Below the pieces are notes generated by a model. It did no database searches, was not told the DNA's origin, and was given only the letters and a program-made list of their open reading frames with translations. A stretch of 64,000 nucleotides of DNA, taken from the NCBI GenBank assembly GCA_015956445.1, contig WIUZ02000026.1, positions 62,001 to 126,000 on the forward strand, read 5' to 3'. This document shows, one piece after another, positions 1-64,000 of the stretch. The stretch is from Thelephora terrestris (taxonomy: Eukaryota; Basidiomycota; Agaricomycetes; Thelephorales; Thelephoraceae). The translations under genes were made by a program, and so were the position numbers. Within the stretch, counting starts at the first letter, position 1, and the number at the start of each line of letters is the position of its first letter.

Positions 1-1462
1 GAGTTTTGTAAAGGCAGAGCTCGAGGTGGATGTAGGACTAGCGGATGCCGACAGTGGTACCGAGGCTAGGAACGTCTCGGAGAATATGTGTGAAGGTGGA
101 CCTTGGGAGGCCGGAGGTGAGGGTGTACCCTCGCTCTCGTCCGCTAAGGGGTTTGCCTCGAGGTGATAAAAGGTCAAAGTGGGTGCGTGGGTTGACCATG
201 GATCGTCGTTAGGCTGTGGAAAAAATACGAAGAACGAGTCTGGCTTCGTGGTATCCTGCGAGATGGACATCCTATCAAGCCATCCGAAGGAGAACGAGTC
301 AACGGGATGCTGGACAATCCGCTCTTGCCCGTTTCCGATCACCAGATCGGCGCTCGAAGAACCAGAAACGGGTCCTGTCCTGAGGATATCCGCCGGGAAG
401 TCGAACACTTCCACGAACTGTGCGCGAGCCACCAATATGTACTTCTGAGAAATCTGAATTTGCAAGCAGCCGTTCGACTGTGGGGGGTCGTTAAAAATAG
501 TTTACTGCGAACGGGATTTCCTAACCGTTCGCGGAGGGTCGGGAACAGTGGTGCTCTCCAAAACCACCACCCTATCCTCTAGGGAATGAAAATTTACAAC
601 GGCGGCACGATCGCGGCCATTCGCCACGGCGAGGATGTCTCCACGCAACAATGCTGAGCCGTAAACCGGCATTGACGGATTCCAGGTGCGCAGGACATGG
701 ATGCGAGGTGCGTATCCGTTAGCTGCATTGTCAAAAAACGATAGGATATACACAAGGTGCTCCCTGTTTCGTTTCAGGGTAAAAACCAGGGTCCCAGACA
801 GATACTGTTGGCGTACCCATAGACATTAACGACAACGGCCGCGCTTGCCTCCGACCGGTAGTCGGAATTTACGGCGATAGTGATGAAGATGGCCCCTTTC
901 TGGCTCCAAGAGTCGACCTTTTTTGGTTCCGTTTGGGTGATCTCGTGTTCACGACCGAGGGCTTGAACGTCCCATAGGCAGATCAAACACCAAATACCCC
1001 TCGAAACCGTCACGATGCACCTGCCCTCGGGTCCGCTGGGATCAGGAACAAAGAGAATTTCGGAGATGTTTGAGTTTGGATTCGCCCGCCAATGCACTAT
1101 CGCCTTGGGTGTATACTCATTGTGTAGGGATCCAGAACGCAAGCGACGGTCTCGATCGAGGGTCTCACGGGTGGCGATCTCCAGTTCCGGCGCGGACAGC
1201 TGATTGACTCGGTCCGTGTCTGGGAACGGTATTCCTCGGGCGGTAATGTAGGCAGTACACAGAAAGATCCACAATGTCTTGAGACAGGACACTGCGAACG
1301 CATGTTTGCACGTCTAAAGTCAGGGGGCGTGAGCTCTTACCGAAGTTGCTCAGACTCGGTGTAACTTTGGCTCACCTGTCGAAGCGCAAGGACGTCTCTG
1401 ACTGAAAGATGTTGATAAATCTGTATCACCACATCATCCGGGGCATCTTGGATCCTGCTCAT
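1..1462 (-). CDS. F-box protein, 3' end outside window
   Basis: The reading starts at an ATG at 1462 with MSRIQDAPDDVVIQIYQHLS, an F-box helix. It continues through LALRQTCKHAF and KTLWIFLCTAYI, the usual F-box linker of Agaricomycete proteins. Exon 1 is about 1376-1462, followed by an intron at 1314-1375 (gtgagc...ctttag), a 42-nt intron near 763-805 and a third near 455-503. Joining these gives a continuous beta-rich C-terminal region (VYGYANREHLVYILS, then LQIQISQKYILVARA, then FFVFFPQPNDDPW). The frame is still open at base 1, so the C-terminus lies outside the window. F-box proteins of this class are expected to act as substrate adaptors of SCF ubiquitin ligases through Skp1; the substrate is unknown. 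It belongs to the same family as the gene at 28.8 kb. The intron at 1314-1375 was chosen because it alone gives LRQTCKHAF in frame. Confidence 0.8.
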
Positions 1463-2886
1463 GGTTTTCGCGCCGAGGTCTTCAACTGGGCCAGGTTATC
1501 CTGCAGGCAAACAATGGCGTCATCCAAATACCAACTGTCCCCAAACTGCAATCGCCAAGTATTTCCCACGCCTTCAATCATCTTCAAAATCATTCCCCGT
1601 TTGCCGCAGGGGACCTGACGGTGTTCGCGATGCCTCTTACTCGATTGTAGTAGGAAATACGAAGTTGAAGGGTAGACACACGCGTTCGCATATTGATGGG
1701 GTCATCCAATATTCAATGTTTACTTGTCCACCTCAGTGTCGACACCGCGACTCAAACTCACTCGCCATTTCGGCATGGACACCTTTCTGGTGGTCCGCCC
1801 TTTCCCTAGCGGACAGAGGTGCGTCCCAAGGTACCTCAAAGTCATTGCGACGCTGGCTCATTTCACGGCAACACTAGGCCCCCGAGCATCTGTACGCGTC
1901 CGCTCGGCGGAAAGCAGTTCGAATTTTCTGGGGTTCTCTCTGCTTGAGCACTCCTTCCCCTAGCCAAGGCTTCCGGTGAGAGAGAGCAGCGTTCGCAGAC
2001 GACAAACGTTGCTTTCTCCCATGTTCCCTTCCTCAGTATAGGATCTCCGGAAATGACACCACAAAGTAGACCACCCCACAGGCCCTCGGCGCAGGGGATG
2101 CGAGGACGCCAGTACGAATTTCACTGGTTGACAGAGCTCGCCCCATGACCTTCAATGGAATTCTTCTTTCTCTTACTTCCGGCATTTCTCGCCGCTCTAA
2201 ACGATCGCCAGACTTGCATGCGTTCCTACAGTGGTTGTAGCATCCTCGGTGTCTTTAGCAAGGCGTTCGGACCGATGGCGATTATTGTGTGAAGGTGGAG
2301 GAGGTCACCTGCAGATCGATTGTACTTCGCCCGGGGAGTTTTGTTTCTTCGCGTTCAGATTCTTTTGCTTTGACGTTGCAATGAACGCGCTACTTCTGTG
2401 CAAATGTACAATTCAGGCGGAGCTCTTGTGAAGCGTGACGGCGGCAAAGGGCTGGTGTGGCGGAGATTTGAATTTGACCTGACCGTGGACCATGGTTCCT
2501 GATTTGGTAGCGGGCGCTAACGCCTCTGCTTTGTTCTCCATTCCCTGGTTTCTGGCTGTACGATCCCCTTGCGATCCCCTACAGAGATACTTGCCACCTC
2601 AGAGCTGCCACTCACTCGTAGGGCGTTGCGCTCACATGGATACGTTTGCGACCCCCGTGGGATAAGGGATGACCCGGCGGACTCGACTCACCAACCCCAA
2701 AACCTGGAACCGGGACCGTGGCGATCACCATGGCCCATGTTTATCTTCCATTGTTCTCTGGTTTATCTAAGCGTGACCTCACGTCCATCCCTTCTCACAC
2801 CCCTTGAACTCGAACCACAACCATCCCCCTTGACCTTCCCCTACTTCACGCCTCTCAGATTCGTCGTCTATTGTTAGGCTGATCAA
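1463..2886. other. Intergenic, no gene seen
   Basis: No reading frame here shows a recognisable domain or consistent splice signals. The last 150 bases before 2887 are pyrimidine-rich, as in many fungal promoters and 5' leaders. The stretch probably holds the divergent promoters of the F-box gene (minus strand) and the gene at 2887 (plus strand). Confidence 0.5.
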
Positions 2887-4969
2887 ATGTCTAATCAACC
2901 GCCCTCCGTTTACACTGAGGAACAAGCTCCTTTCACCTCGAACTCCTCAGGCTACGTGCCGACCGTCGACCCTTCTCCAGTGAGGAAGGCCGCCGGCAGG
3001 AAGAAGAGAAAGGCAGCTACCAAGGCTGATCCAGTCAAAGCGGTCGACGCCACCGCCACCCGCCAAAGCCAGTACAGATACGGGCCTTACAGAAAGCCTG
3101 ACCTGACCCCAGAGCCAGAAGGAAACTGTCCCGCTGACCCTGAAGACCTCGAAACTCTCGATGCAACCGCAAAGATGCTTTACAAAAGCGATCTTGAAAT
3201 ACTCCAGTATATCGAAGCCCTCCAAGGTCGTACCGCTGCGATTCTGGAACAAGTCAACCGAAACGATTCCCAGTTGCGTTCAGGACAGTGTGCTGTGGAA
3301 AGGATAGAACAGTACGCGTGCAATTGGCAGAAGATGGACGATCGCTGGACAGATCAGCAGTTGCTCGGAGATGGCAACTTTAGGGCGAAGTGGGAGGACG
3401 GTAAGAGGATAATCCTAGGCTCCGACGAGTCCTCCGATGAAGAAGAGGGTGCTCGGTGCGCTGAATTTTTTTTCTCTCTTTTGCGTACGCCTGACCTTAC
3501 GATTGACAGGGACCCTGGCCAATTCCCTACGATGGTTCGGGGAAAGAACGGTGCTTACCCCACTCTTCAAGAGCATCTCTCCAAGTATGTTTGACTTGGG
3601 CCGCTGAATCGCTGGACGCTCGCTTATTCTCCATTTTTTTAGGAACGTCGATCACCCTGACTTTCCCCTCAAATACGCTCGGGACGTTCTCGGGGAATCT
3701 GCCCCTCTGCCCCCCACCGCCCCTAACAACGAAGACGAAAGCGAGCTCGAGTATGCCGATGAGGCGGAGCCTCGCTCCAACTTCCCAGCTTCCCTTGGCC
3801 ACGCCGCTGAAGCCCTTGCCATGCAACCACCCACCAATCCTCCGCGCCCTACTCACCCGTTAGCACAATCATACGTTCCTTCCTCTCCGGGACTTATCCA
3901 TCAGCCTCAAAATGTCGGGGTTGCCCACTTGATTCCTTCTCCCTCCCAAACCGCCCCGAATCTGAAACGCAAGCGCGGATCCACTCTCGAGGATGAGGAA
4001 GTAGATAACGGCGTCGGTACCTCCACCACTATCATAAAACCGAGCGGCGATGCTCCCCATCAGTCGAATGACGATGAGGACAGGGCGCCCGCAAAGAGGC
4101 GAAGGCTCATCACTCGACAAGAGACTTGGGATCTCCAGATGTTTGAGGAAGCCGGTTACGTTCCCCCTCCCCCTCGAGCGGACCCCCCGACACGCGAGAA
4201 TAGTCCGGAGCTTTCATCTCAGCCTGCTCACAGACAGGCTTCTCCCATTTCCGCCCCGACGTCGCAGGTGCAAAAGGAGGACTCTGAGATAGAGAGGTCC
4301 CAAGTTGTTGAGCTGCTCAGCCAGGGGGTCGAGCAAGGCGAGTCAGAGGATGAAGAAGGATCGACCGAAAACATTCTTGCTGGCCTCAGGGAGTCACAGC
4401 ACCCCTTACCCGCTTTGACTGTCGACAATACCCAAGCCAACTCTAGGGAGAATACGGAATCCGAAGTAGTGACTCCCGCTGAGTCGCAGATGCACATGGA
4501 GGTTCCAGAAGTTTCCCGGGAGGACGCCGACAGAGACGGCGTTATACTCGACTCTGAACGCGAGCCTGCCTCCAATGTTTCCTACAAGTCCGCTCGATTC
4601 AGCGTCGACGGTAAGGTCGAGGAGGAAGGACATACGGTCTTCCGCAAGACCCCCGGGCCAAAGGCTTCGGCTAGGAAGACGGAAGCCGATAGCCCACTCG
4701 CTGCCGAAGTCGAAGACGAGAGTCAGGATGAATTCAAACCTCTCCCTTTGCTCAGGAAAAAGCGAGCCGTCGGCGCACAGGCTCGCAAGCGGAGAGCCAC
4801 CCCTTCGACCACGTCCGAAGCTGGCGTCAGCCTGGAAAATGGACTCCCCTCCATCTCCGCTGGCGAACCGCCCTCTAAGCTCAGGAGGGGCAGGTCTACA
4901 TCCGTCCAGCCCGAGGTTGCTCCGCGCGGGGAGAACCCGGTCAGGAGGTCCACTCGCAGCAGGAAGTAA
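2887..4969 (+). CDS. Hypothetical charged, probably nuclear protein
   Basis: I do not recognise a family. The ATG at 2887 opens a frame of about 655 aa in three exons. Intron 1 is 54 nt (about 3457-3510, gtgcgc...gacag) and joins DEEEGAR to DPGQFPTMVRG. Intron 2 (about 3586-3642, gtatgt...ttttag) joins EHLSK to NVDHPDFPLKYA. The N-terminal half has Lys/Arg clusters (GRKKRKAATK) and a helical stretch around LYKSDLEILQYIEALQGRTA. The C-terminal 380 residues are rich in Ser, Pro and Glu, with KRKRG and AKRRRL nuclear-localisation-like clusters and a basic end (RSTRSRK). A nuclear role is inferred from composition alone. Frame and splice sites agree well, so the gene itself is well supported. Confidence 0.8.
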
Positions 4970-6949
4970 CTTTCCAGGCTGAAATTTCTGTTTCTCCCCT
5001 TTCCCGGATGAAAAGTCCGGCCATTTAATCCCCCCTCCCGCTGATCTCTCTCCTCCTGGATCTGTCTCTTCTATCATTTGCGATGCGTTGATGATAGGTT
5101 GAGGATTTTTCTCTTTTACTGTTTCCTTTTCCTAGTTTTTCTTGTTCTTGATCAACTCTAATCACAGACGTTTTATACAATCGTCAGGAAATTCGTAGAA
5201 GCAATGAATTCTGGGTGACCGTCCGTGCTATCTCCGTCTGGATTCGTGATCCCGTGGTGGCTCCGCTAGAAACTTCTCACCCGGCCTTGCGAGTTACGGG
5301 GTCGAAAAGGTCTCCACCCGCGTATCAGTTCTGACTGCGGCCTGGTGTTCGATCGCTTGGTTTCACTGATATACGCGCCTCGCGCGACGTGAAGTCGATC
5401 TCGCTTCTTTTTGGGACGGATATAACGCACGTATCCTCCGGGTCTTGCAGAGGGTTATTCCGCGTTTCTCTTCCGTGATCGGCGAGTGAACCATTCAGCT
5501 GCAAGAATAGGAAAAGGATTCAGCGAGTGGTCTTACGTGGTGAGATAGAACAGGTATATACTTCAGTAGCTATTTGGATAGCCGATATTCATTGGAGAAA
5601 GTTCGGATGAGCCCTGGGTATCGCTGTCCCGGTATGAGCAACTTGAATGGGTCGGGCCAAGGGTTTCCGGCCCGCCAGGGTTGAACGTCAGGATTCACCT
5701 GTCATCGGGGCCCGCCGGTAAGCCTAACTTGGTACCGCCAATCGTCCCAGGTCATCCATGACGAATGAAAAATTTGCGTCTAGGGTCTGCAAACGTCGAA
5801 TGCTGCGTGCAAGTAACCACGATCTTCCCACTATGGGGGAGCCCTTCACCCCATCACAAAAATACCCCGACGCCCGCATCAGCAATCCAAGCGACGGCCC
5901 AGCATAAGGAACCATTACATTCCGACAGCGGAGAAGAGTAGAGGGGGGTACACAAAGATCTTCGTGAGGCACCAAGTCTGCATTGCGGAAGACCTACATG
6001 GAAGGACAGATCTGGCGTCAACTAGAAGGGACGGGCTGAAACTCAAGAACAAAAGACCGAAAATAGGAAGCTGAACGATGGGAGTCGGGTGCTCTGGGGC
6101 CATTCATCGTTGAGGCCCGAGGGCCTAGAGGACTCTCAACCCTAAGCTGGTAACCGTCAGCCGTGAGAAATTCCTGCCCCTTGGATCTGCCATTCAAAAT
6201 GGGCGCCTATCCATGGGGCGACCCTTATTTCAGCCGCCAGTAATTTTAACATCGTATGCATTCGAAGGCCACATTATGAGAATTAATTGCTACCGGCACG
6301 GGTTCCCGTTTGTTCCCGTTCGTCCTTGCAGGGCTCACACCGTGGTCGAGATCTTCTCTCCATCGCAACAACTCCACGTCGATCACCAGTTCGAGGAAGC
6401 GGGTCCACAGCAAAGGCGCAACAAGCGCCTGACAGCGATCTCACGAGCACGATCACCACAAAGGGATCAACGGCTGTAGGCGCGTCGTTCGCCTCCTGTC
6501 GTCTAGTGTGAAACCAGCGAAGGCTAATGCTGAAAAGAATACGTTGGCGGTTGAAGCGAAGTGTATACGTGTGTGGGGGATGGAGATGCATATAACAATA
6601 CCCCACTCGGCTCCCAAACCCGGTTCACCAACCCCAGCGGGGGCTTTGAAATTGTTGAAAATTTTTGAATTCCAAACGAGATAAGCTCGTAGACATCTAA
6701 GCTACACATTTAGAAACGGTCAACGGTCACGGTCCTGGCGGGTACATATTTCAGCCAGTATATCCGAAGGGTGGAAAAGTTCGAACGTTGTGGAAATGGT
6801 AACACATTATGTAAATCTTTCTTATGTACTTGTACGATCCTGCCGACAAAAATAGGGAACTGCGTGATTGGTTGTAAAATATGAAGCAGAGCGGAATGAG
6901 ATCCAAATGGAGGAGGAAAGTGGAAAAGTCAACCGACGAGCGAAACACA
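4970..6949. other. Intergenic, no gene seen
   Basis: The stretch holds the 3' flank of the charged-protein gene and the 3' flank of the PAL gene, which converge here. Frames of 60-110 codons occur on both strands, but none has domain-like composition or linked splice sites. No tRNA, repeat array or element end was seen. Confidence 0.45.
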
Positions 6950-9713
6950 TCAGTTGGCGAAGGTATCAACGACAACAGCTTGCAGCTTTCCATCTCTGAT
7001 CGCCTCGTAGATTCTGGTGATGTTCTGGCCAATGGTCTCGTCGTCCCCACCGGGCATGCCGACCAAGCCATCGATGCCGACGTGGTCGAATCGCTCGAAG
7101 TTCTCCTTTCCGTGCATCTTAATCTTCAGCTCGGTCCTGATGTACTCGTACAGGGCCCTCGTCTTCTTGAGGTACTTGCTCGCTGGGGCGGGTCCATGAG
7201 CACCGTCAAGGAACGCTTTCGTGAGTTGATTGTAGAGGGAGCTCATTCGACTAGAGAGGGAGTTGCGGAATTCGGGGATGTTGCCGATGGCCAACGTCAG
7301 TGGTGGAGTGGCCAAAAAGTGATTCACGAGTGGTGTGGTGCAAGCCTCGGCGACGTGCTTCATCCGATCAGAACAGTCCATGGTAGTCGTTTCGTCGAGG
7401 GTGTGCACGATGGTCTTGAACAACTTTCCGTAAAGGATTGGAGCGCCAAAGTGGGCCAAAAGCTCTTCTTGGAGGATCTTCGTAATCCCGACAGAGAACT
7501 CGGCTTGCAAGGCGCGGAGGTCGAGCGCTGAAAAAGAGTGCGGAAATTAGAGTCAGCTAACACCGTTCGTGGAATAGAGCGTTGGTAAAGGTTGACGAGA
7601 AAAGAGCCGAGGGCGGAGTGACGTTTGATGGAGTGTTTTGAAACGCCGAGATGGGAAAGCGGAAAAGGTAAAAAGTGGATGATCGGCTTACCTTGGCACA
7701 GGACATACAGATAACTCGACATCAAAATTGTAAGCGTGTCAAGAGCGTTGATCGTCGCTCTGCCAGAGATCAAGGCCAGAGAACTGAATCGGGGATAAGT
7801 CAACCTACGCTCGTAAATACGAGTGACGGAGATAGACGTACTTGACTGCTTGATTGTGCATCTCGGCGCTTTGGATGTGTGTTGAAACGGGGGAAGCCAG
7901 GTACCCGAGTTCAGAAACATATGCTGCCATACCGATGTCGACACCCTTGGTGTGGTAATTTAAGCTGGGATCAGAGGCGGCAAGATTCGGCTGCAACCCG
8001 CGGTTCATGGTGGGGTTCATCAACTCAGTTGCCTGAGCAAACAGGAGTTTCCCAATGTGGTGGAGGGCAAGGCGAGTCTTCTCCATGGCGTTTGTGACAG
8101 CCATAGCCTGGAAGTTGCCACCGTGATGAACCGTTGCGGTCTTTCCGTTGATCAAAGGGTTGTCGGTAGCTGATAAAGATGTTAACGATCATGACTAGCG
8201 ACGAAATAAGGTCTCGACTTACTAGAGTTGCACTCCAGAGTGATGGTATCGAGGGCCGAGAGGATATCCTCAACCTGGGGACCGAGGAACTGAGGGGAGG
8301 TTCTAAGAGGGTACCTGTCCTGCCTGAGGACACCCTTATCGTCGTCGATGCTGGCCTCTTCCTCTTCATGGTCGGCGCCGGTAGCGAAGGAGCTGCCGTC
8401 CAAAAGGTTGTAGATTGTCCTGGCCACTTCAACTTGACCGGGGTGGGGCCGGCATTCGTCATGGATAAACGGATCAAATGATGCTTGGGTTCCGAGAAGA
8501 GCTTCAACGCCCATGGCTGTGAGGATCTGTGCGAGCAGCGCGAGATGTACGGCATCGTTGAGAGCTAACGAGGCGACAGATGCGGAGAAAGCGGTTCCGT
8601 TTAAGATCCCGAGGTGCTCCTTAGATTGAAGGGAGATCGGCTCAATGTTGTGTTGCGAGAGCGCCTTGTTCGAGGGAAGGATCTGAGTGGTCTTTGCGGA
8701 ACGGCAAATTGTGCGAATTGAGGGGTTGCCAATCAAGGTGCCGGCGATGTACGAGAGCGGTGATAAATCTGGAAGTGAGGGTGAGACATATCCTTATGGC
8801 CGACATGACGTCATAATACTCACCACCAGAGGCGGAGATGCTGCCACGTAGGGGCACGAGGGGGGTAATTTGTTCGCGAAGCAGATGGCCCATCTGTTGG
8901 ATGAGTTCGACACGGACACCAGAGTGGCCACGAATGAGCGAGTTCATGCGGATCAGGATTGCGCCCCTAACCCATGATTCGGGCATAGAAGTGCTGTTGA
9001 GGGGATCAAGAAGTGGAAGCGAATCGCCCTCTCCGGTGGAAATTACACCGGCGTGTTGGTGTTGCAACAGAGCACTACCCAGACGCAGCGGGTCATCAGT
9101 CCTTGTGTCCGCTGTAGAAGATTTGATCGGTTTGGCTGTACATGAGGAGGAGTCAAGGGGAGATAATGAGCGGCACATACCACTGCCTCCGTAACCGGTG
9201 CTAACACCATACACGCTCTTGCCGGCGCTCATCTTCGAGACAATAACATCACGGCTTTGCTGAAGTCGCTCCAGAACGCCAGCGGAATCATCGAGAGTGA
9301 CTGGGGCGTTGTACCTGGCAGCAGCGGTGACGGCTGGGACGGAAAGATTGTATCCGTCGACGAGGATCGAATTACCATTTCTGAATAAAAGTTATCAGCA
9401 CGTGCAGGGGGCGTGACCAGTCGCGCGAGACGCACCGGTACGAGTCGACCTCCTTGTAGGCCTCGATAAAATTCTGGAGAAGGTTTGTAGCCTTCGCAGG
9501 GGTCGGGGTCAAGGGTTGGTCCGGTTGTGTGGCCGGCGATTGTTGTGGAACGGCTCGAGCGATGGCGATCGACTCTTTGCCAGTGAGGGTAGCGCGACGG
9601 ACAACGGGTTCAAGGGTGATAGTCATGGAGAGAGATGATTCAGGGGAGAGGTTAGAGAGTTTAGAGTGAGGTATAGGAGAGAAGTGGGAGATGGGAATGT
9701 TGGAGGAAAGCAT
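6950..9713 (-). CDS. PAL: Phenylalanine ammonia-lyase
   Basis: Aromatic amino acid lyase of roughly 730 aa that deaminates L-phenylalanine to trans-cinnamate. It starts at ATG 9713 ([12 protein letters not shown]) and ends with VVVDTFAN at 6950, split by several short introns. Family landmarks include the catalytic-loop segment [13 protein letters not shown] and the Ala-Ser-Gly triad in [11 protein letters not shown], which self-cyclises to the MIO cofactor. Others are [42 protein letters not shown] and the helical C-terminal extension typical of eukaryotic PAL. An intron falls inside the codon after the Ala-Ser-Gly triad (near 8825). Length and motif order match fungal PALs, and no break was found. 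Some fungal enzymes also accept tyrosine, so PAL/TAL activity cannot be separated by eye. No pathway genes are adjacent, so a catabolic or phenylpropanoid role is inferred from the family only. Confidence 0.95.
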
Positions 9714-12700
9714 AGTGAGAGGGGGAGGAGATTATATAGCAAGTGCGTGCACGGCCCAGTGGCTTTGGACGTCCAGGGATCAAAGTAACACTTAGTGGTA
9801 AGTTTAGGAACTCCTGATCGATGATCCGGAGATTGGAAATTGAAACTATTCAGGGAGATTCACCCGTTGGAAATAAAACTCTAGCGCAAGTTATCTCCAT
9901 CAACAACCGCGGCAACGGGGCCCCGCAAGGGAGTAGGCCTTTCTTTGGGCCTACAGAACCGTTTGCAGGGGTAACAGATTAGGCCCCGAGCGGAAATCCG
10001 GCTGAGTGGAATCACCAGCTGTTATTTTGCCCCAGTTTCAAACACGTTTTGTCTCGTTTACACCATGGAAGCGAATCTGTTGCTCTCAGTGATACAAATC
10101 CCGGCGTGTACTTGCTTGTCCCTGGGCCTATTTTTGCGGCTTTGACCGGAGTGGTAACTATACTCATCCGGGACACGACTGTCTGCATAACCCACAAAGG
10201 ATCCGTAGCCTTTTTAGGGACTCTAGGCCTCGTACTCTTCGCCAAGCGACTGTGTTGTCTCCAAGCCGCGTATCTGGATCTGGGGTTTTACCACAGTTCC
10301 GCGCGCACAACTCAGCTGACCTTGTGAGCCATGGTTTCGGGAAGGTCCCGAATCGTACGTGCCAACTCCACTTTCCACATATCATTCTGATAGTAGGCTC
10401 ATGTTCAACCGTTTAATTTCATCGATGAACGCAGCCTGGCACGCTTGACATATCGAGAACTGAGCTTAGCTTTATGGCACCGGATGTGCACATTCAGGGT
10501 TGCGCGTCTGGGGAGCGCAGTTGCTGTGTCCACGTGTCGTACGATAAACGCCCTGTAAAAATACACCCTTGCAACCGGCCAGAATGCCAAAAGCTCTTGT
10601 TTCTGGGCAGTGTGTGAGACCTGCCACTATATGAAACCTGCAAACCACCGGTATCGGAGGCGTGCCGGTGTTTTCGACCCTGGCGTCAACGGTTTCATCT
10701 CTCGCCACAGATGTACGGAATACTGACAAGTCAACTACTTGAGCTATGCGTAAACGAGTCAGGAGCGTGGTTCTTTACAGAAAACCCCTAACCCGGATAC
10801 CGCTTGGGCGCAAGTGAACATGAAAAGTGCGCGGCCAGCACAACGAGGAAACACCGCAGCCCTACTACGATCTCAGTGCACGCCAAGAGCCTTCGTTGAA
10901 ATCTGACATCCGACACAGCTTTCGAGGCAGTAACAGAGAGTCCGGTGCCGATGAATTATAACAGTCATTTACAAACGATCGTCGACAACAAACATAGACG
11001 TTTTGGAAAGTACACTTCAGAACGGGGAGTCTACACCGGGGCTCCCCCATCTGGTAGCCTCTCAATCGAATATTTGCGATTGACGATGTACATGAGAGGT
11101 ACACCCGGAATTTGGCGTATCCGTCTTCTTAATTCCCTATCACAGGTTGCCACGATGTAACAACGATGTGAGGTAACACGTTGAACCAGACAGTCATCCG
11201 CATACGTTCCAGAATGCGAGCACGAAAGACGCTCGAAGCGAGGATCTCGGGCTACCCTATAAGCGTACGCATCAGACCGCTCGGGAAGTGATGATTAATG
11301 GATTCATGTTTATACCGTAACGCCACCCTGTATCGTTGACCCAACTTTTCCAATTCGGCTATAACGCAATCTGTAACGCATGGAATACCTGTGGCAACGG
11401 TCAGCATTCAGTCAAGAGCGAAAAGACCTCGAGATTTCGCCGAACATTTTGCATACAGGCAATCCATCATACCGTTCACCAACTCCAACTTGTTTTGCAA
11501 ACTGAAGTTGATGAAGTTGGTATCAATCAGCACACGATATGGCGGTACCAGCGCTGTGTTGTGTTGCAGGAACATCGAAGAAGCTATTTGAGGCCTGGGT
11601 TATCCAAACACCCAACCCGATCAGCGATAGGAAATAAGAGGGACGCCCGGAAGGACAACATACACCCTCCGTACAGCTTTTTCCTTGGCTTCTTCATCCT
11701 TCTTTTCCTGCTTTAGCTGGTTCTCCTTCCTAACAAAGGACCATGAGACGAATTGACAGAAGTAGCGGAGGGGAACAGACAGTCTGATGTCCTTCGGATT
11801 TAACAAACGTTTGACGGCCGCAAATTTTCTAGTTCGCTTGGCCTTTCCCTGAACACCCGTACACAATCGTTCATTCAGGACCGCCTTGGTGAGATTCGTA
11901 GGACAAAGTCACCGACCATCGCGGGGCGCGTTGCTGAAGTTTGTCAAGGGAAAGTTTAAGCAGGGTTCGAACGCAGCGATCACCGACAGACTGCTGATGG
12001 ATCACGTGTTTGCAATAATCCCACGGCTTTGGGATCAGATAAGTATGACGGAGAGCACCGATCCGCCGTTACGTTCAACGGCGACTCGCGGCAGTGACCA
12101 GATGTCTCCCAACACCTCCATCTCGATAGGATTCGCCGGCTGGGGATGGCCAAAACAGCAAAGCCCCCGTCTAGGACCCCAGATTCACGCAATTCTTTTG
12201 TTTGGCACGTCACACGAGTTCGCGCGGACTCGGACGAATCTTAATGTATCGTTTTTTTTCCTCCTGAACCCCAACGAAGGTGACAGATTATCGGCCTCCA
12301 CGGACCTTGTAGCGATATGAATCGGACGGAGTCTTTACAAGGCGCGTATCACACCCGAGACAAGGTTTTAAACATAACCCTCGTAATCGCAATGACGCAC
12401 ATCCCTCACAGGAGAGTCCGGATCATCCTCAGGAATAATGGTGTATGACCCACATTATTCCTATGACACACTTCGCTAGCTTGTCTCGCTTCGATGGTGT
12501 CCTTAGATCTCAACTCTAAACTGGTCCAGCAACTGGAGCTCCGCCGAACTAGAGTCGATGTAAGTTCCGACGCAATCTACGCGATTATGTGTACATGCTC
12601 ACGAGAAACTCTATCGGATCCTTGCTATCTCAGTGGGGGTTTTGTCGCCCGTGCGGGCCCTACACCTCGTGGACTGGCCCAAGAATTGAATCCATTTGTG

Positions 12701-13200
12701 ATCACAGTGATTACCGACTTATTCCAGATCGGTACAGCGCCTGCTGCTCAATACGAACGTCACACATGACCCTTCTTTCTGCTGCTCGTCCACCTGAATC
12801 GTCCACCGCAACTTTCCGCGATCTGCTCACTTTTGGACTTCAGATCCCTCGAGTGATCGTCCCCTAGATCAGAGTCTGGTCTGCGGCGCAGCTACTGCAA
12901 CATGCAGGCAGCGCCAAGCGGTCATGAGGTGCTATCATGATACTCCGCATGACGCCCGACGCTGGACTTACACTATAGATACCTTACTCATGTTCTTCAC
13001 TGGAAATAATCGGCCTTCCAGGCTACATTTGCATTGCAACTGCCACCCCTAGGGAAATCCATATTCAGTGAAACACGCCACCGAATGGACTCTGAGATGT
13101 CTATTGAATGGGGGCGATGATTCCGCGGGCACATATCTCGAAAACTAACCCCTTATCGCAACGACGATAAACGGGTCCAGGTCCCATTTCAATGCTCCCC
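9714..13200. other. Long intergenic stretch, no gene seen
   Basis: About 3.5 kb between the divergent PAL promoter and the 3' end of the DUF1917 gene. Only short frames without domain character occur, and I could not link them by splice sites. A perfect 10-bp inverted repeat lies at 12431-12462. It could be old decayed sequence, but I cannot identify a parent element. Confidence 0.4.
12431..12462. repeat. Perfect inverted repeat (10-bp arms)
   Basis: AGGAATAATG at 12431-12440 is matched by its exact reverse complement CATTATTCCT at 12453-12462, with a 12-nt spacer. It may be a palindromic protein-binding site, a small hairpin or chance. It lies in a gene-free stretch. Confidence 0.5.
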
Positions 13201-14933
13201 TCACTCCTTGGACTTTAGCGGCGCCCTTCTCTTCGGCTTCTCATCTTCACCCGATTCGGATTCCTCCCTCGTTCTCTTCACCGTAGTCCTGGCTTTCGAA
13301 GGCGGTTTCTTCGCAGTGTTTCCTGCCTTTGATGGAGGTTTGCCACCAACTTTTGAGGGTGGTTTGGAGGTGGCTTTCAATGGACGCTTGGAGGTTTCCC
13401 CCTTTGGCTCCTCTTCCTCGTCGTCTGAGGCGAAGGGATCGTCATCGACCTTTTTCTTCTTGAGCTGTAATCTGGGTTTGGGTTTGGGCTTTGAGGTGGA
13501 CTCTGCCTTTTCATCTTCCTTGCCATCGCCAACCTTACCCTTGGCATCATCTTTCTTGTGTTTCTCAGCTTCGAGGCTAGAGAAGAACTCATCCTTGAGT
13601 TGCTATTTAGGAGGCTCAGGAAAGTCTGGAGGGATGGAAGAATCGCGATCGTGCCTTTATCTCGTCCTCTTTTAACAACGAAGCGTTTTTCCATACCTAA
13701 ACCGTGTATGTTAGTTGACCACACTCAACTTTGTTGGTGCAGGCAGAGGCTCACTGTCGATGGGATGCCACTAGCGTGCTTGCTGTCCAAATCTACGTCG
13801 ATACGTCTAGTTTTCAATCGTGGCGGGTCGTAGGAATTCACGCACGTATGCCGGTGTACAAGTCAGACTTAGCTCCGCTGAGGTTCAAACCGTGATTGCG
13901 CAGAAGTACTTTCATCACCTGTAAGCAGGATGGGTTTAAGAGTGCTCCAGTCTGCGAAGTTCGATCTATAGCACCTTTGTTACATCGTCCTTGTCAAAGA
14001 CGTTTGGCAGGTACACGCATATCACGTGTTGATAGTTTGGTCCCGGAGATCTTGGAGTCGTGGAAACCTTAGCGTGGAATGCAGAAGTTTGTGACAGCGG
14101 ACCAGAGACCAGGGAGTCTGGTGAGGGGCTGAAAATCTGTGGCAAGTAGCCCAGCGTCCGATTACTCACGCGCGAGTCTATTCCAGATGGCGTCCACCTT
14201 GTCGGGAGTGGTGAACACTAGCCTGGAAACATAAATTAGGGTTAGGCGTAAAGGAAGCAAACGCAGGCGACAGAAAAGGTGTAGAGACCATTTCCCTGTT
14301 AGGTAGCCGTTGCGCAGAGCGATCTCCCTCAGCTTGGTTGTGGCTTCAGACTGAGCCTAGTAGAGAATCAGTTGTGAGTCGAGGCTCAGGAGCCACAATG
14401 ACTCGACGGACCTCCTCCCGTATTTCCTTCTTACTCCTCGCCCCGGTCTTTTTGTTAGAACGGACAGGGATAGAAGGATCGTTCTGCAGAATATTGTAAG
14501 GGATGGGAGCAATCTAAGCCGATTTACTGACCTTAATTTCTTCGACCCTGGCGCTGACTTCCTTCACTGGGGAGTACTATTGAGCAAAGCGCTGTGTCAC
14601 TTCTGCGGAGAATATACGCACGCAGGTCCGCGGCCTCCTCGAGAGCGGCATCTATATTCGCGTCCTCTCTCAACGGATCTGACCCTTTCACCCAAATCCA
14701 CTGAACCTAGCATGAGAATCCGCTCCAGCGTCACTATCCCTACACCCACCGGTTTTGTTCCGTCGTCCTCGACCATCGAGGGCCTCTGTGCTCCGCTGAG
14801 CACTAACGACGAGGCAGGCAAAATATCGAACACGAACCTTCTTCAAGAAGTCGTCCAGAGTTACCCCGCATCCTGGATCCCACGAGTAGGGGTAGTCCGA
14901 GAACTGGGGCGCCGTGTCCTCAGTGTTGGTCAT
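13201..14933 (-). CDS. DUF1917 / UPF0696 family protein (Bles03-like)
   Basis: Starts at ATG 14933 (MTNTEDTAPQFSDYPYSWDP) and stops at 13201-13203. About ten short introns separate exons that read in order: TLDDFLKK, RPSMVEDDGTKP, VQWIWVKGSDPLRED, LLKEVSARVEEIK, NDPSIPVRSNKKTG, AQSEATTKLREIALRNGY, WLVFTTPDKVDAIWNRLA, HVICVYLPNVFDKDDVTK, VMKVLLRNHGLNLSGAKSDL and SKHASGIPSTVWKNASLL. The WLVF...VD.IW core and the hVICVY...F.D strand followed by a late K.DLYT match the DUF1917 family, known for an eIF4E-like fold; its cellular role is unclear. After the domain comes a Lys/Glu-rich tail of about 130 residues (KDEFFSSLEAEK to RAPLKSKE) not typical of the family core. The tail joins in frame only through a likely GC-AG intron at about 13585-13636. 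The assignment rests on motif memory, not a search. Confidence 0.8.
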
Positions 14934-15354
14934 CGCGGGAGATAATTGAAACGCATCGAATTGAGCGCCCACGTGATGGGCGGAGATTTGGAAGTTGAGG
15001 TTTCCCACGTTTGCTCATTCCCTTGACTGGGAAGAGTGACTCTTGGGTTGCGGCAAGCCATCTCAGCGGCCGGATTAGTTGTTTGACTGTGGCCACCCTC
15101 ACGATCTTGTGGCCACAAGTAACGACTTTGATGTGACGTGAGGTCAACATGGTGGTGCTCGAAGGAATGAATCCCATCTGGGTCAGATAATACCAAGCAT
15201 TAGGGGTCGCCTTCTACGCGCGCTGGACCAAGGAGTTGTAAAAAGTGTGGAGAATTCCCAGTTCCATTTGAGTCATTGACAGAGGCTTCATTCCCAGCGT
15301 CGCAGAGAGGTACTCTACTAGGATAGTAGATGTCCACAGATCAATTGCTTCAAC

Positions 15355-15426
15355 GGCCGTGTGGCGTAATGGTAGCGCGTCTGACTACGAATCAGGAGGT
15401 TGTAGTTTCGAGTACTACCTCGGTCA
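15355..15426 (+). tRNA. tRNA-Arg(ACG): tRNA-Arg (anticodon ACG)
   Basis: A 72-nt cloverleaf without intron. The acceptor GGCCGTG pairs with CTCGGTC (one T-T mismatch and one G-T pair) before discriminator A. The D stem is GCG/CGC. The anticodon stem TCTGA/TCAGG encloses loop CTACGAA with anticodon ACG. The T stem GTAGT/ACTAC encloses TTCGAGT, which carries the B box. A run of seven T follows at 15429. It lies only 94 bases upstream of the TRAPPC11 start codon on the same strand. Confidence 0.93.
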
Positions 15427-15428
15427 TC

Positions 15429-15435
15429 TTTTTTT
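15429..15435 (+). terminator. RNA polymerase III terminator (T7)
   Basis: Seven consecutive T residues start two bases after the tRNA discriminator base, the standard Pol III stop signal. Confidence 0.85.
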
Positions 15436-15520
15436 GTCTTCCCTCAATTGTTTTTTGCTTGATCGCAATCAGCAACTTTCCGCTTCATTTCACCTTTATG
15501 ATCAGTGGCTCACCGCGACC

Positions 15521-18500
15521 ATGAATTCGTATCCTACAGAACTCCTGGCCCAGCTGGCCCCAGTGATGTTCGTCGCGGGTCTCAACCCTCCAAAATCGCC
15601 TGCACCCCAACCTGTGACCCCGACGACTCCGTCGACGCCACGAGCCCAAGATTCATTCACGCCGCTCATCACCAGGCTAAGAACCACGCTGAGCGCAGTA
15701 CGACAGGTGTCAATATGGCAGTCCGAGAAGACAAAAACATTTCAGATCGTGTTGGTGGACAAGGTACGCAGATCTAACGCGTATCTCTGATACGAGTTCC
15801 CTTGACAAAAACAAGGACGTCCGATTCCCTCCTAGGAAACTCCACCCTCCGGACGACTACCCTGATCAAACTCCCCGCTCCCCGTTGTCTCCGCTGACGC
15901 CTTCTTCACCGCTTTATCCCGACGGTCTCGTTGCTCCAGTATGGATACGAAAGCACACCTCCTTCGTGCCCTCTGTTTTTGTCCTGTTCCTCCATCTTTT
16001 TGAATTCCCGCCGCATACACCGCGATCACCACTTGACTTGCCCGACCAAGATAGAGAACGCCAGCGGGAGGCGGAAGAACGTCGGCAGGACAGCGAGCTG
16101 GCTGCTGAGATAGCTCAAAGGAAGAAGGCTACAAACGAACGGACCATAAAACTCACCGTGGTCCTCCTTGCTAGTAGACGAATGCTAGATGACACGGCGT
16201 TGGATAGCCGGCTCACCTACATCAGGAGGCAGAGTGGATTGGATTCCAGGGCTTCTCTGTTCGTTCTGAGTCCCGTGTCACAGTCAGAGCTGAACGAGTT
16301 CGTGCAAAGGTCCGTATGACAACGTTTTCAGGCTCTACCCGGGACAGACCTTGAATCCTAGCCTACAACAAGCTTTGTACGAACCCGCCGTCGACTACTA
16401 TACCTCACATTCGAAGCGCGTGCGTAGGAAACGGAACAGACATACGCATGGAAATTCCATTAGTTACCCCACTCCGCCTGTCAGTTCGGTACCCGTCCCT
16501 CGTCCGTTGCGGCCGGAAGGGTGGACGGTCCGATACGAGTACAAGATGGCCTGCTTCGCAGAATTTCGAGGGGAAGATGAAGTTGCTCTAAAGTGCGTCC
16601 CCTTGTTGATGCATCCAACTCCTCGACTCACTGTGCGTCAGGCATTACCAGGACGCATATTCCGCCCTGTTGCTTATGTTCGCCTCGATCACAACATTGC
16701 CTCCCCGCACTAAGCGGTGGGCTGAAGCCAAAGTCCTGGCAGACTCGATTGACATTAAGGTGCAGATCGCGTGGATTGTGAATTCTCACTTTCCTCACCA
16801 CTGCGTCAGATATGCAAACTCTACTTATATAATAACGAGCATTCGTTAGCCCTGTCATTCCACAACACGCACATTCGAAAGTTCTGCGATTTTTCCCGGA
16901 TATGGGGAGCCGGCGAAAATACTTTCGAGTTTTGGAGCTGGATGGCGAGGCAGTGAGTACGATATACTCATGTACCGGTAACTCTTTTGACGTTGTGCAG
17001 GCAACGGGTAATGGCGGAGTTGCTAGAACATGGAATGCGATCAACATTGGTTCTCCCTGTTCACCGACCGTCCCTACTTGAGACGCCAGTGACCATGCCC
17101 AGCCAACAAAGCGATGCTTTGACGAGTTTGGGTGTAAACCCTGCACATGCTCTGCAACACCCGGCCTTTTACTATTATACGGCCGCTAGATACACTGAAA
17201 AACGAAGAGAGATGTTCACGGCGGCCCTAGAACTCGAGGTGGGTGGGTCCAACCGAAGAGGATCTTCGTTCGGTCACTGATCAGAATCAAGGCTCGTGGC
17301 GCTGTAGCAAAGCTTTCTCCTGGATTCGCGAACGAGAAGAAAGTCGATCATTTTTCTCTTGTCGTTGAGGTGATCCCCTCCAATCTCGAACTTCGCATGG
17401 CTCCTGACTCCTGCAGATGTACACTAGGAGTTATGAGCTCTTTAAGCAACGGGTTCCTAGCGGCACCTCCCAGCATAATCTCGGCCGATTGATATTCCAC
17501 GTCGCCTATTTGATTGCGCAAACGTATTACGCGTCCGAACAGTTCGATATGGCAATCAAGTAAGTTTTTCTAAGGACTCAGACTGCCAGGAGACTCAGTG
17601 ATGGAACGCAGGTTCTTCGAGCGGATTGCCAAGACATACAGGAAGGAGCAATGGGATGTAATGCTACGACCATTGCTGTCCATCTGGTACTCTTGTGCGC
17701 AACAGACAGGAAATATGGAGTTGAGCGTGCAGCTTTTGCTCGAAATGCTTGGGCATGGTGAGTCACCAGGGTAGTTGCTTCTTTCCGTTTGCCAATGCAT
17801 TACCTACAGGTTCGATCACTGACGACGCTGAACACCTCGAGGAGACATTATATGGAGTGCTTAATGTACTGAAGCCCCCATGATTGATATAGTTCCCATG
17901 CTAACGCCATTCACAGAGCACAGTGCCATCAAGCCAGGATCCCCTTGTCGTCGAGCTTCTCAATTTTCAGTCTATATGTATGTCGGCTCCTTGTGTTTTT
18001 TACTTCGTCAGACCCTGATATCTCCAGCAGTCAGGATCTGGACTCATTTCTGGGAAACCGAAGTTTATGTTGGCCAACCGGCCACGTTTCAGCTGACAAT
18101 TTCTATGCCAGAAGATATTTCTCTCTCCTCGCTCTCCTTCGCTTCGGTTTCCGTCTACTTCTCAGACGACACTTCAACGCCACTTGTCATCCACCACTCT
18201 GATGATGCTCCGGACTCCGAGAAGAAAGTGCGGAGGGTGGCACTCGGCAATGTGTCTCAGTACTTATTCGATGCCGGTGGTGCTGCAGAAGGAGAGGCCA
18301 ATACCATCCAGGCATATTTACGCTGGGGATCCGGTGTCTCGATTACATTCATGGGGACCCTGCAGTTAGAAGTTCCGGGGACACTCAAACTTGCGAAGGT
18401 CGTCTTGACTGTCAAACACAATAGCTGGTGGATAGAGTTACCGATTAAACTTAATGAACTCCAAAACTACGGGGACAGAACACTGGAAACCCCACAGTGG

Positions 18501-20142
18501 TTGACTTCCGTCGATCCCCCGCGACATCTGCCAGTAAAACTGGGAGACTGTACAACTGCGACGTAGGTCTGTGACTGTGATGTTTGGACAAACCTTGACA
18601 TCATGTTTCCTACCAGGGTTCGGTCGCGTCCACATCAGCTTCACGTCCTCATCTCCCACAGCGGGCCTGCATACCTTGATGAAGAATATCCTATCACCAT
18701 CAAGATCACGAATGCGGATGAAAATGTTCTCGATGTTACATTTGACGTGATCTTGCACCCTCCGGAAGACGATTCCTCTGGTATGGTGTCCCGACTCTTA
18801 CCCTGAAGCTTTCAAATTTACGGATTGTGCACAGCAAATCGTATCATTCTGGAGGATGAAGAATCGACGAGTCTCATAAGGGGGGTGAGGTTTGGTGTTT
18901 TGGAGCCTGGCGCTGAGACCGTCAAAACGCTCTACCTCTTGAACACCGGAGCAATTGGAGATCGGACATTGGACGTTTCTATCCGATCCCAGTCCATAAC
19001 TCAGCGGCCGTCATCCCCCGTTCCACGGACCCCAGGCAGCGCAGGCCTTCAAGACGTTAACGAGACTCTGCAGACGTTGGTCGTCCCAACGGCTCAGGCC
19101 ATAAGAGTCACATCCCATGTTACTTACCAGCGTCCGTTGCAACCTCAGCCGGGCTTGGCGGATTTGAGGATGTATGGGAATGATTTTTGGGAGGATAGTG
19201 TTTCTGGGGAAGCTACCATTACATCGGTTTTCCGGTGCGTTGCATCATGTGGGCTGAAGCTCGAGAGTATCCAATTCGAAAGCCAGGTAAAACACGTACG
19301 CTTCGTATTGTTGTTCACACATAATGAACTTTCACAGGAGCATACAATGGCGAGACTGATAGACTGCTCCCTGGATAACATTGAGCCTGAAGATACAGCG
19401 GATGGTACTTAAAGCCTCTCCTCGTTGATTAACCTGATACTAACACTCCACGCAGACTGGCTCACCGGAGACGAGTTCACAACAATCTGCCGTGTCACCG
19501 TGTCGCAGCCCGAAGGTTCAAAGTCAAATATCCCTACTCCTGGGGTATACGTCGTTCGGTGGAGGAGGTACGTTCGGTGATGGAAAGGTCATTTCTGCGA
19601 ACGTTGGCTCATCGAATAGATTATTGCCGGATGGCGAGCCAGGGACTCTCTCCACAACCAAATTTGCGCTGCCGCCGCTCAACCCCCCTTCAGACGATCT
19701 CGTTGCGCTCCTAGATCTTCCGTCTACCGGAAGGCTCCATGTTCCAATGGTCATGAGGTTGACAGTGAGGAACAGTGACTCCTCGAGGACGGCCGTGGTC
19801 ACGGTTCACTTAGAACCCGACCCTTCGGACGGTTTTGTTGTTGCCGGATTGAGATCTGGAAGGATCCCTATGCTGTTACCGGAGACGGAGGCCACACTCT
19901 GCTGGAAGTTGATACCTGTCGAGTGCGGGTTCGCCAGAGTTCCAAAGATCAAAGTGATCGATAGGAGGAAAGCCATCGTCCCTCCTGGACAGGAGCCGCC
20001 CGACCCACCACCCGAGCCGGGGAGCGATGCTGAAGGGGATATTGTGAAGCTTGTGGATGTTAGATGGGATGGTAGGACTGGAGGTGGCGAGGAGGCTCGG
20101 GCGACTGGGGATATTGGAAGTATCTTGATTCTCCCACAGTAG
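15521..20142 (+). CDS. TRAPPC11: TRAPP complex subunit TRAPPC11 (Foie gras/Gryzun)
   Basis: Large multi-exon gene (more than ten introns of about 50-60 nt) starting MNSYPTELLAQLAPVMFVAGL. The N-terminal part has the conserved segments DVRFPPRKLHPPDDYP, a charged coiled stretch (DRERQREAEERRQ), KLTVVLLASRRMLDD and YIRRQSGLDSRASLFVLS. Next comes the Foie-gras domain with repeat-like helices (YEYKMACFAEFRGEDEVALK, HALQHPAFYYYTAARYTEKR, TYYASEQFDMAIKFFERIA). The C-terminal Gryzun-like beta-rich part ends with LHVPMVMRLTVRNSDSSRT and ILILPQ at 20142. TRAPPC11 is a tethering subunit of the TRAPP III complex acting in ER-Golgi traffic and autophagy. An example intron, about 16312-16363, joins NEFVQ to SLQQALYEP. 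The start was chosen because MNSYP...LAPVMFVAGL is the usual N-terminus; an upstream in-frame extension only reads through the tRNA. Confidence 0.9.
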
Positions 20143-20580
20143 ATAATAATCAACTCGATCTTGGGACTCGCAGAATACTCTAGTGTAAGGTGGGAACCCC
20201 AAGTGTGGTGACAGAGGTATGTAAACTTCGATCCCGAGTTCGGGTTGGTGAATCGTAGCAGAAAGGGGGTGAGCGTCTTCGCTAAGAAAAAGTAAGAACA
20301 AACGGTTTCCGGTCAATTTGAGTTCACGCCTCAGCGTATCTTGCGGGGCGTAATCCGATACATGTTGTTGCGATTTGTTGTACAGTAGTGTGTTAGTACC
20401 GATACATTAGTTGATATGCGCAGGAAGTAGTACGGGGCTGCGGAGAGAGCCAATTGCGAGAAACGGAAACAAATAAAGCAGAGGGGAGTGGTAATGTGAG
20501 TGGCGAGCGAATGATGATAGAGTTGACGGATAGAGTTCCGAGCCTGTTGGTCCGGCAGCAATGAACAGAGAGCGGGTCCT

Positions 20581-23241
20581 CTAAGCGTGAAGTGCATGGT
20601 GGCGGCCAGCGTGCACCGGCGGAGCAGTGGCTTGATAGCAAGGCGGGGGTTCTCCTGTCTCAGCCTCCTGGCCGGTTACAAGTCGCTCGAACTGAAGAGT
20701 GAGCTGCTCCCTCTCTTCCAATGTAATCCTCTGAGTGGGGTCCGTTGGGGCGACATACTCTGGGGTTGGAGCATCGTGTTCAGCTGTCAACACTTCGCGG
20801 ACGATGCTCGATGGACCGGGTTTCGAAGACGATGATTCCCCAGGCGACTCTAGAGCGGAGTGCCACGTTGGCGAATATGCTGGGAGGGAGGTATACTTCT
20901 GGTTGCACAAATGCTGTGGAATTATGGTCAATCTTCAGAACCACGGCGCACCACACGCGAGACAAACTCACAGAAAGCAAATGGATCGGGTACTGAATGA
21001 TTATATCGTACATCTTCTTTTTCTTCGAACCGTCCCCACCCCCTTCGCCCGCAGGCGTTTTCTCGACTCGAATAGTGATCATGAGCGTATGAGAAACGGT
21101 GATGTTCCCCTTCTTGTTCATGTTCGTCGGACGCAGCGCGCCGTAGGTGTTGAAGATCTCGACATTGAACCGAAGCGGCCACGGTCCGGGACCCATCCAT
21201 TCTGCGGCCAACTCCACCGCACGTTCTTCTTCGCTTTGTCCCGTGTACTCGAGGTCTTCACGCGCGAGTGCGTACAGTGGAGATTTATGAGGATCTGTTT
21301 CGGTAAGAGGGAGGATGGGCGTGCGGCTCTTATCGGAATCCTTCAAGCAATAGAGGACCTGCCGAGTGGACTTCGGGACCTTGGCAACTTTCTGCATTTC
21401 GGAGTAGTACATGACCTTCTCTGTTGAAAGGAACCAAGGCGACCTTCAGAACGAGGGCCTTGTTATAAGAAATTACAACGACGCACCATCGATCGCCACA
21501 GACACCTTGTAGATTTTGATCTTCGCCATAGGCAGAAGCGTGAGCTGAATTGGGACCTTAGTTCCTATGGGAAACGCTCGGCCAACGATAGACAAGCAAT
21601 ACACCATCTGGTCTTCCCATGTTTTGTTGACGGTGACACTCTCGACGTCCTCAGTAGCGTCCTCACTGGGCGTGGCGACCACATTGATGGTGCGTACAGT
21701 TTCCATCCTTGGAGTGAATCTTCCAGGACGATGAACGGTGGCCGTCAGAGTCCAAACGATCGAACCAAACATGGAGTCGAGAGATGGTGGGGAGTCAGCA
21801 GGAATGGCGAATGATATCGGGTATCTGTAGGTTCCTAAAAACCATGTTGCCATGAGGGACTTGAACATTCAGCGAAACGAATGGGAGGGCACCTTTCTTG
21901 AATTCCTTCCACCGATCCCGAGGCTCCCTTCCCTCTTCAGGTTCTAACCCGAAGACTTCGCTGACCTTAATCAACGCATGCGACAAGTCTCGACTCATAC
22001 CCTTTCCCTTCTCCCCAGCCTCCCTAGACCTCCCCCTGATCACTTCACCGGTCTTCTCACCACCGTGCGCATCTGACCCGATTGGGGTTCCTTCGGCCCC
22101 CCTCTTTCTAGCCATCGGAGAACGGGATCTCACCCTGTCCAGGATCGCATCGGAGATGGCGTGGAGGCTGAACCTATTCCTTCTCTTTCGGCCGCGGGTG
22201 CCATCATCGAACTCGACTGGGCCTCTCGACGCTGCGAATAGGTCCGGTGTCTCGCTTGACGGGGTGTGGAGCGTCGGACTGAGGACCGGTGAGGCAAGGG
22301 TGCTGTTGTCTGTCAGCAGGGGAGTTGTTCGGCTAGATGGCGTGTTGAGATCCGATCCAAGCGCTCGCCTAAAGTCCTCCACCACGTGGCTGATCCGTCT
22401 TCGAGATGCTTGAGGTGGCGGGGTAGACAGACTGCTTGTCCCTGATATCGTAAATCTGTGGTCACGTTGGACTGGGTTCGAGTCCGACTGGACACGTGAC
22501 AATGGATTGGTCCGAGACGGAGATCCTTGGTCCGGAGGCGGGGTGTAGTGAGTCGGGGACAAGCTAGCTGCTGAGGATGTTGGGCTTCCTTCGGGCGTGT
22601 TCTCCGCGCTGGGAATGTAGCTCGGGGTAGGAATATGGGTGGTGGCATGATGGCTGACGATATCACGGTGGAAGTTGTGAAGATCAAGGCTGGCTCCACG
22701 TCGACCCCTGAGTAGATCGTGGGCACGTCGTTGAGCATGTGAGTTCTCGTTGTCCCCATTGTCGGCCTCGAGGTCAGAGGAAGAGGTATAATCCTCTTCC
22801 ACCGTCTCCCTTGATGATGCCGGGCCAAGCGATATGGCCCTACGAGAATGATGCTCTTCTGCCTCTTGGCGGAAGTAAATTGTAGATGATGAATACAATT
22901 GATGTTCTTCCGTGACTTCAACGCGTCGAGAGCCAGCTCCTACAGTTGATTCGCGCCAGTGACATGTGCATGAATGTAGGGTAGGGGAGGCGGTGACTTT
23001 GGATGGCCAACGTACCTTCAGGCCAACGAGTGGCAGACTTGGCGGTCAACTCGATACCGATACTGCATATTTTGGTGGGTTTGGAGAGGTGGAGGACGAG
23101 AACCCCTCTAACCATCGACGGCGGAGAAAGTTCGTTGTGTGTGTAATGTCTCCCGGAAAAATCGACATCCTTGAGATAGATAACCGACTCAGCCAAACGA
23201 ATCGTTAGATTACTCTTGTCCTTCTCTTCACGCTCCTTCAT
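20581..23241 (-). CDS. Arrestin-related trafficking adaptor (ART family)
   Basis: Reads MKEREEKDKSNLTIRLAESV from 23241, then arrestin N-domain strands (PPSMVRGVLVLHLSKPTKI, IELTAKSATRWPEG). A long Ser/Pro/Arg-rich insert of about 300 residues follows, apparently disordered. The second half of the arrestin fold comes next (YPISFAIPADSPPSLDSMFG, VVYCL-type strand, VPIQLTLLPMAKIKIYKV). The C-terminal tail contains GEPPPCYQATAPP, a PPxY motif of the kind bound by WW domains of Rsp5/Nedd4 ubiquitin ligases. Such adaptors recruit the ligase to plasma-membrane transporters for endocytosis. A 5'-UTR intron is likely (gtaagg near 23400 to cag at about 23245), because no ATG lies in frame upstream. 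The large insert splitting the arrestin fold is the unusual part. Confidence 0.88.
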
Positions 23242-23507
23242 TTTCTGGGACGCGCGACGCGGGAGGGGGGCAGAGCAAGAAGGAGAGCGAGTGGGAAGGG
23301 TGAGAGCAGTTGTAGAGGGGAAGGTTGTAAGAATATAAACATTGTTATTGGATGGGAGATGGTTCGCAAAACAAGGTCCGAAGTGATGGGCGGGACGGCC
23401 TTACCCTGTTGAGCTTGATCGAATGAGCCAGGAAGGTTTTTGATGGCCAAGTATTCCTTGCACCGTCACCGATTCCGAGAGTCCCACAACGCCGGGTATG
23501 CGTGCAG

Positions 23508-23525
23508 GAGAGAGAGAGAGAGAGA
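23508..23525. repeat. (GA)9 microsatellite
   Basis: Nine uninterrupted GA dinucleotides lie in the 5' flank of the arrestin gene. As (TC)n on the transcribed strand this matches the pyrimidine-rich leader or promoter tracts common in fungi. Confidence 0.8.
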
Positions 23526-23676
23526 TGGCTCGAGGATGCGAGAGCATGGAGATAACACATTATAGCGTAGGTGTATCTGTACCTGTATATTAGTCTACGA
23601 TCGGATTCCTATATATCTGCTAATCCTCCCTGCGAACGTTCGTCACTGTAGCCCCCGTCTAAATGCAATAGGGCAC

Positions 23677-24441
23677 TCACTCTGGTGTTTCCCGGCGCAG
23701 GAAGAGGTCTATCGCCGCCGAGAATGCCGCGAACCCAAGGCCTCCCCACAGCGCACCTTTCGGCCCAGTATTGCGAGCCAAGACACCCCCAGCAACGAAC
23801 CCAGCCGCGATAGCATTCCCGATATCATTCCGAGCCCGATACTGCGCATACAGGGATATCCGTAAGACATTGGAATCAATTGGCGACATATTTCGTATGA
23901 AAAAACGGAACCCCAGGGGAAGGAGGAAGTAGGCGAAGCCACATCGGGTGAGAGCCCACGGATTTGTCCCAGGAGGAAAAGAGAGCAAGAACTCACCGAC
24001 TCAATAACGCACTCTGTGCCTGCAAACAACACGGTCACCTTCGCAAAGCCCTTCCCACTCCTCCACATTCCCCGCCCCATTTCAGCAAAAATTTCTCTGG
24101 CTTTCGCGGTGGTGGAAATGGCCCCCGTGGCCTGCTGTTGCTGTCGGATCAGAGGGTCTTCGTATGCAAACGAGGCGGACATTAATGAGATGAAGGCTCC
24201 CATTCCGAAACCTACAGCCAGAAGGCCGCATGAGCGTACGCTCGTCGGAGAGGCGGAACCAACGCGCACCCATGCCAGCGGCCATAGCCGTCTTTGCTAC
24301 ACACGACTCCATCCCCATCTGCATGTAATTTTGCATCCTCTTGTTTTGGAGCATAACTTGGCGGTCATCTTCGGTGAAACCTGGAGGCAGTGGTTCCTTG
24401 CCTGCAGGGAATAGTGGAGGAACACCAGGGAGGTTACTCAT
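23677..24441 (-). CDS. TIM22: Mitochondrial inner-membrane translocase Tim22
   Basis: Three exons give about 175 aa from [17 protein letters not shown]. They carry the Tim17/22/23 family pattern: [19 protein letters not shown] with the conserved Cys near the first membrane segment, [54 protein letters not shown] and [16 protein letters not shown]. Tim22 forms the pore of the carrier translocase that inserts metabolite carriers into the inner membrane. Intron 1 (58 nt) splits a glycine codon after AAGM. Intron 2 is longer (about 150 nt) and joins CVIES to YRARND. The first ATG in frame, at 24441, is used; an upstream extension would need a non-ATG start. The RER1 stop codon lies 136 bases upstream on the same strand. 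Confidence 0.93.
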
Positions 24442-24576
24442 GAAGGATCGTGACGCGTAAGGATTTCGGCGAGCGTGATCGGAGCTCAAAACAAAACAAT
24501 CATTAGTGAGCTATGTACTAAGTACTGGATTCTTCTATGCGAACAACAGCCGCAACCAAGGAAAAGATGGTATCGC

Positions 24577-25487
24577 TCATCGCACATAACGTGTCTTCCT
24601 GCCAATATCAAACGGAACGTATTTGTACTTGATCATATGTCTGGAGGGAAGGGGTGTGTCGGGTTAACACCGCAAAAGGCAATGAATGGGTTGAGACTTA
24701 CTGTATTTGCCTCCTCATAGTCAAGAAGAATAGCACGAAGAAGTACATGACCAGGATGGGCCAATAAACTGGCACGTCAAAGATTGAGGAGAGGGTACAA
24801 AAAATCGCAATGAGAGTAGCCCTCGTAGTCGACAACCTTGGAATTCGTCAAGTTTTCGGTGGAGGGTGTGCGGAATAAGCAGAACTCACCAGAATTGCCA
24901 CTCTGGAAGCCTTCGTACGAACGGGCGGAATTCATCATCTCGTGAGGAAGGCAAAGGGGTAGGGGTATCTCCTCCTTCCTCCATATCATCTGCCATGATA
25001 TCGTCTTGAATCGATGGATCAAACTTTGGTTGAAGGAAGGCCAAGAGAAGGTTCAGGAGATAGATAGCATGAGCATCTGGCACTTCCAGGTCAGAAATCC
25101 CGGAAGATGAGGAATTGCAGGACGAACGTACAACAAACTGTACAAAACAAGAGAGTCGCGTTCATTTTTTTGTTAGCCGTCCAAATGCCATATCCTTGAA
25201 GACTTACCAATATACCACTGGTAAGGGATAAAGTCAGTCCTTTTGTCGACAAGAACTATTGAAGAAAATTGAAAATCACTCACCCCTTGTGAGAACACAA
25301 TTCTCAGCAAGAACAGCGTCACCAACCCCGCCGTTGCCGCCCATCGCTGATACGTATGAGGAGTAAGCTTATCCAACGTCTGTTGATATTTCCTCTGCCA
25401 TTTCGTTATGTGCACTTCCAACGGTTGAAGCGGAGGTGGGTAAGATGAACCTCCTCCCCCAAGTCCTGGCGTTCCTGGTTCCATCAT
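24577..25487 (-). CDS. RER1: Rer1 family ER-retrieval receptor
   Basis: Starts [19 protein letters not shown] at 25487. The Rer1 core follows: [17 protein letters not shown], hydrophobic [48 protein letters not shown], the helix pair [20 protein letters not shown] and [16 protein letters not shown], ending [20 protein letters not shown]. Four membrane segments match the family. Rer1 sits in the early Golgi and returns escaped ER membrane proteins in COPI vesicles. Several introns are present; the last, about 24637-24700, lies between RRQIQ and HMIKYKY. Confidence 0.93.
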
Positions 25488-25657
25488 GATCTGTCTCGTC
25501 GGTGTGCCGTTATGTGCGTCGTGGACGGCTGAGTATTAGGCGGATTTTTGGTGATAATGTACAGTCTTGTTGGCGACGAAGATGAGCGCAGCAGACTAAC
25601 ACGTATACCGGAGATGAAACGGTAATTGGATCTATTCGAACTACGACTGTCACATCG

Positions 25658-27307
25658 TCACGCGTCACAGCGAGCCAGGTGGATCATCGACTTCCGTAAC
25701 CCCTCCACCCATGCATCCACGACGCCCTTCTCGATGACCAACCCGTGCTCTGATAAGAGGTGCCTCCGTAAATCATAAGCCCTCCCAAAAACGTGCTCGC
25801 AGGGGGCCACGGAAACCGATAAGTCCGAGTTTCGACCAGATGCGAACTGTGGAGGAAGATTGGGATAGGGACAACACACAGGCTTCTTGATCCCGGAGTT
25901 TCTCTCCAGATAGGATCTACCCGTAATCCCATCGATGTCCATTCGGACACCGTTCGCGTTGTCTTCTTCTGGGTCACTAGCAGCATCGGATCCTATCTCT
26001 TGGTGCGCGCGTGACAGATGACGTTGGAGAAGATGTTTGTAACCGTAGGACTTGTTACACCCTTCATGGCTGCAAGTGAAATCGCGTTTGTGGAGGTGCG
26101 AGATGTTGTGATGCGTTGTCAGAGCCTTTTTCTGTTTATTCAATGTTCGTAAGACGATCATCTTGGCATTGGGAGGAGGGATATACCGATTTGAAGTCTC
26201 TCGTACACCCTTCAAAGTCGCAGACCCAATCCCTTCCATGATCTCCACCCCTCTTCCTCTTCATCGAGGGTTCGTCATCGTTTGTCGCCCCCTCCTCACT
26301 ACCAAGACGGCTGTCCAAGTCCCGCCCCTCGTGGATCTTCAGGTGTGCTTTAAGCCCTTTCTGTTGATTGAATGTCTTGCCATGGCATTCGGGATATGGG
26401 CACATGGGCGGATGCACCACCCTCATATGAGCCTGAAGCTTCGTCCAAGTGGAGAAAAACGGTAGGATAGGCAACGAAACGCAAGACTGGTGTGAACAAG
26501 AGTACCGCTTCTCATCATGGGTTTTCTGATGAGCCCGCAGCTTTTGGTTCGTAGCAAATGACTTTGAGCAATCTAGACGCTCGCACCGATACGACTTCGT
26601 CCCAGTGAAAGAATGCACAGCAGAAACGTGTTCTCTGAGATGGTGGTGTTTCGCAAAAGACTGCAAACAGTCCGCTTCTGAACACTGAATATAGGACATT
26701 CAATCGACCATCCATTCAGATCTGAGGCAGGCACTACCTTCCACGATTTCTCCCCCTTATGCGTCGACTCGTGCACTTTCAGATGCTGCACAGTCCAAAA
26801 CCGCTTCGAGCAATCCTCTTCCGGGCACTCGAGGGGTCGATCGGAATCAGGTAGATGAGAGCGAGAGTGGGCTTGTAGGTGGGTTTCTCGTAGATACGTT
26901 TTATTGCAAGTCGTGCACACGAACGGCCGCTACGATCGACAATGGTCCTAGGTAAACGCCCTAGATCGAACGCGAAAATTTAGAACGAGAACACCCACCT
27001 CCCCTGTATGCGACCTCTCGTGTTCCTCAAGCCTACAAGGCTTACTGTACGATTTTCCGCAGCCAGAAAAAGTACAGTGGTACTTTTTCTTCGCGTTTTT
27101 CACCAGCGAGCCGTTCACCAAAACAAACCCGGATTTTCTCCCCGAGTTCAGGGGCGCTCGTGAGAATTCGGCATCGGATTCTGGTCCTTGCCAAGAGACA
27201 TCGCTATATTCGTTGTTCGACTCCGATGCAGAAAGTTGCAGGAGTAAAGCCTCCGATGTGGCCCTGCTTTTTCTTTTACCGAGAACGGTGGTGGTCGTGA
27301 GAGACAT
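25658..27307 (-). CDS. TFIIIA: Transcription factor IIIA, nine C2H2 zinc fingers
   Basis: From ATG 27307 (MSLTTTTVLGKRKS), an acidic leader of about 75 residues precedes consecutive TFIIIA-type fingers. Examples are YHCTFSGCGKSYSKPCRLEE, FVCTTCNKTYLRETHLQAH, LECPEEDCSKRFWTVQHLKV, CSEADCLQSFAKHHHLREH and YRCERLDCSKSFATNQKLRA. Later ones include MCPYPECHGKTFNQQKGLKA and FTCSHEGCNKSYGYKHLLQR. The sixth finger carries the longer loop ending FSTWTKLQAH typical of fungal TFIIIA. A degenerate tenth unit (CEHVFGRAYDLRRHLLSEHG) follows an acidic spacer. TFIIIA binds the internal control region of 5S rRNA genes and recruits TFIIIC and Pol III. It ends HLARCDA at 25658. Short introns interrupt the fingers at about 26990, 26690 and 26150. 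The start is the first ATG after which no splice is needed. Confidence 0.92.
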
Positions 27308-28848
27308 GAAGTGCGTCCTCGTGATCGGCAATTCATGCACATGCATCATGTGGCGAGCAAACCCTGATAATTTGGTCGGGGCAGTTACGCACCTCAAAGG
27401 CTACTAGTATGCAGGAAATTTTTTTCCCGCAATCGAGCCCACTGGATGCGGCGCGACTTTTCGCGGTTGTCCCACATGCTCAAACAAACGATATAATACG
27501 AAATATATTTGCAATGAGGATGTAATATCGAAAATACGAGTGATTGAGCAAGACACCAGAGGATATCGGCTCGCACTGAGTTCACAACACGTACAACCAC
27601 AAGGATGGGGTGATTGCCGATCCGGGTACCGCTGCTGAGAATTCGAGGATAAAATCTACGCAACCCACATCAGAGATGGTTGGGATTGGGAGGATTCTGA
27701 CTTCCAGGAGCAGCGGGCGGCCTTCGCAAGTGGAGTTCGAGAAGGTTTTTGGAAACCAGGTCCTCGATAGTCGGAAGAAGATTCCGCTGTTGAACGATAG
27801 GGACGCCTAAGAGAAGAAGCCAGATGCCTTGAAACTCTGGTAATCCCAGGGAGGCTCCCGACTCCAGGGAGCGTCAGGCGGCTCACGCAAGGCACTTGAA
27901 CGGGGATCGGACGGCTCTCGCAGGCGGAGCTCATGGGAATACCCTTGATCGCCGAAAGAAGATTTTTTTTTGCCCCAGAGAGCTCGTGGTTCAAGTACTG
28001 CCCCCAGGTCGTGGGCCTGACCCGGAAGCCAAAAGGGTGAGCTGAGGTATTGATGAGATACCCTGGGATATTCAACTTGCGCGGGACATTCCTTGTACTG
28101 GCGGACTAGGGAAGACGAGGAATTCGGCGAGCATGAACAGATACTTGGTTTGGACGACAGAGGGCGAAGACAAGTCGCCGCAGGACGTGAAAACACAGGT
28201 GAAAGAAGTGATGCCCGCCTGAGAAGGTTCGAGCAGAATGTCGCCCTCTTTTCCTCTGCGATGTTATCGCTGTACTCAGGATGTTGTGTTGCTGGGAGCC
28301 CGATCTCTGGAAACGCTATACCTAGTCTTGGCGCAGCCGACTCACCCCAAAAGCGTCTCCAGATCAATGTGTTCTCCAGTGAGAAAACCATGGCGAACTA
28401 GGAAGTTTTTATGAGTTTCTGTTCAAGGATGTCCTGGTATTAGGCCTAGGCACCGCCTAGGTTCCCGCAGTCACTGTTGGTAACGAAGGTGAGGACAAAC
28501 AAGGGCTACGTTTTCTGGATAACAGTCCAGATGGCCATAGAAACACAAGGAGAACCAGGGGTCTCTCGCGATGCATGGTCTGCAGAGGTGCGGTACTGTT
28601 CTGCACAGAATAGTCAGGTTCACCAGAGGGAAGGAGTTGGTCTCTCCGGGTCCGAGACTCAGGGACCGGAACAAAGTCATGGGCCGGTTTGGCCGGGACG
28701 GCCGGATGGGGCCCGTGCCATTTTTGTCCTCAGGCGGAGCGCTTGCGCATGAGCTCCACAACGAGCTTGATCAAACGATCAGAACTACTTGGCTCCAGCC
28801 ACACTCACGACTGATAGACCTCAGCTCTGCCACGCTGGTACAAGGACT
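27308..28848. other. Intergenic; unsupported open frame at 27807-28391 (minus)
   Basis: The flank between the divergent TFIIIA and F-box genes. A minus-strand frame of 194 codons (28391 down to 27807, starting MVFSLENTLIWRRFWG) is the longest. It is rich in Ser, Pro and Arg at its end, has no domain I know, and competes with a plus-strand frame of similar quality over 28093-28401. I cannot tell whether either is coding. Confidence 0.35.
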
Positions 28849-30917
28849 ATGTTGATGCTCTCCGAGCTTCCAGTCGAGATTCTGCTGGAGATTATTCAGC
28901 GTCTGCCAATTGCCACCGTCGTAACGTTGTCCGGCCTATCCAAATCATGGGCAACGTTCATGGCCACCAACGAATCTTCGGTATATCACAACATCTCGAA
29001 GCGACACGGGTATGCTTCAGGGGGTGACTCAGATGTTGCTGCTCCTTCGGAAGGTTGGAAAGCTTCGTGTGAGTGGCACTCGGGGGGCTTTGTTGGCTGC
29101 CAAATGACGATCCCTCAGTTATCCGGAAATTTCAGATCGAACTCCGGTGGATCGGGAAACTCCCCGGAAACCTCTCCCGAGTTAAGGTCCCGGGAAAAAC
29201 GGGGTTTTTCCACAGAATTAAGGTTGACGAAGAGGCTGGATACGTGATCAACACATTCGCCGAGGGTGGTCTCGTTGTTTCAGATATTCATGACCACAAG
29301 ATGTTGTGGTCGCTGGACGAGGTACCTCCAGGATCTATTTTTCCCTGGGCTGTCTGATGCTTGGGGATACGTTAGGAGGCCTGTGGTCCGTTTGTTCACT
29401 GCGAGCACGATCAAGGATATATTGTCTTCAACCGTTTCGATAACCACAAGGAAGTATGGAGACGGAAAATCGACGTTCTGGACATCCCAGAAGAGTCGTG
29501 GCCATCAGGGTCGCATAACAAGCCGGATGAGATTATGATGAAGGGAAATCGGGTCGCGGAAGGCCGATATCTCGATGCTGGCCGCAGCAGGGATCCGGAC
29601 CATCTTCGCGGACAATTCGTCCCCTGGGCACTTCTACTGGTACCTGATGACGGCCGGGCTTTCAAACTTACACGAGGGACATTACTAGTATCCAGCTACC
29701 AGAGAGCGTTCCTCTTCGATGTCGAAAAGGCCGAACTTCAACAAACCATCGAAGTGGAGGGCCAGGCCCCCGCTGGCAGACTTCGATACGTCGATGTCAA
29801 TGAAGAACACGTATTCATTGTCTGCACCAACCAACTGAGCGTATATGACCGGGCAAGCGGTTCGCGTGTTTTAGCCATCCCTGCCGGGAGACAGCACTGG
29901 GACTTTTACGCGAGTCCGGAAAATCAGTGGAGACGCACAGAGGGGACTCTCAACCAATGTGAACTAAGTTTCCGACAGGCCGAGTGCGCGGAAACCTACA
30001 GGACAGATGGCTTCCATGCTGGTGTGTGGTCCAGAATGTTAACTGCGATGGTTCACTTTGACTGACATTTCCATGTCAAGTTCACGTCTCCTCGTGCGGA
30101 AAGCATCTGGCGATCAAGGCGATAAGTAATAGGGTCATCCTCGTCCAGGACTTTTGGAGACTCCTCCCCACGTTGTCGTCTTCTTCCTCACCAGCATTGG
30201 TTCCATCCCCAATAACCCTCAAGGATATTTCGAAACAAGTTGATTTCTATACCGACCACCCGTCGCTGGAAACGGAGGGCTATCTTGCCTACGATTGCGG
30301 GAAGGTCGCTATAATAGGCACACACGGCATATACGTTCTGGTCTTGGATTCCATCCTCGACCAGTTGGGAGAGATTAGGCCACTCGTAAAGGACGATTCC
30401 CTCCGAACAGAACACGTATCATCAGAACACACGCCGACTTGGCCGAACCTTCGGCTGCGCCAAGTGGAGTTCGATGATCCAGAGATGTTCGACGAGGTCA
30501 CATTTTTGTGTCTGCAGTTGACAAAAACGAAACTCTTCTTTTCTGTGATCCCTGATGACGAGGTGGGCCGCTGGGATGGGAATATGTGGTGTTACGATTT
30601 TGCATCATCGCCATCTTCTACGTAGGTTTCTCAGACACTTCGTCGAAAGTGAACTGAACCCTGTTTGCACTTCTTACTAGCGCCGCACGGCTCCCAGAGG
30701 AGGGTGATTGGTCTGAAAAGGGAGATGTGGACTCGGAGGATGATCGGGACGCAGTGCAAGATTGGGATGAGGAGGATGATGGGGATGATTGGGACGAGGT
30801 AGAGGCCCGCCTGACCGGTAAGCATTATCCTCGAGGTCTCAATTGGCACGCCATTGCTGACGCTCCTTGGGATTCACGTTGACCACAGGCGATATGCGGC
30901 GAACTGGCCGGAAGTGA
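28849..30917 (+). CDS. F-box protein with beta-rich C-terminal domain
   Basis: ATG 28849 opens MLMLSELPVEILLEIIQRLP, a clear F-box. Introns at about 29070-29120 (gtgagt...cctcag) and 29321-29377 (gtacct...gttag) link it to FIRKFQIELRWIGKLPG, GYVINTFAEGGLVVSDIHDH, EACGPFVHCEHDQGYIVFNR, LLLVPDDGRAFKL, AELQQTIEVEGQAPAG and LRYVDVNEEHVFIVCTNQLS. This is the WD-like or propeller-like region of this fungal family. Another intron near 30025-30080 leads to the 30173-30620 exon. An acidic end follows (DSEDDRDAVQDWDEEDDG). The last exon is either spliced (gtaagc...ccacag) to end RRTGRK at 30917, or read through to a TGA at 30882. It probably serves as an SCF substrate adaptor. A decayed copy lies at 37.4-38.25 kb, and the downstream neighbour is a broken acyl-CoA synthetase copy. 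Confidence 0.8.
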
Positions 30918-31199
30918 AGAAACCCCCGCCTTCCTGGATTTCCTTTGTCAACTGACCCTTGTAACATATTTCCTCCGATTTTCTGTATTTGTACGTTTCG
31001 AGACCCACAGTGTCAGCGGCGAAAGCCGCAGGCAACACACATATGATTTACCGCCTCGCGAACGTCGGTGACCGATGCCGAACTGAACGCGGCCCCACAG
31101 TGCGGGGAGATTCTAGCAAAACAAAACGTGTCCGCAGGTGTCAGCGGCCTTGCTCTCGTTACGCGTGCTTCGCTTCCACCATACCCCGCTCCGTCAACC

Positions 31200-32240
31200 A
31201 TGCAACACAAGCCGCTCGATAACCACTGGCCAGAGCACATCGACTATGCACAACAGCTTATTGAGGTACCGGGCACGAGAAGACCTGGGGAAACGCGTGC
31301 GCCCTCTTTCAATCCCATTCCATGACAGTGAGAACTGATCCATATTCACTATTCCTCGTGTGTGCTGTATGTGGATAGCTGCATATCGTGGCGGTGCGTG
31401 TCGTCGTTTTCCGAAATGCAAATCCCGCCACTTTTCAGCCAATTGACTTGTCTTGCAACTCAGCTTTCTTGAGGCAAACTTCTCTTCAAGATCCCGACAG
31501 TTTCCAAACTACGATTGAAGCCTTCGAGCGAGGTTTTCTGGCCGCAAGCAGGGATGCCGACTGTGTAGGCTATCGTCCCAAAGTCTCCGACGAGCCCTTG
31601 AAGTTCGCCGAACCTTCGTCTGGCGATCCTACGGCGAAGTCGACACCAGACGCAAGAACCTCGGCAGCGCGATTAAAGGCCTCTTCAACTCTGGCGATGC
31701 TCTTGCCGCGGACGGGTTGGAGACGGTCGCGCTCTGGAGTATGAACATTACAGGTAAGTTATACAGTCAATCTCCGATATATCCGGGAACTAGGATTTCG
31801 TCTGAACGCTGGTTGGGTGTGAACATCAAAATGGCGGATCATTGACCTCGCTGTAAGCCTGTACGGGAAAGTGCTAGTACCGTTGTACGAAAACTTTGGG
31901 ACGGATTCAATCTGACAGCATCGAACCCTCAGTTGAGGAAATCGGAGCCAGGGTCAGCCAGGGGCCCTCTCCCGCCCCCAACTGTGACAGCGGATACTGT
32001 TGCCACGATCTGGTACACATCTGTAGGTCCAAATTCATGTGCCTACGTACCACCCGTCACGAAAGGGCTTCCAAAGGGAACTACTGGGAACCCGAAAGGC
32101 GCAGTTATTGCCCAAGGTGTTACATGCCACTTGCTCATATTTACGAGGTAATATCCGTCCCCCCCCCTCCTATGACCTTCCAGCGTTGCTGACAGTGCGG
32201 TTGCATCACAGCTGTGCGCGGGATGGAAATCGTTATCGAA
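31200..32240 (+). pseudogene. Truncated copy of long-chain acyl-CoA synthetase gene
   Basis: Closely matches the 5' part of the gene at 38584: the same start MQHKPLDNHWPEHIDYAQQL, the same VGYRPKVSDEPLKFAE block and the same AMP-binding sequence split by an intron (WYTS then GTTGNPKGAV). Relative to the other copy it lacks about 350 bp (equivalent of 39291-39638), lacks about 70 bp after the AMP-binding motif, and is lost after about 32240, before the adenylation core. Its upstream flank (30955-31200) is also duplicated, so the copy took the promoter with it. Transcription is possible but a working enzyme is not. Confidence 0.85.
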
Positions 32241-32438
32241 TTCTATAATACCTAGCACTTGTATCTGCCAGAAGTGCCATCAGTCCTCCCAATACAGAAA
32301 ACGTCCAGTGTCACAATTCGTGGCGATTGAGGGTAATTCGAACCCAATTCAATCACAAACGTTGCCTGGAGTGACCATCAACTTCTGAAACTCTTCGCTA
32401 GGACTGAATCACCGCTCACCCACCTAGGATGCCCTGTT

Positions 32439-35400
32439 ATGGCGTCGATCTTGTCGGGTCACCTGCCGCAGTCCGCGCTTCACGATTGGCATCTGGACCA
32501 ATACCAACACAATCCGCTCACACAAGTTTTTGCCCTGACAATGACCCCAGACAATCCCTTACAACGACTCCGCGACCTCGACAAAACCTCGACACTCTTC
32601 CACGAGGAACTCAGCAATTTCATCCGCGGGGATGTATATCGAAGCGCTCTGTTGAACCTGCAAGACGAGAATTTGACGTGGCTTGTCGAGTATCTGGACG
32701 GCGTGAGTGTCCGGTTCATCCTTCCCTGCGCTACCCGTAACACCGGTATAGATTCTCTTCGGCGTTTCCGACCATAAGAGCCCCGCATTCCAAGAATTCT
32801 TGCACGAACTCAAACAGATATGCGGCATCAAGGAAGTTCTACCAGAATCGTGTACACTTCCAGAGCCACTCTTGGGGTGTGTGTACGAAGGGACCTTTAA
32901 TGGTTCAAAGGTGCGCATTCGACGTGTAAGGGTACCCCCTGGAGAAGACACACACAAGGCCAAGGAGGTGTGCACCTCTCGATCTATGTTTCCCTGTCCT
33001 TAGACTTCACGAATATCGTAGATCTTCCATCAAGTGGCTGTGCTGTCGAAATACTTGGCACATCGAAACATCGTCCCACTTCTGGGTGTGACCTTGGAAC
33101 CCCTCGAACTCGTTTCTGATTGGATGCCAGGCGGGGATCTTCCAGGGTACATCACAAAGCACCCAGATGCAGATAGACTCTCCCTTGTAGGTATCTCTTC
33201 TACCGCAATGTTCGATGCACTGATCCCCTACCAGTTATCCGACGTAGCCCAAGGCCTCCGCTACCTCCATTCCTGTGGTGTAATTCATGGAGATCTCAGG
33301 GGGGTACGCGATCGTTCTTTGTTTCGTTCACCGCCGTGCTGACACCGAGCCAGTCAACCATTCTTGTGGATGAGACAGGCCATGCACGGATCACAGACAT
33401 TGGCATTGCCCTGATCACTCAAGACCCGGTTTCAATATGGAGTGCTTCTCCTGGACCCGATCAGAATCTGCGATGGATTGCGCCAGAGATCTTAGAGGAT
33501 CGGGGGACATACGGCAAGGAGGCCGATGTTTTCTCGTTTGCAGGGGTCATGATTGAGGTCCGTTAAAAGCAACCAGTGCTCGGGACGAAGGAATGACAAA
33601 GTTGTTCGTTTCGGCAAAGGTTTTTACCGGTGCCGTGCCATTCGATGACGAGCCGCCCCACATGGCTAGGTTGGTGGTCATCGGCGGCGAGCGTCCCCCA
33701 CGGCCGGCCCATCCGGCTTTGACCGACGAGTTGTGGACATTGATGCAATGTTGTTGGAATGAGACACCTCATTTACGTCCACACGCAGCGAGGATTTCAT
33801 GGAGCTTGTAAGCTCCAACTCCAGAACCACACATGTGTTATTCTGATCTCTGCCTCACGTACAGTGTGGATCCATCATGGAAACGCCTGATAAATTCTCC
33901 TCCCACTTTGGATGAGCGGATCCCCCTGATCACCGACGTCCTCTCCGATCCCGACGAAACTGAGGTGGCCAAAGGACTTTGTGGAGATGATGCCCAGTCT
34001 TTTGTCGATGTGGCTGATGAGGTACTTGCTTTCCCTCTCGTCAAGGATAGACCCACTGAGTTGTACCTGGACTTGTTCGCGATCTCGGGTAGATGTTGGG
34101 TAGCCTAGGGCCGCCGCACCGGCAGATGTGTCTGAGTGTTCTGTGCAAGATATGTCGTCGCGAAGCTCTGCTTCCAAGACAACTACAAATCCCGCTTTGC
34201 TATGACCGATCGGAAGACCCACTGTATAGCGGCGGGTTCTCCGACGTGTGGAAGGGCGAACATCAAGGCACCGAAGTTGCGGTGAAAGTGATGAAAGTAG
34301 TGTTCACCAATATTGACAAGATCAGGCGTGTAGGTCACCGTACAAAACCTTCCAAAAGTCCGGACGGAGGTGCTGATTATGATTGCGTAGAGATTTTGCA
34401 AGGAAGTCATCACGTGGAGAAGTCTCTGCCATCCAAACGTGCTTCCATTGTTGGGAGTGACAATGACGAACCAACGCTTCGCAATGATATCAGAGTGGAT
34501 GAATAATGGAAACATCAACGAGTTTATCAAGGCGCACACAAGCGTAAATCGGTTCGAGCTTGTAGGGGCCTCATACTATTACCGACTGCATCCGCCGTTG
34601 ATAACCTGCTTATAGCTCAAAGACGTCACCAGAGGGTTGATATATTTGCATGATCAGGCGCTGATCCATGCAGATCTAAAGGGGGTAAGTATTGTCTTTG
34701 CCGTCCGTGGCTGACCTACCGCTCAACATGCACCCAGGCGAACATCCTGATTGACCAAAGCTTCCACGCGCGCTTGGCAGATTTTGGGCTCCTCACCCTT
34801 GTATCAGACCCCACAAACCCAATTCCCCCAATCTCAACTACAAATTTCGGTGGCACCTTCCGGTGGATGAGCCCAGAGTTCCTCAATCCAGAAAAGTTCG
34901 GTCTCGAGTACAGTCGACCAACGAAAGAATCAGATTGTTACGCGTTGGGAATGGTGATGTTCGAAGTGCTCGGCGGCCGGGCACCTTTCGCCCGCTATAA
35001 CGAGTTTATCGTCATTCAGAGAGTTGTCGACGGTGAGCACCCGGGAAGGCCGGAATCGACGTTGTTTACGGACGATATGTGGGGAACCCTGCAACAGTGT
35101 TGGTCATATCAGCCGGAAGGGCGCCCCACCGTTGAAGTCGTACTTGAGCGTTTGGGAAGAGTTTCAGTGGCCTTCGTTACTGACTTTCGCAGGCAAGCCC
35201 AACAACGCTTAATGAACCGCTCGTTTTCCCGGGGTGAACTTTCTTCTTTCCTCGAGACGGTCTTTCGGAACAGGGAGTGGACACACATCATTCAACGTCC
35301 TCAAGGAGCTAAAGCTCAGGCAATTGTCGACATACTAGATGAGGTACTTTATCATGTTCTCGATCTCCAAGGAATGTGTTGATTTATTCTCAATCATCTA

Positions 35401-36602
35401 CGCTCCTTATCAGGCATTGAATGATCCAAAACTCCCATCAAATATACGAAACAAGTGTATACAATCGCTGCATGAGATCTGCACCCGTCATGCCTTGCCC
35501 CCAGGCTCACTGATAATCGAGCTCTGCGACAGCCCAGCTGACGTTGTGCCACACCCTGGAGGATTTGCAGACGTGTCAAGGCGGAAATATCAGGGGCAGC
35601 AGGTCGCTGTCAAAGTGCTGAATAAATACACCACTGGTGACTCACAGACCATGGTTCAGGTAAGTTATTAATTGTGTTCTATTTCTTTGTGATTGTTGAC
35701 ACATTTATTATGAACTGTACAGCAGCACTGCAAGGAGTTGATGTCATGGAAGGCTCTTCAGCATCCAAATGTTCTGCCGCTCATAGGAGTAGTAGCAACC
35801 GAGGATGAGTTCGCGATAGTGTCAGAGTGGATGTTGAACGGGAATATCAACCAGTTCATTGAAGGGTGTCAGGATGCAAATCGGTTCGAGCTTGTTGGTT
35901 TTTGTCCAATCCCCTGCAACCCACATCAGTTGCTAACTGTTGACGATTATGGCACCCACAGCTGAGCGACGTCGCCGAAGGCTTGAGCTACGTGCATAAT
36001 CAGGGGGTGATCCACGGAAATCTCAAAGGGGTGAGACTTTTAATCCTAGAATCAGATCTTTCGGTTTAACGACATTGATATTTCAGGCCAATGTTTTGGT
36101 CGACCACACCTGTCATGCCCGCCTCGCAGATTTTGGGCTTCTCACACTTCTTCCAGATTCGATCATCCCAAACTCATACACACGGAATGGTGCCATTCGA
36201 TGGATGAGTCCTGAACTTCTTGACCCTAAGTTTCAAGACCGTCGTCGGACGAAATATTCGGATTGTTATGGTCTCGGGATGTTGATATATGAAATCCTCA
36301 GCCGGCATGTTCCATTCCACCGTTATGGGGATTCAACCATATACGAGCAGGTGGTACAAGGTGGTCGGCCCGAGAGACTTGAGGGAGTGGAAGGGGTGTG
36401 GTTCACTGATGATATTTGGGAGGTACTGGAACGTTGTTGGGCGCCCACACCGCAGGACCGTCCGAGCATCGACAATGTACTTCTTTGTTTGGAGAAGACT
36501 TCGAAGTGTTGCATTCTACCTTCCCCAGCCCCGCCAATGGCGACCACTTCGTTAGCTGATTCATTTGCAAGGTGGCTCCCAGCCTGCGACCACCATCAGT
36601 AA
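32439..36602 (+). CDS. Triple tandem kinase: pseudokinase-kinase-pseudokinase
   Basis: One reading path joins three modules, each a short helical linker plus a TKL-like kinase domain. The linkers match: NLTWLVEYLDG, AQSFVDVADE and AQAIVDILDE, each followed by a phase-0 intron and a helix ending ELKQIC, VLCKIC or LHEIC. Module 1 (to about 33811) has SKVRIRRVRV where the ATP-anchoring Lys should be (Arg instead), HGDLRGSTILVD (loop Asn replaced by Thr) and DIG for DFG. Module 2 (33868-35342) keeps TEVAVKVMKV, HADLKGANILID, ADFGLLTL and RWMSPEF. Module 3 (35413-36602) keeps QQVAVKVLNK and ADFGLLTL but has HGNLKGANVLVD, Asn for the catalytic Asp. Introns before the catalytic loop and after DLKG recur in all three. 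Estimated length is 1,100-1,200 aa. No signal peptide or membrane segment was seen. Reading it as three separate genes is possible but no stop or new start separates the modules. Confidence 0.8.
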
Positions 36603-37439
36603 AAGAGGCATTTGGCGATTCCAACTTATTTTGATTACTTGATCTTGTCCGAGTTATGTGAGGTTATGCGTGCCAAACTTGATTACCGCTTGTCAGTTCC
36701 ACCGAATCATGTACGATAACAAGAAAATGATATTCAGCATCATTCAGTTTTGATGCATCAAGAGTGTCAGTGAAGCTTGTGTCCCTCAGTGGGTGGGGGT
36801 GGCTCCCTTGAAGCCGGGCAATAGATGTGCAGCACTGATGTTTATGACGGACATGATCCTGGTCCCGTCTTCAGCACGGTCTGCTTGGAAGATCTATAGA
36901 CCGTTAACGTTGTCTGGGTCTTGGTTGGCGGAACTAGTATGCAGAATCCATGCACCCTCGTGACGTCCAGGCCCCTTACACCAGCTTCATCCGACCCAGC
37001 AGCGATAACAATGCGATCACGGCGGGGCCGGGCCCGAACCATCCCCCCCCCCGCTCTGAATTTGGACTGGATTCCAGTCTAGGCGGGGCACCGTTATACC
37101 ACTTGTTTGCCACCTTGGGCTGGATCGGATAGTTTCGCGGTCCACCAGAATGATTACTTGGGGTGCAAAAGACGGCCTTGGCGGAATGGAAAACGGATAT
37201 TTGTTCAGCGTACTCGACGGTCGGGCAAGCGGAGATTCGGTGAAGGTGGAATTCTGTTGAAAGAACAAGAACACCTGGACGAGGATTTCAAGGTTCTCTT
37301 GCTTGATATATTGGCATATCGGCCGAGTTTTCGGAATGAAATATAATCACTGCAAGGGTAACCTCGCTCAATGCGGATGGTCCATCAACTGGACCTGTCA
37401 CCTCCTCATCGTCAGCCTCGAGGTCTTGGCCGTCATCAC
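36603..37439. other. Intergenic, no gene seen
   Basis: Between the kinase gene and the decayed F-box copy. A short frame near 37240-37310 (KEQEHLDEDFKVLL) looks protein-like but has no supported start, stop or splice context. Confidence 0.4.
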
Positions 37440-38250
37440 GTTTGTTCATGACCTGCAAGCACGATCAAGGGTATATCGTCTTTGACTCCATACTTCCTTA
37501 TGGTCATTGAACCAGTTGGAGGAAAGATGTTCTAGACATCCCAGAAGAGTCACAGCTATCAGGGTCGTGCAACGGACCGGATGAAATTACGATCAAGGGA
37601 AATCTGGTCGCTGAGGCCCGATATTTCGATGCTGGCTGCCCGCAGCAGGGATCCGGACCATCTTCGCGGACAATTCGTCCCCTGGGCACGTCTACTGGTA
37701 CCTGATGACGGTCGGGCTTTCAAACTTACACAGGGGACCTTATTCCTGTTACTCTGCTTCCAGGAAGCGTTCCTCTTCGGTGTCGAAAAGGCAGAACTTC
37801 AACGCTATGCCAAGTGTAGTCTGAAGATCCAGAGATGTTCGACGAGGTCACATTTCCGTATCTGCAGGTGACAGAAACGAGTCACTTCTTTTCTGTGATC
37901 CTCGATGACGAGGTGGCAACTGGGATATGAAATATGTGTGTTACGATTTTGCATCATCGCCATCTTACAAGTATGTTTCTCGGACTCTTCGTCGAAGGTG
38001 AACTGAACACTGGCTGCGCTTCCAACCAGCGCCGCACACCTCCCAGAGGAGAGTGATTTGGCTGAAAAGGAAGATGTGGACTCGGAGGGTGATCGGGGCG
38101 CCCAGAGCAAGATTGGGATGAGGTAGAGTCTACGGTAGAGTAAGCATTATCCTCGAGGTCCAGGATGCGACCTCAAGGCCTCGCTTGGGCCACCATCGCT
38201 GACGCTCCTTGGGATTCACGTTGACCAGAGGCGATATGCGGCGAACTGGC
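37440..38250 (+). pseudogene. Decayed F-box gene copy
   Basis: Matches the intact gene at 28.8-30.9 kb in two blocks. 37456-37800 resembles about 29405-29750 (shared LDIPEES, GSGPSSRTIRPLG-type and PDDGRAFKL coding). 37806-38250 resembles about 30455-30900. Roughly 700 bp of the parent between the blocks is missing, the F-box end is absent and the frame is broken. It sits directly upstream of the near-complete acyl-CoA synthetase, mirroring the order at 28.8-32.2 kb. Confidence 0.85.
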
Positions 38251-38583
38251 CGGAAGTAAAAAACAAACCGATTTTCTTGGTCGACTTAGTCTGGAATCCA
38301 GCCTCGAATTTAGAGGCGAGGAGGACGCGATTCGGAAGGGCACGGTACCTTAGGTCGACTGACCTCTGTAACCATAAGTAACATATCTCCGATTTTCTGT
38401 ATTTGTACGTTTCGAGACCCACAGTGGCGAAAGCCGCAGGCAACACACATGTGATTTACCGCCTCGCGAACGTCGGTGACCGATGCCGCAGTGCAGGGAG
38501 ATTTGAGCAAAACGGAACGTGTCCGCGGCCTTGCTCTCGTTACGCGTGCTTCGCTTCCGACGCCATACCCCGCTCCGTCAACC

Positions 38584-41347
38584 ATGCAACACAAGCCGCT
38601 CGATAACCACTGGCCAGAGCACATCGACTATGCCCAACAGCTTATTGAGGTACCGGGCACGAGAAAACCTGGGGAAACGCGTGCGCCCTCTTTCAATCCC
38701 ATTCCATGAAAGTGAGAACTGAGCCATATTCACTATTCCTTGTGTGTGTTGTATGTGGATAGCTGCATATCGTGGCGGTGCGTGTCGTCGTTTTCCGAAA
38801 TGCAAATCCCGCCACTTTTCTGCCCATTGACTTGTCTTGCAACTCAGCTTTCTTGAGGCAAACTTCTCTTCAAGATCCCGACAGTTTCCAAACCACGATT
38901 GAAGTCTTCGAGCGGGGTCTTCTGGCCGCAGGCAGGGATGCCGACTGTGTTGGCTATCGTCCTAAAGTCTCCGACGACCCCTTGAAGTTCGCCGACAACT
39001 TCGTTTGGCGATCCTATGGCGAAGTCGACACCAGACGCAAGAACCTCGGTAGCGCGATTCAAGGTCTCTTCAACTCTGGTGATGCTCTTGCCGCGGACGG
39101 ATTGGAGCCGGTCGCGCTCTGGAGTATGAACATTCCAGGTAAGTTACACAGTCAATCTCCGATATCTCCGGGAACGAGGATTTTGTCCTAACGCTGGTTG
39201 GAACTCAGAATGGCGGATCATTGACCTCGCTGTAAGCCTGTACGGGAAAGTGCTCGTACCGTTGTACGAAAACTTCGGGCCGGATTCAATTGGTGCATTC
39301 CATTTCGTCTACTCTTCCGGCGCCACAAACTGACACCGATATGACACCCAGAATACATGTAGGCCGTGTTTAGCAACGTCATTTACAAAAGGCTAACGAG
39401 GCCGAACCGCCCAGCCTTGGCCATGCGGACGTTTCCCTCCTCTTTCTTCAACCCGGTGGGCTCGCAACTGTCCTGAGTATTGCTCACAAACTCCCTGCTC
39501 TCAAAACAATTGTCACGATTGGACCCTTACATGCCGAGGCGAAGAACATCCTCGGACTTTGGTCCAAGCAGAATAACATCAAGGTGTTTGAAATGTCCGA
39601 GCGTACGTCAGTGCACCTTGGGGTAGGAGTAAGGAGTCTGACAGCATCGATCCCTCAGTTGAGGAAATCGGCGCCAAGAACCCTCTCCCGCCACCGACTG
39701 TGACAGCGGACACTGTTGCCACGATCTGTTACACATCCGTAGGTCCAAATTCATGTGCTACGTCCCACCCTGTTGATCCCGAGCGAAAGGGAACCACCGG
39801 GAACCCGAAAGGCGCAGTTATAACCCAAGGTGCCTTGGCCATCAGCACATATGGATGTCTTGCCGGCTATGACATCCCACCAACTGAAATCGTCACCCTT
39901 TTGTCTTACATGCCACTTGCTCATATTTACGAGGTAATTCACAGCTCCCCACCAATGACCTTTCAGTGTTGCTGACAGTGCGTTGCATCACAGCGGTGCG
40001 CAGAACTTCTTGTTTTGGCTGATGGAGGACGAATTGGCTACTACACTGGCTCCCCTCTTCGAATCGTCGAAGATTTGGGAGTCCTGAAGCCAAATTTCTT
40101 CCCTTCGGTCCCCCGCTTGTTGAATAGAATCTATCAGACGATCATGGCGGCCGCCAACGCCCCTGGTCTGAAGGGGGCCCTGCTCAGGCGCGCGATCCAG
40201 GTTAAGCTCGAGAGACTCGAAGCCACCGGCGTCGACACTCATCCACTTTGGGACCGTCTCGTATTCAAGAAGGTGTGGGAATTCTCGGTTGTCGGCTTTT
40301 GGTGCTAACGTGTGAATCCCTCAAGGTCCGACAACTACTCGGTGGAGAAATCAAACTCATTGCCTCTGGTTCGGCTCCCCTGAATCCTAAGGTGTTCAAC
40401 TTCTTGCGTATCGCTTTTTCTTGCATCGTGATCGAGGGTTTTGGAGCGACCGAGACTTGCGCGACGTGCTTGCGTTTGGCTCCCGGAGATCCAACCGGTG
40501 CTGGTCGTGTCGGATTTCCTCCAGCTTGCTGCGAAGCTAAGCTCGTTGATGTACCAAGTATGGGGTACAGTGTGGAGGATAAGCCGTATCCTAGGGGTGA
40601 GTTACTAATCCGGGGTGACAGCACTTTTACGAGGTACCACAAGAGTGAGCCCTCTTCATTATTCCAGTCACAGCGTCAAGGTGCTGATGTATCTCCGCCA
40701 TTCGCAGACCCTGAAAGTACCAGAGAGGCTAAGGACGAGGAAGGTTGGGTTCACACCGGTGATATTGCCGCTATTGACGAGTGTGGGAGGTTCCAAATCA
40801 TTGACCGTATAAAGGTGAGCCTTCGGAGTGCGGGTGGTGCAAGTTTTGTACCTAACGCAGAATTGCGATCACGCAGAACATCATGAAACTGGCCAACGGA
40901 GAATACGTTGCTCCGGAACGAATCGAGAACGTCTTGTCTGCGGCGCCAATTGTCGCCCAAATATTCGTACACGGTCACTCCCTCGAATCATACCTCCTTG
41001 CCGTTGTGATACCCGACCCGGTCAACCTCGCAAGATTTGCTTCTTCTATCCTCGGAAAGGAGATCTCCGGCACTGATATCCCCGTGTTGGACGAGGCCGT
41101 GAAAGACGAGCGGGTCGTGAAAGCCATCCTCAACACCTTGACAGAAGAGTGCGCGAAAAACGGATTGAAGGGGTATGAGTACGTTAAGCGGATTCACGTC
41201 TCGAATGAGCTGTTCTCTGTCGAGAACGGTACCTTGACCCCGACGTTCAAGATCAAGCGGAAGAACGCCGCAGCGAAGTACCAAAAGGAGTTGGATGCCT
41301 TATACGCGCTTGGAGAGCCACAGCCTGCTAACGGCGCCAAGCTTTGA
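38584..41347 (+). CDS. Long-chain acyl-CoA synthetase, AKL C-terminus
   Basis: AMP-binding enzyme that activates fatty acids to acyl-CoA. Landmarks in order: MQHKPLDNHWPEHIDYAQQL, CVGYRPKVSDDPLKFAD, WRSYGEVDTRRKNLGSA, EWRIIDLAVSLYGKVLVPLY, the P-loop YTSGTTGNPKGA (split by an intron), LSYMPLAHIYER, IKLIASGSAPLNPKV, GFGATETCATC, GWVHTGDIAAIDECGRFQII and KLANGEYVAPERIENVLS, the fatty-acyl-CoA synthetase signature. It ends QPANGAKL; AKL is a known variant of the peroxisomal targeting signal PTS1, so import for beta-oxidation is plausible. The segment at 39290-39390 is uncertain. The best join there gives GPDSIGAFHF then QRHLQKANEAE, shorter and different from the family, so a small deletion or a missed exon is possible. 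About ten introns. A 5' copy of this gene lies at 31.2-32.2 kb. Confidence 0.85.
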
Positions 41348-41628
41348 AGGATCCCGTTTTTGTTTCAGGTCGCTATCCTAGTAGGCTTGTCTTGTACCAC
41401 TAAGTGCTCAGTAATGTCAGTCCTTCTGCCACACATCAGCGCCGTTCATAATAGATAGTGGTGATACAATCAGATCACGAAGGTGGAGAGGAGAGGAGCG
41501 AAGGTCCTGGGGACTCAGTGATCACCATCGCCCAAGGAGAGCTAATAAGCACAGCAGGTGTAATGAGGATAGAAAGGAACCGAGAATCACAACTTGAGAC
41601 TGTGAATCTTGTGGCTTGTAAATAAGAT

Positions 41629-41660
<32 letters not shown>
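41629..41660. repeat. Poly(G) tract, 32 G
   Basis: Thirty-two consecutive G residues on the plus strand. On the minus strand this is a poly(C) tract beginning a few bases after the stop codon of the membrane protein gene at 41664, so it would lie in its 3' UTR. It is also about 280 bp past the acyl-CoA synthetase stop on the other strand. Confidence 0.9.
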
Positions 41661-41661
<1 letters not shown>

Positions 41662-41663
41662 GA

Positions 41664-43128
41664 CTAGAAAGCAAGGCCCGCACTACGTTCTCGCCCGCTC
41701 CTGTAGAGGGGGGAATTGTAGGTGGTCTGCACGTCAAACTCGGTCTGGCCGTATAGAGACTCTTGGGGTGGGACGGCCGGTCGACTCTGTATACAAAGGG
41801 GGTTGAACGATAGGTGGTCGTCGAGAACGAACATGGGAAAAAACGCACATATACCTCCGGGATAACCTCCGGGATATGCCAACCGGTCTTGTTCGTCTCA
41901 AATTCGTGACCATGTATTGGCACCGAAGGCGGATAATACGATCCACGACTACGAGTGGACAGCGTGCGGTGAGAGAGCGCACGATCGGCGGCATAGGAAG
42001 GTGCCCCGCCGGAGCGACGACGGAGGTGTAGCCAGAACAGTAACAACGAAAAGCAGGCGAGACAGACCACTCCTCCGACGACACCTATGAAACGGACAGT
42101 TAGGCCTGACAGATCATGGAGCCAGAGCACCGACCTCCGACGATTGCTGGGACGTTATCTTGATCCGAGGTAGCTCCATTGATACCGTTCACGTTTGTGG
42201 ATGTAGAACCAGAAGGGCCGAGAGAATTTGTCGAAGAGGGGCGGGTTGAGGTGGGCGATGTTGGCAGCTTTCCGGACGAAGAAGTTGACGAGAGGTTTAA
42301 AGTGACAGGGACGTTCCCAAAAGCTTCGGGGTCCCGACCGACTCCCTGGGCCGCAGACGCATTAAAGTTGCCCGACTCCTGTCAGGATGAAGTCAGGTAT
42401 GATTTCGGATAGAGGTGTGAAAGTTGGGCACTGTGAAATCGATGAAGGCCCATCGGGGAATAGCTGTGTCGCTTGGAATGTTGAATGGGTATCTGATCGA
42501 CATGAGCCAGGAAGGTAGGAAATGAGCTTGAGAGCACTCACTGTGCGACATATACAGCATCGCAATTCTGGTTCCATTCGCCCCACGACTTCACCGTAGC
42601 GTTTTGACAAGCGTCACACGCAGAGTACAGACTAAGAAGCAGGAGGTGAGCCTCATCCTACGCGCAGAGGGAAAACTGGGTACACTGACCTATATATCAC
42701 AGTGTTGCAACCACATCTAAGGCCCTTCGTGTCATTCTTCCCAGGCTCTGTGTACATGGAACCAGGTTTGAGAGGTTCCAGCTCGTAAACGCCTGCCGAC
42801 AGATCATTCAACAAACGACTCTTGGACAGAAGGTGTCACCCCGGTGCTTACTGTACCCTAGACATGGAGCTTGTAGATACCCGGCCACTTGACATGGATT
42901 CTGTGCCAACGAATTGTTTGCCTGTCGTTGCAAGGAAGGAGTCCGCGGATGAGAGCAAAACGATGGGTTGCTAGGTCAACGAGGGATATGGGGTACCACG
43001 CAGAAACGAAATGAGCGCACCCATTCCCAGCCTGGTGCGCACGACGCGGTAGCGGCCCACCCCGTTGGTACGAGAGTCACAAAGACCACCAAAAACTGGC
43101 AAACGAGCGACCGTACCCTGGACTTCAT
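41664..43128 (-). CDS. Signal-peptide, one-TM cell-surface protein
   Basis: Starts MKSRVRSLVCQFLVVFVTLV, a signal peptide ending around GWAATASC. The outer part has paired Cys motifs (NNSLAQNPCQVAGYLQAPC, LRCGCNTVIYSLYSACDACQ) and SWGEWNQNCDAVYVAQ. A Ser/Thr-rich stalk follows (LNLSSTSSSGKLPTSPTSTR). One membrane helix comes next (GVVGGVVCLACFSLLLFWLH) with a basic stop-transfer HLRRR and a cytoplasmic tail ending ERSAGLAF. This layout is common in Agaricomycetes, and members are annotated only as transmembrane proteins, with a resemblance in plan to Mid2/Wsc stress sensors. At least six introns. The acceptor for exon 2 (cgacag before GCAAACAATTCG) was chosen because it restores the expected NNSLAQNPC motif. 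Ligand and function are unknown. Confidence 0.78.
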
Positions 43129-44134
43129 TGTCACAGAGAGCATAGGCATCCACTACTCGAGAGTCGAGAAAATAAGGGCACCGGTGCGCGGACCCTGGGC
43201 CTGACTCCCTTTATGCCCCAAGATGGTGAGGGGAACTGATCAAGCAAAGAAAAGATGAGGGCGCGCGCTTCGTTCAATGCTCTTGAGTAGGATCATCATC
43301 GGGAAATGCCTCGAACAGCAATTCCTGTACGATTTTCAGCATCAGTGATTCCCGACCGTCGCAGGTCGTTGTTACAGGCCAAACACATACTTAAGCGTCT
43401 GGGCTGTGAGTCCCGTAATGATGCATGATGATCTGAGACGTGATGGTTCGGGGTTCCACATCATTTGCCCGGCGAGCTTCGTTCGGAGTCAAATGTTCAT
43501 AAAAGCGACAAGAAACACTGTCTATGGAGAAGGACGGCTCGCTCTTTCTGACTATTGGCGTTGAGTCAATGACTCTTTGCAGAGGCGGTCACGATGGAAC
43601 TTGATCACGGCGTTTATTGCAGCCCGACGTCGACGTCGACGGTGATCACAAAAGGCCAAACGTTTCGAAGCGGCCAAATAGAGTCTCGCTGGTCATGACA
43701 ACGCCTGCCATTAAGCGCTAACCTGCGCTAACTGGCCCATCGGATATTAGGCGCATTCCCAACGATATATATCTACGCAGAACAGGGAGGTAACTAGATG
43801 TACAGAACGGGGCAACGAGACTTGGTTCTTGAAGGAAACCGAAATCAAAATGTCCCAAACACCGTTCATTTGTGGGTTCTATAGCATAGCAGACCCGAGA
43901 CAAGTTTCCAGCTCACGGCAACGGTAGCAACGACGGGGTCCATATCTACTATAAGTGGCAGCGTGGCGTGCAATCCCCGATATCTGAATTGGATACTTGC
44001 GATAGAACTATTCGGACACAAATTGGGCCGTCCCTGAACCACCGGATCATTTTCTCCAAACGGTTTCGAGGCGCACTGCTGGGGAAGCGCCATCTCTCGG
44101 AGAGGATGTAGGGAGGTGATACCAGTAGCTCAGA
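43129..44134. other. Intergenic, no gene seen
   Basis: Holds the promoter of the surface-protein gene and the 3' flank of the DUF4246 gene. A short GTCGAC/GACGTC repeat (43628-43642) is the only structure noticed. Confidence 0.45.
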
Positions 44135-46205
44135 TCACATGCTGAATTCCTGAACACCCGAGAAAGAAACAGCGTATCAGTCAACAAAAACGCAGAGAGA
44201 GGCAATGTAAATGAACAGACCACTCCGAAGAAATCAGTCGAGTGTCGATCGACAAACGCCGTTCGCTCCCTCATCAATTTCTCCCTAAAACCTTCTGCCT
44301 CCTTTCTGCTCATGAGCCCATCCACATTTTCGACGATCAAGTCCAACAACTCTCTCGGCAGCTTCCTGAATAGAGATCCTTCCTCGGGGTTGCATACCGC
44401 CTCTTGTACCCATTCTCTTTGTTGTGGGGTAACGCGGGAGGTTGAGATGATGTCGAGGTTGGGGTCGCACAAGCAGACCATGAAGATCTTTTGGACGCCG
44501 GGTCTCGTGGGATCCTCGAGGTGGAATGGCCTGACTTGGTGTTGGTAGAGGTTTGGGAAGGCAAGGCAACGCCCGCCTTTTGTCGGGACACTGCCGACCT
44601 CCTGTGCGAGGGGGTCCTCCCTGCTCACGAGAGTGCTAGGTGAGTTGGCTGTTTTTCGCAATCTGGGAAGCACCCACTCGTCGATCCCGTATAAGGCTTC
44701 AGTACAGAAAAAATCGTCGGGTCCATGGGTATTAGGTTCAGAGACGGAAAGCTTGAAAGCTAATCTCGACTCGCTGATGTTCTCAGATTCGTAGTAGTAG
44801 ATGAAATTCGCAACGATGGTCTCGTTTTCCATTCCTAGATAACATAAGTGGGGACGGCTCAGGTGAACCTATCATCTCCAGAACTTACCTTCTACGTGCC
44901 ACTCACCTCCAGGATACCTCGGCTTCTCTGGCGTAAGAACAACGTTTACGAGTTTTATGATAACCTGCAGTCTCGTTCCCCGGAGGGAAACAGTGCGGTG
45001 AACTTCATCCAACCAGACATTGTACTCTTCACAGGCATCTGGGAGGTACATTGTCTGGTCAAACCAGTACCCTTCTATCGCTTCCTGGAAGCCATCTCCC
45101 TCTTCCGAATCGTAACCCGGTGGGAAGTAATTTGGCAACTCTACGGAACCTGGTTGGTTCGGTCGATCGTAAGCGCCGCCAGCCCCCCAGATACAGCGGC
45201 CCCTATCGTGTTCAAGCCTGCTCGGGGAGAGCCTCCGACGTAAGTCGGACAAGACGTTTTCGAACATGGGGACTGCGTATTTGAGAACCTTGGGGACTAC
45301 TTTATAGAGTTCGAGGCCTGTGACAGGGTTGATGTTGTTGATATAAGGAGAGTCGAGTCTAACCTCTCCACGTTCTGAGACGGAGAAGTCGGAGGCGAGC
45401 CACTGAAATTTTTGGGAGGTGAAGTACTCGCTTCGGGCTTCATCCGTGGCCAATGGAGCCCTGATCACCCCGAGGACATTCTTCCCTTCAAGCGTCCTGC
45501 CGTAGACAACTGGGTAGAGAGACGGGTGTACCAGGTCGAATCTTTGGCCATCTGATCCGGGCCGCCAATCTTTCTGGGCATCGGAGACATTCTCGAGAGG
45601 TGCGACTGCAATGAGGAGTTCCTGCCTGAGCTCCTCTGGGATGAGGGTGTCCGATTTCCAGATTCGGTCGTAGGGTCCTAGCTATCATAGTTATCGTCAG
45701 ACATCGCGATCGCAACTTGGATAGGTGCCCGGTACCTCGATCCCATCATTTCTCTTCCTGATCCTTGCGTGAGCGAAAAGCTCTCCAAGAGTGTAATCGA
45801 TCTGAGGGGTAACGGGGACATTTAGGTCTTTGCAGTGAGGTCAAGCTAACACGCACGCACCATCCTCTCGGTAAGCGCTCTCGCCTTAGGGAGACCCTTC
45901 TGTTGTTCGAGGGCTTCTTGTTTCCATTTTTCCATGGTCATGTCGTCATCGACCTTCTCCCACCAGTATGACTTCTCGCGGATGGCGCTCGAAAGGGCCC
46001 ACATCTTCAGTTCGAAAATCTGTGAACATATCAGAGTAGGTCACGAGTCGCGAATCTGTCGATGCGGAGTGGTGCATACGGTCTTCGGAGGCTCAATTCC
46101 GCACAAAGAATCGTCATCCTCGCAAATCTCAAGTGAATCCCAGTATTGAAATGGGTGGGGATACCGGGTTACCCCGTTATCTGGTGACGTTTTGTGCGTG
46201 CTCAT
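44135..46205 (-). CDS. DUF4246 domain protein
   Basis: Starts MSTHKTSPDNGVTRYPHPFQ at 46205. A 60-nt intron joins CGIEPPKT to IFELKMWALSSAIREKSYWW. Further exons read KARALTERM, YTLGELFAHARIRKRNDG, YDRIWKSDTLIPEELRQEL, SLYPVVYGRTLEGKNVLG, YINNINPVTGLELYKVVPKV, LPDACEEYNVWLDEVHRTVS, LTPEKPRYPGGEWHVEG, NETIVANFIYYYESENISES and FPNLYQHQVRPFHLEDPTRP. The last exon ends STDFFGV then EFSMC at 44135; reading through the final intron instead would end at 44047. The PGG.WH.EG...IYY..SEN segment resembles a double-stranded beta-helix of Fe(II)/2-oxoglutarate oxygenases (WH.E placed like HxD/E, with a distal H...R), but the biochemical role of DUF4246 is not established. Length of about 560 aa is usual for the family. 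Confidence 0.85.
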
Positions 46206-46965
46206 CGGAGGCTCTTCGTGAAGAGGATATTTCGTAAAGTCAGATGTATCACTCGATAGTGGTCATTGGAAGAAGTAAGGGGTCTCTCTTGAGTCCTGCA
46301 AGTTTCCCGTTTAATGTCGGATACTGAATTCATGTGGGTGACGCTCCTTGAGCAGGCGTCAACGTATCTCGCATTATGTCTCCAATACTATCATGCTCTT
46401 ACCTTCAGAAATCAAACATTTCACCAGGAAAGGTTCGTTGGAGACTGAACCGATCCCACTGATGGTGACGGAAGAAGATGGAGGTGACGGAGGTATAACG
46501 GAACACGCACCGCGACGGCGCGAACGAGTGGTCGTGGGAAAACTGCGGAAGCTACACCACCGTTCGGATCAAGTATCCCAATGTCATCCGTGGGAAGGCG
46601 TGCCTCGGTCCTACAGAGGTGATGCTGAGGTGACTTTCGTCAATTGATCTTGTCCTGAGCCGTTGAAATCTGCCGAGGACACCTGTCAGGCACAACCCGT
46701 TAACTCAATGACGTAGACAACGGTTAAACCGGAGTTGTCCTTCGGACCACCAACTTTTGTCCTGAGGTTGGACTCGGCTAGTAGCGGCGGTCATACGGGA
46801 GTTGAACGCGATCCGCCCACTGGTTCAAGCGCACGGGCTGTTTTTTCTATTCCCCCCAGGGGTTTACATGAGAGCAGGTTTGGCCAATAAATCCTATAGC
46901 TGTGTTTAGATTCTATGTGGTATCATGGTTTTGGGGAGTAGTTCTATAGTTTAGATATCCTAATA

Positions 46966-47264
46966 TTAGTTGAAGTGCGGCACGAAGGTCGTACGAACAA
47001 TAAAAGGGCCTAGGCAATGAATGTTAGTGAAGGTTGTAATGGCGAAGAGTCACTTAACTCACCTGTTGTCCAGGGGGAATGCGGTTGTGACCTGGAGAAG
47101 TTGCGGAACCACTGATTAACATGGGCTGGTCCGTCGCCCTCATTGGAATCGGTGTTCGCTGGAGGCGCGGCACGTTCTACACCGTGAAGTGCTGTTAGCG
47201 TTTCATGAACTTTCAGTGAGTTGCATTGAGTTGCGTGGTATAACTCACCAGACACGTAAGCCAT
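46966..47264 (-). CDS. Possible tiny three-exon gene (57 aa)
   Basis: ATG 47264 reads MAYVS. An intron with gtgagt and ggtgtag ends leads to ERAAPPANTDSNEGDG and HVNQWFRNFSRSQPH. A second intron (gtgagt...gcctag) leads to GPFIVRTTFVPHFN and a stop at 46966. Two good donor/acceptor pairs in a row are the only support. The composition is unremarkable, there is no signal peptide, and a competing upstream frame (DYDPDSPWSDSHDSLEFPTW) crosses the same first donor. It could equally be part of a longer gene or chance. Confidence 0.2.
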
Positions 47265-47390
47265 GTCGGGAACTCAAGGGAATCATGGGAGTCCGACCAC
47301 GGTGAGTCGGGGTCGTAGTCGGCGAGGTGGTTGTGAGCTCCGTCTCGGCATCAATTCTTGGACTTAGACTCTCAGAGCTGGGTTGCTCAC

Positions 47391-47438
47391 CCGCCAGCGG
47401 TGCGCGTTTAAGGAAGCGCTCACTGGCGCCGCTGGCGG
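47391..47438. repeat. Inverted repeat, 10-bp GC-rich arms
   Basis: CCGCCAGCGG at 47391-47400 is matched exactly by its reverse complement CCGCTGGCGG at 47429-47438, with a 28-nt spacer. It may be a transcription-factor site pair or a hairpin. Confidence 0.5.
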
Positions 47439-47499
47439 TCAGCCGGCGCTGGGATGGCGTGTGAGGCTCGGACCATTTATGGGACCATTATGGAATAAA

Positions 47500-47528
47500 C
47501 CTCGGGACAAGTAGATTTTGTCCCGAGG
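47500..47528. repeat. Inverted repeat, 11-bp arms
   Basis: CCTCGGGACAA (47500-47510) and TTGTCCCGAGG (47518-47528) are exact reverse complements around a 7-nt loop, making a compact hairpin. A shorter related block, GACAA after the right arm, follows at once. Confidence 0.6.
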
Positions 47529-49883
47529 ACAAACTCGCTTATTCGCACAGTTTATGAGGTCACTGCGCTTTTGGTTCTCAACCCATTTGCGCTCAGTTTA
47601 CGACCAAGAGCTTGACTAATTGGAAACACTTCCTCCCCTCCGGATGTTAGCGAGCTCAGCTGCCGGTCCGCCGGCCCCCTGAACCGGAGTCTATTTAAGT
47701 CAAAGTTATCCCCAGGGTCTCTCGGCCAATCTGTGGTGTACCGGTGTGGATTACAGACTATTGCAGACGGTGATCGTGCCAGGATCACGAGCACCTTGTA
47801 TCCTTCGTAACTCTGAAATTCCCCGCTTGCGGCGAGGCCGCCGCTTATTAACCTAGTCACGATGGCCCTTACAAGGTAGAATAGCGGTGACAGGTGACTG
47901 CCGGACGCGCAGGTGGGGCCCATCTCTCTGAACCGCTGTGGAATACCGACTCTCTGTCCACTTAGTCTACTGGATGACGTTTTCTACGAAACTGCGTGTC
48001 GGGGTCGACCGTTCAATGAGCCGCCCAGCCCTTCTCTTTTAGCCAGGGTTCCTGGAAGTTATCGCTCAGTTTTCTGTCTCTGCTGGAGAATCGTTTGTAA
48101 CCCAAACCTGCTGCGTGTGGGTGAGTCGTGGTGTTGTGACTTGTAGGGTGGTTTCTGAGAGAACGTTATAACCTCAGGCACAGCTAACTCCCCTTGGATG
48201 AATTCGGGAAGCTGGTTCAATTTGCGGGGGAAAAACACATCTGTAAGGTTCCTCCTCGGTAAGTAGTTGAGCTAGGGATAGCGGGCCATCGCGAAACTCC
48301 ACCTTCAACTAGAGAAGAACTTCGCGGCGAATACGGACCTCTTCGCTCGACCGCGGCAATCGTCGCGGTTAGCCCTGACGAGGACCGGGCTCGCTGGGGC
48401 CAGATTGTGAAAGAGTCAAGAAAGCCACAAGCCCGGAAGTTATCCTCGCTTCCACGTTGCCACCCATACAATCGATTGCATTCTCTGCGGCGATAACGCG
48501 GGAAGATGAGACGGAGAGATGGTTATTTGGGGACCCTTTACGGTGAGATCAAAGACCCGGTTCGACTTTAACCCGACTGATTTTCTGCACATGCAACTGG
48601 CTCATCAATGACGCAAGCATGACGAACAAAGCTTGAAGCTTCAAGTTGTGGAATGCTTCAATCTGCCATTGCGTTCCGTCGCGTGAACTCGACAAAGTTA
48701 TATAAGCAGCTTGACGATCGGACTAACCACATTTTCAGTTTGTTGAAGCTACCCGATCAAAACTCCGCGGGCCGCGGGGTACCAAGGGGCATAGCCAAAG
48801 ATACGTTGAGGGAAATTCTGGAAGGGGTCAAAATAGTGACGCACCCAGCGATATGCGCAGCAAAATACCAAGTACCACAGTACACCAGGAAAGCCGCGCA
48901 GCGGCAGGGATTCCATCGGATACATGTTTGGAGACTTCGTCGGAACGGCTTCTTGGCGAATTTTAAGTGTCGGGAAGGTTGGAGGAGTTCGTAAAAGCAC
49001 ACGACCCACTCTGTGAACTTCCGCCCCTCGGCATCCCTGAGTCGTCGGTTTGTAGCTGTTGCGGTGCAAACCCGTTGCTCGCCACTCGGTCGAGGTTTCT
49101 CGGCGTCCAGCAGTATAGATTCACCGCCAGCACACATTCAGCAACCTTAGGACTCCACCGGGCGCCTTTTCAAGGCTACATCGTCAGCCCTATCAGGGAG
49201 CCCCGAGCGTTGAAAAACGGCTGCCGGCTATGCAACGTGATTCAGATCCTGCGTATTTTCGGCAGGGTTACAGATACTATTCCCCCGGGGTTAAATAAAT
49301 TGATGGACTCAGGGCCTTTTGGGTATCTAAGGCTTGAGGAATAATCGACGGTATCTTTCGAGGCAGCCTGATACAAAAGACTACCCTGTAGGCTTCATTG
49401 AGGCAGCCGTTTTCTACGGATGTTACGGGCCGACCTCGGCCGATCCTAGACAGATCACCGCTCTGGACTTATTCATTTGATATCATCTCGTTTGCATATC
49501 GCAAATCGGGGCACCTATAACACTATTTCATAGTGAATCGTTTAAATTTTACGGAGTTCGGGATGCACAGTTTACTCGCTACTGCTCTCACGGGGCTTAC
49601 GAGCGCGGACGATGCACCCGGACCAGTATCAAATGGCAACGCCACCACCATTCGGGCGGGAACGTGAGGTTTCCTTTCATGTGCGCCTTGTTCAAACGTC
49701 TAGATGCCCGGACGCCGAGCTCCAATGTCATCAACAGGCGAGGGCTCAGCGGGGTGTTTCACTCACCGTAAAACCGTCTCCCAAAATGTAACCAGCGCCA
49801 CCGGCACAAAGGTGTCCATCCCGAGGTCCATAAGTAGCCTGCAGCACCTCACGAAAGCCAATCCCTCAGGCTGCTTCTCCGAA

Positions 49884-51551
49884 ATGTCTACCTACCTAAT
49901 CAAACCAAAAGAACCCACTGTGCTTAGTCACAAGGAATATCACCAAATATCATCGACGAACCTGATGATATCAGCGATGGTTAGTCTACAGCTCCAAGAT
50001 GGCACACCGTCCTGAACTTGCGCTGACTTGGTCCTGGGGTAGGTTCCGAGCGTCCACATCATCCCGGAAATCATGGACATCGAAAGGCTTACCGTCGCGG
50101 TCAGCAATGCCTTGTCGAGTTTTCCCCTCCTTGCGGGAAGACTAGTGAGACCGGATACGCCAGATGCTCCATGGGCGGTACGCCCCCTTTGCCTCGTCTC
50201 GTCGGCTGAGGCTAACTATCAAGCGAAGATTCGGCTGACGAATTCTGGCGTGCCGGTGAAAGTCATTGACAGTGACGCAGACGAGATTGTACCAACAGAC
50301 TTCACCGCCCAGCACCCCCTTCCTCACGTGGAGCCCCTGAATATCGTAGGGATCATCAACACAGAGGGAGAGTCAGATGAACCACTTTTCCGGTTCACGA
50401 TCACTAGATTTACGAAGTTGAATTCCACTACGCTCGGGTCGTGCATGTCGCATGGATTGTGTATGTCTACCTCTCCACCCTTCCTAACAGATCTATTTGT
50501 GCTGATGAGGACATTTCTAGTTGATGCAACCGGCTTTTTGATGTTCCTTAGATTGATGTCTCAGTTTTACCAAGGTCTCGGTCCCGTTGACCCCCCGCCC
50601 TTCTACGAACCGGAAGCGATCAAGTTCTCAGATCCGTCGATTCCACCATTACAAGTCCTCCACCGATTCCATCCGTCCACCACATTCCCTTGGGAGCTCC
50701 CTGCACGGAAAGCGATGGACTTTGTAGGGTTCCGGCTGACAGCTACTCAGCTCGTCGAGATCCATGGAACTGTGACTGAAGGGCAGGAAACATTGTGGTT
50801 ATCTAGGGTGGATGTGGTGGTAGGGCTACTTGCACGATGTTTGGCGGAGGTTGAGCCAGAATCTAAACCCGTCGACACCGTTTTGAACGTGATCAATGTG
50901 GGTACATTCGTCATTTTTCCTACGGCCCAGCTCATTTGTTGTAGCACCGGGGAATGGGTATATACCCAATGAATGCATCACTCAACGCGATCATCTGGCT
51001 CCCCGCACATCTTCAGTACACAAAACGCGCCAGTGCTCGTGACAGCGTTTTGGCTTGTGCAACAGCTGTACGCAAGTCACTGGAAAAATTGAAGGACCCA
51101 GAGTTCGTCAAAGATATGGCCGCAGGCGTTAGCAAAGTACTGTCTAGTGTCGCCTGGGACAAGATGGGTCAGGATCTACCCTCCACGATGGAGGGATGCA
51201 TGATGTCGAATAATCACTGGAAGTGAGTCTTGGACTACCCGCGGTGCGAGTCACGGCTCAGACCATTTCCGCGCTTCTAGGCTGGGTTGGTCAAGTCCGC
51301 ATTTTGGACATCCCGGGAAGATTTCGTTCTACCACGGACATCCCCCAGGCGCTCGCTACGTCAAGATTATGCCTCCGAATCCGGTATTCGTAGATGGGGA
51401 ATGGATCAGCAGAGAAGGCTGGGTGGAAGCAACGCTCTATGTTCCGCCAGGTAGAAGAAAGAGGTTCGAGGAATTATTAGAGGGGTATGTCAGGAGCCTG
51501 GGTATGACGGGCACAGTAGAATTTTTGGTACCGCACAAGAGCCGCCTATAG
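49884..51551 (+). CDS. HXXXD (BAHD-like) acyltransferase
   Basis: Starts MSTYLIKPKEPTVLSHKEYH at 49884. Joining exons gives VHIIPEIMDIERLTVAVSNA, LSSFPLLAGRLVRPDTPDAP and then IRLTNSGVPVKVIDSDADEI. The catalytic motif SHGLFDATGF (His-x-x-x-Asp) is formed across an intron at about 50461-50519. Next come MDFVGFRLTATQLVEIHGTV, WLSRVDVVVGLLARCLAEVE, NVINHRGMGIYPMNASLNAI and the C-terminal LGWSSPHFGHPGKISFYHGH, the counterpart of the DFGWG structural motif. It ends GTVEFLVPHKSRL. Such enzymes transfer acyl groups from CoA thioesters to alcohol or amine acceptors in secondary metabolism; the substrate is unknown. Length is about 450 aa. A decayed paralogue lies 1 kb downstream. Confidence 0.85.
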
Positions 51552-52508
51552 ATCCAAATATTAATCAGTAATGTTGTTCCCAAGTGCAAAGTTCGCCCAG
51601 TCGTTGGACTGGGAATACCGTTTCCGCCGCGTCGGGGTGAGGATGTAGAAGTCAACGTGTAAGGGTGCATCCTTGTTCATAGTCATTGGAACAATGGTCG
51701 TGAGCGCCGCTGGGATGATGAGGTTTGGTTGGGGGCAACTGCAGCCAGCTGGCGGTGGCACTCAAGCGTTGTGAGTTCGTGGCGGTAGTGACCGCAGAAG
51801 GTGGACATTCGGTAATCGCCGGGTTCATGTGGGGTGCCGGCCTCAGTCCTGTGCAGGCGAGCACCGCGATTGGTGCCGGCTTCTCTCTAATTCCTCGGCA
51901 ATGCTGGCATCCGCTACCGCGAACCTTTGACGGTCCTCGGTGTGTAACAAAATGGCACGATTTTGGGGCGCGGGTGTGCGGGTGCCTAGCCCGAAGTTCT
52001 CGCACCTCCCGTGGTACTTTAACCGAGCTGAAAACCGTACAACTAAGACACCGATAGGCGCGGGCCGCCCTCACTGTTGTCCTTAGTTCCCAAACCTACA
52101 AAGCATGTCAAAGTGCACCATGGGACTAACTGTACCGGCGACGATCGGATACCCACCTCCGGAGAGGAGTTCATTTGGAGCCCATTTGAACGTGGACGCG
52201 GGGCCGTGTTCATCGGGGCCCCAGTTTCAGGTCTCCCACTAGTTTGCAAAGACACCGCCCAGCAGAGGTTGCGCCGAACTGTAGTGGTTGGGGTGGAGCG
52301 CGCCGGGTCGTGTGGTCACCACAAGATGCCAGGATGGAGCTGTTTTGAAGATTGATCGTGGGCGGATCAATTTTGGAGGGTTCCCCTTTCCGCCGTTTCC
52401 GGTCCCGTCGATGACGGAACACGCCCCCGACCCAAAAACGTTCACCTTGATGTCTATATGGCTCGGAGAAATCCGCGACGAGCAATCTGACAATGCTACC
52501 CTTTCGAT
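51552..52508. other. Intergenic, no gene seen
   Basis: Spacer between the intact and decayed transferase copies. Frames on both strands around 51650-52070 have no domain character. No promoter element was recognised. Confidence 0.4.
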
Positions 52509-53730
52509 ATGTCGAGTCGCCTCGTCAACCCCAGGGAACTAACCGTTCTGAGCTATAAGGAATACGGCAACGCATCGCCGATGTCACTTATGGTAAGGCC
52601 GTCCCTCCCAAACGGTATGTCCTGGAGCTATGTTAATTCCTCGTCTGAAATAGGTTTCAACTGTGCACATAATTTCAGAATCTTGGATGTTGAACGATTA
52701 AACCTCGCGCCAAGCAAGGCATTGTCAAGCTTTCCGCACCTTGTCGGGAGGCAATTGCGGCCCTGGATGGTACGCTTTTCTTTAGCTCGTTGACTCGACC
52801 TAACCATTGAACTTAGATTCGGCTGACAAATTCGGGGGTTCTGGTCCTTGTTACCGATAGCCATGCCGAAGAGATCGTTACAGCAGACCTCAATTTTACC
52901 AAAGTCTCGAACTGGTCCATCCCTACGAAGTATCTGCGCCACATCCTTGAGAACAGCAAAAGAGGAAAACGATGTAATTTGTCACATTCCGGCTTACAGC
53001 TGCGCAGCTTCCCGAGATTCACGGTACTGTTTCAAAGGGGACGGAACATATCGAGGATATCTGGGGTGCATATCGTCGTGGGGCTCCTGACACGGTGTCC
53101 GAGTCCGTGGTCGGGCCGAAATCCAAACCCATCGATACCTATTTCAATGCGACCAATCCATTCATTTGCCTCACCTGCAGCTCGACTGGTTTGGCCGTAG
53201 CACCGCGGGATGCTCCACCTCAGGACAGTATTCTAGCTTGTGCGGCCGAAATACGCAAATCGTTTGGGAGGTCGAAAAGCCCCCAAGTTCGTCAAAGATA
53301 TGGCCAAAATACAGTTACAGGTTGCACGGGATAAGAAGAGTCAGGACGCGACGATCACGAAAGGGGGTTGCCTGATCGTGAATAACATCTGGAAGTATGC
53401 CAGAATCGTCCCTCGAGTCGTAATCGCAACCGAGTTAGTTCTGGTCCTACAGAATACGCTGGACGAACTTACAACTCGGGCACCCCCAGAAGGGTCGGGT
53501 TCCTTCTTGGGCATCCCTCAAGATCTCGCGACCTCAAAATCATGGCGCCGAACCTGAACTTCATAGATGGGTCTTGGATCAGTGGGGAAGGCGAGATGGA
53601 AGTGACGTTCTATGCCCCGCCAAACAGAATGGAGTCGTTTAAGAGATTTTTTGGGAAATATGCTCAGGGTTTGAGTGTGAGTGGTCCTGTAGAGTTTCTG
53701 GGCATAGATTTAGAAACGCGGAGTGTTTTT
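52509..53730 (+). pseudogene. Decayed copy of the HXXXD acyltransferase
   Basis: Pieces in order match the gene at 49.9 kb. MSSRLVNPRELTVLSYKEYG matches its N-terminus, and LNLAPSKALSSFPHLVGRQL and IRLTNSGVLVLVTDSHAEEI match its next blocks. A jump follows to the C-terminal half (DSILACAAEIRKSFG, KFVKDMA, then NLNFIDGSWISGEGEMEVTF and ESFKRFFGKYAQGL). The HXXXD region and the GWSSPHFG region are missing or scrambled, and several frame changes are needed, so it is not functional. Confidence 0.85.
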
Positions 53731-53910
53731 GCGGCACGATCATGTGATCTCGTTGAACATTTTACGGGCTGGCACTGGCAGATTCCGTCGCACCGCGCGA
53801 CATACTACTTCCTCTGTAATCACTGCGATCGACCTCATACTGCTGGCCCTCCCCAGGGCAATAAGCGAGAACACCCCCGCGTCCTCCGCTCCCTTTCGTA
53901 AATCTCGACA

Positions 53911-55415
53911 ATGCTTGCCGGCCCATCAAGCGCGTCCACATCGACTGCGTCGAGCCACCGCCTGCTGTACCGTGGCGCGCTGGAACTTCCAGACTCATAC
54001 ATGGTTCTCGACGGCCTCAGTTTCACCCTCGCTTTTGACTCCGGGGAACGAGGAAACACGTCTGTGACGTCGACGCCAAGCGGGAAGTCCAAATTGGACC
54101 TGCTGGAAAACCCACTGGCATTGGCGCTTGAGAGTATGCGGGGAAGACCGAGCTTACAGTTCTTAGGTACGACGAAGATCGCTGATGTGCACGTAGATGG
54201 ATCGTTCAACGCGAAGGTGTAAGTCTCCCTTCCTCACCACGTATCACCGCCACTTTATCAGACAGACAGCGCAAAGTTCCAAAAGCTGATTCCATCGTGT
54301 TCCTGCTTCTCATAGGTACATCCACCCATTATCTACACTGACTCAACTATACTTTGACAATCTCCTCTGTTCATCTCCGGTCAATGCCGATAGTGGCCGA
54401 ACGGAATGTGGCGTACGCGTAGGGCTTGGAGATCAGGGTTCGTCCTAGTTCGTTTCTCCTTGTTGTGAGCCTCCCTTAGCATGGAGGTCTGTGCGCTGAA
54501 TTGTTGTCTGACACAAGATCACCGGTAGATGCTCAGTGTTCCTCGGAGATCTTGATCTACGGTTATCTTGAGTCACGAGATCAAGCGCCCACAGCCTCCC
54601 CACAATCTTCTGCCACACCTCCAGAACTATCGTTAGTCGCCAGGAGGATCGTTCCAGCACCTTCCGTCCCACCGCCGGTGATGAGACTTCCCCGGCCCGA
54701 CGACCCCACACCTCGGAAACCTCCACTAGTGATCTTCGGAAAGAAGACCGGACAATCGCAGCGAGCGGCGAGTTCTAAACACAGGGAGCCGGAACCGGAA
54801 GATTCGTCTCTGAAGCGAGGGAAAGAGATAACGAAGAACCTACCGCCGAAAGCTGGGAGCGTGAAAGGTCTCGGAAGGAGCTCGAGCTTCCGGATACCGG
54901 ATGACGTGTTCGGCTCCACCCCATTGGCCGCTTCGACCTTGTCCGTAAAGGGTAAAGGGAAGGGAAAGATTGAAGGTCTGAGCGGTGAACAGTTCGAAAC
55001 CCTTAATAAAGCGGTGAGTGTGGCTGCGCCACCCCCCGTCTTTTGTTTCCAAAGTACGCTAAAGCCCTTTTGGTGCCTGCTTGTGGTCGTATTCGTCTTC
55101 GTAGGAGGTGAAGAAGTCCGCAGTAAAGTTCTTGTCGAAGTACGGCATCACAAAAGAGGATCCAGAGTTCAAAGAGGTCTTCGGTTTTGTGTACCGGGGT
55201 GCTTCATTTGCTCTAGTGAGTCTATGTATTCATTTCACGTCTTTTGTTGGGACCCTGGGACGTGTTCCATGCAAGTGCAGTGGATGCTCATCGGTTTGAT
55301 CTTCCAACAGAGGTCATGCATAAGATCAGAGGTGATCAGTACGAACCTGATCGATAAATGTGCAGACATGCATGCGCGGATGTACGTTCGAGGTGATGGC
55401 AGTGTCGTCAAATGA
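53911..55415 (+). CDS. Sld7-like protein (uncharacterised)
   Basis: Starts MLAGPSSASTSTASSHRLLY and continues GALELPDSYMVLDGLSFTLA and ENPLALALESMRGRPSLQFL. Introns link NAKV to YIHPLSTLTQLYFDNLLC and later to CSSEILIYGYLES. A Pro/Ser-rich linker (RPDDPTPRKPP) and a basic stretch come next. The C-terminal helical domain reads VKKSAVKFLSKYGITKEDPE, FKEVFGFVYRGASFAL, then LIDKCADMHARMYVRGDG, ending at 55415. The N- and C-terminal blocks resemble Sld7, a DNA-replication initiation partner of Sld3, but this is from memory of the pattern and needs a profile search. It converges with the glutathione transferase gene. Confidence 0.6.
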
Positions 55416-55635
55416 CTGGATATGTACACTGTCCCGCCCATGGGCTCAACTGTCGCTCGGGAGATTGCGCCCGGATTGATCTTTATCAACTGGCGGTTGA
55501 TCTCACTCACTCCAAGCGTCAATGCACGAAAGTTGAGGGTGGGGGAAAGGGATAACCATTGAAAAGTACGTTGGGTAGAAACGAAACAGGATGGGCGTAT
55601 GAGTGGAAATCCGTTGATTTTGTTCCGTGCTAAGA

Positions 55636-56662
55636 TCAAGGGAGCGGTCTCCCGCTTTTGATCGCCTCCAAGATGGATGATTTCATTTGGCCGGAGAGGT
55701 GGAGGGCGTAGATGGCCTCGTAACATTCCTTGTTCTGTTGGTAGGGGGTGTGAGGGTGATCCGGGAACACGAAAAAGAAGTGAACACACGGAGAAGGTCT
55801 TGAGCACATTTGGCCGGTTTACGATGAGTTGACAATAAGCAGCAAATTTGGGAGAGACGTTCTCCCTGTTGAAGCCTCTGTTTTCGACAAGTATCCAATC
55901 CCTGATGATCCAAGGGGTTAGAGAGAGATCGACGATGCTGAACTCCTCTCCGAAAAAGTAAGGACCACGAATCTTGTCTGCGAAGCATTGAAGGTACTTG
56001 AGCCATTCGCTCATGGCGGCGGCCTGGAGCTCGGGGGTCTGGGCATGGAAGATGCGGAAGTAGCCAGGCACGATGTACTTGTTGATGACATCGACCCAGA
56101 TCCTGGCTTGAGCGGCGTTGTAGGGATCTGTTGGTCTCAATTGAGGCTTGTGTTGGGGGTAAGCGTCTTCAAGGAACTCGAGGATAACGTGAGAGTCGTG
56201 AAGGGGTTTTCCCTGATAAGTGAGAGCGGGAATCAGTCCTTTGGGATTGAGAGCTAAATACGATAGGTAAAGATGTTGCGATGTAGGGCGACCGAGAGCG
56301 TCAGGTGAGTGTAGTGAATGCGGGGTGGGGGAGAAGAGAGATTGAGCAATCAATGGAGATTTGGTGTTCGCACTCGTGATCACTCACCAAGGAGTGCAGG
56401 GTCCTTATTGAATGGATTGGTCTCGACGTATTTGTAAGGGATTCCTCGCTCCTCGAGGGCTACCCAACATTTCTGGGTGAAAGGGCAGAACTTGAGGGTA
56501 GAGGGAGGAGGGGGTGAAGTGAATATCAAGCGAGATTGAATCGGGTGTGAAACTTACCCAGCCTCCATGCAGGACAATTTCGCAGTCTGCCTGATGGCTT
56601 TTTACGGTCTCTTCGGCTAGGCCTGTGGCACGAGGGTGACTTTGGAGGACGTGGGACGCCAT
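55636..56662 (-). CDS. Glutathione S-transferase, omega-like
   Basis: ATG 56662 gives MASHVLQSHPRATGLAEETV and DCEIVLHGGW. After an intron comes FCPFTQKCWVALEERGIPYK, a Cys-type CPFT motif placed where omega GSTs carry the catalytic cysteine. Then come LNPKGLIPALTYQGKPLHDS (thioredoxin fold, cis-Pro and ES-like DSHVILEFLED), YPQHKPQLRPTDPYNAAQAR and the helical domain IRGPYFFGEEFSIVDLSLTP. The last exon reads NKECYEAIYALHLSG and ends SGRPLP at 55636; reading on past the last donor would instead give a long unlikely tail. About 290 aa. Likely roles are glutathione-dependent reduction and detoxification. It shares a divergent 470-bp promoter region with the bZIP gene. Confidence 0.88.
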
Positions 56663-57133
56663 GGATCGGTGGAACGCAGTGAGACCGCGCTGAGAGGGTT
56701 TAAGAGGGATTTCAGGGGGAGCGGGGCAATCTGCTTAGTGAGCAAGGACCCCCACCCACCCCCGCCCGCGCGGGTATAGATCTGAGCCGCTTATTGACAA
56801 ACAAAAGTATAGTTATAGACTAAAGCGAGGACTAGCTAGTCCACTCCTCCTCGAATGTTACTTGCCCTCATCAAGTTCACATCGGCATCGGTTCTGTTTG
56901 GAAAAGATCAGATGGACCGTCGTCGGACTCGGAAGTATCTAATTCTGCCGAGCACGTGCCTTGGAACCGGAGGCAACTTCACGTTTAAATATCGACTGCT
57001 CCGTTGCTCGATATCATCTTGGTTCTCAACCACAACCATCCCCTTCGCTCTCCCCCTCAAGTCGGCATATTCTCTTCTTTTTCTTCACTTTTCTTACCCT
57101 TACATTTACCGTATATTCCCCTCTTAAATAAAA

Positions 57134-58705
57134 TGTCTCACCTCTCAAGCTTCGTTTCCGCTGACGTCCTTTCTTCCCCCGTCTCCGAGGCTGCTCCCTG
57201 GTCTAATTCCCAAGACGCCCCCTTCTCACACTACTCCCAATCCGATTATTCCCTCCCTGCATCTCCTTATTCCGCCTCCGTTCCACACTCTCCCGCCATG
57301 CAGCTCAAGTCGCGTCTATCCCCAGATAGCTCCTCCGACGGAGAACAACTTTGCATGCCCACCTATAAACTTTTCGATCTTCCCGCGACCCCGCTAACCG
57401 GTCGTTCTCCATCCCCCGCCCTGGTCAACGAACAACAGTCCTTCTCCGGAGGTGTTCAGCGCCAGGGATCATTCACAACAACCGGTATCCGCAAACCGAG
57501 GGAACGCATTAGCACCAAAGACTTCATTCCTCCTGATGTCTCTGGTCTGAGCAAACGCGAGGCGCGTCTTGTGAAGAACCGAGCGGCGGCTTTCCTTAGC
57601 CGCCAACGGAAACGAGAAGAGTTCGAGTGCATGGAAGTGTACGTCTTCCGCTTTCATTATTTACATAATTATGAATCTAATCTCCACGTTCCAGCCGAGT
57701 CGCGGAACTTGAGCAGGAGAACGCTCGTCTCCTCGCCCTCGCCAAAGGAGAGGATTCACCTGCGCTGTCCGAGATTGAGCAGCTAAAGGCCCGTCTCGCC
57801 GCTGCGGAGCAACGCACCCAGCAGCTGAATGCCCAGTTGAAACAAGCTGAGGCCCAACCCCCCGCGGTCAAGATGGAGACTATTGAGCCCGAGATTCCAT
57901 CTCCTGTCTTGCGTTCTTCTCCCTTGCACACAAACAAATCCGGTGCGGGGCTTGGTCTGATGGTGAGCAGTTTTGCGCCTGTGTTCCTATTCGGCAATTT
58001 CCGCCCAAACTCTATTCTTGGGGTCCCCGTCTACTTCTGGGGTCCCCGTCTCCATTTACCGTGCCACCCGTCAGTTTCAAATTTGCTAACGCCCGCTTCC
58101 AATCCAAGGTTCTTCTCTGTGCCCTCCCTTCCCTGTTGTCCGTCCCCACTCAACCCAACGTCCCCTCGAGTTTCTCGCTTCCCCTCTCCGATCATTCCTT
58201 GAGCTCTCTGGACACCTACAGCTCGTTCGACTTCAACTCGTTGATCTCTGGAGATCAACATGACTGGTCCATCACCAACCCAATGGACTTGGATTTCGAT
58301 ATGACCAACGAGCTTCCCGTGCGCTCCTCCCAATCACTCCCCATCTCCACTGCGATCAATGGTGGGAAACTCGAGTTGGGCGACCAGTCGCTGGACATCT
58401 CGTTTGATGCTATCTCATCAGAGGATGGAAAGATTCGTGTTCGCATTCATCCCCCAGCGTCAGCTTCAGGGTCACCAAGATCTCTCTCACCCCTTCCCTC
58501 CACCCCCGGATCCTCATCGCCCGTTCCCAACTGCATCAAATCAGAACAGGAAGATCCCTTCTTGGGCGTTGGTGGATTTGATTTCGGAAGTGAACTCAGC
58601 CTCGATCAGGATATATCAGGTGCCAGGAAACGGATTCGGATTGCCCTGAGGAACATGCCAGGAGAAGGCAGCGAGGGCGGTGAGTGGGAGGTTGAAGTGT
58701 GCTGA
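57134..58705 (+). CDS. bZIP transcription factor with hydrophobic segment
   Basis: Starts MSHLSSFVSADVLSSPVSEA; the first 130 residues are Ser/Pro-rich. The basic region LVKNRAAAFLSRQRKREEFE (NxxAAxxxSR pattern) begins near residue 148. A heptad leucine zipper follows (VAELEQENARLLALAKG, IEQLKARLAAAEQRTQQL). A 146-nt intron at about 57964-58109 separates KSGAGLGLM from VLLCALPSLLSVPTQ, and together they give a hydrophobic stretch near residues 255-275 right after the zipper. The remaining 190 residues are acidic and Ser-rich, ending EGGEWEVEVC. A membrane anchor after a zipper is the plan of ATF6/CREB3-type factors, which are cut from the ER membrane under stress; that role here is inference. 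If the long intron is retained the frame stays open for about 80 codons. Confidence 0.85.
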
Positions 58706-61700
58706 TCGCATCGCTCTCTTCATCACATACCGGCTGGGAGACCGGTAAGTGATGCTTATGGCTTTCTACTTTTGATTATAATTCTATCGCCTATGTCCCT
58801 TGTACCCCAGGGGCATAGCGCCTTTTTTCGTATGCTCTTGGTCTCCTTTTCCCTTTTATGTTTCGTATATTATGCCAGACCCAACCCCTTATACACACGA
58901 ATCCGCTGTCCGTTCTCTCTTCCGACCGAAGTCAATCTTTTCATGTCACGCCCGCTTTATCGTGTCGTCCCTCCGTCGTACCTTACGTTTGCTCTCACCT
59001 GCATCCCCGTTGTTTAGTGTTCTAATAGCCCTTGGATTACCCCTGCGATTTTCGTGTAAAAAAGAAAAACAAATGTTTGTGATTCTTCTACCGTACATAA
59101 TCTCTCTTATTGGGCTGGCGTTGTCTTACCTTTACCCTCTCCTCTTGTTCTCTGTCTCTGTTCTCGCTCTCGGATATCACTGCACTGCACCGTTTACTCT
59201 AAAAATCACCACCGGTACCCTTATAGATCTGAACGCATTGTCTTTCTTGCTTTCCTTTCTCAATTCGCCCTCCTATTCGTATCGATTCCTGTAATCCTTT
59301 TTTTCTCTCGTTTGTATTGATTCACAAACACAACCCCTCTCACCTATGCGTTTGAACGCACACCCTGACAATTCAAGTTCCCTGAACGTCTACCGCATAC
59401 AAATACCCCACGCGGGTGGATGGATTGAATGAACTCCGTCCGCTCGGCAAAACGTGGGGTTGTGGGCTTCTCGTGCTTGCACGAGGAAGGTAAGTTAGCT
59501 ATTCGTGAATGACTTTCAGAAATGAATGAAACGAGTAACAGCCTCGAGTCGAGGGTTTTTTGCGTAACTATTGCATCATGCCACACCTATTGCCGTATAA
59601 CATCATCGCGTGGCGCACTGACTTCCGAAGGAGTAACGGTGGAAGAGGCTTCGAATTAAACGCAAACCAGGCGAATTGGAGGAGGCACGTTAGGGTCTTG
59701 GTCTTCCCCACAACTGCAACCGGGGCGGAGAGAACGTGTCGCGTCAGGAGAAACTGATCATCCCTTCTGCATTCATGTATGTGTACCCCGATTCCCTCCC
59801 CCTCAATTTAGTGATAGGGTTCCCCTGGGACATACGACGGAGAAACGTGCGCGCGTTACGGCCTACGGAATGATGTTATAATACGTTGGCCTTACGACCG
59901 TAACCATGTGTATGTTTTTTCTTGACGCGGAGAAACCGTTCCCTCGCGATATATCGCCGGGACGTACGCAACATATGGCACATCCATCGACACCGTGGAG
60001 GAGGATCGCACTTGACGACCACTAAACCGCTTCAGTGGAGGGTCGTGATCGGTCGCCAACGATTTGGCGCTTTTCGCTGCCCTCATGACCAACACCCACG
60101 AACCTGACATCTACCTTGATACGAGCCAATTTTCAAATGATGAAGGACGAAAAAAAAGGCGTGTGCGGTTGTACATAATTTATAGCCCCGCCGGGAAAGC
60201 AAACGTGAGAATGTGCCTTGGTTATCATCCTCGTGGCTAACGTTTGTTGCCCCTAATGCGCTTGCTTCCTTTATATACGCCCCACGCATATGTGATATTC
60301 AGTAGCGGTTGCGTTTGCGAAACAACCGCTTCCGAAGCGCGGTCTGTGAGCTCATGGGCAGATTTTGGCCCACCGCAGATCCCGTCAGCCGCTCCACACA
60401 CACATACAATACGGAACTGAGGGGGCAAGCGGAGGATCCTCGGCCAGGGTCATGCTGACCTTGACCGAGATCTCAACATACGGACAGGGATGATGATGAG
60501 ACCTAGCATAACGTCAAAAAAATACCGTTTCCATGTCTCACCTTTGATCGGGACACTGGGAAACAGTTGAGTTCGTAAAGCACCCTCTCGCCCCACTTAT
60601 CGCTTGTCAGTTTGGTCTCAGAAGAAAAGAAGGGCAAGTCAATGTGGCACCACAAACGCGGAGAACTCCCGCAGCATCTGCCAATCCACACCCACGGTCT
60701 ATAACCCTAATATCGGCGTTTGGCGTTCATAAAAGTCTTGGTGCTCCGTTGTTCAGTTTGAAGGATAGTTGCTCACGTTCTTGGGCGCTATACGTCATGC
60801 GAACGTCTAATCTCGCCACAACTCGTAATTGTCGGAGAGATAGAACGGCGTTCTGTTCTATCCAACCACATCAACAAAAGAAAAAAACGGAGAGATCCAT
60901 GTTCTCACCTAGCGTCCTTCACGTCATGTCGTAAAAACTGGAAAAAAGTTCATATACCGTTGCTTTGTTCCAGCTTGAGGATTTCCTAGCCTCCTTTGGA
61001 GTGTGTTGATGATAAGTGGGATGAGATAGGATCCAAGACCCAAGACGCTCCGAAACGGAGCGATAAGGAGAAGCGTTTTTCATTCCGTCCGTCATACAAC
61101 GCACGACGTGCACCGTCAAGAGTATTCTGAGGACGTTAAAGCGGCGATCTCGTGGTCACGAAACTTGGTTGTCAGTGCCCGCCAGAATGAACGCGTTAAG
61201 TGGTCGGTCGAGGCGAGAATCTTTCACAATACCGCCGACACGAAAGAGTAAACGGACATGTTCCTCCAGGATCCGCGAGAGGGCAACAGAGAGCGTGATA
61301 ACTGTACGTCGTCGCTAAGGCGGGGGATGGTCCGATTGGCGGAAAACGCGGGCTTCACAGGCCTGGAGTTGCGTAATAAGGCCTGCAGGTGCGCAATGAC
61401 GGGACCCGTTGATCAGAGATTGGATGACGATAGCCGAGAACCTCCTCTTTGTGAAAAGCCTCTCGCGGGAAGTCCACGGTACAGTGCACGACGAGTTGCA
61501 GAACCTCGCCACGTTAAGAAATTGCGCGGCTCCGCCCGCATAGACCTTCCAGCACGTCGGGTTTGGAATGTAAGGGGAGGGATGGGAACCTGCAGAAGAA
61601 AATCCAGGGTGCGTGTGGGTCACCGACCAGTGTGGTCCTTCGGCGTCTTTTGTGATTGTTGGACGTGGAACGTGACGATATGAATAGGGTTGGGATCATC

Positions 61701-62479
61701 CGAATACTTGAATGATGGCATTTGTGCCCTGATCGGGCCAGCGACACCTTTTTGCCGAACACATTCGCAGGACGGAGATGTCTACCACGAGCTCCGGTGC
61801 GGGGTGTGTTGAAAACACCTGTTTTTTTATTTAGCTTGCGTAAATTAACTGCCGAGGTGATTACAGGGTTCGCCTGCATTCAGTCCAGACCTAGGTCAGC
61901 TGTTTCAGATGCGGGCGAGGAGTAGGGCATGTGAGAGAGGGTAGCACACCAGGGTCTCGCCCGTGAAGCAGGTGAGTGCCGAATAAACCAGAAAGCTGAA
62001 ACAGGGGGAGGTCGCCTTGAGAGAACCATCCAGAAAACCTTTGCATCAACAAAGGCACTCGTCGTGCGGAGACCCTTTCAGCCCTTTGTAAAAGCAGACC
62101 CGAACAGACCCGAACAGTACCCGGCAGGTCGCATCACCGACAGGATTATATCTCGCGTCAGAGGACAAAGGGGACCTCAACATTGACAGTCACGTGACGA
62201 CGCGTCGCCATTATCTGCGCTTGTCGGGACGAATGGCGAGAAGTTCAACCAAGGTGGAAGCCAGAGGTTTGTACCGGATATAGTCATGAAAGAATGGTGA
62301 GGTCTCGCCCATTCAAATTTTAATGGCTATAAGATGAAGGGAATGGTCAAGGACTTACTCACCGTTCAATATCTCGTTCTCTTTTCTCAAACACTGCCTT
62401 CATTTCCTGTCGCAGGATCGACACTTACCTTCCGCACACATACCCTTCTTCCCGAAAGTGCAATACAATCTCTACCATC
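58706..62479. other. Long intergenic stretch, no gene seen
   Basis: The first 600 bases are T/C-rich and probably hold the 3' UTR of the bZIP gene. A 164-codon frame at 58800-59294 is a low-complexity product of that composition. Beyond 59.4 kb, frames of 60-140 codons on both strands lack domain character. No tRNA or repeat element was recognised. Confidence 0.4.
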
Positions 62480-62865
62480 ATGACCAACCACAGAACTACC
62501 CTCTTGAAGTTTTTTATCGCTCTCCTTTTGGCCACTGCAACATCAGGTTAGAAATCGGGTTGTATGAGTTGAAGAAGATGCTCACACAGTATTACCTTGC
62601 TGCGCTCTAGCTCTCCCGGCAAATAATGGTCTGCTTCAAAACACAGGAGTCCAACTTGGGTGCACAGAAGGCTGCAACCACTATGCCGACGTGGTAAGTC
62701 ATCGCAGGTTGAGTTTTCGATTTGCATGGCTCACCTGCCTCTCAGATGGAAACCACCCATGACGACGGGTCAGGATACGGCTCCAACGCGGGCAGTGCCC
62801 TGTCTGTTACTACCGGATTCGGATTCATGGCCATGTTCCTCTGGACGTTGCTCGGTTTGTTGTGA
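62480..62865 (+). CDS. Small secreted protein, possible GPI anchor
   Basis: Three exons joined by gttaga...ctctag and gtaagt...tctcag give about 89 aa. MTNHRTTLLKFFIALLLATA is a signal peptide, with likely cleavage after ATSA. The short mature part contains GVQLGCTEGCNHYADVM (two Cys) and an acidic/Gly patch THDDGSGYGSNAGS. It ends in a hydrophobic tail FGFMAMFLWTLLGLL with no basic residues after it, as in GPI-anchor signals. No family was recognised. The size and layout fit small cell-surface or effector-like proteins of Agaricomycetes. Flanked by gene-free DNA upstream and the Sur7/PalI-like gene downstream. Confidence 0.7.
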
Positions 62866-63203
62866 ACCGCCTATGCGTGTCATGGAACGTTGAAATTGTA
62901 GCCATTAGCTCTAATTTATCGTCACTTATAATGCTGTTCTAATCGTACCTGGGAATGTGTGTAAACGCTGCTGTAGCCTATCTGTTTTTGCGATGATGTG
63001 GCGGGGTGCGAGTGAAGCGAATCTAAGGATGTGGCACTGGTAGACGCTTGGTGACAGGATGAGTGGGAAATTCCGATCAACGATTCCCCCGAAATGCTGG
63101 TTTAGCCATGATCCGCTCATTTGGGCGGGGCCAGTTAGGCTGAAATAGCCTGACAGTCGTTCTTACAAGTCGCGCCCACTCGCTCTCCGTCCACTTCGAC
63201 GCA

Positions 63204-64000
63204 ATGGCCCCCCTTGACTTTCTTTTCCAGGTCCCCAATCGCCGCATTGCAGTCACGAAGCCGTTGGGGAGGCACAGAATCTTGTCTATTGTAACTTCCG
63301 CTCTGTTGCTTACGGAATTCCTTTTCTTCCTCCTGGTCGCCCTCTCAGTGCCAATTATAAAGTCAATATACCTCCTGGCTCTGAACTCAAAGGTCCAGCC
63401 CGGTCAGCCGGCTACTTCTGTCGCGTCGAGTTTGAGGTTTGGGGTGTGGGGTTTGTGCGCGCACAGGTGAGTCGAGCAGGTTTCACGCTCCATCCTGTGG
63501 GACGATTTATTGAACTCTCCGTCTGCAGTCAGTATGGTAACCAGGGGTGGTTGGATCCCGCTGGATTCTGCTATGGACCTTCAGTGGGTTACAAAATACC
63601 CCAATCGGTTTTACAAGTCTCCGGATACCCGCAACTTGCCCAAATCGCTCTTGAAGGATTGACGGTCCTCTTCATTCTTCACGCCGTTGTGGCAGTACTG
63701 TCATTTATCGGGGCTGTGACATCCCTGTACCTCGAGACCCACGCGATGCACATCATCTCTTTAATCGTCACCATCACCAACTCCATCCTCAGTTCGGTTG
63801 TCTTCGCCGCAGATCTCGCCATAAATATCGTCGCGAGAGCCAAAGTCCCAGGGTTGACTGGGGGAGGTGTTGAGATTGTATGGGGAAATGGGGTGTGGTT
63901 GATACTCGTCGGGCTCATCCTGTCGTGGCTGGGGGTTATACTCCTTTCTATCCCCATTTGCAGCTGCTGTGGTATAAGCGATACCTATCACGCTTGGGAG
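63204..64000 (+). CDS. Sur7/PalI (Rim9) family membrane protein, 3' end outside window
   Basis: Starts MAPLDFLFQVPNRRIAVTKP at 63204. The first membrane segment is ALLLTEFLFFLLVALSVPII, followed by an outer loop with LRFGVWGLC. An intron at about 63470-63529 leads to SQYGNQGWLDPAGFCYGPSV. Then come LFILHAVVAVLSFIGAVTSL, HIISLIVTITNSILSSVVFA and NGVWLILVGLILSWLGVILL, giving four membrane helices, and SIPICSCCG at the inner edge. The frame is open at the window end. The W-G-LC then C-x-G-P-x-V/GY pattern with four helices matches the Sur7/PalI group, which acts in plasma-membrane organisation (eisosomes) or alkaline-pH sensing through the Rim/Pal pathway. Which of these applies cannot be decided here. 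Confidence 0.85.

What the first reader, a model, noticed from the sequence alone, without database searches (positions are those of the whole stretch)
32439..36602. Single gene with pseudokinase-kinase-pseudokinase architecture built from three repeated modules
Three helical-linker + kinase modules lie in one uninterrupted reading path. Linker motifs (VEYLDG, VDVADE, VDILDE), the phase-0 intron right after them, and introns before and after the catalytic loop recur in each module, so the gene arose by internal or tandem triplication. Catalytic residues are seen intact only in module 2. Module 1 has Arg for the ATP-binding Lys and Thr for the loop Asn. Module 3 has HGN for HGD. An active kinase flanked by two dead ones suggests allosteric control, analogous to JAK or plant tandem-kinase immune proteins. 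I do not know of this exact layout being described in fungi.
Basis: partly seen in the sequence, partly recalled or inferred. Interest (0 to 1): 0.85.

Follow-up and report, generated by a model that had tools for sequence, protein, structure and literature searches.

The report
Fungal tandem kinase with dead domains
A fungal gene fuses three kinase-like units, of which only the middle one looks able to work; nine of the ten sister gene pairs examined in the same genome join one damaged with one intact-looking kinase, much like certain plant and animal immune signalling proteins.

Summary
A 15-exon model (32439-36602, +) gives one 1115-aa frame with three helical-linker + kinase modules and the residues as described. 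One gene is likely: L021 and L022 share the 15 exons and phases, and the phase-2 intron joining module 1 to module 2 recurs in 10 of 10 M1-M2 pairs read. The interpretation needs correcting. (1) Only module 1 is an inherited pseudokinase: VAIK Lys is Arg in 6 of 6 clade-I genes. Module 3 is complete in L021, L022 and L035, so HGN is private to this copy, as is Thr for Asn in module 1. (2) M1 belongs to a different kinase subfamily (100/100), so simple triplication fails. (3) No decay: window-branch omega 0.28-0.38, neutrality rejected for each module. The larger result: 10 of 10 pairs lack the VAIK Lys in exactly one partner (M1 in six, M2 in four), against 1 of 35 modules outside pairs; this rests on two independent losses in one genome. 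Best reading: a fungal tandem kinase-pseudokinase, analogous to Gcn2, JAK and plant TKPs. Function is inferred; no RNA was seen.

The parts
32439..36602 (+). whole gene model, 15 exons, 1115 aa: 32439-32702, 32752-32967, 33022-33186, 33235-33303, 33354-33557, 33620-33807, 33865-34021, 34093-34329, 34391-34561, 34616-34684, 34738-35343, 35414-35659, 35723-35893, 35962-36030, 36087-36602 (start may be 32541)
   Evidence: hand model; modules 1-2 rebuilt with a paralogue query; same 15-exon layout in L021 and L022
32541..32868 (+). helical linker 1 (VEYLDG, phase-0 intron 32703-32751 follows the motif)
   Evidence: hhalign to linkers 2 and 3 above shuffles
32752..33807 (+). module 1 kinase domain, pseudokinase by sequence (M1 subfamily)
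32920..32922 (+). Arg in place of VAIK Lys (VRIRR)
   Evidence: Arg in 6 of 6 clade-I M1
33357..33359 (+). Thr in place of catalytic-loop Asn; private to this copy among 6 clade-I M1
33808..33864 (+). phase-2 intron joining module 1 to linker 2; phase conserved in 10 of 10 M1-M2 pairs read
33865..34197 (+). helical linker 2 (VDVADE, phase-0 intron 34022-34092 follows the motif)
34093..35172 (+). module 2 kinase domain, all four catalytic residues present (Lys 34285-34287, Asp 34673-34675, Asn 34741-34743, DFG Asp 34780-34782)
35170..35527 (+). helical linker 3 (VDILDE, phase-0 intron 35344-35413 follows the motif); its first half shares one uninterrupted exon (34738-35343) with the module 2 C-lobe
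   Evidence: same exon in L021, L022, L035
35414..36509 (+). module 3 kinase domain
36019..36021 (+). Asn in place of HxD Asp (HGN); private to this copy among the 4 tandem M3 copies

Best explanation
The gene encodes one three-module protein of an expanded fungal Tyr/Ser-Thr-like kinase family, made by fusing an M1-type and an M2-type [helical linker + kinase] gene, with a further M2-like module (M3) added. Module 2 is the catalytic engine. Module 1, which lacks the ATP-anchoring lysine in every clade-I gene read yet is kept under purifying selection, acts as a built-in non-catalytic regulator or bait for module 2 (as the pseudokinase domain does in Gcn2; JAK2 recalled). Module 3 was probably a second working kinase in the ancestor; in this copy it has lost its catalytic Asp but keeps its ATP-binding residues, so it may now serve as a nucleotide-binding scaffold or a substrate. 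Shown: gene structure on DNA, residue losses, conservation in paralogues, selection. Inferred: transcript, catalysis, regulation, any role in immunity or self-recognition.
For: Single frame and conserved 15-exon layout in three genes. Phase-2 joining intron in 10 of 10 pairs. In 2 of 10 pairs (L023, L042) there is no Met between the preceding stop and the end of the linker-2 exon, so no start within that stretch. M1 Lys to Arg in 6 of 6 clade-I genes; M2 complete in 6 of 6. Reverse pattern in clade II (L043-L046): M2 has Gln for Lys and Gly for the DFG Asp in 4 of 4, M1 complete in 3 of 4. Outside pairs 1 of 35 modules lacks the Lys and 32 of 35 are complete. Window-branch omega M1 0.29, M2 0.38, M3 0.28; omega = 1 rejected with 2dlnL 22.6, 11.4, 45.1; the window branch does not differ from the others (2dlnL 0.39, 0.07, 2.62), so no relaxation is seen. 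Direct pseudokinase-kinase activation is reported for Gcn2 (PMC4014428, abstract).
Against: No RNA, protein or structure. The lysine rule rests on two independent losses within pairs (three changes on the whole tree), all in one genome. L046 breaks the stricter rule: its M1 is HGR, so both partners look dead. A missing VAIK Lys does not prove inactivity (WNK kinases place it elsewhere; recalled), and in clade I the HGD is kept in 4 of 6 M1 and DFG in 4 of 6. If intron 6 were retained, the protein would end at a stop right after module 1 in the window, L023 and L042, so an M1-only product is possible. The one structure prediction failed (mean pLDDT 32.5).
Confidence: 0.6

Rival explanations
1. 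Sensor/decoy reading: the dead module is a bait for a foreign or non-self protein, and the live module starts a cell-death or defence response, as proposed for plant tandem kinase-pseudokinases.
For: The family is large, with many hits grouped on C23 and C7 (lists cut). One M1-M2 gene, L023, is preceded by an N-terminal helical domain whose family has 167 matches in the genome; by eye and from recall it resembles the basidiomycete MLKL-like domains described in PMC9815663 (passages). [quoted passage not shown] A decoy role for plant TKPs is proposed in PMC6170490 (passages).
Against: The window gene has no such N-terminal domain. Pfam gave no match for the L023 domain (query with one mistyped residue). 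No expression, polymorphism or genetic data; omega below 1 shows constraint, not diversifying selection.
Confidence: 0.25
2. Ordinary paralogue decay in a large, redundant kinase family: duplicated kinases lose residues at random, and the fused layout is incidental.
For: Very large family (219 and 203 matches); scattered losses exist (window M1 Thr, window M3 Asn, L042 HGN, L047 HCN, L046 HGR, L030; also the cut-off module at L043 3-575 with HGN and TEYG, dropped from the counts). The window's M3 has a longer end branch than the three other tandem M3s (0.39 against 0.16-0.17).
Against: Purifying selection on all three window modules without relaxation; no in-frame stop in the 10 aligned pairs; Lys loss concentrated in pairs, 10 of 20 against 1 of 35.
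Confidence: 0.2
3. Two or three separate neighbouring genes read as one.
For: M1-type modules also occur without an M2 in the stretch read (L047, L048, L049). Module 1 would end at a stop if intron 6 were kept.
Against: Module 2 C-lobe and linker 3 share one open exon in 4 of 4 genes; the joining phase-2 intron is kept in 10 of 10 pairs; no conserved Met for a separate module 2 or 3.
Confidence: 0.05

Closest known systems
Plant tandem kinase-pseudokinases (TKP: Yr15/WTK1, RPG1)
   Same: Two kinase domains fused in one protein, one with key residues lost and one intact
   Different: Plant proteins; described as a kinase plus a pseudokinase, whereas the window gene has three domains, each with its own helical linker, and the clade-I order is dead-live. 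Compared from passages of PMC6170490
Janus kinases (JH2 pseudokinase - JH1 kinase)
   Same: Dead kinase N-terminal to a live one in one chain (recalled; the TKP paper draws the same parallel)
   Different: No FERM or SH2 found in the window protein; extra third module; not shown to be a tyrosine kinase
Gcn2 (pseudokinase - kinase)
   Same: Fungal pseudokinase beside a kinase, with direct activation reported (PMC4014428 abstract)
   Different: No HisRS-like or RWD domain found by Pfam in the window protein
Agaricomycete-expanded TKL / FslK kinases
   Same: Large lineage-specific set of Tyr-kinase-related kinases in mushroom-forming fungi (PMC3937382 and PMC2838846, passages)
   Different: PMC3937382 holds 0 occurrences of 'two kinase domains' and 'pseudokinase', PMC2838846 0 of 'tandem' and 'multiple kinase domains'; membership was not tested by phylogeny
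MLKL / basidiomycete MLKL-like proteins
   Same: Pseudokinase used as a switch; L023 has a helical N-terminal domain before its dead M1
   Different: The window gene has no such N-terminal domain and carries a complete kinase in the same chain

Membership tests
Pfam PF07714 (Tyr and Ser/Thr kinase domain) | match above curated cut-off | tested here: met
   412.3 bits against 23.1, three stretches
Plant TKP | fused kinase and pseudokinase in one protein | tested here: met
   (sequence only; transcript not seen)
Plant TKP | descent from plant kinase families | not tested
JAK | FERM and SH2 domains | tested here: not met
   no such Pfam match at E <= 1 in the whole protein
JAK | pseudokinase N-terminal to active kinase | tested here: met
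   by residues only: module 1 then module 2
Gcn2 | RWD and HisRS-like domains | tested here: not met
   no such Pfam match at E <= 1
MLKL-like | N-terminal four-helix bundle before a pseudokinase | tested here: not met
   L023-type N-terminal domain absent from the window, and the model has at most 34 aa before linker 1; the fold of the L023 domain was not tested
FslK | placement as the fungal lineage closest to animal tyrosine kinases | not tested
   no reference set of FslK was held
Pseudokinase (module 1) | no phosphotransfer | not testable with these tools
   only residue loss seen

The most novel reading that the evidence does not exclude
Fungi have their own family of tandem kinase-pseudokinase proteins in which one dead partner is a functional requirement: two lineages in this genome killed opposite partners (M1 in one, M2 in the other) and kept the other alive. 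This would be a further, independent origin of the JAK/TKP design, plausibly serving fungal self/non-self recognition.
Probability: 0.3. Interest if true: 0.8.

Novelty: new variant of a known kind. Interest (0 to 1): 0.56.

Why it matters
Plants and animals each fuse a dead kinase to a live one in immune signalling. If fungi do the same, with the dead partner swapped between lineages of one genome, the swap is a natural experiment: it would test directly whether what matters is having one dead and one live partner rather than which position is dead. The gene set also gives a large family in which pseudokinase function can be tested by genetics.

Tried and rejected
Internal triplication from one module: rejected by the tree (13-row M1 clade at 100/100 apart from M2/M3). 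A separate origin of the window's M3: the data do not reject one clade with the other three tandem M3 (p-AU 0.434), so not claimed. Dying gene: rejected by codon models. Pattern census of VAIK motifs: KVRIRR gave 18 matches with 18 in the control, so the count itself means nothing, though 5 of the 18 are window, L021, L022, L041 and L042. Two matches on C10 looked like further M1 pseudokinases, but the DNA (L049) showed two kinases with Lys, HGD, Asn and DFG present. The K-to-Gln pattern (235 matches, control 113, list cut) and the VC[VI]K[RK] pattern (52, control 41) were not used for counts. Relatives outside this genome: one scan each of genome contigs and viral contigs found 24 and 3 pattern stretches, none a relative; these collections are bacterial, archaeal and viral. 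Structure: one contiguous exon (module 2 C-lobe plus start of linker 3) folded with four rows gave mean pLDDT 32.5, useless; no fold search was run. Papers: eight searches listed no paper whose title or abstract start describes a fungal tandem kinase-pseudokinase family other than Gcn2; 101 rows were listed in all, out of 637 matching, and the library lacks most subscription papers.

60 modules scoring at least 170 (or in L049) were found and 55 were complete at the four sites; the 5 incomplete ones (in L031, L032, L036, L039, L043) were dropped, one of which (L043 3-575) shows HGN and TEYG. The 35 modules outside pairs include the M3s of the window, L021 and L022, the M2 and M3 of L035, and five divergent kinases. 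The short loci L001-L020 were not aligned separately. The aligner allows only GT-AG and GC-AG introns, so it cannot report a broken splice site; linker 1 of L043 and the stretch between linker 2 and module 2 of L046 are ill resolved. The linker-2 profile left out L046, and the linker-1 profile L035, L045 and L046.

Full report
What is there. The window lies at G000:C19:62001-126000 of a 40.6-Mb genome in 60 contigs. The reading path at 32439-36602 splices cleanly into 15 exons and 1115 aa. Pfam finds three kinase stretches in the product. Each module is a helical linker of about 85-95 aa followed by a kinase domain ('helical' is from the sequence; no structure was obtained). The linkers are homologous to each other beyond column-shuffled controls. 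After each linker motif comes a phase-0 intron, and in each module the catalytic loop sits in a 69-nt exon of its own. Module 1 alone has a further intron in its C-lobe.

One gene or three. L021 and L022 (C23:885.3-889.3 kb and 900.9-904.8 kb) have the same 15 exons with the same phases. L023 has modules 1 and 2. A spliced aligner run with paralogue queries rebuilt the window's modules 1-2 intron for intron and showed the phase-2 joining intron in 10 of 10 M1-M2 pairs; in L044-L046 its donor is GC. Module 2's C-lobe and linker 3 lie in one exon in the window, L021, L022 and L035. In L023 and L042 no Met lies between the preceding stop and the end of the linker-2 exon; in the other eight there is one, but at no conserved place. 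Three separate genes is therefore unlikely, but no RNA was seen.

Which residues are lost, and where. At the four sites (VAIK Lys, HxD Asp, loop Asn, DFG Asp) 55 of 60 modules could be scored. Clade I is the window, L021, L022, L023, L041, L042: M1 has Arg for Lys in 6 of 6; Asp of HxD is lost in L023 (Ile) and L042 (Asn); Asn is lost only in the window; the DFG Asp is kept in 6 of 6 (as DIG in the window and L023); M2 is complete in 6 of 6. Clade II is L043-L046: M2 has Gln for Lys and Gly for the DFG Asp in 4 of 4; M1 is complete in 3 of 4 (L046 has HGR). So 10 of 10 pairs lack the lysine in exactly one partner, and 9 of 10 have a fully complete other partner. Of 35 modules outside pairs, 32 are complete; the three exceptions are the window's M3 (HGN), L030 (Glu, and Gly for the DFG Asp) and L047 (HCN). 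M3 is complete in L021, L022 and L035. On the 55-row tree the lysine state changes three times, so within pairs the rule stands on two events: this is suggestive, not a proven law.

History. In the 52-row tree, M1-type modules form one clade with full support, apart from the M2/M3 and stand-alone kinases. Clade-I M1s are together (97/91); clade-II M2s are together (100/100). M2s of clade I mix with stand-alone kinases in an unresolved part of the tree. The simplest account is an M1-M2 fusion, then an M2-like third module, with later loss of different partners. The window's M3 is on a longer branch (0.39) than the other three tandem M3s but is not shown to be of separate origin (p-AU 0.434).

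Selection. A codon model with a free window branch gave omega 0.29 (M1), 0.38 (M2) and 0.28 (M3); fixing it at 1 was worse by 2dlnL 22.6, 11.4 and 45.1, and freeing it gained only 0.39, 0.07 and 2.62, so there is neither neutrality nor visible relaxation. The alignments hold four or five sequences, and the M3 window branch is long (1.49 per codon), so the figures are rough; the HGN change could be late on that branch.

How it may work. Module 2 has the four catalytic residues. In the PDB its best match after a doubled EGFR entry is RIPK1, and module 3's best match is the kinase CTR1; these are family-level likenesses. Module 1 has no VAIK Lys and, by eye, no glycine loop, but is conserved, which is the usual mark of a regulatory pseudokinase (general knowledge). 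Gcn2 shows in yeast that a pseudokinase can switch on the kinase beside it (PMC4014428, abstract). The link to self-recognition or cell death is a lead only: L023 carries an N-terminal helical domain of a large family (167 matches) that I recall as resembling basidiomycete MLKL-like domains, but Pfam did not confirm this and the window gene lacks it.

Known or new. Tandem kinase-pseudokinases are known in plants (PMC6170490, passages), JAKs in animals, Gcn2 in fungi. Expansion of Tyr-kinase-related kinases in Agaricomycetes is known (PMC3937382, PMC2838846, passages). A fungal family of fused linker-kinase modules with one dead partner, swapped between lineages, did not appear in the listings of eight searches of the open-access library. 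I call it a new variant of a known kind.

Noticed in passing
29389-32219 and 37439-40001: A direct duplication (80-91% identity in five blocks) brackets the kinase gene. The upstream copy, with a weak AMP-binding match at 31846-32151, stops 220 bases before the kinase start, while on the downstream side an AMP-binding ORF lies at 40206-40883. The kinase gene may sit at the breakpoint.
   Followed up: partly
L023 (minus strand; C1:4207.0-4207.6 kb and about 4202.4 kb): A helical N-terminal domain precedes the M1-M2 gene and occurs again further downstream; its family has 167 matches in the genome, some lying in open frames of 860-900 aa.
   Followed up: partly
L021 1327-2441 and 7563-8666; L022 797-1914 and 8034-9147: Both C23 three-module genes have a divergent kinase of another subfamily on each side. 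The two upstream ones are sisters (99/98); the downstream ones are not clearly so.
   Followed up: partly
L041 3455-4508 and L042 3442-4352 (minus strand): After each M1-M2 gene comes another M1-like kinase; in L041 a further linker (LLDE) follows it, suggesting more tandem kinase genes in a row.
   Followed up: no
window 36019-36021; L042 M1; L047 M1; L023 M1; L046 M1: The HxD Asp is lost in 5 of 55 scored modules, three times to Asn, and in a sixth, incomplete one (L043 3-575).
   Followed up: no
window 33808-33864: Retention of the joining intron would end the protein at a stop right after module 1, also in L023 and L042; a possible switch between M1-only and full-length forms.
   Followed up: no
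window 8645-9391, 44050-44868, 55238-56383 (minus strand): Other genes of the window by Pfam: aromatic amino acid lyase, DUF4246, glutathione S-transferase.
   Followed up: no
genome contigs C23 and C7: Many of the listed M1-type hits lie on C23 and many M2-type hits on C7 and C23, as expected of locally expanding families; the lists were cut.
   Followed up: no
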